Below are positions 1 through 50,000 of a DNA stretch of 50,000 nt, piece by piece. Below the pieces are notes generated by a model. It was not told the DNA's origin. It made no database searches and worked only from the letters and a program-made list of their open reading frames with translations. Location of the stretch: the NCBI GenBank assembly GCA_028277945.1, contig JANQFH010000007.1, positions 1-50,000 of the forward strand, in the 5' to 3' direction. Within the stretch, counting starts at the first letter, position 1, and each line of letters starts with the position of its first letter. The position numbers and the translations under genes are program-made. Origin of the DNA: Oligoflexia bacterium (lineage in GTDB: Bacteria > Bdellovibrionota_G > JANQFH01).

Positions 1-154
1 TCTGAAATAAAACAGGATGCATTAGGTTGATGGTATCCCGAGGCCATCGTTCTGTCAACGGCGCTAGCTATTTATCCATTTGGTTTTATTGACAAAGTAA
101 AGTAAAGTGCTTGGCCGTAGGAGGGTCTACTTATTTGCAGGGAGCGAATCACTG

Positions 155-670
155 ATGGAGCTAAAAGCACACATACGCAACATTCCTGACTTTCCCAAGG
201 CTGGTATTCAATTCAAGGACATCACCCCACTGTTGGGTAACAAAGCGGCACTTGCCGCAGCTGTTAAGCATTTGGCAGAGCCGTTTCGAGGTGACGGGGT
301 TGAGTTTGTCGTTGGCATGGAATCGCGTGGTTTTATCCTTGGCGCGGCCGTAGCTCACGAGCTCGATGCTGGGTTTGTTCCTGTGCGTAAGCCAGGCAAG
401 CTTCCCTACACCACAGAACGCGTTGCGTATGAATTAGAGTATGGCGAAGACGCGTTGGAGATCCATGCTGATGCGTTTCCGCGTGGGGCAAAGGTGTTGG
501 TTGTAGACGATCTCATTGCTACCGGTGGCACGGCTTGGGCAACGGGCGAGCTGGTAAAAAAGCTAGGTGGTATCTTGGTTGGCTATTCTCTGCTTATAGA
601 GCTTTCTGATCTAAAAGGTAGGCAGAAACTTGCAGGTGAGAAGATCGTCGCTTTAATCCAATACCCTTAG
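155..670 (+). CDS. apt: Adenine phosphoribosyltransferase
   Basis: This cytoplasmic purine-salvage enzyme converts adenine and PRPP to AMP and pyrophosphate. The 171-residue product has the usual family length. It opens with the typical Apt N-terminus (IRNIPDFPKAGIQFKDITPLL) and carries the PRPP-binding loop VLVVDDLIATGGTA in its second half. An open frame extends upstream to 107, but the ATG at 155 is preferred because a GGGAG element lies about 10 bases before it and family similarity begins there. The gene stands alone, followed 35 bases later by a tRNA gene. The 154 bases upstream show no clear promoter. Confidence 0.96.
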   Translation: MELKAHIRNIPDFPKAGIQFKDITPLLGNKAALAAAVKHLAEPFRGDGVEFVVGMESRGFILGAAVAHELDAGFVPVRKPGKLPYTTERVAYELEYGEDALEIHADAFPRGAKVLVVDDLIATGGTAWATGELVKKLGGILVGYSLLIELSDLKGRQKLAGEKIVALIQYP

Positions 671-705
671 CCTAGAATCATCGTTACAGTCATGAATAGT
701 GGCCT

Positions 706-777
706 GGCCCCGTAGTTCAACGGATAGAACACGAGATTCCTAATCTTGGGATACAGGTTCGATTCCTGTCGGGGTCA
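706..777 (+). tRNA. tRNA-Arg (anticodon CCU)
   Basis: A full cloverleaf can be folded. The acceptor stem pairs 706-712 with 770-776 and includes one G-T pair. The D stem pairs 715-718 with 727-730, the anticodon stem 732-736 with 744-748, and the T stem 753-757 with 765-769 around TTCGATT. The anticodon loop is TTCCTAA with CCT at 739-741, so the tRNA reads AGG arginine codons. The discriminator is A777 and no CCA is encoded. It follows apt and is followed directly by a repeat-rich gap. Confidence 0.95.
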
Positions 778-780
778 ATT

Positions 781-969
781 ATTACTGGGGTCCTGGCAAG
801 GCCTTCAATGATGCTACTCGCATCGATCATATGTTTGACGGCCTTGCCAATGACCCCAGACCCCGCGCTCACGGCGGAGTAAATCCGCCGTTCGCTTCTC
901 ACTCACGTTCCTCGTCTTGCTCGCAACTAAGAGCGGAGATGCTAGAATTACTGGGGTCCTGGTAAGGCC
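781..969. repeat. Direct repeats and hairpins downstream of tRNA-Arg
   Basis: The 23-base words at 781-803 and 947-969 are identical except for one C/T change. A third copy, inverted, lies at 840-859 and pairs with 785-803 as a stem of about 18 bp with a small bulge and a 36-base loop. A separate 7-bp hairpin (cggcgga/tccgccg) lies at 872-890. The rest of the 671-981 gap outside the tRNA has no credible gene. The second direct repeat ends 13 bases before the stop codon of the minus-strand PilZ gene. This may be a mobile-repeat remnant or a bidirectional terminator; the sequence does not decide. Confidence 0.75.
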
Positions 970-981
970 TCCGGCCGGAAA

Positions 982-1380
982 CTACATGATGGCGAGTTTT
1001 TTGACTTTGTGGGATTGCTCGTCTGCCGCATCTGCGGGCAGTAGCCGGGAGATAGCTTCCTTCTGCGGTTCCATGAGAGTTTCAAAACAGATGCCGGCTC
1101 TGACCCAGTAGGGGCTGTCCCCGTAAATCTCGTCAACACCGACCCAGACGACGCTACCATCCAAACGCGTCAGCTCTAAGTCTTGTGGATTGAGGAGCCA
1201 GAGACGGATCTTCTCTCCTTCCCTGAGGATGTTAGCACTAAAGATGCTCATACCCTTGTGGTTGAGGTCGTGGAGCAGTCCTGTATAGATTTGATTGGTC
1301 GGATCTGTGACGCTCTTGAAGCTTATAGACGATTTGACTTGAAAACGTTTTGCCTGCCGCGTGTAGCCTGCTGCATTCAT
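982..1380 (-). CDS. Small PilZ-domain protein (first of two)
   Basis: This is a single-domain PilZ protein, a family that binds cyclic di-GMP and transmits it to motility, adhesion or secretion machinery. The R-rich element RQAKRF lies near the N-terminus. DLNHKG fits the D/NxSxxG position, although the usual serine is replaced by asparagine-histidine, so ligand binding is uncertain. VVWVG and GICFE fit later PilZ strands. The ATG at 1380 is preferred over one 24 bases upstream because AAGGAGGGGG sits just before it. The 132-residue length equals that of the next PilZ gene, 40 bases away on the same strand, and the two probably form an operon. Confidence 0.85.
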   Translation of the reverse strand: MNAAGYTRQAKRFQVKSSISFKSVTDPTNQIYTGLLHDLNHKGMSIFSANILREGEKIRLWLLNPQDLELTRLDGSVVWVGVDEIYGDSPYWVRAGICFETLMEPQKEAISRLLPADAADEQSHKVKKLAIM

Positions 1381-1420
1381 GACCCCCTCCTTATTTTTGG
1401 TCATGTGCCACGAGCACTTT

Positions 1421-1819
1421 TTAAAGTATCAAACGGTTCTCTTCCATCGAAACAAAAAGCTGTTTATTCTTCTTATCGTTATTTAGAAACCCTTTGAGAA
1501 GTTGGTCTGCCTCTGGATTGCCATCCACGAAACGAATGCCAATACCGTTGACAGTGTTGTCTTCAATGTCTTTGGTCGTTCCCTCTGTTGTCCAGACCAC
1601 TTCGCCAATCATTTTAACCGGGTCGTCTTGGTTGGGCAAAGATATAAAGAGACAGACGCGCTCGCCCCTGGCGAATTTTTGCGAGGTTTCAACGAAGAGG
1701 CCACGTTGGCTGACATTCGAGCACATGGTGGAGAGAAAGTAGTCGGCCTTACCAAAGTCTACTGGTAATACCACGGGAAAACGTAAAAATTGTCTTTTTT
1801 CACTACCTTTTTGTGCCAT
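1421..1819 (-). CDS. Small PilZ-domain protein (second of two)
   Basis: This second 132-residue PilZ protein resembles the TIGR02266-type family abundant in myxobacteria. RQFLRFPV gives the arginine motif. NVSQRGLFVET gives the NxSxxG motif with the serine and glycine intact. VVWTTEG and GIGIRFVD follow as the last strands. It is more canonical than its downstream partner and is the better c-di-GMP-binding candidate. It is the first gene of the two-gene minus-strand unit. No diguanylate cyclase or phosphodiesterase is nearby, so the pathway it serves cannot be read from context. Confidence 0.88.
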   Translation of the reverse strand: MAQKGSEKRQFLRFPVVLPVDFGKADYFLSTMCSNVSQRGLFVETSQKFARGERVCLFISLPNQDDPVKMIGEVVWTTEGTTKDIEDNTVNGIGIRFVDGNPEADQLLKGFLNNDKKNKQLFVSMEENRLIL

Positions 1820-1909
1820 CTGCGACTCTGTGGAAACCTTATCTATCCAAAATTTTGAGGAAAGTCAAGGGATAAGCTGTAATTGCTGGTAATTTTTGCA
1901 AATTTCAGT

Positions 1910-4498
1910 CTAATGTGCTTCCGGGCGCGGCTTTTGCCGTTTTTTCGCTCCACGCCTCCTTCCGGCCAGGGGTGGCTCGTTGTAGTGGATAAGCTGCTCT
2001 AAAGCGCTGTAGAGCTCTGGTGCCGTGGTAAACTGACGTGGCCGGTTTTGACCGTTACCGCTGAGCAGCTCCCATAGGTTTTGATAGGATCGTTGCATCG
2101 ATAGGGTATTGCCCGATTCTCTATATTGCAACGTGCCACGAAAGAAGAGTTGCTGCCATTGGGTTAAAAGCTCCTTTGCATCGGGCACCTCTACCTCAGC
2201 GCCACTCTCTGGCAGTTTTGTCAGCAGCGAGCAAGTGGCTAGAGCGCTCTCGAGGAAGGGTGTTATGAGTGAACGGAGAATGTTTGCGAGTTCACAGGCT
2301 TTCCAGTTTTCAAGTTTTATCGTCTTGGCAGTTTCGATGACATAGCCATAGGTTGCAAACCAGTTTACACCACTAGACAGTATCTCTTCCGTATCTTTAT
2401 TCTCGTCAAGCAGATCAATAAATTCATGTTTCAATAAAAATCTAAGTAGCCAGAGACGATAGAGGATTTCTTTGCGTGTGGTGGTAACATCAGTAGTCCC
2501 AATTGCTGTGGCAAAAAGGGCCTCGTGAAGAAAGTGATGGAGGGTCATGTTTTTGTAGATACAGAGTGTGAGTCTCTTTTCTTCTTTTGCGATATAGAGA
2601 GTTTCATTATCTAAGATAATTTTATTAACGAGCCCAAAGCGTAAGAACATCGCCAAAGACCTTTGTATCTCGGTTTCGTTTATATCCAAACCGAGTGGAC
2701 AGGGCCGTCCTCTTACTTTTATAAATGACAACAGTATCTTAACCTTCTGGAGTACTTCCTTGTTGCTTAAGGCTATGCGATAGTGAGCAAGAAGAGTCAT
2801 GGCAACAAGCGAGTTCGCGGTAATTACAACATTTTGATTGATAGACTGAGAGATTTTCGTGGCTAATATCTTCGTGACGTTTCTCTTATCGATACTCTGC
2901 TTCTCTTTACGTAGCGAACTGATAAAGTCACGAAGCGAAATAGGCTTGCCGAACTGAATGTAGACTCTGCCGTACTTACGGCGTAACATCTTAATGACTT
3001 TTAATGCCTGAAAGAAACTCTCGCGTTTTTTGGTGCCTCCGCGTATTTCATTAACATAGGATTCATCTTCGATAATCTTATCATAGACGATGCCGATCGG
3101 CACATAATTCAGATCTGAGACGGCTTTTTCAAAAAAGGCATTTACGGTCATGCCTAAAATACCCATTCTTGGTTCCTTCATTTTGCCATCACGACTCCTG
3201 CCGCCTTCAATGAAAAACTCTTGATTGTAACCCTCTCGTAGGAGGCGGCGAATGTATGCGTCAAGAACACGAGCGTAGAGCAGGTCGCCGCGTATCTGTC
3301 TACGAATAAAGTAAGCGCCACCGCGACGAAAAAAATAGCCAATCGGCCAAAATGCCAAATTGATACCTGCAGCGATGTGCGGTGGATTGAGGCCTTTACC
3401 ATAAAAGACATCGCTGACAAGAAAGTAATCCATGTGACTTTTATGGGTGGGTACAAGAACCAGTGGGTGACCCTTTGCTGCTGCTTTCCTAACATTGTTG
3501 AAGCCTTCAGTATCGATACAGAGTTTTTCAAAGCATCTGTTGTAGACGCGCAGAAAACACCAATGCAAAAATCCCGTATGTGGCACACTATACTCCGCTG
3601 CTAATTCATAAAGAATACGGCGCGTTTTTTCCTGTAGTTCCTCCACAGACGAGGCCTCTCTTTTTGCTAAAACTGTAAGAGTTTTTGTTAGTCCCTTATC
3701 TCGTACAACCAGCTCGATAATCTTGCGTTTCCACTTTTGCGTTGGACCGGTGGCTATTCGATGTAGGTTTGTCAGCGACCGCGCGAGATGTCGTTTCAAA
3801 CGTTGGATGCGGATCGTATCCTTGACTCCCTCATCTGCTTTAATCAGTTCTCCTAATTCAACTGGCTTTCCTATTACCAACCTTGATAATTGAAAGTTGT
3901 AGAGTATCTGACACAGCCGTCGCAAGAAGCCAGGGGCAATGTTGTCTCCGAAGATGCGGTCTGCAAAAGTTGGAACAATGTGTTTTGGTTCCCGACTCCA
4001 CAGACAAACCGTTGGCACAATACAGACAGAGTCCTTTGTTTTACTTTGGCTCTGTTCCTGTAACCATTTCAATAGGTGCAGCAACTCGCGCTCGTGGGTA
4101 TCGTGTTGTTTTAAAGTTACAGGTGAAAAGAGATCTGCAGGGGTCTGCATTGGAAGAATCAGGTTGTTGCCTTCTTCAAGGTACTGTACCAACAGAGAGT
4201 GCTGGTCGTCAGAGCGTTTAGAGGTCGAAAGCTGAGTGATTCTTGGTGGGAAGCTTTCAACGTATACAGGCGTGGATAAACCTGCTTTATTTGCGTACCT
4301 TGTGATTGCCGTATAGTCAAGGAGGCTGGTGGAATCAATAAGGAAAATCACCGGACTGTTGGCACTACGGATATCGAAATCGGCGATGACTGACAATTTC
4401 GGTAGCAACAGTGAAGACAAACGGCAGGCAAGCCGTTTCACGACATTTAATTGCTGATTGTTGGAATCAAAGCGAAAAATTTGTGACTTGGACGGCAT
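1910..4498 (-). CDS. plsB: Glycerol-3-phosphate acyltransferase, PlsB type
   Basis: The enzyme transfers a fatty acyl group to position 1 of glycerol-3-phosphate, the first step of phospholipid synthesis at the inner membrane. All acyltransferase blocks are visible: HKSHMD (H352-D357), GGAYFIRR (393-400), FFIEGGRSR (428-436) and VPIG (466-469). The central region follows E. coli PlsB closely (PPHIAAGINLxFWP). At 862 residues it is slightly longer than E. coli PlsB (807). The start is ATG at 4498 with a weak AAGAAAAA element before it. It is divergent from ldcA across 88 bases. plsX and plsY are not in the window. Confidence 0.95.
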   Translation of the reverse strand: MPSKSQIFRFDSNNQQLNVVKRLACRLSSLLLPKLSVIADFDIRSANSPVIFLIDSTSLLDYTAITRYANKAGLSTPVYVESFPPRITQLSTSKRSDDQHSLLVQYLEEGNNLILPMQTPADLFSPVTLKQHDTHERELLHLLKWLQEQSQSKTKDSVCIVPTVCLWSREPKHIVPTFADRIFGDNIAPGFLRRLCQILYNFQLSRLVIGKPVELGELIKADEGVKDTIRIQRLKRHLARSLTNLHRIATGPTQKWKRKIIELVVRDKGLTKTLTVLAKREASSVEELQEKTRRILYELAAEYSVPHTGFLHWCFLRVYNRCFEKLCIDTEGFNNVRKAAAKGHPLVLVPTHKSHMDYFLVSDVFYGKGLNPPHIAAGINLAFWPIGYFFRRGGAYFIRRQIRGDLLYARVLDAYIRRLLREGYNQEFFIEGGRSRDGKMKEPRMGILGMTVNAFFEKAVSDLNYVPIGIVYDKIIEDESYVNEIRGGTKKRESFFQALKVIKMLRRKYGRVYIQFGKPISLRDFISSLRKEKQSIDKRNVTKILATKISQSINQNVVITANSLVAMTLLAHYRIALSNKEVLQKVKILLSFIKVRGRPCPLGLDINETEIQRSLAMFLRFGLVNKIILDNETLYIAKEEKRLTLCIYKNMTLHHFLHEALFATAIGTTDVTTTRKEILYRLWLLRFLLKHEFIDLLDENKDTEEILSSGVNWFATYGYVIETAKTIKLENWKACELANILRSLITPFLESALATCSLLTKLPESGAEVEVPDAKELLTQWQQLFFRGTLQYRESGNTLSMQRSYQNLWELLSGNGQNRPRQFTTAPELYSALEQLIHYNEPPLAGRRRGAKKRQKPRPEAH

Positions 4499-4586
4499 TT
4501 TTTCTTGTTGATCTTGGCGACAATCTCGGCATATTAATCATTCTAAGTACTTTTGTAAAGTTGGAATCTGTTTTAGTGGAGTTTCT

Positions 4587-5465
4587 TTGGTATTACAAAG
4601 GCCCATACGACTGGAACCAGGCGATAGTATCCGGATAGTCGCGCCAGCAAGTCACTTCGACAAGAAGGCCTTTTTGTCTGGAGTTGATGTTATTAGGAAA
4701 GCGGGTTTTCAAGTACACTATCGTGACGATATTTTTGCAAAGGAAGGTTATTTTGCCGGAAGTGATAGACGACGTCATGAGGAGTTAGAAGAGGCAATTG
4801 TCGATGAGGAGTGTAAAGCTATTTTCTGTGCGCGTGGAGGATATGGGATAACCCGAATACTACCTAACCTCGACAAGGCGGTCATTCGATCAAAACCAAA
4901 GATTTTTGTTGGCTACAGTGATCTAAGTGCCATGCTTGCGTTTCTTGTGTTTGAATGTGGTCAGACAGCGGTTCATGGTCCGTTGGTCGTAGAGGCGACA
5001 GCTCTTGGTCAGCTCTGGCGGCATTTGACGACAGCAGATGCCCAAGAGATTCAACTTGATGGTGAGGTGGTGGTTGCTGGTGAGGCTGAGGGCATGCTCT
5101 TTGGCGGCAATTTAGCCGTCTTGCAGGCTACGGTTGGGCTCTCCTGGTTTCCCAAGGACAGTAGGCTACTGCTGTTTATTGAAGACGTTAATGAGTTGGA
5201 TTACCGGATAGATCGTAGCTTGACCCATCTGCAACAGGTTGGTCTTTTTAAGCAACTCTGTGGTGTCATCATTGGCAAGCTAGGCAGTGGCGACAGCCAT
5301 TGGGAGCACCAGATAGTGAAAGAATTTTTTGGTCATCTTGGCATACCCATGATTTATAACTGCGGCATTGGTCACTATGCTTCGAGAATTCCCATTCCAG
5401 TAGGAGTCAAGGGTATGTTGGACACAAAGCGTAAGCTGCTGGTTGCTGAATCCCCGGTTTCCTAA
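4587..5465 (+). CDS. ldcA: LD-carboxypeptidase, peptidase family S66
   Basis: S66 enzymes cleave the L,D bond before the terminal D-alanine of murein tetrapeptides, producing tripeptides for recycling in the cytoplasm. Family landmarks are the nucleophile in GYSD (S111), the acidic residue in FIEDVNE (E199) and the histidine in GHYASRIPI (H263), a Ser-Glu-His set. The 292-residue length is normal. Translation starts at TTG 4587 with GGAG five bases upstream. The stop overlaps the mpl start (TAATG), so the two are translationally coupled. The partner supports a peptidoglycan role rather than the related microcin-immunity (MccF) function. Confidence 0.92.
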   Translation: MVLQRPIRLEPGDSIRIVAPASHFDKKAFLSGVDVIRKAGFQVHYRDDIFAKEGYFAGSDRRRHEELEEAIVDEECKAIFCARGGYGITRILPNLDKAVIRSKPKIFVGYSDLSAMLAFLVFECGQTAVHGPLVVEATALGQLWRHLTTADAQEIQLDGEVVVAGEAEGMLFGGNLAVLQATVGLSWFPKDSRLLLFIEDVNELDYRIDRSLTHLQQVGLFKQLCGVIIGKLGSGDSHWEHQIVKEFFGHLGIPMIYNCGIGHYASRIPIPVGVKGMLDTKRKLLVAESPVS

Positions 5466-6862
5466 TGAAGATCTACCTTGTTGGCATCGGTGGAGTCGGT
5501 ATGGCCAATCTTGCCAACCTGCTGCAGCAGGTTGGACATCAGGTCGTTGGTTCTGATAACGCTGTCTACCCCCCGATTTCTGACTTTCTCTCTTCTCAGG
5601 CTGTTGACTATCGTCTTGGCTATGCTGCGAAGAATCTTCCCGAAGATGTCGAGTTGGCTGTGGTCGGCAACGTGGTTAAAAAAAATAACATCGAGGTAGA
5701 GGCAATGATCCAGCGGCAGATACCGATGCTGTCTATGCCACAAGCAATCCAGCGTTTTCTACTTGCAGAGAGAGAAGCTACGGTCGTTGCCGGCACACAT
5801 GGAAAGACTACTGTTGCAGCTATGCTGGCGCATTGCCTGACAGTAGCTGGGAGGGCTCCTGGATTTTTTATTGGCGGTATCGCCAACAACTTTATGTCAG
5901 GTTCAGCTCTTGGAACGGGTAGAGACTTTGTTTTGGAGGGCGATGAATACGATAGCGCCTTCTTCCACAAGGTGCCAAAATTTTTGAGTTACCAGCCTAA
6001 ACGTCTTGTTCTCACGAGCCTCGAATTTGATCATGCCGATATCTACACAGACTTAGATGAGATCAGCCTAGAGTTTTCAAAGTTAGTCGAGTTGGTACCG
6101 ACTTCCGGTTGTATCGTGTTTTACGGTGGCTCTAAGCGCCTACGACAGGTCGTGCAGAAGGCAAAGTGTCGCATATACAGTTATGGCGATAGTAGTGAGA
6201 GTGATTTCTTCTATAGAAATGTAGAGTATGCCAGTGAGGCGTTGCACATGGACTTTAGCGTGCAAGTTGCCGCTTCAGGCAAGCAGCTCTGTTGCTCTTT
6301 GGCCTCGGTTGGAGAGCAGAATGTCTTGAATGCAACGGCTGTTGTCGCTCTGTTGGAACATCTTGGCGTCGATCATAAAATGATCGGCGAGGGTCTTAAG
6401 AGCTTTCTTGGAGTCCAACGCCGACAGCAGACCCTCTGGTGTGATGCCCATAGCCTTGTCATTGAGGACTTTGCCCACCATCCAACGGCGATTCGCCAGA
6501 CCTTGAGAGGGCTTAGACGCGCTTTTCCAGAGCATCAACTGTGGGTACTATTTGAACCGAGGTCCAACACCACAAGGAGAAATCACTTTCAAAAAACACT
6601 ACCCGAGGCTTTGAGCATTGCCGATGTTGTCGTGCTATATAAAGTCTATCAACAAGAGACCATTCCCGCAGGACAACGTCTTGATAGATCTCAAGTCAAA
6701 TCAGCAGTGGAAAAGCAACAACGTCGTTGTTATCTGGCAGATAGTGTTGAATCGATCATTAGGCTGGTTAAAGAGCAGGAGCAGAAGAGGCGGCTCGTTG
6801 TGGTAATGAGCAATGGTGACTTTGACGGTTTAAAGCAGCAGCTAGTCACTTGTTTTGGCTGA
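5465..6862 (+). CDS. mpl: UDP-N-acetylmuramate:tripeptide ligase Mpl
   Basis: Mpl joins the recycled tripeptide L-Ala-gamma-D-Glu-meso-Dap to UDP-MurNAc with ATP, returning murein peptides to cell-wall synthesis. It has the Mur-ligase nucleotide fold at the N-terminus (GIGGVGM), the ATP loop GTHGKTT (110-116), the Mpl signature EGDEYDSAFF (158-167) and a C-terminal ligase domain with HHPTA and PRSNTTRR. The 465-residue length fits. It is coupled to ldcA, whose product is the Mpl substrate, so the pair forms a compact recycling operon. Its last 17 bases overlap the convergent nth gene. Confidence 0.95.
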   Translation: MKIYLVGIGGVGMANLANLLQQVGHQVVGSDNAVYPPISDFLSSQAVDYRLGYAAKNLPEDVELAVVGNVVKKNNIEVEAMIQRQIPMLSMPQAIQRFLLAEREATVVAGTHGKTTVAAMLAHCLTVAGRAPGFFIGGIANNFMSGSALGTGRDFVLEGDEYDSAFFHKVPKFLSYQPKRLVLTSLEFDHADIYTDLDEISLEFSKLVELVPTSGCIVFYGGSKRLRQVVQKAKCRIYSYGDSSESDFFYRNVEYASEALHMDFSVQVAASGKQLCCSLASVGEQNVLNATAVVALLEHLGVDHKMIGEGLKSFLGVQRRQQTLWCDAHSLVIEDFAHHPTAIRQTLRGLRRAFPEHQLWVLFEPRSNTTRRNHFQKTLPEALSIADVVVLYKVYQQETIPAGQRLDRSQVKSAVEKQQRRCYLADSVESIIRLVKEQEQKRRLVVVMSNGDFDGLKQQLVTCFG

Positions 6863-7481
6863 GCCCGAATCTACAGTAACGTCGGACTGGACAGAGGCTG
6901 CAACGCGGAGTGCGCGGCTTACAGAGGTTTTGGCCATGACTAACCATAATGTGGTTGATGGAAATCCAATCTCGTCTTGGTAGTAGCTGCATGAGCAGTT
7001 GTTCTGTATCTTCGGGTGTTTTTGACCGAACCCATCCTAAACGGTTAGAGATGCGGTGAACGTGCGTGTCGACACAGATAGCTGGTATCCCGTAGCCGAG
7101 GCTAAGCACCAGGTTGGCGGTCTTTCTACCCACGCCTTTAAATTTAAGCAACTCCTCGCGGCTATTGGGCACCTGGTTACGGTGTTTGGTTAGAAGTAGT
7201 CGGTTAATCTGCGAAATCTGTTTTGCTTTGTTTTTGTAAAAGCCGACCGGGTAGATCAGCTTGGCGATCTGGCGGGTTGTTAGTTTGGCCATCTTCTGCA
7301 GTGTCGGTGCTCGCTTGAATAACCTCTTGCTGGCCGGAATAGAAACCGTATCCTGTGTACGCAGGGAGAGAATGCAGCTGATAAGGATGCGGTAGGGATT
7401 CCTACCGTTGGCAACCGCAAACGCGTGGGTAGGGTAGAGCTGTTTTAACTTACGAATAACCTGCGAAGTAGATAGAGCCAA
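6846..7481 (-). CDS. nth: Endonuclease III, base-excision repair
   Basis: This DNA glycosylase/AP lyase removes oxidised pyrimidines. The helix-hairpin-helix GVGRKTANLVLS carries the catalytic lysine, CVDTHVHRISNRLG carries the catalytic aspartate, and the C-terminus has the [4Fe-4S] pattern C-x6-C-x2-C-x5-C (CKPRTPRCSLCPVRRYC). The frame stays open to a GTG at 7586, but those 35 extra codons run into a hairpin repeat and share the chance sequence MERAEP with another gene in this window, so they are rejected. I place the start at TTG 7481; the exact start is uncertain. The product is then 211 residues, the E. coli Nth length. The 3' end overlaps mpl. Confidence 0.92.
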   Translation of the reverse strand: MALSTSQVIRKLKQLYPTHAFAVANGRNPYRILISCILSLRTQDTVSIPASKRLFKRAPTLQKMAKLTTRQIAKLIYPVGFYKNKAKQISQINRLLLTKHRNQVPNSREELLKFKGVGRKTANLVLSLGYGIPAICVDTHVHRISNRLGWVRSKTPEDTEQLLMQLLPRRDWISINHIMVSHGQNLCKPRTPRCSLCPVRRYCRFGLSQNK

Positions 7482-7534
7482 GTTAGTATCCAGCCATATT
7501 AATTTTTGAAATTTTTTTCCACATCTAACATCGT

Positions 7535-7635
7535 CTCTATAGGCGTGTCTAACCAAGCCTTCGGAGGATGGCTCGGCTCGCTCCACTCGCCTGCGCTTTA
7601 TTCCTCCTCAGGCTGGTTAGACACGCCTGCAGAGG
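7535..7635 (+). repeat. Hairpin repeat A (type-1 arms)
   Basis: The left arm aggcgtgtctaaccaagcct (7541-7560) pairs with 7610-7628, with one bulged A. Pairing extends outward (ctct/agag) and inward (ggagga at 7563-7568 with tcctcc at 7602-7607). The apical core, 7568-7601, begins atggctcg and ends tgcgctttat. Its middle is the gctcgctccactcg version, also seen in hairpin C. It lies 54 bases upstream of the nth start. Read on the minus strand, the core gives the false coding start MERAEP. Confidence 0.88.
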
Positions 7636-7685
7636 TGACAGTGAATGAAAAGATCTCAGGATGTTGTTGTATCCGTGCTATTGTC

Positions 7686-7770
7686 GCGATGGTGTAACAA
7701 CCTGAGAGAAAATAAAGCGCAGGAGGCCGGAGGCCGACGAGCCATTTCTCGAAGGTTGTTACACCATCGC
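7686..7770 (-). repeat. Hairpin repeat B (type-2 arms)
   Basis: Arms gcgatggtgtaacaacct (7686-7703) and 7753-7770 pair perfectly over 18 bp. An inner gagaaa/tttctc stem follows (7706-7711 with 7745-7750). The core at 7712-7745 is the reverse complement of the atggctcg...tgcgctttat core, with the tcggcctccggcctcc middle. The reverse complement of the whole element aligns end to end with hairpin C. Hairpins A and B together form a double-hairpin unit. The rest of the 7482-7842 gap holds only a 50-base spacer and the possible fabH terminator. Confidence 0.88.
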
Positions 7771-7806
7771 TAAGGCAGACGAATGTCACAAAAACAAAAC
7801 TATTTC

Positions 7807-7823
7807 CTTTAGCTTTGCTAAAG
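7807..7823 (-). terminator. Possible intrinsic terminator of fabH
   Basis: A perfect 7-bp stem (ctttagc/gctaaag) with a 3-base loop lies 20 bases past the fabH stop. On the minus strand it is followed, after six bases, by a T-rich run (gttttgttttt). The spacing to the T-run is longer than ideal and the stem has few GC pairs, so termination would be weak. Confidence 0.4.
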
Positions 7824-7842
7824 TATTGATAGGGCATTTATA

Positions 7843-8841
7843 CTAACCCCAGCGTACTAAGGCAGCGCCGCAGGTAAAACCCGCACCAAATCCAGCCATA
7901 AGAACGATCTTACCTTTGCTGAGGCGGCCATCTTCAACCAGTTCAGCTAGGCAGGTAGGAATTGTCGCTGCCGTGGTATTACCGTAGCGATCAAGGTTGA
8001 TGATGACCTGTTGTGGTTCAAGATTAAGGCGCTTACTGCACGCATCGATGATGCGGAGGTTAGCCTGGTGCGGCACAAAAAAGTCAATATCACTGTTTGA
8101 CATAGAGTTCTTTTGCAGGATCTCCTCTGTAATCTTGGTCATTCCATGGACAGCAGCTTTAAAAACGGGTCCGCCTTCCTGGCGAACGTAGTGCATTCTC
8201 TTTTCTACAGTGTCATGGCTGGCTGGATGGCGACTACCGCCCCCGGGCACATAGAGGTATTCAGCGCCGCTACCATCAGAGTACATTAAGGTATCAATGA
8301 CCCCATGCTGGCCACTTTCGATTTCATCAGCCTCCAAGTAGACCGCACCCGCACCATCTCCAAACAGCACACAGGTTGTACGGTCTTCGAAATCGAGAAT
8401 GGAAGACATAACTTCACTGCCAATAAGCAGAATATTCTTATACTTCCCGGTCTTAATGAATTGGTCTGCTGTGGAGAGGCCAAACAAAAACCCACAACAA
8501 GCAGCGTTTAGATCATAACACCAAGCCTTTTTAGCGCCAATTTTGTCCTGGATGATGCAGGCCGAGCTAGGAACCGGCATGTCTGGAGTTACCGTAGCGA
8601 CAATAATGCCATCTATCTGTTGCGGATCTCGGTTAACTTGCTGTAACAGTTTTTTAGCCGCTTCAGCCCCGAGTGTGCTTGTTGTTTCTCCAGGTGCGGC
8701 AATACGGCGAGTACGAATTCCAGTGCGACTGACAATCCAGGAATCATTGGTATCAACCATTTTTTCAAGATCGGCATTTGTCAAGATGCGTTCAGGAAAT
8801 ACGCTAGTGGCGCCAATAATACGAGTAGACCAGGTTTGCAT
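7843..8841 (-). CDS. fabH: Beta-ketoacyl-ACP synthase III
   Basis: FabH condenses acetyl-CoA (or a branched acyl-CoA) with malonyl-ACP to begin fatty-acid synthesis. The thiolase-fold triad is complete: C115 in NAACCGF, H258 in VPHQANLRI and N288 in YGNTTAAT. The 332-residue length is typical. The ATG at 8841 has AAAGGA about 13 bases upstream. It sits alone rather than in a plsX-fabH-fabD cluster, 17 bases downstream of the SH3/beta-barrel gene on the same strand, and is probably cotranscribed with it. The fused E1 dehydrogenase elsewhere in the window could supply branched primers, but this is inference only. Confidence 0.96.
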   Translation of the reverse strand: MQTWSTRIIGATSVFPERILTNADLEKMVDTNDSWIVSRTGIRTRRIAAPGETTSTLGAEAAKKLLQQVNRDPQQIDGIIVATVTPDMPVPSSACIIQDKIGAKKAWCYDLNAACCGFLFGLSTADQFIKTGKYKNILLIGSEVMSSILDFEDRTTCVLFGDGAGAVYLEADEIESGQHGVIDTLMYSDGSGAEYLYVPGGGSRHPASHDTVEKRMHYVRQEGGPVFKAAVHGMTKITEEILQKNSMSNSDIDFFVPHQANLRIIDACSKRLNLEPQQVIINLDRYGNTTAATIPTCLAELVEDGRLSKGKIVLMAGFGAGFTCGAALVRWG

Positions 8842-8857
8842 GAATCGAGGTTTTCCT

Positions 8858-9970
8858 TTAAAAATCGTAACTAATACCCACTAGTCCACCATTATACGAA
8901 TCACTGATAGTGGCATTTTGAAAACTGACCACTTCAGAGGTGTTGACAAGGCGTTCTCCTGCGCCAGTAAAATCAGCGCCTTCGTCTTTACGGATAAATT
9001 TGGCATGGAGGATAACATGTTCCATCAGCCGCCAAAAAAAACCGGCTTCGATTTGATAACCAAAGTTTGCAGATGGATCCTGGCCACTGACGTTTGTTGC
9101 TCCGGCCTCAGTGCTTTCCTCATAGTCGTTGATAAGGAATGCCTTTGCCGTGGAGCGAAATCCTAGATCAAGCTCATTGACACGAAAGGGGATAATAAAA
9201 CCACCGCCAACGTAACCATGGGTATAGTCGCCATTGGTAAATAGATTGACCGGTAAGTTGCGTAATTCACCATCGTCAAGCGAACTAAAAGAAAGAAGAT
9301 AACCGAGGTGAAGCAGTAGCTGTGGCGAGTTTTCGTCGTCTTTGAGACGAATGAGTGAGAAGATGCTGAAGTCAAAAACGTTTACCTTACCCGTGCTGGT
9401 GCTGCTGGAGATTTCCGTTGCCGGAGAGGAATCATCAAGGATTTCAAATGTATACGGCTTGACCTCAAATTCGTAGATCGTTTGAATACCAAAGGTCGCC
9501 GGAAATTTTACCAGTTTGATAACTTCGTAGAACAGCTCTAAGCTCACGAAGATCCCTGGAAGGTCATAGGCAATCCGGTTTGTAGTGTCTGCTATGGAAT
9601 AGCTGTTGATGCGGCTACCAAGATTAACTGTGATGTCCAGGCGATCTTTGACAAGATTAAATTTCTTATCCTCTTTTTGCTTAGGTTTGACTACCTTAGT
9701 GGGTTTAGGTCGAAAGAGGTTTGTTTTCAAAGTCCAACCTTCCAGATACTTCCCCCGACCTAGAGTCAACTTTACTTTGTACCACAATCCGCGTTTGCCA
9801 AGCACAGTCACCTTGCCAACCTTTTTAAATCTGGCAAGCAGCTTTGATGTTTCAGAAGGGGCAGCGTAGACTTTGGTGGCCTTTTTAGCCAAGGCTTGGA
9901 TGGGGGCAGCATTTGTATTGAGACTGAATAGAGCAGCGCTCAAGACCAGGACGACGAATCGAACGTCCAT
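8858..9970 (-). CDS. Exported SH3-domain protein with predicted outer-membrane beta-barrel
   Basis: No named family is recognised. The product (370 residues) begins with a signal peptide (MDVRFVVLVLSAALFSLNTNA). A bacterial SH3-like domain follows over about residues 25-75 (KVYAAPSETSKLL, GLWYKVKL, EGWTLKTNL). A lysine-rich linker leads to about 250 residues of alternating amphipathic strands ending in an aromatic residue (GISYDF), typical of beta-barrels. The frame is open upstream to 10258 but would overlap rho and lacks a signal there, so ATG 9970 is chosen. The architecture recurs at 24228-25376. A role linking the outer membrane to peptidoglycan is inference. Confidence 0.75.
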   Translation of the reverse strand: MDVRFVVLVLSAALFSLNTNAAPIQALAKKATKVYAAPSETSKLLARFKKVGKVTVLGKRGLWYKVKLTLGRGKYLEGWTLKTNLFRPKPTKVVKPKQKEDKKFNLVKDRLDITVNLGSRINSYSIADTTNRIAYDLPGIFVSLELFYEVIKLVKFPATFGIQTIYEFEVKPYTFEILDDSSPATEISSSTSTGKVNVFDFSIFSLIRLKDDENSPQLLLHLGYLLSFSSLDDGELRNLPVNLFTNGDYTHGYVGGGFIIPFRVNELDLGFRSTAKAFLINDYEESTEAGATNVSGQDPSANFGYQIEAGFFWRLMEHVILHAKFIRKDEGADFTGAGERLVNTSEVVSFQNATISDSYNGGLVGISYDF

Positions 9971-9975
9971 ACGAC

Positions 9976-10024
9976 GGTCTCGCGCGCAGCAGGATTCGCT
10001 CCCGCGAAGCGCGCAAGCGAGGCC
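9976..10024 (-). repeat. GC-rich hairpin in the leader of the SH3/barrel gene
   Basis: ggtctcgcgcgc (9976-9987) can pair with 10009-10024, leaving AA unpaired. An inner ttcgc/gcgaa stem lies at 9995-10008. The structure ends six bases before the ATG at 9970, where it would cover the ribosome-binding region of the mRNA. It resembles a GC-rich core like those of the other hairpins here but lacks long arms. Function is unknown. Confidence 0.5.
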
Positions 10025-10140
10025 CCGACGAATGCCAAATAAATATCTCGAAACAAACTGGGGCGAGCCATAAAATAGAACTGTAAAAGGGCTAGGGCAG
10101 GGCTTCCGACGCATAGATTGAAAATCACACTCCAGAACAA

Positions 10141-11388
10141 CTACTGGTTCATCGAAGCGAGGAAATCCTCGTTGGTCTCGGTTTTCATGAATTTGTCTAG
10201 GAGGAACTCCATACCGTCGATTGAGTTCAAAGGCTGCAACAGTTTTCGCAAAATCCACACTCGATTTAAAGTCTCTGGTGGCAACAAGAGTTCTTCCTTT
10301 CTCGTACCCGAGCGGTTGATATCTATAGCAGGGAAAATACGTCGATCAGCCAGCTTTCTCTCCAGATGCAGTTCCATATTGCCGGTACCCTTAAACTCTT
10401 CAAAGATTACTTCATCCATCCGGCTGCCCGTATCTACTAAGGCCGTTGCAATGATTGTTAAGCTGCCACCTTCTTCTATGTTTCTAGCGGCACCAAAGAA
10501 GCGCTTAGGGCGGTGCAGGGCATTTGAATCAACACCGCCAGACAAGATCTTTCCGCTCGGCGGCACCACAGTATTATAGGCTCTTGCTAAGCGAGTGATA
10601 CTATCGAGTAAGATCACAACGTCTTTTTTGTGTTCTACCAGCCGCTTAGCCTTTTCAATAACCATCTCCGAGACTTGAACGTGGCGTTGGGCTGGTTCAT
10701 CAAAAGTTGAACTAACGACTTCGCCCTTAACAGTTCTCTGCATGTCCGTGACTTCTTCCGGACGTTCATCAATGAGCAGTACAATCAGCATAATTTCAGG
10801 ATGGTTTTTAGCAATTGAGTTGGCAATGGCTTGCAGTAACATTGTCTTGCCGGCCCGTGGTGGTGAGACAATCAAGCCTCTTTGTCCCAGACCGATTGGA
10901 TCGAGGAGGTCCATAATCCTTGTCGAATAATTCTTAGGATCAGACTCCAGATTAATTTTCTTTTGCGGGTAAAGCGGTGTCAGGTTGTCAAAGAGTATTT
11001 TGTTTAAGGTATTTTCAGGAGGTTCAAAGTTAATGCTCTCTACTTTAAGCAAGGCATAGTAGCGTTCTGAGTCTTTTGGCGGACGAATCTGGCCGGCTAC
11101 GGTGTCGCCGGTCCTGAGGTTAAACTTGCGAATCTGTGAGGGGGAGACGTAAATGTCATCTGGACCTGGGAGGTAGTTGTAACCAGGTGAGCGCAAGAAT
11201 CCAAAGCCATCTGAGAGGATCTCTAAAACCCCTTCGCCAAAGATTGCCTCATCTTGTTCCGAGCGTGCCTGGAGGATTGCGAAGATGAGCTCTTGTCGGC
11301 TCATACCGCTGGCACCTTCAATTTTGAGTTGCTGGGATAATTTTGTCAGTTCACTGATCGGCGCTTGTTTTAAATCCTGTAGGTTCAT
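10141..11388 (-). CDS. rho: Transcription termination factor Rho
   Basis: Rho is a hexameric RNA-dependent ATPase that ends transcription and limits antisense transcription. The N-terminal helical domain ([16 protein letters not shown]) and cold-shock RNA-binding domain ([29 protein letters not shown]) are followed by the ATPase with P-loop SPPRAGKT (175-182), Walker [11 protein letters not shown] and the secondary RNA site ([20 protein letters not shown]). It has 415 residues and lacks the large insertions of actinobacterial Rho. The ATG at 11388 matches the family N-terminus. The flanks are unrelated envelope genes on the same strand, separated by 129 bases upstream and 170 downstream. Confidence 0.97.
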
Positions 11389-11517
11389 CTAACTCACCTG
11401 AATTACTATCAGTTTTTATTAAAAGGTGGGCCCTAGAATTTTCAGCTGACTTCTTTTTTAAGGAAAGATGCTCCTGTATTCTAATATTTCCTCACGGTTG
11501 TCAAGAGAAAAGACAGG

Positions 11518-12897
11518 TTATGGGATATTGCCACTGTTATCGACAAGGATCTTATCAGAATCACTGTCGCTGGCGATGACAATGCCCACGGAAGTTCCCG
11601 TCACAATGCCGCCGACAATTGCCCAAAACCACCATTTTTTCCACACCTTTGATCGCCCTGACGATTTTTTGGCTACGGGCATAGGCTGATCTTTGCCCAT
11701 GTTCAGTTTTATCGGTGGCGGTGGCTGTTTTGGCTGGACAGTGGTTTCCGTCGGCGCGGCAATCTTAGGAGAGAGGCTCTTTTCCGGAACGATGTAGCCG
11801 GTTGTAGCAATGTGCGCAACAAGGTTTTTGGCCAACAGTGGAATACGTCGTATCACACTGCTGAAGTCTTTCTTAGCACGAATCCATTCAATGGCGGAAA
11901 ATTCCTGGGTGCGCGCATCAAATAGCTGTGCCCTGTACTGATAGGTTTTATCCAGTTGAGTTTCTCCAAGTATTAGAATATCAACCTGCAACTCAATGGC
12001 CTTTTGCGTTAACTGTTGAACAAGCTGCGATGTTGCTGGATACTGAGGCGTAACAATACGAAACAGAGCAGCGCTTTCTTCCTGGGTTTGTTTTTCGGCA
12101 AGGTTCTTACGTATCTTTTGAAACCCTTCCTCTACTTTGAGTACTTGAAACCAGTCACGATGACCGGGTTTTGCCAGGCGAAAAAAGTATTCACCAATTG
12201 GCAAGTTAACATTCAGTGGCGTAGGTCCAAAGCTTTTGCCATTGACGAACAATTCGGCTCCCTTGGGCGTCGATTCAAATAGAATGTTCGCCTCGGCTTC
12301 GACGTCGATCTCTCTTTTGGCTTTGACAAAGGCGCTGATGACTGCAGGGGAGTAACCTTTCGGAGAGAGTTCTAACTCGGGATCGAGAAAAGCGACCTTA
12401 CGAAATTCAGCAACTGCCTTTTTCTCGATTTCGAGAGCAACGTAGGTCATTCCGAGAAAAAGGTGGCTATCGAGAAGCTCCTGATTAGAGCCAAGACGGT
12501 GCAGATTAAGGATAAACAGCTTTTTGGCTTTTTCTAACCGCGACCGCGCTCGTTGCAGTTCTAGACTAAAATACGCTGTTTTTCCAGCTTTGAGATGTTC
12601 TTTTGCTTGGTCTATTTCACTTTGAGCTGCCAATTCTTTTTGGCTAAGCTCTTTGAGGTATTTCTTTACATTCGTATCCCTTATGATCGAGAGGCGAGAG
12701 ACTGCTCTTAGCTCGCTATCAAGACGATCTAACAGTTCTGATTTTTGTTCTGGTTGCAGATTTGGTGCCCAAACTGACACAATGCCAATGCGGGTTGTGT
12801 CTGCTAATACGGGTATGGCGTGTTGGCTGTAGAGCAACAATCCCATTAACACTATACTAATGACTTTTTTGCTAATGCTGGCGTTATCGGTACACAT
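11518..12897 (-). CDS. Membrane-anchored PEGA-domain protein (tandem copy 1)
   Basis: The product has 459 residues. A signal or anchor segment (VISIVLMGLLLYSQHAIPVLA) is followed by a helical, TPR-like region (about 60-190). A PEGA domain (about 205-265: ILFESTPKGAELFVNGKSFGPTPLNVNLPIGEY) follows, then an alpha/beta region. Next comes a proline/lysine linker and a C-terminal membrane helix (WWFWAIVGGIVTGTSVGIVIA) with a short acidic tail. PEGA domains occur in envelope proteins and are thought to bind surface or wall polymers. The copy just upstream has the same layout. It starts six bases after that gene's stop, so the two form an operon. No enzyme motif is seen. Confidence 0.8.
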   Translation of the reverse strand: MCTDNASISKKVISIVLMGLLLYSQHAIPVLADTTRIGIVSVWAPNLQPEQKSELLDRLDSELRAVSRLSIIRDTNVKKYLKELSQKELAAQSEIDQAKEHLKAGKTAYFSLELQRARSRLEKAKKLFILNLHRLGSNQELLDSHLFLGMTYVALEIEKKAVAEFRKVAFLDPELELSPKGYSPAVISAFVKAKREIDVEAEANILFESTPKGAELFVNGKSFGPTPLNVNLPIGEYFFRLAKPGHRDWFQVLKVEEGFQKIRKNLAEKQTQEESAALFRIVTPQYPATSQLVQQLTQKAIELQVDILILGETQLDKTYQYRAQLFDARTQEFSAIEWIRAKKDFSSVIRRIPLLAKNLVAHIATTGYIVPEKSLSPKIAAPTETTVQPKQPPPPIKLNMGKDQPMPVAKKSSGRSKVWKKWWFWAIVGGIVTGTSVGIVIASDSDSDKILVDNSGNIP

Positions 12898-12903
12898 GCC
12901 TTC

Positions 12904-14295
12904 TCAGTTTACAGCAGGATTTGGAATCTCTAGTGTGCTTGTCGATGCCGAGGATTTGCCTAGGTCAGTAAAAAGAAAGAGAGAACCAACAACGGTCAAA
13001 ACACCAGCTCCGATAGCACCGTAGACCCACCACTTCTTGAACCACGGCTTGGCCGCTTGTTTTTGCGGAAAATTCCTCAGATTTTCTTGCACGATTCTAT
13101 CTTGCTCTGTTGAAGATTGTACTTCGACCTGTCCCGACCTCTTTTCTTTATCGGACTTGTTTGCCACCTGCTGCGTTACAACATAGCCTTGGTTGTCTAG
13201 CTGCGACAACAGACGTCTAACAAGGTCACGGCTTGCTTGGTTAATAGTCTCTCTGGAGGAGCTTAGCATGACTTTCTCAACAGCTGACGTCTCTTGACTG
13301 CGTTGATCGTACAACTGGCCTTCCATAGCAATCGGTGTATTGTTGACGTCAGAGGAGATCCGGTAGAAAAATAGTATATCTCCATTGAGTTTCAATGTCA
13401 TGCTATCGAGAAAGCTGGCAATCCCGTATGGAATATCATAGGGGTTTTGGGTTGGGGCAAAGTACTGCTCTAGGTCTAGTGACACTTCCTTTTGTAAATT
13501 GAGCGTGATCAGGTTTTCTCCAGCAACGATGTATTTAGAGGCAAAATAGTCTTGGAAACTCTCGGCTCGGCCAATGAGGAAGTGTTCTCCCTCAGGGACG
13601 TCTTCCATGAGGGTTCCTTTTAGTGGGGCGCCGTCAAACCAAGCATTCATGCCTTCAGGTTGCAGCTCGAAAATAATGTTGGCTGATGGCAAGGCCAACA
13701 CTTCACTTTTCAGATCTTTATAAAGCTGAATGACTTCTGGTGCGTAATGTTTGGGATTGAGCTTCCGTTTTGCCCGTGCTGGATCGAGGACGAGCATCGT
13801 ACGGATTTCTTGCTTACCTCGCGTTTCTTCACCTTTGGCTAGGAAGGCAATACCAAGATGAAGATGGCTAGTCAGAAGCTTTTGTATGGATGTTGTGAAG
13901 GGAAGAAGACGTCGAAAATTGAGTTTAGCTTGCTGGAGCTTTTTTATGGCAGAGTCTATCTTAAGTTTTTTGTAGTCGCTCCATCCCTCTTTGAGAAGCT
14001 TCTCGGCCTTTTCAAGATCCAGTTTAGACGACTCTAACTTCTTGGTGTCTGTTTTCTGTAGGCGCAAGTACTCTTTGATAACCTGAGGTTTGATCAATTC
14101 GATGCGCTTGTCTGCAGCAAAGTGATAGCGCAATTGTTGCCAAATGGATGTGGTTAGCTGGTTCGCTTCCTGCGGCAGAGGGGGTAGGATGAGTCGTGAC
14201 TTTGCTTGCACCGTTGAGGTCATACCAATAACCAGAGCCATGAGAGCTAGGCCTATTGGAATTTTGGTATGGTTGCTCTTTTTGCAATGCATCAT
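12904..14295 (-). CDS. Membrane-anchored PEGA-like protein (tandem copy 2)
   Basis: This 463-residue product matches its downstream neighbour in order and length. It has a signal segment (IPIGLALMALVIGMTSTVQA), a coiled helical region rich in K and L (about 80-150) and a TPR-like stretch around HLHLGIAFLAKGEE. A degenerate PEGA domain follows (IIFELQPEGMNAWFDGAPLKG...DVPEGEHFL), then a low-complexity linker and a C-terminal membrane helix (WWVYGAIGAGVLTVVGSLFLF). The pair therefore arose by duplication. Its start overlaps the stop of the upstream glycosyltransferase (ATGATG over TGA), indicating translational coupling and a possible role in assembling or anchoring the glycan made nearby. That role is inference. 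Confidence 0.78.
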   Translation of the reverse strand: MMHCKKSNHTKIPIGLALMALVIGMTSTVQAKSRLILPPLPQEANQLTTSIWQQLRYHFAADKRIELIKPQVIKEYLRLQKTDTKKLESSKLDLEKAEKLLKEGWSDYKKLKIDSAIKKLQQAKLNFRRLLPFTTSIQKLLTSHLHLGIAFLAKGEETRGKQEIRTMLVLDPARAKRKLNPKHYAPEVIQLYKDLKSEVLALPSANIIFELQPEGMNAWFDGAPLKGTLMEDVPEGEHFLIGRAESFQDYFASKYIVAGENLITLNLQKEVSLDLEQYFAPTQNPYDIPYGIASFLDSMTLKLNGDILFFYRISSDVNNTPIAMEGQLYDQRSQETSAVEKVMLSSSRETINQASRDLVRRLLSQLDNQGYVVTQQVANKSDKEKRSGQVEVQSSTEQDRIVQENLRNFPQKQAAKPWFKKWWVYGAIGAGVLTVVGSLFLFTDLGKSSASTSTLEIPNPAVN

Positions 14296-15488
14296 GAAGT
14301 CTCAGCCATCTCCGTTAGCGGCAGATGCATGATTCTTTGGCTCAACCGTCGGAATGCCTCTAGATTACGTTTATAACTCCAAGCCGTGATGATTTCGCCT
14401 GAGCGCTTGGCCATATGCTTTCTCAGCTCAGTATCACTAGCAATATGGTACATTTTTTCTGCCAGACTCGCATCATCGCCAGCAGTAAAGTCAAAGCCAT
14501 TGCCATGATTTTCCAGCAGGTCTGCCGCGGCCCCCACCTTTTGCGATAGTATCAGCGGCAAGCCACACGCCATAGCTTCATTGACAACAACTCCCCATGG
14601 TTCGTCGTGACTTGGCAGAATAAACAGATCACTAGCCGTATAGTAGCGGATTAGCTCGGCTGAGTCGACGTGCGGAACCATGAGAATACGGTCTTGCAGT
14701 TTGCGTGTACGAATGTCGTTTGTCAGGCGGTTTTTCAGTGGGCCGTCGCCAATGACAACTAACCCCCACTCGTGTAATTGCTGGCTGAGTTTTGCGTAAG
14801 CAGTGACAAGCTCTTCGATTCCTTTTACTTTTACTAATCTACCGACATAGAGAAAGTTGTACTGTCCAGGGAGTTCAAGTTCACTTCTTAAATAACTCTT
14901 CTTCTTGGCGAGCCGTTGACTCTCTTGCATATACCTATCGACATCTATGGTATTAGGAAAAACAAAAATACGCTCTCTTTTGCCGCCGAGCAGTGTTACG
15001 TACTCAGCTGCCCGGCTACCCGTGACAAGATACCCCTGGGCCTGACGGATGACAAAACCCGGATAGAGGTATCTCAAGACGCGCTTCAAAACTCCCCTTG
15101 GCTTAAGGGCATGGCTTTCAGAGTGCAATACGTAGGGGACTCTTTTAACCCAACAGGCGATCATCGCCATAATCATGGTCGGTTGGGCCCAGCCAGCAAT
15201 GACGACAAAATCAAAGTTGCCCTTGAAAATGGTAAGTATCACTTCTGGGTTAAAGAAGGTTGTCAGGGTATTTTTGCCTTTGCGTTGAAACTGCCAGCCC
15301 TTCAACACTTTTTTATTGAGTTCGTCAGAGCTTTTAATCGACCATTGACGGTCGAGTTGCGTTTCCGAGCAGAAGACAAACAGAGGCTGGACACCTGTCT
15401 CTTGGCTGATCTTTTCAAACAGGGGCACCCGATAGGGGGTGGGTATTTCACTGATAAAGGCTACTTTGCGGGGTTTTTTGCTACTCAT
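14292..15488 (-). CDS. Glycosyltransferase, GT4 family
   Basis: This GT-B-fold retaining glycosyltransferase uses a nucleotide-sugar donor at the cytoplasmic face. The N-terminal half has FISEIPTPYRVPLFEKI, the acceptor-side opening of GT4 enzymes. The C-terminal half has LYVGRLVKVKGIEELV, VVIGDGPLKNRL and the E-x7-E nucleotide-sugar motif (DEPWGVVVNEAMACGLP). The frame continues to a TTG at 15533, but ATG 15488 fits the family start better; neither has a clear ribosome-binding site. It is divergent from the glycan-polymerase gene and coupled to the tandem PEGA genes. The sugar transferred cannot be read from sequence. Confidence 0.9.
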   Translation of the reverse strand: MSSKKPRKVAFISEIPTPYRVPLFEKISQETGVQPLFVFCSETQLDRQWSIKSSDELNKKVLKGWQFQRKGKNTLTTFFNPEVILTIFKGNFDFVVIAGWAQPTMIMAMIACWVKRVPYVLHSESHALKPRGVLKRVLRYLYPGFVIRQAQGYLVTGSRAAEYVTLLGGKRERIFVFPNTIDVDRYMQESQRLAKKKSYLRSELELPGQYNFLYVGRLVKVKGIEELVTAYAKLSQQLHEWGLVVIGDGPLKNRLTNDIRTRKLQDRILMVPHVDSAELIRYYTASDLFILPSHDEPWGVVVNEAMACGLPLILSQKVGAAADLLENHGNGFDFTAGDDASLAEKMYHIASDTELRKHMAKRSGEIITAWSYKRNLEAFRRLSQRIMHLPLTEMAETS

Positions 15489-15613
15489 AGTGGGATGATG
15501 GCTTTTGCTATAGTATACTAAGTTGCTAAGCAAAAAAACATTTCATTTGTTGCGGTTTCTCGATAAAATAATGTAGTTTCGGAGCGTTACACCTACAAGG
15601 GAGGGGAGGCGTT

Positions 15614-17029
15614 GTGCATCTAGCCCGCATAAACCCCTTGATCATTTTTGTAATCGTTTTGGCTGTAGCCATCTTTCTTGGCCAGTCGCTAGCCAGTAAC
15701 GCCTATCAGACACTCGGCCTACTAGTCACAGCGATTGTGCTGATTCTGTTCGGTCTCTTTGCCAAGATAGAACATCTTATCTATCTAACGTTTTATGTGT
15801 TGTTGGCAGGCAGTTCCTATGACTATCAACTTCGTCAGCAGATTTTCTATATTCGCTTTTTAATTATGTCGCTCTATGTTTTTCGTATGGTGCCGGCAAT
15901 GATAGCTGCTAGTGCGACTACAGATGCAGTAAAGCGCCCTGGATTCAGGTTGACTTCATTTCACGTGATCATGTTGGTTTACCTTCTACTTGCCTTTGGC
16001 TCCAGCTTTTACTCTATCAACAGTGTCATCACTTTCCAACGTGCCTTAGCCATTTCCATCTTGTTTGGTGCCGTATTTCTATACCTCTATTGGATGTCAG
16101 ACACCTGGCAGGAGATGGGGAAGTACCTTACCGTAATGGTAAAGGCTACTATTTTTCTTCTTATGATTGGCTTTGTCCTATACGTTTTTGGTCCTAAGGA
16201 GAGCCTAGAGCGAGGTGGGCGGCTACGTCTATTCTTTTTCGGGCCAAACGAGCTTGGTTATCTCTGTGCCATTCTCTTCCCAGCAGCATTTTGGTATTAC
16301 TCGGAAGCCAAAAAAGTGGCTCATAAGGTATTTGCTGGTATCGGTATTGTACTTTTTATCACGGCGATGATTCTTACAGCTTCACGGGGCTCATTGGTCT
16401 GTTTTACGCTGTCTGGACTGCTGTTAGTAGTTTTGGCCTATCGCAAGAAGCTGCTTTTGTATTTAACGGCGATTATTCTTTTTTCCTCGATCGTCTATAT
16501 CTTCTTTCCTCCTGGCACCTCGCGGATGGTTGATAGCTTTGAAGACAAGATTATTCGATCCGAAACCCTGAGTAGTGGCAGTGGACGAGTGCCGATTTGG
16601 CGTCACGCTTGGAAGTTGGCAAAAGGCAAGCCTGGCTTTGGATACGGTTTTGGCTCCGTCAACACACTCTTTGAGCGCGGCTACTTCCTTTCAGCAATAA
16701 CCGACTTTCAGGGCGCGACTCTCCACAACAGCTATCTAGAGGCGATTCTAGAGCTAGGCTTTGTTGGGGTTGCTGTCTTGTTGCTCGGGCTTGCTATTGT
16801 TTTTGTTCGGGCCGTGTGGTTGTTACAGACTACATGGGGCACAACCCAACAGCGATTTGTGGCAACAGTTTTTTGCTGCTTTTTTTCGGGGGTAACATCG
16901 GCATTCTTTGAAAGTTGGATGACCTCTCCAGGCAGTATCTTCAGCTTTCCATTCTGGTTTTGTGCAGCACTGATATTGAGGATGACGATTTTGGTACGGT
17001 CTCCCCAAGAGACTACGACTACCACGTAG
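15614..17029 (+). CDS. O-antigen ligase/polymerase-like membrane protein (Wzy/WaaL family)
   Basis: The 471-residue product has about eleven hydrophobic segments and a large periplasmic loop between residues 300 and 370. It belongs to the O-antigen ligase superfamily (PF04932 type). Supporting motifs are TASRGSLVCF near the central helices and GSGRVPIWRHAWKLAKGKPGFGYGFGSVN followed by LHNSYLEAILELGFVGV, which carries the loop arginine and histidine typical of the family. Such proteins join lipid-linked glycans, either ligating O-antigen to lipid A core or polymerising repeat units. Translation starts at GTG 15614 behind GGGAGG. It heads a plus-strand run of five glycan genes. Ligase versus polymerase is unresolved. 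Confidence 0.85.
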   Translation: MHLARINPLIIFVIVLAVAIFLGQSLASNAYQTLGLLVTAIVLILFGLFAKIEHLIYLTFYVLLAGSSYDYQLRQQIFYIRFLIMSLYVFRMVPAMIAASATTDAVKRPGFRLTSFHVIMLVYLLLAFGSSFYSINSVITFQRALAISILFGAVFLYLYWMSDTWQEMGKYLTVMVKATIFLLMIGFVLYVFGPKESLERGGRLRLFFFGPNELGYLCAILFPAAFWYYSEAKKVAHKVFAGIGIVLFITAMILTASRGSLVCFTLSGLLLVVLAYRKKLLLYLTAIILFSSIVYIFFPPGTSRMVDSFEDKIIRSETLSSGSGRVPIWRHAWKLAKGKPGFGYGFGSVNTLFERGYFLSAITDFQGATLHNSYLEAILELGFVGVAVLLLGLAIVFVRAVWLLQTTWGTTQQRFVATVFCCFFSGVTSAFFESWMTSPGSIFSFPFWFCAALILRMTILVRSPQETTTTT

Positions 17030-17052
17030 TTTCATCTCATGTTTGGGATGAT

Positions 17053-17733
17053 ATGCAGACGATCCAGGTTAATCTAGGTTCAGGCAATAAGCTGCCATTG
17101 GGATGGGTTAACATAGACAACTCATGGCATGCGCGCATTTGCCGGTATCCTTGGCTTAAACGGCTGCTGCTTTTTTTCCATGTTATTCCGAGAAGCTATA
17201 AAGCAATAGATTGGCAGGGAGAGGTGCTATTTTATGATATTCTTCGTGGTCTACCGTTTCGCGATAATACTGTCAGTGTTATCTATGCATCCCACATTCT
17301 TGAGCACCTTTTCTTTGAGAGTGCCAAAGTCGTGTTGATGGATGCACATCGTGTGCTCAAGCCCGGAGGCATCTTGCGTGTTATTGTCCCAGATCTGGAT
17401 AGCATCATTGATGCCTATCAGAAGCGACGAGAGAGTGGTGCGGATATGGCGGAGGCGAACCAGATCTTTATACGCAGTTTGGGGATGTGGCCTGCACAGA
17501 TACCACGTGTACCATGGTGGATCCGTTGGTTCCGGGGGCGGTATGATAAAAATCTACATAGGTGGGTTTACAACCACCATCAGCTCGTCGATCTTTTACG
17601 ACACAGCGGTTTTGTAGACATCTGTACAAAGGAGGCCTTTGACAGTCGTATTGCTGATATTGAAGCGATTGAAAACCAACAACGACTTGAAGGGGCGCTC
17701 TGTCTGGAAGCGCTTAAGCCCAGGGTCTCGTGA
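17053..17733 (+). CDS. SAM-dependent methyltransferase of a glycan locus
   Basis: This class I methyltransferase (226 residues) has motif I VNLGSGNKLPLGWVNID at the very N-terminus, then LPFRDNTVSVIYASHILEHL and RVLKPGGILRVIVPDLD. These belong to the Methyltransf_11-like group common in polysaccharide clusters. The frame stays open upstream into the polymerase gene, but the SAM motif begins right after ATG 17053. Its stop overlaps the GTG of the next glycosyltransferase (GTGA). It probably methylates a sugar, a lipid carrier or a glycan end; capping methylation can set chain length in some O-antigens, which is only a possibility here. Confidence 0.85.
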   Translation: MQTIQVNLGSGNKLPLGWVNIDNSWHARICRYPWLKRLLLFFHVIPRSYKAIDWQGEVLFYDILRGLPFRDNTVSVIYASHILEHLFFESAKVVLMDAHRVLKPGGILRVIVPDLDSIIDAYQKRRESGADMAEANQIFIRSLGMWPAQIPRVPWWIRWFRGRYDKNLHRWVYNHHQLVDLLRHSGFVDICTKEAFDSRIADIEAIENQQRLEGALCLEALKPRVS

Positions 17734-18980
17734 CGATCATGGTCGTTGTCTACTTGATATACGATGAGCTTGGTCTTAGCCTCTTGCCTTCACAACTTCT
17801 ACCGTTGTTACGAACGCAGCAGCGCCGTGGGTTTTGCAGTTACGTTATTGCCTTCGTCTCACTGCGAGACTTTTGCAAACCCGCATGGCGGCGCAAGCTA
17901 CGCGCGCGGTTTTGGGATTCCAAGAACCAGAAACCTTACAATATTGTCATGCTACCGAAAATGAGTTGGTTTTTAAACAGCCTGTTATTGCGAGGCTATC
18001 TTTGGCTAAGTCATCGTCGTGGTGAAAAGTTGTTGCTTCACTGTCGTGGGCCATTGGCAACAGCTATTGCCTTGAAAGTGCGGGCGTGGTTGAGACTATC
18101 ACTACGAGTTGTCTATGACGTTCGTGGTATTTCTCCTGAAGAGTGGGAGTACAGTGACGGTTATGGCAAGCGTTTCTATGCCGGTATACTTAAAAGGCTT
18201 GCGGCTGCAGAGAGGCTTGGCTTGGACAGGGCAGATGGAGCCATTTTTATAACTGAGAATCTGCGGCGTTATCTGCTTGAGAAATACCATGTTAGTCCGA
18301 AGCGGTCTATGGTCGTTCCCTGCTACGTGGATACCGAACATCTACGCCAACTACCTGAGAGCTCGGCTGTAGAAGAGTTAAGAGCGGAGCTCAAGGGTCG
18401 ATGTGTACTGATTTACAGTGGTAGTTATGCCGCCTGGCAGATGGTTGCTGAGGTCTTTTCAATCTACCGGATGATAGCCGAAAGGCGAGCAGGGGTCTTT
18501 CTACTGCTGTTGTCACCGCATCAGCAGGCATTTACCGACATCGCCCAAAAAAGTGGTATAAAGAGGAGTGATTACCGGGTTATAACCGGTAGTAGGACTG
18601 AAATCATGCCGTTGTATCGCTTGGCGGATATGGGGTTCTTGTTGCGTGCGAGGCATCCTATCAATGAAGTTGCCGCGCCCGTGAAATTTGCCGAGTATCT
18701 CTACATGGGCGTGCCGGTGATTACTTCAGAGGCCGTGCCCTATTGTGCCGAGGTTATATCCAAGCATGATCTTGGTGTGGTCGTAGACACCGAAAAGACG
18801 CGGTGGAAGGAAGCAGCGGCGGCATCTGTGGTAACACAGCTTAACGATCACCCGCAACTCGTGGCCATGAAGCGTCGTTGCCAAGATTACGCGAGCAAGC
18901 ACCTGGCGTTTTCCGGTTTTGCTGACAGATATAGAGAGTTTTATGCTTCTCTAATGCAAAGTCCGAGAAAGGCTGCATAA
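17730..18980 (+). CDS. Glycosyltransferase, GT4-like
   Basis: The 416-residue product has a GT-B layout. The N-terminal half is divergent and basic (LHCRGPLATAIALKVRAWLRL, VVYDVRGISPEEW). The C-terminal half has the GT4 features VPCYVDTEHLR, LIYSGSYAAWQ, MPLYRLADMGFLLR and PVKFAEYLYMGVPVI, the last in place of the usual E-x7-E segment. It starts at GTG 17730, overlapping the methyltransferase stop, and its TAA overlaps the ATG of the epimerase (TAATG). The gene is thus locked in the middle of the glycan operon. The substrate is unknown. Confidence 0.82.
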   Translation: MTIMVVVYLIYDELGLSLLPSQLLPLLRTQQRRGFCSYVIAFVSLRDFCKPAWRRKLRARFWDSKNQKPYNIVMLPKMSWFLNSLLLRGYLWLSHRRGEKLLLHCRGPLATAIALKVRAWLRLSLRVVYDVRGISPEEWEYSDGYGKRFYAGILKRLAAAERLGLDRADGAIFITENLRRYLLEKYHVSPKRSMVVPCYVDTEHLRQLPESSAVEELRAELKGRCVLIYSGSYAAWQMVAEVFSIYRMIAERRAGVFLLLLSPHQQAFTDIAQKSGIKRSDYRVITGSRTEIMPLYRLADMGFLLRARHPINEVAAPVKFAEYLYMGVPVITSEAVPYCAEVISKHDLGVVVDTEKTRWKEAAAASVVTQLNDHPQLVAMKRRCQDYASKHLAFSGFADRYREFYASLMQSPRKAA

Positions 18981-19894
18981 TGCCAACGGCTTTGGTTACA
19001 GGTGGTGCCGGCTTTATAGGTTCCCATCTAGTCGATGAGCTGGTGGCGAAGAGTTATGATGTGGCAGTGCTCGATAACTTTAGTAATGGCAAGCGTGAGT
19101 ATATCAGCTCTTTGCCATCACAGCGGGTCTTTACGGCAGACATTCGCGATCGTGACCAGGTTGCGCGTGTTGTAAAGGAGTTTCAGCCTGATATAGTCTA
19201 CCACCTTGCTGCCATCCACTTTATACCCTACTGCCTGCAACATCCCTATGAGTCGTTTCAGATCAACGCCATGGGTACCAAGGTCTTGCTTGACAGCTTA
19301 GAGCCGTCACCGCCTAAGGTTCTCTTTTTTGCTTCAACAGCTGCGGTATACGGACCTTCGTTGCAGCCACATCAGGAAGCTGAGCCGCTTGCGCCCATGG
19401 ATCCTTACGGGCTCTCTAAGGTCTGTGGTGAGGAGATGGCGCAGCTCTTTGCCAGTCGCCATCCCAGCTATATTGTCGTTGGCCGCTTTTTTAACGCGAT
19501 TGGGCCACGCGAGACCAACCCGCATCTTCTGCCGGATATCATCAACCAGCTCAACCGTGGTCAGCGGCAGATTTCACTGGGTAATCTCGAGCCTAAACGA
19601 GATTTTCTTCACGTCCGTGATATGGCCAAAGCCGTGCTTGCGGTTACGGAAATGCAAAAAGAGGGTGTGGCCATCTACAATATTGGCTCGGGCAAGCAAT
19701 ACAGCGTTCTTGAGGTCGTGCAGTGTTGTGAAAAAATACTTAATGAGAAGATTGAAATTATGCAAAAGGCACAGCTCAAACGCAAAGTAGAGCGGCCAAG
19801 CTTGCTTGCCGGCATTGACAAGATTCGCGCAGCTGTTGGTTGGCAGCCCACGACGTCATTGCAAGCAACGCTTGAGGAATTGTTGGCTAAGTAA
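18980..19894 (+). CDS. NAD-dependent sugar epimerase/dehydratase
   Basis: This extended short-chain dehydrogenase acts on nucleotide sugars. The Rossmann motif GGAGFIGSHL binds NAD. FFASTAAVYG supplies the active-site serine or threonine, and YGLSK supplies the catalytic tyrosine and lysine. RFFNAIGPRETNPHLLPDII and KRDFLHVRDMA are typical of UDP-glucose 4-epimerase-like enzymes. At 304 residues it is compact. It is translationally coupled to the upstream glycosyltransferase and ends 14 bases before the next, so it probably supplies a UDP-sugar for this locus. Whether it makes UDP-galactose or another sugar cannot be told. Confidence 0.9.
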   Translation: MPTALVTGGAGFIGSHLVDELVAKSYDVAVLDNFSNGKREYISSLPSQRVFTADIRDRDQVARVVKEFQPDIVYHLAAIHFIPYCLQHPYESFQINAMGTKVLLDSLEPSPPKVLFFASTAAVYGPSLQPHQEAEPLAPMDPYGLSKVCGEEMAQLFASRHPSYIVVGRFFNAIGPRETNPHLLPDIINQLNRGQRQISLGNLEPKRDFLHVRDMAKAVLAVTEMQKEGVAIYNIGSGKQYSVLEVVQCCEKILNEKIEIMQKAQLKRKVERPSLLAGIDKIRAAVGWQPTTSLQATLEELLAK

Positions 19895-19908
19895 TTTGTC
19901 ACCTGCCC

Positions 19909-21015
19909 ATGCGGATTGCGATCGTTAACCATGGACTCTTTCCCTATCTACTCGGGGGTATGGAACGGCATACCACCTTTCTTGCCAATCATCTGGTTGA
20001 ACTTGGAGTTGAGGTTGATGTGCTTGTTCCTGAGATTGACCCAGAAATTGCCAGTAGCTCTCAAGAGTTGGACTTTCACTTCCAGATCATTGAACTGCCA
20101 TGGCCTAAATCACCTCTGTGGCTAAGGTCCAACTATCTGTTTTCCTGCCATGTGCGGCAGCATCTGCTCAGCCAGACATACGCTACCGTCTACTGCCAGG
20201 GCTTCAATGGCTGGGCCTATTTGACCGACCCTAGTCGCCAGCGTCGGACTCGCTGTATCTATAACCCCCATGGGCTTGAGATGTTTAAGACCGTGGGGCT
20301 CTGGCAGACTTTTAAGCATTTGCCTATGCGCTACGCGGCGAGAGTGCAAGCACGCCACGCTGACAAAGTGGTCTCTTTAGGGGGGCATCTTACCGAACAG
20401 GTTAGGAGCTATCTCAAGGTGGATAGGAGGCGTATTGTCGTTCTACCCAATGCCGTCGATCTGCAATACATTGACTCCTATAGACAGAGAGAGCTGAAAC
20501 GCAGACCCAGCCAGTTTATCTTTGTTGGTCGACTTGCCGCCAACAAGGGTATAGAGACGCTCTGCCGCGCCTTTAGCAGCTTGAGTGTTGGTAATCTCTT
20601 GGTTGTTGGCTCGGGGCCTTTGGAGGCCATGCTGCGGCAACGGTACAAAAGCAAACAAATACAGTTTCTTGGTAACGTGGATGATGCGCAGCTATTCAAG
20701 CTCTATCAAGAGAGTGACTGCTTTGTCTTTGCCAGCCTCTACGAGGGTATGCCAACGGTTATCTTGGAGGCGATGGCCTCAGGTCTGCCCATCATCGCCA
20801 CCGATATTGGTGCCGTGGCTACGATGGTAGATAAGACAAACGGCTTTGTTGTGGCTCCAGGCTCTATTTCTCAGCTCGCAGATGCATTGAGCGCCTTTCA
20901 CACGCTCAATGACCGGCAGAAAGACCATCTTCGCGCTTGTTCGCGCCAGCGAGTTGAAGAGCGGTTCACCTGGCCGATCATTGCTAGAGCCACACTAGAT
21001 CTGCTAAACGTGTAG
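19909..21015 (+). CDS. Glycosyltransferase, GT4 family
   Basis: This canonical 368-residue GT4 enzyme opens with IVNHGLFPYLLGGMERHTTFLANHL, the glycine-rich acceptor loop. It continues with VVLPNAVDLQYI, IFVGRLAANKGIETL and VVGSGPLEAML, and has the nucleotide-sugar motif SLYEGMPTVILEAMASGLPIIATDIGA. It is the last gene of the plus-strand glycan operon and ends 34 bases before the convergent stop of the 590-residue exported protein. No flippase, initiating phosphoglycosyl transferase or ABC exporter lies in the window, so the rest of the glycan pathway must be elsewhere. Confidence 0.92.
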   Translation: MRIAIVNHGLFPYLLGGMERHTTFLANHLVELGVEVDVLVPEIDPEIASSSQELDFHFQIIELPWPKSPLWLRSNYLFSCHVRQHLLSQTYATVYCQGFNGWAYLTDPSRQRRTRCIYNPHGLEMFKTVGLWQTFKHLPMRYAARVQARHADKVVSLGGHLTEQVRSYLKVDRRRIVVLPNAVDLQYIDSYRQRELKRRPSQFIFVGRLAANKGIETLCRAFSSLSVGNLLVVGSGPLEAMLRQRYKSKQIQFLGNVDDAQLFKLYQESDCFVFASLYEGMPTVILEAMASGLPIIATDIGAVATMVDKTNGFVVAPGSISQLADALSAFHTLNDRQKDHLRACSRQRVEERFTWPIIARATLDLLNV

Positions 21016-21049
21016 TGTTTGGCTCCTGCTCTGTAGTTCTGCTTTTGAG

Positions 21050-22822
21050 CTATTCGCTTGTTTGCCCTAACAGGCCATCTTCATTAACAACAAAACCAAC
21101 ATTGTGTGACAGGGGCTGGAAATCGAATGTGGCAAATGATTTTTCTATCTTCAGCAGAGCTTCTACAGCCTCTTGCTCGTTTGCTACGAGTCCATGTATG
21201 TTGGTTGTGCCAATAAGATTGTGGCAGCTCTGTCTTAGCCTCTGCTTACCTTCGTTAGTATCCATACTAACGCCCTCTGCTTCAATGGCTATCCTCTCAA
21301 CACGAATAAGGGCCGCGAGCAGCGTCATTATAAGGTGTCGACCCCACCTGTCGGAACGGAAGAGCTCTGCCAAGTTCTCCGCCTGCTCGTAATCATCAGG
21401 CACCAAGGCAGCACAGTCGAGACGTCCAGGCAAGGTATAGATCTGTCTGGCCAGCTCATCTCCAAGACCCAGACGGTAGAGAGCGACATGAAATTTAAAC
21501 GAGCCAACTATAAAGGGGGCAAATAGAGAAAATCCAGGATCGCGATCCTGGCTACAGAAGGTCCTGTCGAGTAGAAAGGCTATGGCGTCAGAGCCGTCGA
21601 CTGCAGCCCAGGCGACCCAAAGATTTATGCTACGGACTGTCTGAAGGCTTTCCGTGGCCGATAACCTTTCGTGATAGAATTCACTGAGGTTGTTGCTGAC
21701 TTGCATACGAACGGGCTCCAGATAGTCGAAGAACAATTGGTCGAGCTCTGATTTACTTTGCTCCTGCACTAGAGCTGAAATTGAGAAGATTTGCCGATGT
21801 CCGCTATAGTAGCGGTCTAAGATAGGCACTATCTCATCGAGTAGCACGTTATCAACATAATCAACATAGCGGCTTGAACCTCCAGCCTTGCGTCGGTTTT
21901 CAATGGCTCTGTAACCTGCGATCAGCCACTCTATGATCATCCTATAGCCTCTAAGAGTTAAAAGCCTATCTCTATATAGCCGTTTGAGAGCAGCAAATAA
22001 GAGAGTCGGAAGCCTTTCAGAGTACTGAGGTGTATGTAGCAAATGGTTGAGTGCGCTTAAGCCGTTCTCATGCTGTAAGCTCAATATTGCCCAGATGAGC
22101 TTTTCAGCTTGCCGCCAATCACTATTGGATTCAGCCAGCTGCAGACGATGGGCCAGGTTGGCGATGATCTCTTGCGTAGGTAAAACATTGAGTAGGTAGT
22201 CTTTTGAGTTGCCGGGGGTGAGTGAGACCATCTGACTTTTGTGTAGCTGGATAGACGGAGGTGTAGAAGCGGGGTAGGTTAGCAGGTCAGCAGCTTGACA
22301 GCCATTTTCGTTAAAAAAGATCAGCAGACCGAAATCGCGGTCCTCGACGGCTATGCTAGGAATTCTTGTGGCCTTGAAATAGAGAAATGGGCTGTCGTAA
22401 GAAGCTTCATCCTCACCTAGATAGAGTTCAAACTCCATGGCGACGGTCGGTGCAAGTCCGTAGGTTCTTAGTAGGTAGGCAACACCAAGAGTCAGAGCAT
22501 CGTAAAAACGGCTTTGTTGTTGCGGTCCAAAATTGGCTAGCACTGTTGCTATCGGCTGCTGCAAGTGTAGATTTGCGAAGGGATCAGTCGCTGCTGTCAG
22601 CTCAGCCATGGTAAAGGGGTATTTTTTCAGCTTGGCGAGCTGTTGGCTTAAGCTAGGCTGCTCTTTGGCGGCTGTTGCACCACGGCTCTCGGTAAAATCC
22701 ACCAGCTTGCGAACGCCGGTCGTCTCTCGTGATTGTGCATGAGCCAGTGGTTTAACGGTTACAGAGAGTAGTAGGAGGGCTGTGATGGAGAGCCCTGTTA
22801 TCTGCCTGAAGCACTGGGTCAT
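21050..22822 (-). CDS. Large exported protein of unknown function
   Basis: I do not recognise the family. The 590-residue product starts with a signal peptide (FRQITGLSITALLLLSVTVKPLAHA). The rest is largely helical, with leucine-rich stretches (QEIIANLAHRLQLAES, LPTLLFAALKRLYRDRLLTLRGYRMIIEWLI) that suggest HEAT- or TPR-like solenoid repeats, but no clear repeat unit can be counted. Four cysteines fall after the signal. No catalytic motif is evident. The start is ATG 22822. It converges on the glycan operon and lies 65 bases downstream of the lipoprotein gene on the same strand. A periplasmic role is likely from the signal peptide only. Confidence 0.7.
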   Translation of the reverse strand: MTQCFRQITGLSITALLLLSVTVKPLAHAQSRETTGVRKLVDFTESRGATAAKEQPSLSQQLAKLKKYPFTMAELTAATDPFANLHLQQPIATVLANFGPQQQSRFYDALTLGVAYLLRTYGLAPTVAMEFELYLGEDEASYDSPFLYFKATRIPSIAVEDRDFGLLIFFNENGCQAADLLTYPASTPPSIQLHKSQMVSLTPGNSKDYLLNVLPTQEIIANLAHRLQLAESNSDWRQAEKLIWAILSLQHENGLSALNHLLHTPQYSERLPTLLFAALKRLYRDRLLTLRGYRMIIEWLIAGYRAIENRRKAGGSSRYVDYVDNVLLDEIVPILDRYYSGHRQIFSISALVQEQSKSELDQLFFDYLEPVRMQVSNNLSEFYHERLSATESLQTVRSINLWVAWAAVDGSDAIAFLLDRTFCSQDRDPGFSLFAPFIVGSFKFHVALYRLGLGDELARQIYTLPGRLDCAALVPDDYEQAENLAELFRSDRWGRHLIMTLLAALIRVERIAIEAEGVSMDTNEGKQRLRQSCHNLIGTTNIHGLVANEQEAVEALLKIEKSFATFDFQPLSHNVGFVVNEDGLLGQTSE

Positions 22823-22887
22823 TTTTTACCTGTAGCTGACGCAACATATCAAAGACAGGCAATTGTGTCAATCATCCAGGCTAGTTA

Positions 22888-23328
22888 TTAACGCAAACAC
22901 GTCAAAGTGCCGAAAAAGATGAGCGTTTGTCCACTGGTGGCAATGCTGTGGAGGATGACCTGTGCCTCAATCTCATTGGCCCCAGAGAAGGCGCTCACAT
23001 CGAGGTTGAGCTCTGTTACCACCTGACTTCCTACGCCCAGCTGTAGCGCGCTAAAGAGCGTTGCTAACTCCTCGGCTCCCAAGTTATTGACCTGATTGGC
23101 TGCCGACAAGGGGTTGGTGAGAGATATCTGCATCAGGTGCAACACAACGCTGTTGGCGCTAGTATTGGTAAGAGTAAGCTGAGTTTGGCACTGCTCTGCG
23201 GTAATGGTGGCCTCTGTCGGAGAAAACTGCAGTGCCGCTGTGGTCACGGTGGTAGCGTCATTGCTACCACAAGCGACAACACAGCATAGACAGAGGGATA
23301 CGACGATGCCGAACTCTAGTAGTCGCAT
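22888..23328 (-). CDS. Small predicted lipoprotein
   Basis: The 146-residue product has a signal sequence ending in VVAC-GSND. This fits a lipobox with cysteine 20 as the lipidated residue; there is no aspartate at +2, so outer-membrane sorting is likely. The mature part is rich in T, S, N and beta-forming residues (LQFSPTEATITAEQCQTQLTLTNTSANSVVLHLMQISL) and reads like a single immunoglobulin-like fold. No family is recognised. It starts one base after the stop of the beta-barrel gene at 23330-23866, so the two are cotranscribed and may act together in the outer membrane. Confidence 0.72.
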   Translation of the reverse strand: MRLLEFGIVVSLCLCCVVACGSNDATTVTTAALQFSPTEATITAEQCQTQLTLTNTSANSVVLHLMQISLTNPLSAANQVNNLGAEELATLFSALQLGVGSQVVTELNLDVSAFSGANEIEAQVILHSIATSGQTLIFFGTLTCLR

Positions 23329-23329
23329 A

Positions 23330-23866
23330 CTAAAAGGCGTACTCTAAACCCACCCGTAGAAATTCCAAGGCGTGAAACGGCCCACCATTTTTTTGAAAGA
23401 TGCTCTCCTCAGAAACCTGATAGGTTAACTGCACACCATCAACGCCAAGGAGATGAAACAGGTCATAGCGTAGGCCAAGTCCAATACGAAAACCAACACT
23501 GGTATCCGGGTCGATTAACAGGATGCCTTCACCCTTCACAAAAGGGCTGAACATACGCAACGGCAACAGGTAGAAGAGGCCACCAAAAGCAAGACCTCGA
23601 TCATCAGGATCTTCGCTTGCGGACTCCAACTCTGCCTCAAATGCGGCAGTTAGTACCATATTGGCGTTGAGGTAGTAACCGAAGAAGATAGCTAGCTGTA
23701 GCTGGCCAACCTCTCCACTTAGCGCCGAGTCGTCGATAAACAGTTTATTAGAAAGTGATGCACCAACCACTCCTTGTTTGGCAACAACTGAGAACGGTAG
23801 TAACAAAAGCAAGACAATAATGATTTTCATGGTCATAGAAACAACTGTTTTGTTTTTGCTTCGCAT
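23330..23866 (-). CDS. Predicted outer-membrane beta-barrel protein
   Basis: A signal peptide (MTMKIIIVLLLLLPFSVVA after a basic lead) is followed by about 150 residues of alternating strands (LQLAIFFGYYLNANMVLTAAFEAEL, GLAFGGLFYLLPL, FRIGLGLRYDL) ending in phenylalanine (LRVGLEYAF). The terminal aromatic residue is typical of barrels recognised by BamA. The size suggests eight strands. The frame extends to a GTG at 23920, but those codons lie inside hairpin repeat C, so ATG 23866 (or 23836) is preferred. It is followed at once by a lipoprotein gene. Specific function is unknown. Confidence 0.75.
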   Translation of the reverse strand: MRSKNKTVVSMTMKIIIVLLLLLPFSVVAKQGVVGASLSNKLFIDDSALSGEVGQLQLAIFFGYYLNANMVLTAAFEAELESASEDPDDRGLAFGGLFYLLPLRMFSPFVKGEGILLIDPDTSVGFRIGLGLRYDLFHLLGVDGVQLTYQVSEESIFQKNGGPFHALEFLRVGLEYAF

Positions 23867-23875
23867 GCCTTCATT

Positions 23876-23962
23876 AGCGATGGTACGACAACCTTCGAGA
23901 AATGGCTCGGCTCGTTCCACTCGCCTGCGCTTTATTTTCTCTCAGGTTATCGTACCATCGCT
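23876..23962 (+). repeat. Hairpin repeat C (type-2 arms)
   Basis: Left arm agcgatggtacgacaacct (23876-23894) pairs with 23944-23962 in 18 of 19 positions. Against hairpin B the arm differs at three adjacent positions, and the opposite strand changes to keep the pairs. The core at 23902-23935 is atggctcg...tgcgctttat with the gctcgttccactcg middle. It lies 10 bases upstream of the barrel gene's ATG and gives its false N-terminal extension. Confidence 0.88.
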
Positions 23963-24011
23963 ATTGGAGAGCGTGTGCAACATAATTTAGCAGTCACTTT
24001 ATCTAACCTCG

Positions 24012-24090
24012 TTTCTGCAGGCGTGTCCAATAGGCCTGAGGCGAAATCAAGTGCAGGAGGCCGGAGGCCGACGAGCCATTAGACGCAGAA
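24012..24090 (-). repeat. Hairpin repeat D (type-1 arms, degraded)
   Basis: The outer stem tttctgc/gcagaaa (24012-24018 with 24084-24090) encloses a left arm (gcaggcgtgtccaataggcct) that matches hairpin A's right arm read in reverse. The opposite arm has been shortened by a deletion. The core ends gacgagccat at 24079 and has the tcggcctcc middle in reverse. With C it forms the inverted counterpart of the A-B unit. The remaining 137 bases up to the gene at 24228 show no gene and no clear promoter. Confidence 0.75.
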
Positions 24091-24227
24091 AGAGTTTACA
24101 AAATATCAAACTGGGCAGCAAACTAGCAAAAATGGTAGTAAGGTCCAGTAAAGGTTAGCTATTTTGTTGCCAGTGGTGGTATTCGATAGTACGTTAGATT
24201 TCTATTCTAGATCTTGGTCTATTTGGG

Positions 24228-25376
24228 ATGCGAACGAAAATAGCCACAGGTTTACTCGCTTGCTCTCTACTGCTTTTAGGTAGTCCTGGACTGTATGCTG
24301 AGATCAGTCCCGATAGCGATGCAGCTCCCAGCCAACTCTTTGGCGTTGTCGAGGCAAGCCGTCTCAACGTGCGTCAAGGTCCTGGTCTTGATTTTAACCT
24401 TGTGCGTGTGTTGCAACAGGGGACCCAGGTCGTCATTTTAGAGCGTGATCCGCTCACCGGTTGGTTTTCGATTGCCGCGACCACAGCACCCAAGGAGGCT
24501 GTTGGCTGGGTAAGCCCGGACTACGTCAGCGTTAAGGCTGAGTTGCAACAAGAGAACGAGGCTGTTGACCTAGAGGGTGCCACGCAGAAAGAAGTTAGCG
24601 AAGAGACGGGACAACCTGCCCCCGCAGTGGTGCCGGAACCTGCTGCTGAGGCCACGACCGTTCCGACGGTCAGCGAACCTGAAACCGTTGTGCAACAGCA
24701 AGGCGATGAACTCCCAGGCGAGCCTATGCCCTCCACAGAGCCGCAAGCCGAAACAGCGGAGGCTGAGGAGTCGGAGGCTACTGCGCCTGCGCTGGAACAG
24801 GAAGCGGTCACCGCAGATTCGTTGCAGCCCGCAGACTCTGCGACAGCCCCGGCTACGGAGATCGCTGCTGTACCTACCGAAGAGCAGGAAATTTTAACAG
24901 CTGAGACGAGCGATTGGCAACTTGACGGCCGCAAGGTCTTTTTGCAGCTGAGTCCTGGTTTCAACCGAGTTATAGAAGACCGTGGCGGACAGGTGGAAGA
25001 GGATGCCTTTCGTATTACTGGTGTGGCTGGTGTAGAGATCGTCGGCGGTTTTTTCTTTGAAGTCATCTACAGCTTTACAGCCTTGCGTCCATCCCAGTCG
25101 ACCCACGAGGTAGGTGGGGGGTGGCGTTATCAGCGACAGTTGTTTTGGCGCTGGCTGCCCTATCTGTCGGCAGATCTGTTTTACTCCAATGTCTTTGATT
25201 CAGATCACGTCGGCATTCGTGGTTCTGCTGGCTTGACCTTTGATTTTGGTGGTGACTACTACAAGGTGCTCTTTGGTCCCTTTCTAGATTACAATCGGGT
25301 CTTTCTTGGTGATCCAGCTGACCTAGAGAGTCTAGTTTTTGGTGCGGCGCTGATTCTGATGGATTCTAATATTTAG
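24228..25376 (+). CDS. Exported SH3-domain protein with acidic linker and C-terminal barrel-like domain
   Basis: The 382-residue product has a signal peptide (IATGLLACSLLLLGSPGLYA). A clear bacterial SH3 domain covers about 35-102 (EASRLNVRQGPGLDFNLVRVLQQGTQVVILE...GWVSPDYVSV). A linker rich in E, P, A and T follows to about residue 225. The C-terminal part alternates polar and hydrophobic residues with many aromatics (FFFEVIYSFTAL, LPYLSADLFYSNVFDS) like an outer-membrane barrel. SH3b domains of this type often bind peptidoglycan. The linker length would let the domain span the periplasm. The kinase gene begins 19 bases downstream, so cotranscription is possible. Confidence 0.75.
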   Translation: MRTKIATGLLACSLLLLGSPGLYAEISPDSDAAPSQLFGVVEASRLNVRQGPGLDFNLVRVLQQGTQVVILERDPLTGWFSIAATTAPKEAVGWVSPDYVSVKAELQQENEAVDLEGATQKEVSEETGQPAPAVVPEPAAEATTVPTVSEPETVVQQQGDELPGEPMPSTEPQAETAEAEESEATAPALEQEAVTADSLQPADSATAPATEIAAVPTEEQEILTAETSDWQLDGRKVFLQLSPGFNRVIEDRGGQVEEDAFRITGVAGVEIVGGFFFEVIYSFTALRPSQSTHEVGGGWRYQRQLFWRWLPYLSADLFYSNVFDSDHVGIRGSAGLTFDFGGDYYKVLFGPFLDYNRVFLGDPADLESLVFGAALILMDSNI

Positions 25377-25395
25377 CTAATCTCTGATTGGATCT

Positions 25396-26859
25396 ATGCA
25401 GCGCAAGCGATTTAGTATTCGTAGCGAGATCGTTCTCAATCTTACCTTTCTGGCGATCATTTCGATCTTACTATTTAGCTACGTCATACTACGGGTTACC
25501 AAGACCAACCTCATTGAAGTTGAAAGAACTCGTATGCAGACGACCTTAGCTCACTTAAAGGAGAGTTTGGCTACAACTCTTGTGAAAGACGATGGCAATG
25601 CCGAGGTTCTTGCCAAGCAACTACATCAGCTGCCCAACTATTCACTCTGGGATGCCGATCAGCAGCTCCTTATAGCGTCAGGCCAGGTGCAGGCAAAAGT
25701 TAATCCTGTGGTGATGCAGTCGATGGCAGAGACAAATGTAAAGGAGATTATTCAATACCAGCGGCTACTCCTCTGGATAGAGAAGGTCGCAAGCGTTGAA
25801 TACTATCTCTCAGTCCGCCACAATGATGAACTGCTAGCTGTGCTACACACAAATTTGGACCTTGCCGGCATTGACGCTGTTCTTGGCAAGACAAAGAGGC
25901 TGATTTTTATCTACGCACTGCTCTATTCCACGCTCCTCGCGCTCTTCGCCTATTTTGTGCTGTCAAAAATTATCATTGCGCCTATTCAGAGAATGGTTAG
26001 AGCAGCAGATCGCATAGCTGCGGGAGAAATCTACGAAAGGATTGCCGTGGAAAATCAGGACGAGATTGGCCGTTTGGCAGTTGCCATTAATACTATGACA
26101 GAGACGCTTGTTGAAAACCAAACGGAGATAGTCAGAAAAGAAAAACTTGCTTCTGTTGGGCGACTTGCAGCTGGGTTAGCTCATGAGATTGGCAACCCGC
26201 TTGGGACCCTGCTCGGGCATGTGGAGATTTTGAAGACATTAGACCAAGCAGAAAAGCGCCAGTCGTTATTAGAGCGTACAGAAAGAGAGCTATTGAGAAT
26301 TCATAAGATTATTAAGGAGCTTCTCGGTTATGCACGCCCAGATCAGTTGGTGGTTCATCGGGTGGAACTGGCGACTTTGGTACGGGAGGTCGTTGAAGGG
26401 ATGGCAGATCCGAAACTCCTCAGTAGCGTTAAGGTGCAGTTTGAACCGAAGAGTGATCTCTTTGTGCAAATGGACCCAGACCAATTGAAACAGGTGGTGC
26501 TGAACTTGATCATCAATGCCTGTCACGCCATGCACACAGAAAAGCGTGAGGCTACACTACATCTACGCAGTGATCTGGTCGCAACCAAAAAGGACGAGCG
26601 GGGTAAGGTGATTGTCGATCCATTGGGTCGCGAGGTTGATGGCGTCAGATTGCAGGTGATTGACAATGGCAGTGGCATCAGCGCGGAAAACCTCAAGCGG
26701 ATCTTTGATCCTTTTTATACCACCAAAGAACCGGGTGAGGGTACGGGGCTCGGCCTTTACATCAGCGCCAGCATCATTGAAGCGTGGGGGGGTAGTATCT
26801 GCGTTGAGTCAACAGAGGGTGAAGGCTCTTGTTTCTCTATTATCCTGCCAAGAGCCTGA
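25396..26859 (+). CDS. Membrane sensor histidine kinase, NtrB-like
   Basis: The kinase has two membrane helices (about 11-33 and 168-191) enclosing a 130-residue periplasmic sensor with no recognised fold. A HAMP domain follows (about 190-242). The HisKA domain has the phosphorylated H263 in LAHEIGNPLG. The ATPase domain has the N box NLIINACHAM, G1 DNGSGI, F box FDPFYTTK and G2 GTGLGLY. At 487 residues it is of normal size. The partner regulator starts 90 bases downstream. HxxGNPL-type kinases commonly pair with sigma-54 activators, as here. The signal sensed is unknown; the preceding SH3 protein hints at an envelope cue, by inference. Confidence 0.93.
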   Translation: MQRKRFSIRSEIVLNLTFLAIISILLFSYVILRVTKTNLIEVERTRMQTTLAHLKESLATTLVKDDGNAEVLAKQLHQLPNYSLWDADQQLLIASGQVQAKVNPVVMQSMAETNVKEIIQYQRLLLWIEKVASVEYYLSVRHNDELLAVLHTNLDLAGIDAVLGKTKRLIFIYALLYSTLLALFAYFVLSKIIIAPIQRMVRAADRIAAGEIYERIAVENQDEIGRLAVAINTMTETLVENQTEIVRKEKLASVGRLAAGLAHEIGNPLGTLLGHVEILKTLDQAEKRQSLLERTERELLRIHKIIKELLGYARPDQLVVHRVELATLVREVVEGMADPKLLSSVKVQFEPKSDLFVQMDPDQLKQVVLNLIINACHAMHTEKREATLHLRSDLVATKKDERGKVIVDPLGREVDGVRLQVIDNGSGISAENLKRIFDPFYTTKEPGEGTGLGLYISASIIEAWGGSICVESTEGEGSCFSIILPRA

Positions 26860-26948
26860 AAGAATTTCATAATCGAACTTTTTATTGAATATTTCCAATA
26901 ATTTGCTAAACTTTAGGTAAATTTTTCTGGGTTGATAGGAGCGGGTTT

Positions 26949-28334
26949 TTGGCTAGAAAAAAAATTCTCATTCTCGATGATGAAGAGGGTATGCGTCATA
27001 TGCTGGCGATCATCCTCAAAAAGGAGGGCTATGCTGTTGAAGCCGTAGCCGACGCAAAAAAGGCGCTGCGGCGTGTGGCCGACGATTCGGTTGGTTTTGT
27101 TTTGAGTGACATTCGCATGCCGGAGATGGATGGCTTGCAGTTTCTTGCCGAGGTAAAGAAGATCCGTCCAGATGTCTGTGTGTTGATGATGAGCGCCTAT
27201 GGCAACCTGGATACTGCATTAGAAGCGGTGAAGATGGGCGCTTATGATTACATTAACAAGCCCTTTAAACCCGATGAAATCATCTTTACCATACGCAAGG
27301 CTGAGGAGCGCGAGAGGCTGCACAAAGAGAATGTACTGCTCAAGGATACCATCCAGCGGGAATTTTCCTTTGAAAACATTGTCGCCAAGAGCACAAAGAT
27401 GTTGGAGATCTTTGCTACGGTTAAGAAGATATCTGAGTATAAGACAACGGTCTTGTTGCTCGGTGAGAGCGGTACAGGCAAGGAGCTTGTTGCCCGAGCG
27501 CTACACTACAACAGCTCGAGGCAAGACAAGCCCTTCATTACTGTAAATTGCGGCGCCATTCCTGAAAACCTGCTGGAGAGCGAGCTCTTTGGCCATGTGA
27601 AAGGCTCTTTTACCGGCGCTCACCGGACAAAAAAGGGCCTCTTTGAAGAGGCAGACAACGGCACCCTCTTCTTGGATGAGATTGGCGAACTTCCCCTATT
27701 ACTACAGGTCAAGCTTCTCCGCGCCTTGCAGGAAGAGGAGATAAGGCGGGTAGGGGATACAGCAGCCATCAAGGTTGATGTGCGCATCATTGCTGCCACC
27801 GTCAAAGACCTGGCAAAGGAGGTCGAACAGGGCAACTTTCGCGAGGACCTCTTCTATCGACTTAATGTATTGCCGATTACCCTACCACCCCTGCGCGAAC
27901 GCAAAGAGGATGTGCCGCTTTTGGTCGATCATTTCTTAAAGAAATACACTCAGAAGCTTGCTGTTAGCATTACTGAGGTCAGTCAGGAAGCCCTGAACCT
28001 GCTTATGGATTATGACTGGCAGGGCAATGTCAGAGAGTTGGAAAACACCATCGAACGCGCGGTGGTATTGTCCAACGGACCCGACATTAAACCGGAAAAT
28101 CTTCCCGCGCACATCCGTGAGACCTCACACTCCACGGGTATCCGACTTCAGGATGACGAGTACTCTATTAAAAAGATGAGCCGCATCATGGAGGAAGAGC
28201 TCATTCTTAAGGCTCTACGTAAGACCAAGGGTAACCGCACCAAGGCTGCTAAACTCTTAGAGATTAGCCACCGGGCGCTGCTCTATAAGATCAAACAGTT
28301 TAAATTAGAGCAAAAGCTTACGACCCTGGAATAA
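26949..28334 (+). CDS. Sigma-54-dependent response regulator, NtrC family
   Basis: This 461-residue activator has a receiver domain with phospho-acceptor D54 ([12 protein letters not shown]) and the K104 switch region (NKPFKP). The central AAA+ domain has Walker A GESGTGKE (172-179), the sigma-54-contacting GSFTGA loop (219-224), Walker [11 protein letters not shown] and the arginine finger region [13 protein letters not shown]. The C-terminal Fis-type helix-turn-helix includes [23 protein letters not shown]. Translation starts at TTG 26949 with AGGAG seven bases upstream. It is the output partner of the upstream kinase. Targets must use -24/-12 promoters; I found none convincing in the window. 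Confidence 0.95.
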
Positions 28335-28340
28335 CTTGTA

Positions 28341-28901
28341 TTACGCTGTAAGCAGATCATCAGCCGTAGGCGTGTGCCGTGCCAATAATTTGGGCAGCAT
28401 GATGCGGGTAAAATCGACCTCTTCGTTACATAGCGACGGGATGTACAGTGAGAAATCAGCGAGCACATCCGTATCTTTTGTGGTTGCGACGCCAGCACTA
28501 ATGCCTTCGAGAAGCCACTTCAGGCTGTTGCGGTTGAAAGCAGCCTGAACCAAGATATCAGGATAGTAGACGGCACAACTCTTTGCCTGCAGACTCAAAG
28601 CGTTAACAACGGCGGCTTTGCCAAAGGCTTGAACTCTCGTGACGTCTACTTGTAACTGGTTACCCAGCCCGATAAGCAAAATGCGTTTACAGCCAAGGCG
28701 ATGCCCACCAGGGAGGAGAAGCTTTTCGTCACAGGTAGCGGCAAAACGGTGTTTTAAAATGGTTTTGGAGAGTAGGCCATGAAGACGCCAATCAGTAAGA
28801 CCGGCAGCACCACGAAGGGGTCGTTCTTCTTCACAGCAGCCAAGGATAAGCAGATCACAGTCGATGCGGTCAACGCTGGTATTGGTGAACTGCAGCTGCA
28901 T
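28341..28901 (-). CDS. Stand-alone N-terminal domain of M17 leucyl aminopeptidase
   Basis: The 186-residue product resembles the N-terminal, macro-like domain of leucyl aminopeptidase (PF02789 type). It has VDRIDCDLLILGCCEEERPLRGAAGLTDWRLHGLLSKTI, then CKRILLIGLGNQ...RVQAFGKAAV, as in PepA before its catalytic half. The metal-binding peptidase domain is absent and the frame ends normally, so this is a lone domain rather than a truncated gene. In PepA this domain mediates assembly and DNA binding. It is the last gene of the riboflavin/nusB run, eight bases after nusB. Function is unknown. Confidence 0.75.
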   Translation of the reverse strand: MQLQFTNTSVDRIDCDLLILGCCEEERPLRGAAGLTDWRLHGLLSKTILKHRFAATCDEKLLLPGGHRLGCKRILLIGLGNQLQVDVTRVQAFGKAAVVNALSLQAKSCAVYYPDILVQAAFNRNSLKWLLEGISAGVATTKDTDVLADFSLYIPSLCNEEVDFTRIMLPKLLARHTPTADDLLTA

Positions 28902-28909
28902 CTGTCTCC

Positions 28910-29323
28910 CTATCCAGGTTTCTGCTTTGTTTGATAAACAGCATCGAGAATCCCATTGATAAAGCTTGCTGTCTGCTCACTACCAAACTTCTTACCTATC
29001 TCTATGGCCTCGTTGATAATAACCCTTGCCGGGGTCGCTGTCGAGAAGAGCAGCTCAAAGACAGCAAGCCGTAGGAGGTTGCGATCAATCGGGGCCATGC
29101 GTGCGAGCTTCCAATTGTGGGCATGTTGTTCAATGATTTTATCAATCTCTTCTCTCTGCTCTGTAACACCAAAAACGATCTCAGAGGTAAAATTTAGATC
29201 GTCAGTACGTACTTTGAAGTTCTCCAAGAACTTTTCAAGAGTTTCATTAACGTCAGTACAGGTGAGATCCATTTGATAGAGCAGCTGTAGCGCTTGTTCT
29301 CGAGCTTTACGTCGATCACCCAT
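28910..29323 (-). CDS. nusB: Transcription antitermination protein NusB
   Basis: NusB binds boxA RNA with NusE (ribosomal protein S10) to prevent early termination, chiefly in rRNA operons. The 137-residue all-helical product has the family start RRKAREQALQLLYQMD, the central APIDRNLLRLAVFELL and the end INEAIEIGKKFGSEQTASFINGILDAV. Its ATG overlaps the end of ribH by eight bases. The ribH-nusB neighbourhood is one of the most conserved in bacteria and supports both calls. Confidence 0.96.
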   Translation of the reverse strand: MGDRRKAREQALQLLYQMDLTCTDVNETLEKFLENFKVRTDDLNFTSEIVFGVTEQREEIDKIIEQHAHNWKLARMAPIDRNLLRLAVFELLFSTATPARVIINEAIEIGKKFGSEQTASFINGILDAVYQTKQKPG

Positions 29324-29819
29324 CGGTCTTTTGCTTCAAGTCGTGATTTAGAGCAACCGATTCAAGTGCGGCACAGGCTGCTTCAAGTCCGGTGTTTCGC
29401 TTTTTACCGTCCGTTCGTTCTAGGGCTTGCTCAAAAGTGTCGGTGGTCAAGATGCCGATTCCAAAGGGAACACCACTATTCAGTGAGATTTGCTGTAGGG
29501 CAGGGAAGATTGTTTCAGCAATGTAGCGATGATGTTCGGTCTCTCCACGGATGATGGCGCCAAGGCAGATTACGGCAGCGTACCTCTTTGTCTCTAGCAC
29601 TTGGCTCACAGCAAAGGGAATTTCCAAGGCGCCAGCAACACGAAAGACATCGATCGCCTCTCTCTCAAGTCCAGCTATCAGGCAAGCCTTGGTGGCATGT
29701 TCCAGCAACTTATCAGTAATAGCCTGGTTAAAACGACTGACGACAACCGCCACAGTAAGGTCTTGGCCTTGGTAACGTGACTCTAACTGCTGAGGAAACT
29801 GTGAGGCCTGATCGCTCAA
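29316..29819 (-). CDS. ribH: 6,7-dimethyl-8-ribityllumazine synthase
   Basis: RibH condenses 5-amino-6-ribitylaminouracil with 3,4-dihydroxybutanone 4-phosphate, the penultimate step of riboflavin synthesis. The motifs are VVVSRFNQAITDKLLEHA, RVAGALEIPFAV, ICLGAIIRGETEHHRYIAE with the catalytic histidine, and VPFGIGILTTDTFEQALERTDGKKRNTGLEAA. The 167-residue length is typical of a lumazine synthase that builds icosahedral or pentameric assemblies. It starts at TTG 29819, overlapping the ribBA stop, and ends inside nusB. It sits in a complete riboflavin operon. Confidence 0.96.
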   Translation of the reverse strand: MSDQASQFPQQLESRYQGQDLTVAVVVSRFNQAITDKLLEHATKACLIAGLEREAIDVFRVAGALEIPFAVSQVLETKRYAAVICLGAIIRGETEHHRYIAETIFPALQQISLNSGVPFGIGILTTDTFEQALERTDGKKRNTGLEAACAALESVALNHDLKQKTDG

Positions 29820-31036
29820 GGGATAGCCTGTTCAAGAAGGTGGCCAAGCTTATCACGCTTTGTTTGCAGATAGTGTTTGTTTGCGCCATTGGCAGGAATT
29901 TCTAGCGGCACCCGTTCGACAACCTCCATGCCAAATCCTTCTTTGCCAACGATGCCGACGATCTTCTTGGGGTTATTGGTCAACAAGCGGATTTTTTTAA
30001 CGCCAAGATCGGCAAGGATCTGTGCGCCAATACCGTAATCTCTAGGGTCATCTTTAAATCCCAGTTTGTGATTGGCTTCTACGGTATCGTCACCATGATC
30101 CTGAAAGTTGTAAGAGCGAATCTTATTTACCAGGCCAATTCCACGCCCCTCCTGCCGCAGGTACAATATGACACCGCGACCCTCAGCAGCGATTAGGCGC
30201 ATAGCTTGATCCAGTTGCTGGCCGCAGTCACAGCGACGTGCGGCAAAGACATCTCCAGTAAGGCATTCGGAGTGTACCCGTACCGTCGTTGGTTTGTTGG
30301 AGTCAAGCTCACCAATGACGATGGCGATGTGCTTGAGGTGGTCGACATCGTTGTCATAGACGATGACTCGAGAGTTTTCACAGTAGGCTGTTGGCAGGCG
30401 GGCTTCGGCAGCACGACGGACCAGGCGTTCGCGTAAAACGCGATGCCGGATCACTTCCGCAAGGGTGAGGATGCAAAGGCCGTGTTTGTTGGCAAAGCGT
30501 TTAAGCTCTGGTAGGCGCGCCATAGAGCCATCCACACTCATGATTTCACACAACACTCCAGCAGGTTTGAGGCCAGCGATTTTGGTCAGATCGACAATGC
30601 CCTCGGTGTGTCCAGCTCGTGCCAACACTCCGCCGGAGTTCGCCTTAAGAGGAAAAACATGTCCAGGGCAGACGATGCTGCGAGGTGAGGCGTCATCGGC
30701 AATGGCCGCTTGGATGGTCGTTGTCCGATCCTGAGCGCTGATACCGGTGGTGACTCCCTCTCTTGACTCGATCGACACCGTGAATGGCGTACGATAGGGT
30801 GAGGTGTTGTTCTCTACCATCATCGGCAAGCCAAGCTTGTCAATCTGCTCCTTGATAAGCCCGAGGCAGATCAAGCCGCGGGCATGCGTGGCCATAAAGT
30901 TAATGGCTTCGGCGTTGACAAACTGAGCTGCCATAACCAAATCACCCTCGTTTTCGCGATTTTCATCATCAACAAGGATGATCATCTTACCTTGACGAAG
31001 ATCCGCTATGGCCTGGTCTAAATTACTGGCACTCAT
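29816..31036 (-). CDS. ribBA: Bifunctional DHBP synthase / GTP cyclohydrolase II
   Basis: The N-terminal half makes 3,4-dihydroxybutanone 4-phosphate from ribulose 5-phosphate (DDENRENEGDLVMAA, HARGLIC, RAGHTEG). The C-terminal half opens GTP to start riboflavin synthesis; it has the zinc site C-x10-CxC (CLTGDVFAARRCDC), YLRQEGRGIGL and RLLTNNPKKI. The open frame reaches 31090, but ATG 31036 (MSASNLDQAI) matches the family start and overlaps the last 14 bases of ribE. It supplies both branches leading to RibH. All catalytic residues I can check in both domains are present. Confidence 0.96.
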   Translation of the reverse strand: MSASNLDQAIADLRQGKMIILVDDENRENEGDLVMAAQFVNAEAINFMATHARGLICLGLIKEQIDKLGLPMMVENNTSPYRTPFTVSIESREGVTTGISAQDRTTTIQAAIADDASPRSIVCPGHVFPLKANSGGVLARAGHTEGIVDLTKIAGLKPAGVLCEIMSVDGSMARLPELKRFANKHGLCILTLAEVIRHRVLRERLVRRAAEARLPTAYCENSRVIVYDNDVDHLKHIAIVIGELDSNKPTTVRVHSECLTGDVFAARRCDCGQQLDQAMRLIAAEGRGVILYLRQEGRGIGLVNKIRSYNFQDHGDDTVEANHKLGFKDDPRDYGIGAQILADLGVKKIRLLTNNPKKIVGIVGKEGFGMEVVERVPLEIPANGANKHYLQTKRDKLGHLLEQAIP

Positions 31037-31625
31037 GGGTAACCTCGAGGTAGCGCAGAATGTATTTACCAAACATATCAAACTCCACATTCACCAAATC
31101 GCCTTGACGGCGTAGGCCGAGGGTTGTGTGTTGGTTCGTATAGGGTAGCAGGTCAACAACAAAGCCCTGTGGCTCTAGTTGGTTGATCGTCAAGCTAACA
31201 CCATCGAGGCATACAGAGCCCTTGTATACGGTATTGACAGCGAACTGTCTGTCCACAGCAATATGTAAGCGCACGCAGCTACCAATTTGTTCGGTTGCGC
31301 TAACTTGACCTCTACAGTCAACGTGACCGCTGACAAGATGTCCATGCAGTCGTTCTTGCCATTGCAGCGGCCGCTCAAAGTTAACAAAGGTACCCACTAC
31401 AAGGTTGTTGAGGTTAGTGCGCTGCAAGGTTTCTTTACCTATGGCAAAGGTAAGCAGCGCATCTTGCTGCTCGAGCACGGTGAGACAGCAGCCATTGATG
31501 GCGACACTGGCGCCATTTGCAAAGCTCTCATGGGTGTTTGGCAGTTTTATGGTTGTTGTCAGATGGCCGTTATCTGGAGTTAGGCTGACAACTTCACCCA
31601 TACCTTCAACAATGCCGGTGAACAC
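31023..31625 (-). CDS. ribE: Riboflavin synthase, alpha subunit
   Basis: This trimeric enzyme dismutates two lumazine molecules to riboflavin and a ribitylamino-uracil. The product has the two tandem lumazine-binding barrels expected: MFTGIVEGMGEV...VAINGCCLTV...LERPL-like in the first and LVSGHVDCRGQV...VCLDGVSLTIN in the second. The 200-residue length is normal. It ends 14 bases inside ribBA and begins 14 bases after ribD. The order ribD-ribE-ribBA-ribH matches classic riboflavin operons. No FMN riboswitch is seen upstream of the run. Confidence 0.96.
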   Translation of the reverse strand: MFTGIVEGMGEVVSLTPDNGHLTTTIKLPNTHESFANGASVAINGCCLTVLEQQDALLTFAIGKETLQRTNLNNLVVGTFVNFERPLQWQERLHGHLVSGHVDCRGQVSATEQIGSCVRLHIAVDRQFAVNTVYKGSVCLDGVSLTINQLEPQGFVVDLLPYTNQHTTLGLRRQGDLVNVEFDMFGKYILRYLEVTHECQ

Positions 31626-31639
31626 GATTCAACCCTCTG

Positions 31640-32758
31640 TTAATACTTTGGATATCCTTCGATGCAGAGATCTGCGCCGCACCTTATAACAGATAACTCC
31701 TTGAGGGTAAAGGCGTCTTCTAAACTCTCAATGCCCAACTCTTTGAAAACGTGAATGTTTTTCTTTTTGCCGCCGTTGCCAAGCAGAGTCGGGGCGACGT
31801 ATAGAACCACCTTGTCGACGCAGCGTTGCTGCAAAAACTGCGTATAGACTTGCGCACCCCCTTCAACCAGCACGGAGGCAATCTCCAAGGTCGTCAGTCG
31901 TTTTAACAGGGCTATGATGTCGATATGGCCACTGCGGGTTGGCAAACTTTCAACTCCAACGCCCCGTTTAAGCAGCTGCTCTCTCTTGCGCAGAGATACT
32001 CCTTTGCCAGTAAACAGCAGGGTCTTACCCTGTTTGAGTAACCTAGCCTGAAGGGGAGTGCGTAGTTTGCTGTCCAAGACAACTTTAATGGGCTGACGCG
32101 GTTTTACACCCCTGCCTGAAAGACGACAGCTTAGTTGCGGGTTATCCTTTAGAACGGTACCCATACCAACAAGGATTGCATCATGTTGTGCTCTTAGTTG
32201 GTGCGCGTCTTCTCTTGACTCGGGAGAGGAGATCCAACGCTGCTTACCAGTTGCTGCAGCGATATAACCGTCTAAGGTGATGGCCGCCTTTAAGGTTACC
32301 CACGGCATCTTTTTAGTAATGAACTTAATGTATTTTTCGTTCAGCTGCTGTGCCTCTCTTTCGAGCACACCCCACTGAACTTTGATGCCCGCTTTCCTAA
32401 GCCTGGTAATACCCTTACCTGCGACACGACGGTTAGGATCACGCATCGCTACAGTCACTGCAGCAACGCCGCTACGGGTAATGGCGTCCGTACAGGGAGG
32501 GGTGCGGCCGTAGTGGCAGCAGGGCTCAAGGGTGACAAAGAGGTGGCCGCCTCTGGCGCGGTTACCAGCCTTTTTGAGAACGTGGATCTCGGCATGATGG
32601 TCACCAAGCTGATGGTGGTATCCTGAGGCAACCAGTTTGTTTTTTTTAACTAAGAGTGCACCAACCATGGGGTTGGGCGAGACCCAGCCCTCGCCCTTGC
32701 GTGCCAACCTTAAAGCGCGTCGCATCCACTGCTCTGACTGTTGTTTTTTTACAGACAT
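31640..32758 (-). CDS. ribD: Bifunctional riboflavin deaminase/reductase RibD
   Basis: RibD deaminates the opened pyrimidine and then reduces its ribosyl side chain with NADPH. The deaminase domain has the zinc motif HAE (55-57) and PCCHYGRTPPC (79-89). The reductase domain starts near residue 150 (WVTLKAAITLDGYIA) and includes AILVGMGTVLKDNPQLSCR and VLVEGGAQV. The 372-residue length is typical. It begins 20 bases after the stop of the MazF-like toxin gene, so the riboflavin genes probably share a transcript with that module. Confidence 0.96.
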   Translation of the reverse strand: MSVKKQQSEQWMRRALRLARKGEGWVSPNPMVGALLVKKNKLVASGYHHQLGDHHAEIHVLKKAGNRARGGHLFVTLEPCCHYGRTPPCTDAITRSGVAAVTVAMRDPNRRVAGKGITRLRKAGIKVQWGVLEREAQQLNEKYIKFITKKMPWVTLKAAITLDGYIAAATGKQRWISSPESREDAHQLRAQHDAILVGMGTVLKDNPQLSCRLSGRGVKPRQPIKVVLDSKLRTPLQARLLKQGKTLLFTGKGVSLRKREQLLKRGVGVESLPTRSGHIDIIALLKRLTTLEIASVLVEGGAQVYTQFLQQRCVDKVVLYVAPTLLGNGGKKKNIHVFKELGIESLEDAFTLKELSVIRCGADLCIEGYPKY

Positions 32759-32778
32759 GGGAAGAAATGGCGTTCTGA

Positions 32779-33120
32779 CTAAAGCTCTCCAAGAAGTCGG
32801 AGTTTTTCTTTCACCTCTTTGAGAATTAGTGGCGGCAGTGGCTTCAACATCTTTTTGAAACGACGGTTGTCTATAGCTCGGCTTTGATCGATCATTACCT
32901 CACAGGCTTGTTTGTTACCAGCAATCTCTTTGGGCAGGACCACTCGCAGCAAGTTGTCGCCGATCAAGTTGGTTGTACAGGGAAGCACCCAAGTTGAAGC
33001 GTGATGGGTGACATTGAGTAAGTCCGTTTGGATGACAAGAACAGGACGCATCTTGCCAGGTTCGGTTCCATATTTTGGATTGAGATCTGCCAGATAGAGA
33101 ACACCGTGGTGCAGTTGCAC
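32779..33120 (-). CDS. MazF/PemK-family endoribonuclease toxin
   Basis: MazF toxins cut mRNA at short sequences and stop translation until bound by their antitoxin. The 113-residue product has the family start GVLYLADLNPKYGTEPGKMRPVLVIQTD, with catalytic arginine R25, then STWVLPCTTNL with the conserved threonine near residue 50. The VLPKEIAGNKQACEVMIDQSRAID strand-loop-strand is also typical. It starts two bases after the antitoxin gene, the usual toxin-second order. All key residues are present, so an active toxin is likely. The cleavage site is not predictable. Confidence 0.9.
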   Translation of the reverse strand: MQLHHGVLYLADLNPKYGTEPGKMRPVLVIQTDLLNVTHHASTWVLPCTTNLIGDNLLRVVLPKEIAGNKQACEVMIDQSRAIDNRRFKKMLKPLPPLILKEVKEKLRLLGEL

Positions 33121-33122
33121 GG

Positions 33123-33371
33123 TTAGTCGATGCCTTCGCCACTTAGGTGATCAAGCGCCTGCAACTCCTCGTTCGCTGATGTTGCGACTGCCTGAGCTGC
33201 CGTAGCATAGGCTTGCTTTAAGGCATTACGGTCCGTACTCTGTTTAAGAAGTTTGAGACCACGGCGAATCACTTCGACCTTGGTTTTTGCTTGCAGGGTA
33301 GCCATGAGCTCTTCAACAAGTTCAAGCTCTTTATTGGGTAAGGTGATACTCGATTTGGTATTCTTTTTCAT
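33123..33371 (-). CDS. Antitoxin partner of the MazF-like toxin
   Basis: This 82-residue product is read as the antitoxin because it directly precedes mazF. Its N-terminus (SSITLPNKELELVEELMATLQAKTKVEVIRRGLKLLKQ) fits a ribbon-helix-helix DNA-binding fold. The acidic C-terminus (SANEELQALDHLSGEGID) is the expected toxin-binding tail. RHH antitoxins usually repress their own promoter, and the 94 bases upstream, shared with divergent thiD, would hold it. An AATACCA-rich stretch lies just before the start, but no palindromic operator is clear. Confidence 0.82.
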   Translation of the reverse strand: MKKNTKSSITLPNKELELVEELMATLQAKTKVEVIRRGLKLLKQSTDRNALKQAYATAAQAVATSANEELQALDHLSGEGID

Positions 33372-33465
33372 ACCTTTTTAATACCACAACAAATCGTTCC
33401 TGTCAATGAGAATTGTTTTTCTAAGAGCCCACCTCTATTATGTCGAAGGCTTACGGTAAGAAGAG

Positions 33466-34299
33466 ATGGACGCTAAAGGGCGAGATTACGACTGTGTTCT
33501 CACCATTGCCGGCTCTGACAGTGGCGGAGGGGCGGGAGTGCAAGCTGACCTCAAAACCTTTGCCGCCCTGGGTTGTTATGGGATGTCGGCGATCAGTGCA
33601 CTAACCGCTCAGAATACCGTGGGTGTGCGAGCTGTGCATCTGCCACCAGCGGAGTTTTTGCAGATGCAGATCCAGACCGTCGTTGAAGATATAAAAGTGG
33701 ACGCGGTTAAAATCGGTATGCTCTATTCCTCAGCCATGATTCGCACAGTTGCTACAGCAATACGCGAGTTTCAATTGAAAAACATTGTCGTGGATCCCGT
33801 GATGGTGGCCAAGAGTGGGGACAAGTTGCTGCAAGAGGAAGCAGTTGCGGCGCTACGCAATGAACTGCTGCCGTTGGCGACTATCATCACCCCCAACATT
33901 CCTGAAGCGGAGATTTTAAGTACTACACCTATCAAACAACAAGCGCAGATGTTGCAGGCTTGCGAGCAACTCTTGCAACTAGGTGCTGATGCCATTCTCC
34001 TCAAGGGTGGTCACCTCGAGAGTTCGAGTTGTGATGACCTTCTTTACTATAGAGAAACAGGGCAAGAGCCGATCCACCATTGGCTCCATGCAGCCAAGGT
34101 CGATACCAAGAACACGCATGGAACTGGCTGTACGCTCTCAGCTGCCATTGCCGCTTACCTTGCTAAAGGTCATGCCTTGAAAGAAGCGGTAGAGAAGGCC
34201 AAGCAGTACGTTTCCGCCGCCATTGCCGCAGCAACCACCAAGCAACTCGGCCATGGCCATGGTCCTTTGCACCACTTCTACGCTCTGTGGAAGGACTAA
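33466..34299 (+). CDS. thiD: Hydroxymethylpyrimidine (phosphate) kinase
   Basis: ThiD phosphorylates HMP-phosphate to the pyrophosphate in thiamine synthesis. The 277-residue ribokinase-fold protein has the substrate start LTIAGSDSGGGAGVQADLKTF, the family segment VDPVMVAKSGDKLL, TPNIPEAE and the anion-hole/catalytic NTHGTGCTLSAAIAAYLA. The start is ATG 33466 with AAGAAG close upstream. No TPP riboswitch is visible in the 94-base upstream gap. Its TAA overlaps the stop of the convergent E1 gene, whose product uses thiamine diphosphate. That proximity may be coincidental. Confidence 0.95.
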   Translation: MDAKGRDYDCVLTIAGSDSGGGAGVQADLKTFAALGCYGMSAISALTAQNTVGVRAVHLPPAEFLQMQIQTVVEDIKVDAVKIGMLYSSAMIRTVATAIREFQLKNIVVDPVMVAKSGDKLLQEEAVAALRNELLPLATIITPNIPEAEILSTTPIKQQAQMLQACEQLLQLGADAILLKGGHLESSSCDDLLYYRETGQEPIHHWLHAAKVDTKNTHGTGCTLSAAIAAYLAKGHALKEAVEKAKQYVSAAIAAATTKQLGHGHGPLHHFYALWKD

Positions 34300-36539
34300 A
34301 GGGTGGCTCCAACGGAGTCGTGTGGTCTGCCTAACGTCTTTAGTGCCATGGCGACAATGTCTTCTTTGCTTGGAAGCAGAAGGTTGGCGGCTTCGCCCAA
34401 TGGGATAAACGAATCCTTGGCAGTCAGCCGCTCTATACGGCGCGGCTGAGTTGTTTGGGTCGCTAACAGCGTTACTAAGGTCTCACTAAGGGAACCGGTC
34501 TGACGACACTCATCAACGATAAGCACGTTGCTACAAGAGCCGACGGCGTCGATGATTGCGGTTTCATTGAGTGGCGCTAGCCAACGCAGATCGATGATTT
34601 TGATTTGTATGTCATGTTGCTGTTGTAGGATCTTCTCAGCCTGCTTTGAGAGGTAGTAACCATTGCCATAGGTTATGATTGTAAGTAGCTCGCTACTACC
34701 CTCAACGTGTAGAGAACCAGGCAAGAGCTCTTCTTGGGGATCGGGATAATCATCCAACCAAAGGCCATCACCCTTTTCATGCAAATCTTTGGTCATGTAG
34801 AGGGCGATAGGTTCAACGAAGATGACTACACGGCCTTCTTCGTGGGCGGTACGCAGGCAACCGCGTAACATCTTCACGGCGTCTGCGCCGTGTGAAGGAC
34901 AGGCGACAATGAGACCAGGGATATCACGAAACACTGCCAAAGAGTTATCATTGTGAAAGTGGCCACCAATACCCTTTTGGTAGGCAAGCCCTGGAATGCG
35001 GATGACCATGGGGTTGGCAAACTGACCATCAGAGAAAAAGGATAGGGTTGCCGCCTCGCCACGAATCTGATCTTCAGCGTTATGGACATAAGCGAGAAAT
35101 TGGATCTCTGGCAGGGGTAAAAAGCCGTTGTGGGCAAAGCCAATAGCGGTACCAAGGATGCTCTGTTCATCTAAGGGCGAGTTGAACACCCGCCTTGGAC
35201 CAAACTTATTTCGTAGACCTGTAGTAATGTGGTAGACGCCACCCTTTTGCGCAACGTCTTCACCAAAGAGCAAGGTGTTAGGGTATTGCAACATCAAATC
35301 AGCAAGCGCCCAGTTGAGCAGTCTGCCCATGTGCTGTCGGATTTTGAGGTGGTTGAACTCTTTGCCGAACATGGCTTGTCGTTTGTCGCTAGAGGGCTGT
35401 GGCACTCTTTTTATAGCAGGGCGACGTGGCAGGATAGCCTGCATCACCTCGGCGGAGCTGCGAAAGCGAGGGCGGCCGATCAAGACTTCGGCCTGACGCC
35501 GAACACGCTGACGGACCTCTTCGTAGAGATCTAGGATCTCAGGAACTGAGAGAATACCTTGCTCTAAAGCGATCTTGGCACTGTGGAGAAGCGGATCTTG
35601 GGCTTCTAACGCCTCGATCTCCTCGGTAGAGTGGTATTGGCTCTCTATATCAGAGCCGGCGTGGCCAAGCAGACGAACGAGCTTCATGTGCATGAACACG
35701 GGTTTCTGTTGGCTGCGACAGGTGCTCTCTGCTTGCTGGGCACAACGGTAGGTATCGAGAATGTTGCGACCATCACACTTTAGGTAGTGCAGCATGGGTT
35801 TATTGCGCACCACAGTCTCCACCCAGTTCGGAGGAGTCTTTACTGAGACACCAATGCCGTTGTCTTCACAAATGAGTACAAGGGGTAGTGGGATCTTTTG
35901 AAAACTGCAGAGTGCGGCTGTGTTCAGGGCTCCGAGTGCGGTAGAGTGGTTCATACCGGCATCGCCAAAACTGCAGAGGACAACGCCATCGTAAGGCAGG
36001 GGTGCTTGCAGTTGCAGGTACTTTGCCCGTGGTATGGCTAAAGCCGTACCCACAGCCTTAGGCAGATGCGACGCCACCGTACTCGTTTGCGGTGGTATGA
36101 ACAGCTCGACACTACCAAAGACCTTGTGGCGGCCAGCGGCAATGGGGTCATCGGTAGAAGCAATGCAGGAGAGCAGTACGTCTTCAATGGCATCCCGTTT
36201 GCTGTGTTTTCGTGTGCGCTGGATGAAGAATCCGCAACTTCGATAGTGTAGGAAGGCGATGTCGTTGTGACGAAACAGCTCGCCTATGGCAGCGTTGCTT
36301 TCGTGTCCAGCACTGCCAATGGTGTAAAAACCAATACCCTTAGCGCGCAGCTCTCTGGCTGCAAAGTCGAGATGGCGGCTGATCATCTGCGTTTCAAACA
36401 GCTCAACAAATTTTTTTGGTGTAAGACCGATCTCCTGCAGGCTCAGATAGGTCGAGAGTTCTGGCAACTGCTGTTGCTGTACATGACGGACGAAGTTTTC
36501 ATCAACAATCTGTACACGGGTGTAGCGGTGTTGCTGCAC
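34296..36539 (-). CDS. Fused E1 alpha/beta 2-oxoacid dehydrogenase (branched-chain type)
   Basis: One 747-residue chain carries both E1 subunits of a thiamine-diphosphate-dependent 2-oxoacid dehydrogenase. The alpha part (about 45-350) has the ThDP/Mg motif GDAGMNHST...CEDN (192-227). The beta part (about 395-735) has NTLLFGEDVAQKGGVYHITTGLRNKFG, PEIQFLAYVHNAEDQIRGEAA and RIPGLAYQKGIGGHFHNDNS. It most resembles branched-chain (2-oxoisovalerate) E1 fusions. Translation starts at GTG 36539 with AAGGAG upstream. E2 and E3 genes are not in the window. The stop overlaps that of convergent thiD. Confidence 0.9.
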   Translation of the reverse strand: MQQHRYTRVQIVDENFVRHVQQQQLPELSTYLSLQEIGLTPKKFVELFETQMISRHLDFAARELRAKGIGFYTIGSAGHESNAAIGELFRHNDIAFLHYRSCGFFIQRTRKHSKRDAIEDVLLSCIASTDDPIAAGRHKVFGSVELFIPPQTSTVASHLPKAVGTALAIPRAKYLQLQAPLPYDGVVLCSFGDAGMNHSTALGALNTAALCSFQKIPLPLVLICEDNGIGVSVKTPPNWVETVVRNKPMLHYLKCDGRNILDTYRCAQQAESTCRSQQKPVFMHMKLVRLLGHAGSDIESQYHSTEEIEALEAQDPLLHSAKIALEQGILSVPEILDLYEEVRQRVRRQAEVLIGRPRFRSSAEVMQAILPRRPAIKRVPQPSSDKRQAMFGKEFNHLKIRQHMGRLLNWALADLMLQYPNTLLFGEDVAQKGGVYHITTGLRNKFGPRRVFNSPLDEQSILGTAIGFAHNGFLPLPEIQFLAYVHNAEDQIRGEAATLSFFSDGQFANPMVIRIPGLAYQKGIGGHFHNDNSLAVFRDIPGLIVACPSHGADAVKMLRGCLRTAHEEGRVVIFVEPIALYMTKDLHEKGDGLWLDDYPDPQEELLPGSLHVEGSSELLTIITYGNGYYLSKQAEKILQQQHDIQIKIIDLRWLAPLNETAIIDAVGSCSNVLIVDECRQTGSLSETLVTLLATQTTQPRRIERLTAKDSFIPLGEAANLLLPSKEDIVAMALKTLGRPHDSVGATL

Positions 36540-36621
36540 AGTCTGCCAAGCTCCTTGCTAAGTGTATGGCGATTATACCTGGCAGAGCTCTTGGTACAAG
36601 AATCACCGCAGCTTGACCAAC

Positions 36622-37662
36622 CTAAGGCAAGGTGGGCAAGGGGAAGTCTGTGGGTAACAACTCATTGCTGGTCTCCTGCTTTGGCAGGTACCACGCTTTA
36701 CCATCAAACGTATACACTGGATCAAACCAAAAGTAGTATTCAATGGCAAAGAGTAGCTGTATGCCTAAAGCAGAAGGTTGCATGGGGTCTGACTTGAAGT
36801 TGTTATTGTAAACCCGTGGCATGATGGCTCCTGGACCACTGACCGCTTCAAAGGTGTAGTAGATGGCTGAACCTGGCTCGATGTTTTCCAAGCCGATGAT
36901 ATTCGCCACAGGCACGCCTGCATAGGCGGGTTGGGCCCACTTAAACTCTTCCATCTCACCAGAGGCATTTTCAAATTCTAGCAGGGCGGTGTATTTGAGC
37001 TTGTCTGGACAATGGGCAGCGCGGCCGACATCGGCACCAGCCTGTACCCAATGGCCCGGCTGGGTTCCTGCCACACCGGTCTGAATGGTCGAATCGATCA
37101 GTGGCAGTGTGGTTGCCTCAAGATGAAAGAAGCGCAGCGACCAACCGAGCAGCAGCACATCAGAGTGATCGATACAGGAGGTCACACGAATGTTTCGCGA
37201 CTCATACCTTGGCGGTATGGTGTACTTGGTCAATGCATTACTATCCGGCGGCACGTGAAAGGGGACACAGACATTGCTCTGACAGGAGTCAAAACAGGCT
37301 TGGTCGAAGTTATTGGGATCGGTTGAGCAGTTGTTAAACTCCATACAAATTTCTTCACAGTCAGGCGGTGGAAAGATCGTTGTATCCACCGCAGGGTCAA
37401 TCAGGTTACCCTCACCCATTTTTGGAGGGTTTTGTAGATCAGGCTCAGTGGGTGGCGAGCCAATAATGATACTTTCGATGTCGTTCTCAACCACCGTGCC
37501 TTCCTCACTGCTTTCATTTGTGCTGACGCCGTCGCCACTGCCGACAATAAGCGGCGAGCCGCTGTCCTCACTGCCGCCAGAGCAGTGGGTGGTGACAAAG
37601 CCGAGCAGGGCGATTAAGGAAAAGAAAAGCATAGCTTGGTAAAAAGTGCTGTTTGTTTTCAT
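36622..37662 (-). CDS. Cysteine-rich predicted lipoprotein
   Basis: The product (346 residues from ATG 37662) has a signal segment (AMLFFSLIALLGFVTTHC) ending in a cysteine with an imperfect lipobox, followed by a G/S/E-rich tether. Residues about 98-130 hold a compact cysteine cluster (CEEICMEFNNC...ACFDSCQSNVC) like the small Cys-rich modules of myxobacterial lipoproteins. The remainder is beta-rich and resembles a copper-type monooxygenase fold only loosely (YTIPPRYESRNIRVTSCIDHSDVLLLGW), so I do not assign it. The frame extends 18 codons upstream. It lies 82 bases upstream of the E1 gene on the same strand. Confidence 0.72.
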   Translation of the reverse strand: MKTNSTFYQAMLFFSLIALLGFVTTHCSGGSEDSGSPLIVGSGDGVSTNESSEEGTVVENDIESIIIGSPPTEPDLQNPPKMGEGNLIDPAVDTTIFPPPDCEEICMEFNNCSTDPNNFDQACFDSCQSNVCVPFHVPPDSNALTKYTIPPRYESRNIRVTSCIDHSDVLLLGWSLRFFHLEATTLPLIDSTIQTGVAGTQPGHWVQAGADVGRAAHCPDKLKYTALLEFENASGEMEEFKWAQPAYAGVPVANIIGLENIEPGSAIYYTFEAVSGPGAIMPRVYNNNFKSDPMQPSALGIQLLFAIEYYFWFDPVYTFDGKAWYLPKQETSNELLPTDFPLPTLP

Positions 37663-37852
37663 ATGCACATCGAAATTGCAAAAACCAGGCCGAACCCAGC
37701 TACTCCAACGCATCATGGGTAAGCTACTGAAATACTAAACTCACCGCCCCTCCCATAGAGGCCATCTCTCTTTGTTGGTCATAGGACTGCAGCCTAACCT
37801 TGCTGAAAAGTTTTCTCTTGTTGGCGAAAACCAGCTCAGTTAGATTTCATTT

Positions 37853-39067
37853 ATGAAGGCTGCGGCGACACAGTACAAAGAGCTCACGCGGGGTGCCGTA
37901 GAGGTGATTGATGCCGAGAGCTTGCGGCAAAGGTTGCAGGACTCCCTGCAGTCGGGCCGGCCTTTGCGCGTGAAGGTCGGTTTTGACCCCTCGGTGCCGG
38001 ATTTGCACCTGGGACATACGGTGCTTTTACAAAAGATGCGCCAATTTCAGGACCTTGGTCATGAGGTACTTTTCCTGATTGGTGACTTTACCGGCATGAT
38101 TGGGGATCCCAGTGGTAAAAACGTCACCCGGCCGCCTCTGAGCCGCGACGAAATCAACCAGAATGCCACCACCTACAAGGAGCAGGTCTTTAAGGTACTC
38201 GATGCCAAGAAGACCCATATTGAGTTTAACAGCAGATGGCTTGATAAGTTGGCTAGTGTGGACTTCATCAAACTTGCTGCCATGGAAACAGTCGCCCGCA
38301 TGTTGGAACGCGATGATTTCCACAAGCGTTACAAAGAGGGCAAATCGATCTCGATCCATGAGTTTCTTTACCCGCTCATGCAGGGTTATGACTCTGTTGC
38401 GTTAAAGGCGGATATCGAACTTGGTGGGACAGATCAACGCTTCAACCTGCTCATGGGACGGCAAATCCAAAAAGAATTTAAACAAAAACCTCAAGATATT
38501 ATGATGATGCCTCTCTTAGTTGGTACTGACGGGGCTCAAAAGATGAGTAAAAGTCTTAACAATTACATTGGAATTACCGAACCTCCGGAAGAGATTTATG
38601 GCAAAATCATGAGCATAAGCGACGATCTCATGTGGAATTACTACGAACTGCTTAGCTCCAAGAGCCTTAAACAGATCAAAGCCATGCAGAAACAGGTGGA
38701 AACTGGCAAGCTGCACCCCAAGCAAGCCAAAAGCGATCTAGCTAGTGAGTTGACCGCCCGCTACTGGGAAGAGGAGGCGGCCAAACAAGCGGCCAATGAC
38801 TTTGACAAGAAATTCCGCCAGCACCAAGCCCCAGAAGAGCTGCCGACAATCACTTTGAAGCCTGAACCCATTGGCCTAATCACCCTTATCCGCGAACACG
38901 CCAAGGCCGTGCCATCGAATAGCGAAGCGCGCCGACTTATCCAGCAGGGGGGAATCAAAATTGATGGGCAGGCCATCGATGATGTCCACTTTATGCTCAA
39001 GCCACAGGCTGGACAAACACTCCAGGTTGGCAAGAAAAAGTGGTTTCGTCTACTACTGAAATCCTAG
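37853..39067 (+). CDS. tyrS: Tyrosyl-tRNA synthetase
   Basis: This class I aminoacyl-tRNA synthetase charges tRNA-Tyr. The signatures are PDLHLGHTV (HIGH-type, 52-55), GDFTGMIGDPSG, HEFLYPLMQGYDSVALKADIELGGTDQRFN and KMSKS (230-234). A C-terminal S4 RNA-binding domain covers about 340-404 (SNSEARRLIQQGGIKIDGQ). The 404-residue length and sequence place it in the TyrZ-like subgroup. It starts at ATG 37853. Its last 15 bases overlap the convergent beta-helix gene. No tRNA-responsive leader is visible upstream. Confidence 0.96.
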   Translation: MKAAATQYKELTRGAVEVIDAESLRQRLQDSLQSGRPLRVKVGFDPSVPDLHLGHTVLLQKMRQFQDLGHEVLFLIGDFTGMIGDPSGKNVTRPPLSRDEINQNATTYKEQVFKVLDAKKTHIEFNSRWLDKLASVDFIKLAAMETVARMLERDDFHKRYKEGKSISIHEFLYPLMQGYDSVALKADIELGGTDQRFNLLMGRQIQKEFKQKPQDIMMMPLLVGTDGAQKMSKSLNNYIGITEPPEEIYGKIMSISDDLMWNYYELLSSKSLKQIKAMQKQVETGKLHPKQAKSDLASELTARYWEEEAAKQAANDFDKKFRQHQAPEELPTITLKPEPIGLITLIREHAKAVPSNSEARRLIQQGGIKIDGQAIDDVHFMLKPQAGQTLQVGKKKWFRLLLKS

Positions 39068-40657
39068 CGCAGCTCTCCTGTACTCCCACGCTCCACGATC
39101 TGGCTGCGCGTCGCGTGGCTGGCCGCTAAAATCCGTCGCGGGTGCCTTTGTTGAGTCGGCACTATCAATGCATGGAGAGCCGGATAAGAGATGCACGTTG
39201 TCAATGTCGGGGTTGACTAACCGTGGATCTTCAAAAAAGGACTGCTCTCCTTCACCCGTAATGGCTTTGTAGGCATCTAGGTCGTACAAGAGACCAATAT
39301 AAAAGGCTCCGCTTGGGTTGTCGTTATAGTAGTGGTTATGTGAGGCCTTGTAGTTGGACCAGTCTGGATCAGAGTTGCCTAGCTCCAAAAGGATTTGGAA
39401 GCTGCTGCCACTGGTAAAGAAGATGTTGTTGTACATCTCGAGGACAACACGATCGCCATTGTTGCGTAGGTTGGTATTGACAAAAAGCGCAAAACCCGGG
39501 TGTGAAAACGTATTGTTTACAACCACTACATGATAATCATTCTGAATGAATTGGACCGACTCACTGATGGCTAGAGCGGCCATGGTTAAGAATTCGTTGT
39601 TGGAGATAGTAATCCCATTTGCATCAACAGGCTTTAGCGCCCCATCAGTGATGTTTATCACTAGGCCGCGGCCAGAAACAGAGGGATATCGAAAACTGTT
39701 CTGTGTAACAATTCCTGAAACGTCATCGAGGATTACGCCTCCACCAACGGGGTGATCAAGATAGTTACCTCTAAACTCTAGAGAGTCGATATCGGTTATC
39801 TCAATTCTGCCCAGCTTACCGTTGTGATTGTAAAAACGATTGTTTAAAATGCGCACGTTGTCTCCAGATGCGGCGGCACCGCCAACAAAGATATCACCCG
39901 CCCCATGTGAGAAAAACTCGGCATCTTGAATCAAAACGTCCTGGGCTCGGTTTGGAGCCGTGGCTCCAACTGTAAAAGGGTACCAGGAAGGGCCTGGGCG
40001 GGAACGGTATTTACCTCCGGTGATTTCTGTGGCGTTGGCCAGGGAATGGACGGCTGAGAATTGATTTTCACCCGTCTCAAGATTGCGAAAGGTAACCTTT
40101 TCAACCCCAACATCGACATTAAAAGCAGCAGCATTGTCACAGTTGTCGATGTAGCTATCTTCGACAACAAAGCCACTGCCGTCAGCACCCGTTGCCGTAT
40201 CTTTCATCACATGAACACAGTCATCATCCGGAGGGACATTGTCGCCGAGCAGGGAGATTTTCGAGATCTTAACATTTGCTGCTCGAACCTCCATAGTTGC
40301 GCCCAAGGCTAGCTCGACGACTTCATTTTCCGAGCCAGCAACATCCCAACGGCTGATCTCAATACCGGCTTGTGAAATCGAAAAGGTGTCCGAAAGCGGT
40401 GTGCCGGGTGTTGTTGGCGCGACAAGAATTTTGTCTCCTGGTTTTAACGGATGACTCTGTAAAACAAAGGAGATGGTCGGGGCAGGGGTGCTAGGAGTTG
40501 TACCATCACCGGTGGCACCCTTTTCAACGTAATAAGAGCTGGCCTTGGGAGCAATAACAGCGGTACGGGTCTGGGAATAGGCTGGGTCGCTGCTCAGTAG
40601 AGCCAATACCAGCAAGGTTTTAAAAACAGCTGCAGAAACATAGAAGAGACGTGACAT
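39053..40657 (-). CDS. Secreted right-handed parallel beta-helix protein
   Basis: A signal peptide (FKTLLVLALLSSDPAYS) leads into about 500 residues that begin with the YYVEKGATGDGTTPSTPAPTISFVL element of choice-of-anchor/beta-helix surface proteins. Coils typical of right-handed parallel beta-helices follow (VRILNNRFYNHNG, ITISNNEFLTM, VVVNNTFSHPGF, LEMYNNIFFTSG, each with an N-N/R-x-F turn). The end SPCIDSADST...DFSGQPRDAQPDRGAWEY is a well-known C-terminal signature of such proteins. Possible polysaccharide-binding or lyase activity is not supported by a visible active site. It overlaps tyrS at the 3' end. Confidence 0.85.
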   Translation of the reverse strand: MSRLFYVSAAVFKTLLVLALLSSDPAYSQTRTAVIAPKASSYYVEKGATGDGTTPSTPAPTISFVLQSHPLKPGDKILVAPTTPGTPLSDTFSISQAGIEISRWDVAGSENEVVELALGATMEVRAANVKISKISLLGDNVPPDDDCVHVMKDTATGADGSGFVVEDSYIDNCDNAAAFNVDVGVEKVTFRNLETGENQFSAVHSLANATEITGGKYRSRPGPSWYPFTVGATAPNRAQDVLIQDAEFFSHGAGDIFVGGAAASGDNVRILNNRFYNHNGKLGRIEITDIDSLEFRGNYLDHPVGGGVILDDVSGIVTQNSFRYPSVSGRGLVINITDGALKPVDANGITISNNEFLTMAALAISESVQFIQNDYHVVVVNNTFSHPGFALFVNTNLRNNGDRVVLEMYNNIFFTSGSSFQILLELGNSDPDWSNYKASHNHYYNDNPSGAFYIGLLYDLDAYKAITGEGEQSFFEDPRLVNPDIDNVHLLSGSPCIDSADSTKAPATDFSGQPRDAQPDRGAWEYRRAALGFQ

Positions 40658-40909
40658 GGGGATCCTCCTCCCTCTAGCATCAACTTGCCTTAGGATCTTC
40701 GCATAAACATCTCACCGATTTGCAAATAATGCGCCAACGTCAAAAACTTACAACTTATTGGATCCAAAACAATTATTATAATCAATTGGACCATGGTGTA
40801 AACAGCATTTGCGCCTCCACTGTAAACGGGGGTTCCTGGCAGAATTCCATTTGTCCTAGGGTATAAATGACGGCTTTACATTTTCGACACTTTAGTGTGT
40901 TTAGAACCG

Positions 40910-42520
40910 ATGCAGTGCAGGTCTCATTTTATCCTTTTAGTGTGCATGGCCACTTCATGCTTGTTATTAGGCCAAGAGCTCTGGGCAGCCAAGACCAAAA
41001 CGCTGATCTACTGCTCAGAGGGCAGTCCGAGCAACTTCAATCCGCAGCTTGCTACAGACGGAACCTCGTTTACTGCCAATGCAAGGGTGTTGCATAGTCA
41101 CCTCATAGATGTTGTGCTTGGAGAGACCACCCTGGTTCCAGGGTTGGTAGAGTCTTGGGAGATCTCTAAGGATGGTTTGGTGTATACTTTCAAACTGCGT
41201 CAGGGCGTGCGTTTTCACACCACCAAGTACTTCCGGCCGACACGTGAGTTTAATGCCGATGACGTGCTCTTTACCTTTAACAGGCAGCGTCTTAAGGAGC
41301 ACCCCTATCATAAAGTGGGTGGGGGTGTTTACAACTACTTTGAGTCTATGTCTATGGGCAAGCTTATTAAGGATATTGTCAAGGTTGATGATCACACCAT
41401 AAAATTTATCCTAACTCGCCGAGAGGCACCGTTTTTGGCCAACTTAACCATGGACTTTGCTGGAATTCTCTCGGCGGAATATGGCGCTGCGCTGCTCAAG
41501 GCAAAGACTCCCGAAAAAATGGACATGTTTCCCATAGGAACGGGCCCGTTTCGATTTAAGCGCTACGAAAAAGATTCGCTGATTCGCTATGAGGCTCACC
41601 CAGACTATTTTCGTGGTAAGACGCCGATTGACAACCTGGTGTTCATCATCACCCCGGATGCCAGCGTGCGGACGCAGAAGTTAAAGACAGGAGAGTGCCA
41701 TATCATTGGTGAGCCAGCAGCTACGGATTTGCAAATGTTTAAGAGAGACCCGAAGTTAAGAGTCTTACAGCGTACAGGGCTCAACACCGCCTACTTAGCA
41801 TTGAATGTGGAAAAACCACCCTTTCATAAGGTTAAAGTGCGCCGTGCTGTTAATCATGCGCTTAACCGTAAGGCCTACCTCGATGCGGTTTACCTTGGTA
41901 ATGCAACCCAGGCTAAGAGCGCACTGCCGCCAACCATATGGGGTTATCACGAGGCCCTGCAAGAGTACGAATACAATCCACAGAGAGCAAGAGAGCTCTT
42001 GGCCGAAGCAGGTCATGCGGATGGTTTTACCACGGATTTGTGGGCGCTGCCCGTATCACGACCCTATATTCCAAATGGTAAGAAGTTAGCCGAGATGATG
42101 CAGGCAGATTTGGCCAAGGTTGGTATTAAGGCCAAAATTGTCTCTTATGATTGGCCAACCTACTTGGCAAAGTCAAAGCTTGGCGAACACAGCATGCTGC
42201 AGCTTGGCTGGACTTCAGACAATGGCGATCCAGATAACTTTTTAGGCACGCTCCTGAGTTGCGCAGCAGTAATGGGAGGTGTCAATCGGGCGCGTTGGTG
42301 TTATAAGCCATTTGACGATTTAATACAGCTAGGGAAAATAACTGCTGAGCGTAATGAGCGAATCAAGTATTATAGGCGAGCTCAAGAGATTTTTAAGTCG
42401 GAAGCCCCATGGGTGGCGATTGCGCACAGCACGATTTTTCGCGCAACCTCTAAAGAGGTTGTTGATTTTAAAATCAATCCCTTTGGCCCCGATCTCTTCT
42501 ACGGAGTTGGTTTACAATAG
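40910..42520 (+). CDS. dppA: Periplasmic dipeptide-binding protein DppA (first copy)
   Basis: This extracytoplasmic binding protein (SBP family 5) delivers peptides to the DppBC permease. Similarity to E. coli DppA is strong: TLIYCSEGSPSNFNPQLATDG, FNADDVLFTFNRQRLKEHPYHKVGGGVYNYFE, RREAPFLANLTMDFAGILSAEYG and DNGDPDNFLGTLLSC. The signal peptide is HFILLVCMATSCLLLGQELWA. The start is probably ATG 40910; a GTG at 40895 is possible. It is the first gene of the operon. The 252-base upstream gap contains an AT-rich palindrome-like stretch around 40765-40790 but no promoter I can call with confidence. Confidence 0.95.
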   Translation: MQCRSHFILLVCMATSCLLLGQELWAAKTKTLIYCSEGSPSNFNPQLATDGTSFTANARVLHSHLIDVVLGETTLVPGLVESWEISKDGLVYTFKLRQGVRFHTTKYFRPTREFNADDVLFTFNRQRLKEHPYHKVGGGVYNYFESMSMGKLIKDIVKVDDHTIKFILTRREAPFLANLTMDFAGILSAEYGAALLKAKTPEKMDMFPIGTGPFRFKRYEKDSLIRYEAHPDYFRGKTPIDNLVFIITPDASVRTQKLKTGECHIIGEPAATDLQMFKRDPKLRVLQRTGLNTAYLALNVEKPPFHKVKVRRAVNHALNRKAYLDAVYLGNATQAKSALPPTIWGYHEALQEYEYNPQRARELLAEAGHADGFTTDLWALPVSRPYIPNGKKLAEMMQADLAKVGIKAKIVSYDWPTYLAKSKLGEHSMLQLGWTSDNGDPDNFLGTLLSCAAVMGGVNRARWCYKPFDDLIQLGKITAERNERIKYYRRAQEIFKSEAPWVAIAHSTIFRATSKEVVDFKINPFGPDLFYGVGLQ

Positions 42521-42540
42521 TTTTTAGTGAGGCATTTGTG

Positions 42541-44151
42541 ATGAAGTATTTTGATAGGGTAAATTTTGGCCGCTGCATTAGCGTTGCGCTAGCGACATTT
42601 TTCTTTTCTACCCATCTCTACGCAGCCAAGACATTGGTCTACTGCTCTGAGAGTAGCCCAAGTCACTTCAATCCGCAGCTTACTGACGATGGCGCTTCAT
42701 TCAATGCAAACTCCAGCATCATACATAACCAGCTTGTGGAGATTCCTCCAGGTGAAACAGAGCTTGTGTCAGGATTGGCAACCTCTTGGAAGGTATCCAA
42801 GGATGGATTGAAGTACACCTTTAAGTTACGAAAGAACGTGAAGTTTCAAGCCACGACGTATTTTAAACCCACACGTAATTTCAATGCTGACGATGTGCTT
42901 TTTACCTTCAATCGCCAACGGCTGAAGAGTCATCCCTATCACATGGTAGGAGGTGGTATTTACGAGTACTTTGATTCCATGGCTATGGGTGAGCTTATTA
43001 AAGACATTGTTAAGGTTGATGACTACACCGTGCAGTTTGTCCTCAGCCGTCCAGAAGCGCCCTTTCTGGCAAACTTGGCCATGGACTTTGCATCCATTCT
43101 ATCGGCGGAATACGGCGAGATGTTGCTCAAGGCTAAGACGCCAGAGAAGTTGGATATGTTTCCCGTGGGTACGGGTCCGTTTGTTTTTAAGCGTTATGTG
43201 AAGGATTCAACCATTCGTTATGAAGCTCATCCAAATTATTTTCGTGGCAAGAGCCCGCTTGATCGTCTCGTTTTTGTGATTACACCAGATGCGAACGTTC
43301 GCACGCAAAAACTTAAGACCGGTGAGTGTCATATCATCACCGAGCCAGCACCCGCAGATTTACCCGCCATTGAGAAGCATCCACAGCTGCAGGTGATACA
43401 AAAAACAGGGCTAAACGTCGGCTATCTGGCAATGAATGTTGAGAGGCCGCCCTTCGACAAGGTCTTGGTACGTCGAGCCGTGAACCACGCCCTCAACCGC
43501 AAAGCCTATATAGACGCGGTTTTTCTTGGTCATGCTACCGTAGCCAAAAACCCCATGCCACCGGGAATTTGGGGCTTTCATGACGCGATAAAAGACTATG
43601 ACTACAAACCAAAGAAGGCTAAGGCGCTATTGAAAGAAGCTGGTTTTCCCAATGGTTTTGCCACAGAGCTATGGGCTTTGCCGGTGTCCCGACCCTACAA
43701 CCCCAACGGTAAAAAGATGGCAGAGATGATGCAAGCTGATCTTGCCAAGGTAGGTATCAAAACCAAGATCGTCACCTATGATTGGCCAACATATATTGCA
43801 AAATTAAAAGCAGGCGAACACACGATGTTACAGATAGGATGGAGTGCCGATAGTATGGATCCAGAGAGTTTTCTCGGCCTACTGCTTAGCTGCGCTGCCA
43901 TCCCAGCGGGCATGAATACAGCACGATGGTGTCATCAACCCTATGACAGGCTGGTCCGCAAAGCTAAACTCGTTACGGACAAGAAGAAACGTACCGAGTA
44001 TTACCTGAAAGCGCAGGAGATTTTTCACCAAGAGGCACCCTGGGTGGCTCTTGCTCATAGCGTTATTTTCCGCGCTATGTCCAAAAAGGTGGTTGGATTT
44101 AAGGTGGATCAATTGGGTCGAGATCTGTTCTACGGTGTAGACCTTCACTAG
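42541..44151 (+). CDS. dppA: Periplasmic dipeptide-binding protein DppA (second copy)
   Basis: This second DppA-type binding protein matches the first along its whole length, including TLVYCSESSPSHFNPQLTDDG, FNADDVLFTFNRQRLKSHPYHMVGGGIYEYFD and PVSRPYNPNGKKMAEMMQADLAKVGIKTKIVTYDWPTYIA. Differences cluster in places likely to line the peptide pocket (DSMDPESFLGLLLSC versus DNGDPDNFLGTLLSC), which suggests different peptide preferences. A signal peptide is present (SVALATFFFSTHLYA). It starts 20 bases after the first copy, with GTGAGG upstream, and is followed 9 bases later by dppB. Confidence 0.95.
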   Translation: MKYFDRVNFGRCISVALATFFFSTHLYAAKTLVYCSESSPSHFNPQLTDDGASFNANSSIIHNQLVEIPPGETELVSGLATSWKVSKDGLKYTFKLRKNVKFQATTYFKPTRNFNADDVLFTFNRQRLKSHPYHMVGGGIYEYFDSMAMGELIKDIVKVDDYTVQFVLSRPEAPFLANLAMDFASILSAEYGEMLLKAKTPEKLDMFPVGTGPFVFKRYVKDSTIRYEAHPNYFRGKSPLDRLVFVITPDANVRTQKLKTGECHIITEPAPADLPAIEKHPQLQVIQKTGLNVGYLAMNVERPPFDKVLVRRAVNHALNRKAYIDAVFLGHATVAKNPMPPGIWGFHDAIKDYDYKPKKAKALLKEAGFPNGFATELWALPVSRPYNPNGKKMAEMMQADLAKVGIKTKIVTYDWPTYIAKLKAGEHTMLQIGWSADSMDPESFLGLLLSCAAIPAGMNTARWCHQPYDRLVRKAKLVTDKKKRTEYYLKAQEIFHQEAPWVALAHSVIFRAMSKKVVGFKVDQLGRDLFYGVDLH

Positions 44152-44160
44152 TCATTAGAT

Positions 44161-45177
44161 GTGTTTGCTTACACACTACGTCGACTGACCATTCTGCTGA
44201 TCACCTTCATCGGCGTCACTATTGTCGCCTTTAGCTTAATACGTCTTGTTCCAGGAGATCCTGTCCTACTGTTGTTGGGAGAGCGGGGGGCCTCACCTGA
44301 AGCCTACGCCGCCATGCGTGCCAACCTTGGCTTAGATAGGCCATTGCTGCTGCAATACTTGCAATTCCTTTGGAACGTTTTTCATGGTGACTTAGGCATT
44401 TCAATTGTCTCCAAGCGTCCGGTCATTGAAGAGTTTTTAAGTCGCTATCCAGCTACCTTGGAGCTTGGGTTTACGGCTTTGCTGCTTGCTACTTGTATTG
44501 GCATTCCTCTAGGCATTGTGGCGGCGGTGAAACGGAACACTATTTTTGACTACTCTTTCATGGGAGTGTCCCTGGTTGGTTACTCCATGCCCATCTTTTG
44601 GTGGGGGCTCATCTTGATTTTGCTCTTTTCTGTTACCCTTGGCTGGACGCCAGTTTCTGGACGCATCAGTGCTCTCTATGACATTGAAGCGGTTACCGGC
44701 TTTATGTTGATCGACACCTGGCTGAGTGGTGAGGGTAGGGCGGCGTTTTTTAACGCCTTTAGGCATCTGATCTTACCGGCCATAGCTTTAGGCACCATAC
44801 CTCTGGCAGTGATTGCGCGCATGACCCGCTCCAGCATGCTTGAGGTCCTTGGCGAAGATTACATCCGTACGGCCAAGGCCAAAGGGTTGAGCAACTTGGC
44901 CGTGATCATTATCCACGCCCTACGCAATGCCCTTATTCCCGTGGTTACGGTTATTGGTTTGATGGTTGGCACTATTATTACCGGTGCCATCTTAACCGAG
45001 ACCATCTTTGCCTGGCCAGGCATTGGCAGGTGGATTGTCCACAGCGTTACCTCACTGGACTACCCGGTCATTCAAGGTGGGGTGGTTCTCATTGCCACGG
45101 TAATGATCACCGTCAATCTTCTTGTCGATGTTGCCTACATGGTTAGCAATCCGCGATTGCGGAGCCAAGGTCGATGA
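44161..45177 (+). CDS. dppB: Dipeptide ABC transporter permease DppB
   Basis: This inner-membrane permease pairs with DppC. The 338-residue product has six predicted helices and follows E. coli DppB closely: LIRLVPGDPVLLLLGERGASPEAYAAM, VWEEF-like VIEEFLSRYPATLELG, GYSMPIFWWGLILILL, TPVSGRISALY and the EAA-loop RSSMLEVLGEDYIRTAKAKGLSNLAVIIIHALRNALIPVVTVIG that docks the ATPases. It starts at GTG 44161. The dppC ATG overlaps its TGA (ATGA), so the permease halves are translated together. Confidence 0.96.
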   Translation: MFAYTLRRLTILLITFIGVTIVAFSLIRLVPGDPVLLLLGERGASPEAYAAMRANLGLDRPLLLQYLQFLWNVFHGDLGISIVSKRPVIEEFLSRYPATLELGFTALLLATCIGIPLGIVAAVKRNTIFDYSFMGVSLVGYSMPIFWWGLILILLFSVTLGWTPVSGRISALYDIEAVTGFMLIDTWLSGEGRAAFFNAFRHLILPAIALGTIPLAVIARMTRSSMLEVLGEDYIRTAKAKGLSNLAVIIIHALRNALIPVVTVIGLMVGTIITGAILTETIFAWPGIGRWIVHSVTSLDYPVIQGGVVLIATVMITVNLLVDVAYMVSNPRLRSQGR

Positions 45178-46064
45178 CGAGTTTGAGTGCAAATGCAGGC
45201 GAGGTTCTAAGCCCGGTTCGCACCTTTTGGCTGTTTTTTCGCCAGAACCGTGGGGCACTCTTTGGGTTGAGCCTTATTGTCTTCTTTTTAATCATTGCTG
45301 TCTTTGCACCCTGGCTTGCTCCTTATGAACCAAGCCATGTACACACCGATGCTTACCGCATCCCCCCCCTTTGGAGCGAGGGAGGCAGCAGGACTTTTGT
45401 CCTCGGTACCGATGACTTGGGCCGTGATCTGCTTAGCCGCTTGCTCTACGGAGCACGAGTCTCTATTGGTCTTAGCTTGTTGGTGGTCATGCTCTCTTTG
45501 CTTGTCGGCACTTCATTGGGCTTAATTGCTGGCTATCGTGGTGGCATGATCGATACCGCAATTATGCGCCTAGTAGACATCCTTATGTCATTGCCGAGCA
45601 TTCTCCTCGCCATTGTGGTGGTGGCTATCCTCGGTCCCGGGTTACTCAACGCCGTCATCGCTGTGAGCGTGGTGAAAATACCCAGTTTTGTCCGTATTGT
45701 GAGAGCCCAGGTGATGGCAGAGAAGAAAAAGGACTATGTTGTTGCCTCCAAGAGCTTTGGCGCTAGTGGTTTTCGGCTTGCTGTCATCAACATCTTCCCC
45801 AACTGTTTAGCACCGCTGATTGTGCAAGCGACGCTCGCCTTTAGTGATGGCATTCTTGATATTGCTGCACTTGGTTTTTTGGGTCTTGGGGCACAACCAC
45901 CAACACCTGAGTGGGGCACCATGCTTGCCGATGCGCGCGCCTTTTTAGAGAGCCAGCCTTGGATGGTAACGTTGCCTGGGCTTTGTATTCTTGCGGTGGT
46001 GCTTGGATTCAACCTACTTGGCGATGGTCTGCGCGATGCCTTCGACCCGCGGCTGCGCATGTAG
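45174..46064 (+). CDS. dppC: Dipeptide ABC transporter permease DppC
   Basis: This second permease half (296 residues) has an N-terminal cytoplasmic helix and six membrane segments. The family segment FVLGTDDLGRDLLSRLLYGARVSIGLSLLVV is followed by GLIAGYRGGMIDTAIMRLVDILMSLPSILLAIVVVA. The EAA loop is YVVASKSFGASGFRLAVINIFPNCLAPLIVQATLAFSDGILDIAALGFLGLG, and the end LGDGLRDAFDPRLRM is characteristic. It is coupled to dppB. A 479-base gap with two large hairpins separates it from dppD, which is unusual for this operon. Confidence 0.95.
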   Translation: MTSLSANAGEVLSPVRTFWLFFRQNRGALFGLSLIVFFLIIAVFAPWLAPYEPSHVHTDAYRIPPLWSEGGSRTFVLGTDDLGRDLLSRLLYGARVSIGLSLLVVMLSLLVGTSLGLIAGYRGGMIDTAIMRLVDILMSLPSILLAIVVVAILGPGLLNAVIAVSVVKIPSFVRIVRAQVMAEKKKDYVVASKSFGASGFRLAVINIFPNCLAPLIVQATLAFSDGILDIAALGFLGLGAQPPTPEWGTMLADARAFLESQPWMVTLPGLCILAVVLGFNLLGDGLRDAFDPRLRM

Positions 46065-46111
46065 TGTTGTTTTCCATAAACATTTAAGCCAAGCCTTCAG
46101 GTTTGCAAAGA

Positions 46112-46284
46112 CAACTAAGTTATTTTGCGCCGCTCCGGCGCTCCACCAGCTCGATTTGTTAACGGTCGCTCCGTCGGGGGCCCCTCCGCTTAACCTCCCT
46201 GCGGTCGGTATCGCGGTCTCCCCTTGACGGAGCTCCCGAACAAATCGGCTGGCTCCGCAAGTCGCTTGCAAAACAACTTAGTTG
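46112..46284. repeat. Large nested hairpin between dppC and dppD (first)
   Basis: The outer arm caactaagttattttgc (46112-46128) pairs with 46268-46284 in 16 of 17 positions. An inner stem pairs 46146-46160 with 46239-46252 (14 bp and one bulged T). The 78-base centre is GC-rich with further short inverted repeats. No coding content is credible. Part of the 46065-46543 intergenic gap. Confidence 0.8.
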
Positions 46285-46344
46285 CCTCTCCAATCCAGAA
46301 AGGTTTGGTTACTTGCATGATCGTCATTCTAGCAACGCTTCTAG

Positions 46345-46490
46345 AAGTACTGTGTCAGGTTTTCTGACGAGGCGTCTCGCAGGCGTCGGCATCGATGCTT
46401 ATAATAGACGCCGACGCCGAGAGCCGAGCAGCCCGAGGCGGCGGAACGCCGAGGGACTGCGTCCTCGGAAGAAAACCTGACACAGTACTT
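46345..46490. repeat. Hairpin with 21-bp perfect arms upstream of dppD
   Basis: Bases 46345-46365 are the exact reverse complement of 46470-46490. After two unpaired bases on each side, pairing resumes with cgagg/cctcg. The GC-rich interior holds another stem, ggcgtcggc/gccgacgcc, and a second set of inverted repeats. The 53 bases from the right arm to the dppD start hold only the ribosome-binding site. The element could act as an attenuator, an mRNA processing or stability structure, or an inserted palindromic element. Confidence 0.85.
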
Positions 46491-46543
46491 ATGAAACGTG
46501 GAAAGAATTTACAAGATGTGAACGGAATACTACTGTAGGTGGG

Positions 46544-47536
46544 ATGGCGTTGCTTGAAGTCGAAGAACTAACCGTAAGCTTCAAAACCCTGCGGGGTACA
46601 TTTACTGCTGTTGATCACCTTAGCTTTCAATTAGAACAAGGAGAGACCCTAGGTGTTGTTGGTGAGTCGGGCTCGGGCAAGAGCGTTGCTAGCCTTGCCT
46701 TGATGGGTCTGCTACCACCAAACAGCCAACTGCAGGCGAGTCGGTTGTACTTTCACAACCAAGACCTATTGGGCATTTCCAAAGGGCAGCGACGTCAGCT
46801 GCGCGGTGGCGAGATGACCATGATCTTTCAAGATCCAGTGACTAGCCTTAACCCCTGTTTTACCGTTGGCTTTCAGCTAATGGAGGCGATCAAAGCGCAC
46901 CAAGATCTCGACAAGCAGGCAAGACGTACACGGGCCATAGAGCTCTTAGAACAAGTTGGCATTTCTGCCGCAGCAACGCGGCTCTCCTCCTATCCACATC
47001 AACTCTCAGGTGGAATGTGCCAACGGGTGATGATCGCTATGGCCATTGCCTGTCAGCCACGTCTATTGATTGCCGATGAGCCAACTACAGCGCTTGATGT
47101 GACGATTCAAGCGCAGATCCTAAGTCTGTTGAAAGATCTGCAGCGTCAGCAGGGCATGGCACTGATTTTGATTACCCACGATATTGCTGTGGTGGCTGAG
47201 AACGCTGATCGTATTCTTGTTATGTATGCGGGTGAAGCAGTTGAGCTTGGTGAGAGCAATGCTCTTATCAGCCAACCCCAACACCCGTATACAGCTGCAC
47301 TGCTCGAATCCATGCCCAGTGCGCATGGCTCTGATGAACGCCGCCAAAAACTACCGACGATTCCAGGAACCGTACCAGATTTGGTATACAGGCCACACGG
47401 CTGTCAGCTACATCCGCGTTGTCGTTTTGTCCAAGAGCCATGTCGCCAAGAGCATCCAAAAATGGAGTTGCAACACAAGCGACTGGTACGCTGTTTTTAT
47501 CCGTTATCAAAAAACAACCAAGCGAGTAGTCGATGA
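46544..47536 (+). CDS. dppD: Dipeptide ABC transporter ATPase DppD
   Basis: This cytoplasmic ATPase energises uptake together with DppF. It has Walker A GESGSGKS, the Q-loop IFQDPVTSLNPCFTVG, signature LSGGMCQRV, Walker B LLIADEPTTALD and the H-loop ITHD. The C-terminal oligopeptide/dipeptide extension has the cysteine set C-HPRCRF-C-C found in this family (CQLHPRCRFVQEPCRQEH...RC). The 330-residue length is typical. ATG 46544 is preceded by AGGTGGG. Its end overlaps the dppF start (ATGA). Confidence 0.95.
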   Translation: MALLEVEELTVSFKTLRGTFTAVDHLSFQLEQGETLGVVGESGSGKSVASLALMGLLPPNSQLQASRLYFHNQDLLGISKGQRRQLRGGEMTMIFQDPVTSLNPCFTVGFQLMEAIKAHQDLDKQARRTRAIELLEQVGISAAATRLSSYPHQLSGGMCQRVMIAMAIACQPRLLIADEPTTALDVTIQAQILSLLKDLQRQQGMALILITHDIAVVAENADRILVMYAGEAVELGESNALISQPQHPYTAALLESMPSAHGSDERRQKLPTIPGTVPDLVYRPHGCQLHPRCRFVQEPCRQEHPKMELQHKRLVRCFYPLSKNNQASSR

Positions 47537-48486
47537 CCGCTCCTGTACTGCAAGCAGACGATCTCAGTAAGACCTATCAGCTTTCTACAGGATTGGGACG
47601 TCACCACCGTTTGCAAGCGCTCGAAGGTGTTGGCTTCCAACTGTTAAAGCAGCAGACGCTGGCAATCGTTGGTGAGTCTGGTTGTGGCAAGTCAACGCTG
47701 GCTCGGTTGCTGACCGCCATAGAGACACCTAGCCGAGGTAGGATAGAGCTACATGGCAACCCTTTAGATAAGATTGAAAAACGGCTCTATCGCCAAAAGG
47801 TGCAGATGATCTTTCAAGATCCCTATGGCTCGCTTAACCCGCGAAAAAAAGCGATAGAGATCATTGCCGAGCCTCTCTACATCAATACTGAGAAGTCACG
47901 TTCTGAGTGTCGGCAGCTTGCCATGGAGATGATGCAAAAGGTGGGTTTACGTCCTGAATATGCCAGCAGGTACCCGCACATGTTTAGTGGCGGTCAACGA
48001 CAGCGAATTGGTATTGCCCGTGCGCTGATCATGCAACCTGAAGTCGTGATCTGCGATGAGCCGGTATCCGCTTTAGATATCTCGATTCAGGCACAGGTTT
48101 TAAATTTGCTCTTAGAGCTGCAGGAGAGCTTTGATCTAAGTTATATTTTTATTTCACACGATCTTGCCGTCGTACAACACATTGCCGATGAAGTGCTGGT
48201 GATGTACTTGGGTAAGGTTGTAGAATCAGGCAACCGCGAACAGATTTTTTCGCAGGCAAAACATCCTTACACCCAAGGACTGTTGGCAAGCACGCCGCAG
48301 ATCCATGCGGAAGATCGCCAGCAAGAAATTTCGATTGGTGGTGATCTGCCGTCCCCGCTGCATCCCCCCACTGGATGCGCCTTCCACACCCGCTGTCCGC
48401 TGGCTGAGGCCCGCTGTCGGCAAGAAGTTCCACCACTAAGACCTCACAGCGACAACCATCTCGTCGCCTGCCACCTTGTCCCTTAA
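47533..48486 (+). CDS. dppF: Dipeptide ABC transporter ATPase DppF
   Basis: This partner ATPase of DppD has 317 residues, with Walker A GESGCGKS, Q-loop IFQDPYGSLNPRKKA, signature FSGGQRQRIGIARAL, Walker B VVICDEPVSALD and H-loop ISHD. The C-terminal family extension includes TGCAFHTRCPLAEARC. The start overlaps dppD. The last codons and the TAA stop (48484-48486) lie inside the left inverted repeat of the RAYT element, so the element inserted at, or now supplies, the end of this gene. Confidence 0.95.
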   Translation: MTAPVLQADDLSKTYQLSTGLGRHHRLQALEGVGFQLLKQQTLAIVGESGCGKSTLARLLTAIETPSRGRIELHGNPLDKIEKRLYRQKVQMIFQDPYGSLNPRKKAIEIIAEPLYINTEKSRSECRQLAMEMMQKVGLRPEYASRYPHMFSGGQRQRIGIARALIMQPEVVICDEPVSALDISIQAQVLNLLLELQESFDLSYIFISHDLAVVQHIADEVLVMYLGKVVESGNREQIFSQAKHPYTQGLLASTPQIHAEDRQQEISIGGDLPSPLHPPTGCAFHTRCPLAEARCRQEVPPLRPHSDNHLVACHLVP

Positions 48487-48509
48487 AGGTACGGCCTTAC
48501 TTTTAGGGA
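48479..48509 (+). repeat. Left 31-bp inverted repeat of the RAYT element
   Basis: Each copy contains a short hairpin (aagg-tacgg-cctt on this strand at 48486-48498), as REP palindromes do. It is identical, in inverse, to 49192-49222. It overlaps the last three codons of dppF, including the stop. Confidence 0.88.
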
Positions 48510-48510
48510 A

Positions 48511-49161
48511 TCATGTAGCATCTAGTGTTCTAGTAACTAGGCGGTAGTTCTTACTCTGAGGTAGACGAAATCTGGGTTTTTTTAGCGCCCGCCTGATAAG
48601 TTCTTGATGTTTGGATGCATAGGGCCGATTTAGCCAATGGAGCCTGTCAGATAGACTTGGCGGCACAATCGGGGAAGATTGGACCGCATGGTCATAAACT
48701 GCAAGTCCCAGAAAGGTTTTTGCAATGAGGTAGTGGAGTGTGCTGTAGCGGTATTCTTCTGCCAGGTCAGACAAACCAGCTTCCACGGGGTTACGATAGA
48801 CATACTTATAGGCATGGGCTAGGTAGACCTCGTTGTCGATTAGGCACCATCGGTAAGGAGCGCCAAAAATATGATTGATGCGTCCGCTTTTCCTACCAAT
48901 GGTACGGCTTACTTCCCTTAGCAAGTAATTCATGATGGCATCAAGATTTTCCTCTGGGGTATAAAGAAGCATATGAAAGTGATTGGACATCAGTACAAAT
49001 GAAATAACCCTGGCATGGTAATCCTTTGAAACTTTGGATAATTGTTGTGTAAAGACATTCCAACACTCTTGTCTCGGAATATAAAACCATTCCTTATTGT
49101 TAGATCTAGAGACAACATGGTACGGGAATTCTGCAGTTCTTATTAGAGATTTTCTTGGCAT
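48511..49161 (-). CDS. REP-associated tyrosine transposase (RAYT, TnpA-REP-like)
   Basis: This single-domain Y1 transposase of the HUH superfamily nicks single-stranded DNA at short palindromic repeats. The 216-residue product has the RAYT start PYHVVSRSNNKEWFYIP, the metal-binding HUH pair H61 and H63 in MSNHFHMLLYTPE, and the catalytic-tyrosine region YKYVYRNPVEAGL, where Y120 is the best candidate. Unlike IS200 enzymes, RAYTs are usually domesticated single copies that serve REP repeats. The flanking 31-bp repeats are its likely substrate. The gene is intact and has no stop or frameshift. Confidence 0.92.
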   Translation of the reverse strand: MPRKSLIRTAEFPYHVVSRSNNKEWFYIPRQECWNVFTQQLSKVSKDYHARVISFVLMSNHFHMLLYTPEENLDAIMNYLLREVSRTIGRKSGRINHIFGAPYRWCLIDNEVYLAHAYKYVYRNPVEAGLSDLAEEYRYSTLHYLIAKTFLGLAVYDHAVQSSPIVPPSLSDRLHWLNRPYASKHQELIRRALKKPRFRLPQSKNYRLVTRTLDAT

Positions 49162-49191
49162 CGCTCTTTAACAGAGCAAGAATGATGCCAG

Positions 49192-49222
49192 TCCCTAAAA
49201 GTAAGGCCGTACCTTTAAGGGA
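49192..49222 (-). repeat. Right 31-bp inverted repeat of the RAYT element
   Basis: This is the exact reverse complement of 48479-48509. It lies 30 bases upstream of the transposase ATG and ends immediately before the stop codon of the next minus-strand gene. Confidence 0.88.
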
Positions 49223-49732
49223 TTAGAACCAGTCGTTGTGTTTGGGTCTTTGGCCGAGGCTAGCGAGGCAGACAACCGTGGCGTTTAGAGTCTTGGCACG
49301 TTTGATCCGGCAGGGAATGCGCTGTTTTTCCAAGAAGCGTGCCTTTTTCTGTTGCCACTTTTGCAAAACAATGTGGTAACGGAGATCCTCTTTGTCCCAG
49401 CGCAGTTTGTCGATCCACTCGCAAGAACTCTTCTTTGCAGCACAGAGTTTTTCTATGGATGTGGGAATGGCTTTTAGTTCTCGTTGTGACTTTACCACGG
49501 CATTGCTCTCCTCATCTGCCGGAGACAACTCTTCAATCACAAACATCAGCGTATTGGCACTATCCTTTGCAAGGGTGGCACGGTATCGGCTGTGTCCCGG
49601 CACAAAGGGACCATCCAAGACCACAGCAACAATCTGTTTTTGCGAAGATCCTGAACTCGTTGCCCAGAGAGGCAACAGTTGGACTAAAAACAACCCAAGA
49701 GCAATGGCTAACACGGACAAACTATGTTGCAT
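49223..49732 (-). CDS. Small exported protein of unknown function
   Basis: No family is recognised. The 169-residue product starts with a signal peptide (SLSVLAIALGLFLVQLLPLWA) and has a mature part rich in K, A and E with four cysteines (KLCAAKKSSC, RIPCRIKR, VVCLASLG). The chosen ATG at 49732 has GGGAGGA nine bases upstream; the frame is open to 49867 but those codons lack features. Its stop touches the RAYT element, which could have replaced the original C-terminus. The basic tail (KTLNATVVCLASLGQRPKHNDWF) may or may not be native. Confidence 0.65.
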   Translation of the reverse strand: MQHSLSVLAIALGLFLVQLLPLWATSSGSSQKQIVAVVLDGPFVPGHSRYRATLAKDSANTLMFVIEELSPADEESNAVVKSQRELKAIPTSIEKLCAAKKSSCEWIDKLRWDKEDLRYHIVLQKWQQKKARFLEKQRIPCRIKRAKTLNATVVCLASLGQRPKHNDWF

Positions 49733-49873
49733 GATCTTTATCCTCCCCAACCAAGGTGGGTGACCATACCACGATTTTGCGCTGGATAGCGACAAATTGG
49801 GTTGACACTGCTGCGAAACTTGGCAATAAATAGAGGGCTTTGCCAACGAGGGTGGTCTGTGGACCACGGTTTG

Positions 49874-49926
49874 TTGGAAAAAAGCAGTAATTTTCCTATA
49901 TTACACGGTCTTTGAAAGTTGAATAG
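49874..49926 (+). promoter_or_regulatory. Strong promoter with boxA-like leader, possibly of an rRNA operon
   Basis: TTGGAA (49874-49879) and TATATT (49897-49902) are spaced by 17 bases. Directly downstream, ggtctttgaaagttgaatag (49907-49926) resembles the boxA-containing leader found before 16S rRNA genes. No coding sequence follows in the last 75 bases; a small GC-rich hairpin (ccgcc/ggcgg, 49961-49984) is present. The rRNA interpretation needs the sequence beyond the window. Confidence 0.4.
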
Positions 49927-50000
49927 CAGGTAAAATGTGCTTTAAGGGTCTTCGTACAACCCGCCATAGCTTCGGCGAAGGCGGAATTGAGCGAAACAAC

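Follow-up and report, generated by a model that had tools for sequence, protein, structure and literature searches.

The window analyzed here is a stretch of 50,000 nucleotides from an Oligoflexia bacterium. Between the genes nth and fabH, it contains two long hairpins ~51 bases apart. Hairpin A is located at positions 7531-7638, with main arms (7535-7555 and 7614-7634) that are 90% complementary, and hairpin B at positions 7681-7775, with main arms (7686-7711 and 7745-7770) that are 92% complementary. Both are read on the plus strand, as is the spacer between them at 7639-7680, the length of which is kept at 12 loci. The tips of the two hairpins carry ATGGCTCG...CTGCGCTTTAT in opposite orientation. 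The apical core of hairpin A, ATGGCTCG..CTGCGCTTTATT, which is common to B, is found on the plus strand at 7568-7602, and the core of hairpin B is inverted relative to it, on the minus strand at 7711-7745.

Both hairpins were recognized as inverted repeats, by DNA folding and by covariation. Folding of positions 7530-7775 as RNA gave -117.5 kcal/mol (z = -9.45), which was equaled by none of 200 shuffles, and the single-strand DNA folds gave z = -5.8 for hairpin A and z = -7.4 for hairpin B. A hairpin scan of stretches of the host genome totaling ~830 kb detected 53 long hairpins, as compared to 0 in a first-order-Markov control. The pair at 7535-7770 is genuine, lies far outside what chance would produce, and belongs to one repeated unit. 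An earlier note on this DNA had described two long hairpins with different arms and related cores between nth and fabH, and the inverted repeats, the folds and the common core all confirm this description.

The repeat unit is ~360 bp long and non-coding, and has the structure END1 - hairpin A - ~50-bp spacer - hairpin B - END2. The complete unit 1 is located on the plus strand at 7483-7844, where it matched positions 3-363 of a 364-position unit profile HMM (E = 1.7e-103) that was built from seven copies, unit 1 among them. END2 repeats END1 in inverted orientation (CTAGTNTNNTGTCCCAC..., also given as CTAGTNTNNTGTCCCACNANTATTTTG). Both flanks are conserved, with END1 (CTAGTNTNNTGTCCCACNANTATTTTGTAAATTCTTTCCACGTTT; consensus taken from sibling loci) at the A side and END2 (...GCAAAAACAAAACAATTGCCTTTAACTTTGCCAAAATAGTTGTGGGACANNANACTAG) at the B side. 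In unit 1, END1 (TTAGTATCCAGCC...TTCC) is a degenerate left terminal repeat at 7483-7524 on the plus strand, identified from the sequence and the unit HMM. END2 is located at 7789-7845 on the same strand (END2 HMM, E = 1.4e-7) and terminates in CTA, which is read on the minus strand as TAG, the stop codon of fabH.

Copies of the unit in the host genome

The host genome (G000; 2.86 Mb in 92 contigs, 95.6% complete) was searched in its entirety at the DNA level and with a covariance model. The DNA search yielded 79 matches, with hairpin A and/or B at ~25 loci. The covariance model of hairpin B, which also recognizes A, produced 49 matches, all of them at known loci. Two further hairpins, E and G, are present at eight loci, some of which are in common with the ~25 A/B loci. 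In total, the genome contains about 30 copies of the unit, whole or broken. The units are spread over 13 contigs, and thus belong to the genome and not to a single contaminating contig.

Hairpins A and B were both found at twelve loci, with a core-to-core gap, calculated from the coordinates, of 109-111 bp in all 12. Two of these loci are on contig C9, both in the window, and two on C2; the others are on C66 and at C10:80 kb, C61:287 kb, C72:42 kb, C59:132 kb, C59:193 kb, C47:23 kb and C47:40 kb. The check suggested in the earlier note (a core search, a covariance model and a count of units) thus revealed neither two loci only nor hairpins occurring independently of one another, and its view that the unit, rather than each hairpin, is repeated is supported. 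The size of ~235 bp that it had given for the repeated unit needs revision, since the ends were overlooked; neither the terminal repeats nor the second hairpin set with the same ends had been described. The copies are 70-90% identical to one another. At the loci examined, the ends enclosed no transposase gene.

The second A/B locus of the window is unit 2, on the minus strand at 23820-24109, which matched positions 19-347 of the unit HMM (E = 2.3e-77) and is located between divergent genes. Its hairpin B at 23865-23975 (minus strand) is intact, with a core at 23902-23936 read on the plus strand. Hairpin A is reduced to the core and the 3' arm, a remnant at 24006-24080 (minus strand) with the core at 24045-24079 read on the minus strand. 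Only B forms a hairpin when unit 2 is folded; A, having lost one arm, does not fold. The inverted copy that had been reported at 23876-24090 is therefore present with an intact B, although the arm pairing does not extend to A, one arm of which is missing.

Truncated and recombinant copies

Most single-hairpin copies appear to be truncations, deletions or A/B hybrids. Several of them retain part of the other half, either spacer or fragments of the absent hairpin, and so resemble truncated two-hairpin units. The copies at C59:380180, C61:333538 and on C24 start at positions 150, 143 and 161 of the unit model, respectively, and the copy on C35 ends at position 182. The copy at C59:159 kb consists of hairpin A and, after it, the right half of B. 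Hybrids with a join in the core were observed at C10:488 kb (A-left/B-right) and at C28:118.7 kb (B-left/A-right), and the copy at C47:40.6 kb has a B/A join inside. The top of hairpin A is flipped relative to its flanks in three two-hairpin units (C2:111 kb, C47:23 kb and C72:42 kb), and the top of B is likewise flipped in one of these, C47:23 kb.

At several loci, the apical loop contains large structured inserts (modules C, D and F), and these modules recur in other hairpins. A and B of one unit tend to differ in loop type, but the loop frequencies are such that this tendency lacks statistical significance.

Terminal repeats and a second pair of hairpins

The tail of the END2 profile (positions 38-68) matches the heads of END1 on the opposite strand at C10:429499, C2:52832, C63:62023 and C28:118999. 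Since the END1 and END2 profile HMMs cross-match on opposite strands, the ends are terminal inverted repeats, which are degenerate in many copies.

A search with a neighboring palindrome, hairpin E, led to a second type of unit. Unit 3, on the minus strand at 46062-46534, has END1 and END2 as in the A/B units, as identified by the END HMM matches (END1 at 46534-46494, E = 8.7e-6; END2 at 46128-46062, E = 2.7e-6), with hairpins G and E in place of A and B. Hairpin G is located at 46343-46492 on the minus strand, with arms at 46345-46372 and 46463-46490 (inverted repeat; DNA fold, z = -9.4), and hairpin E at 46100-46300 on the same strand. The sequences of G and E are unrelated to those of A and B. 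The order END1 - G - spacer - E - END2 is constant at four loci: the window (46062-46534), C59:297 kb, C68:30 kb and C61:172 kb. A G/E hybrid at C10:509 kb parallels the A/B hybrid, and at C10:429 kb an A-type left half is joined to an E-type END2. Nothing else points as clearly to a mobile unit delimited by its ends, with the hairpins as interchangeable modules, as the finding of the same ends around either A/B or G/E.

Covariation of the hairpin arms

Covariation was analyzed in alignments of 14 copies of hairpin B (A1) and 12 copies of hairpin A (A2). For hairpin A, 11 pairs covaried and 19 cells were changed on both sides, as compared to 3.6 and 6.0 in shuffles. The values for hairpin B were 10 pairs and 16 cells, as compared to 2.3 and 2.7 in shuffles, and the 16 cells changed on both sides stand against 2 G-U cells. 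The observed values were reached by no shuffle for either hairpin. There was no clear strand excess of G-U over A-C cells, and many cells are shared by descent. The changes on both sides fit a matching of the arms at the DNA level better than a slow co-evolution of RNA, a reading that is suggestive only, because of the shared descent among the copies. In the same two alignments, the feet of the hairpins had no tag in common, CGTC being present in some A copies only, and the hairpins were not assigned to the GTAG/CGTC-tagged palindromic repeats.

Location of the units relative to genes

The units occupy short intergenic gaps on both strands, and the flanking genes are different at every locus. 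Gaps between convergent genes account for 15 of 34 units, as compared to 17% of all neighboring gene pairs (p = 2e-4, based on crude gene calls). Inspection by hand took one unit out of this set (C9:7480, owing to a misassigned nth call) and brought another in (C24), which leaves the count at 15. Of the 22 gene 3' ends that flank units, 15 have their stop codon within the terminal TAG of the unit, as exemplified in the window by fabH (7843-7845) and a permease gene ending at 46064. Most termini have YTAR/CTAG; CTAG is palindromic and could represent the end of the terminal inverted repeat instead of a target duplication. Either YTAR/TAG sites are preferred by the element, or a gene that it enters is terminated, without much harm, by the TAG of the element itself. 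Neither of the A/B loci in the window contains a hairpin with a T run, and an intrinsic terminator was accordingly rejected for both.

Transposases of the host

DDE_Tnp_1 (PF01609) is absent from the host genome. DDE_3 (PF13358) has a single sub-threshold match, on contig C11, which ends too soon to show terminal repeats. At the extreme end of this contig (stretch L285) is a 308-aa transposase-like protein with the weak DDE_3 match, which may be of native or foreign origin.

The host has four RAYT-like Y1_Tnp proteins, two of which are above the Pfam cut-off; all four match REP_Tyr_transpos (NF047646), below the curated cut-off in each case. One of the genes is located in the window, on the minus strand at 48511-49161, and is flanked by 31-nt perfect inverted repeats. 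These consist of the palindrome TCCCTTAAAGGTACGGCCTTACTTTTAGGGA at 48479-48509 and 49192-49222, which is distinct from hairpins A, B, E and G. The 31-nt repeat is also found in dispersed inverted doublets of ~68 bp, for example at C2:107377-107444, C61:170315 and C59:200024, and these doublets constitute a true REPIN-type family, separate from the two-hairpin unit. A second RAYT gene, at 1414-2135 of L231 (contig C61, near position 13 kb), is flanked by a different perfect inverted repeat of 22 nt, GTACCCGCTTCCTTTTGATACT. RAYT genes with long terminal inverted repeats have been described previously as "TIRtrons" (PMC3733652). The RAYT-like genes of the host resemble these in being located within long perfect inverted repeats of a dispersed family, but their terminal repeats are different from the END1 and END2 of the two-hairpin unit. 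No RAYT gene was seen to be flanked by the A, B, E or G hairpins or by END1 and END2, and nothing links the RAYT proteins to the unit.

Nature of the two-hairpin unit

We consider the two-hairpin unit to be probably a non-autonomous, MITE-like mobile element of ~360 bp, the best supported of the explanations. Its transposition is inferred from the repetition, the fixed architecture, the terminal inverted repeats, the alternative hairpins, the recombinants and the genomic context, and terminal inverted repeats and dispersed repeated copies without coding capacity are features expected of a MITE. A transposase that recognizes the ends would act in trans to copy the whole unit, from END1 to END2, and would insert it at YTAR/CTAG-like sites, typically at TAG stop codons. 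The internal hairpins would be passengers or structural spacers. Their arms may be kept matched through the correction of one arm by the other in an extruded hairpin or cruciform, and the tips would invert within the arms. Recombination between units at the common core would generate the flips, the A/B hybrids and the single-hairpin derivatives. The mobilizer of such an element would have been lost, be unbinned, or belong to a family beyond those searched. Points against a MITE-like element are that no transposase with these ends was found among the families searched, that copies of 70-90% identity give no sign of recent movement, and that the coincidence with stop codons could partly stem from the TAG of the terminal inverted repeat ending a gene that was cut.

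A different role for the hairpins is suggested by the finding that the same ends surround unrelated but equally paired hairpins (A+B or G+E) in a fixed order. Two folded structures may thus be needed for transposition or resolution, whatever their sequence, in which case both internal hairpins would be active in the machinery. We regard this reading, which includes an exchange of hairpins at the tips and insertion at stop codons, as rather unlikely. It is also unlikely, and slightly more so, that the unit is a REPIN/BIME-like element mobilized by a RAYT (Y1/HuH) transposase of the host that recognizes single-stranded DNA hairpins. The four Y1_Tnp proteins would be at hand for such a role, and paired inverted hairpins, intergenic sites and compensatory changes are all known for REPINs (PMC3116915). 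However, the RAYT of the window belongs with a REPIN family of its own and that of L231 with another repeat, no RAYT was seen between the hairpins or ends of the unit, and, in contrast to REPs of 20-40 nt, the hairpins of the units are ~100 nt long and enclosed by terminal inverted repeats.

The enrichment between convergent genes, the adjoining stop codons, and the covariation of stems in which the internal loops and the tip are conserved would also be consistent with hairpins that work in the RNA of the host, as a transcribed 3'-end module that stabilizes mRNA or blocks read-through between convergent genes. The absence of terminator-like sites at the two A/B loci of the window, the scarcity of G-U pairs in the upper arms and the lack of a clear strand excess of G-U over A-C argue against such a function, and so do the location of unit 2 between divergent genes with one A arm lost, the replacement of both hairpins in the G/E version, the plentiful truncated copies, and the absence of copies from four genomes of the same phylum; we judge it to be distinctly improbable. 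An origin as integron attC-like sites, recombined as folded single strands, is the most improbable of all and hardly to be expected. It is true that GTCCAAC/GTTGGAC in the A arms fits the motif RYYYAAC/GTTRRRY, that the core-to-core fold of ~74 nt is of attC size, and that the variable apical loops and the joins at the tip are reminiscent of attC. Yet the B arms depart from the motif, the paired stems extend well beyond it, and the units are solitary among unrelated genes, with no cassette arrays.

Comparison with known repeats and distribution

The unit resembles bacterial MITEs (Correia, ERIC/RU-type and RUP-type) in being short, non-coding and intergenic, with terminal inverted repeats, many degenerate dispersed copies and no internal transposase. 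It differs from these in having two large internal palindromes at fixed spacing, hairpin modules that are exchangeable between constant ends, frequent tip flips and core-joined hybrids; moreover, its parent insertion sequence was not found among the families searched. With REPINs and BIMEs (PMC3116915, PMC2817692) it shares two inverted palindromes that replicate together, singlets that are remnants of doublets, compensatory changes, mosaic combinations and an intergenic location. In a REPIN doublet, the same short REP is present twice in inverted orientation, and the two copies pair to form one hairpin (PMC3116915, PMC2817692), whereas the arms of A and B are unrelated, each folds separately into its own ~100-nt hairpin, and terminal repeats are present. 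Nor does the unit have a cognate RAYT flanked by the same repeat, and it was not classified as a REPIN. The nested palindromic repeats of Volvox organelles, short hairpins of 11-77 nt with loops of 3-5 nt (PMC2670323), are similar in having palindromes within palindromes, here the structured inserts in the apical loops, but a fixed two-hairpin unit is absent from Volvox.

Rfam contained no family at these hairpins, and tRNA was the only Rfam family matched in the window. A two-hairpin unit with exchangeable hairpins was not encountered in the open-access literature searched, which described only the general kinds (REPIN, BIME, MITE and nested palindromes). A search with the core gave no match in the contigs of the genome collection, in viral contigs, plasmids or phages. 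No copy was found by DNA search in 57 genomes besides the host, four of them from the same phylum, or by a covariance-model scan of these four. The FabH protein is at most 56% identical to that of the nearest named genomes, showing that the lineage of the host is poorly sampled.

If our interpretation is correct, the unit would bring a modular, two-hairpin design to the range of small mobile repeats in bacteria, from a lineage of which hardly any relatives have been sequenced. The same ends with two unrelated pairs of hairpins provide a natural test of whether large palindromes are passengers or needed structures, and the flips and tip-joined hybrids would constitute a readable record of palindrome recombination in a bacterial chromosome.

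Other palindromes and repeats

Other large hairpins, in which long and nearly perfect arms carry a structured, GC-rich top, were observed at C72:117202-117345, C72:91130-91254, C72:91332-91451, C10:83658-83841 and C10:290726-290925. Some of their tops have modules in common with hairpin E or with the A/B loop inserts, and the sharing of top modules among several hairpins suggests a wider mosaic of palindromic modules in the genome. Inverted copies of a tRNA 3' end (CCTCTCCGTTCAAG...CTTGAACGGAGAGG) form hairpins at C72:72510-73739 and C10:513605-513806, beside apparent tRNA genes. In the window, a 24-bp direct repeat (ATTACTGGGGTCCTGG.AAGGCCT) at 781-970, with copies 166 bp apart, is located directly after a tRNA gene, and positions 850-900 are similar to the D module in the apical loop at C59:193 kb.
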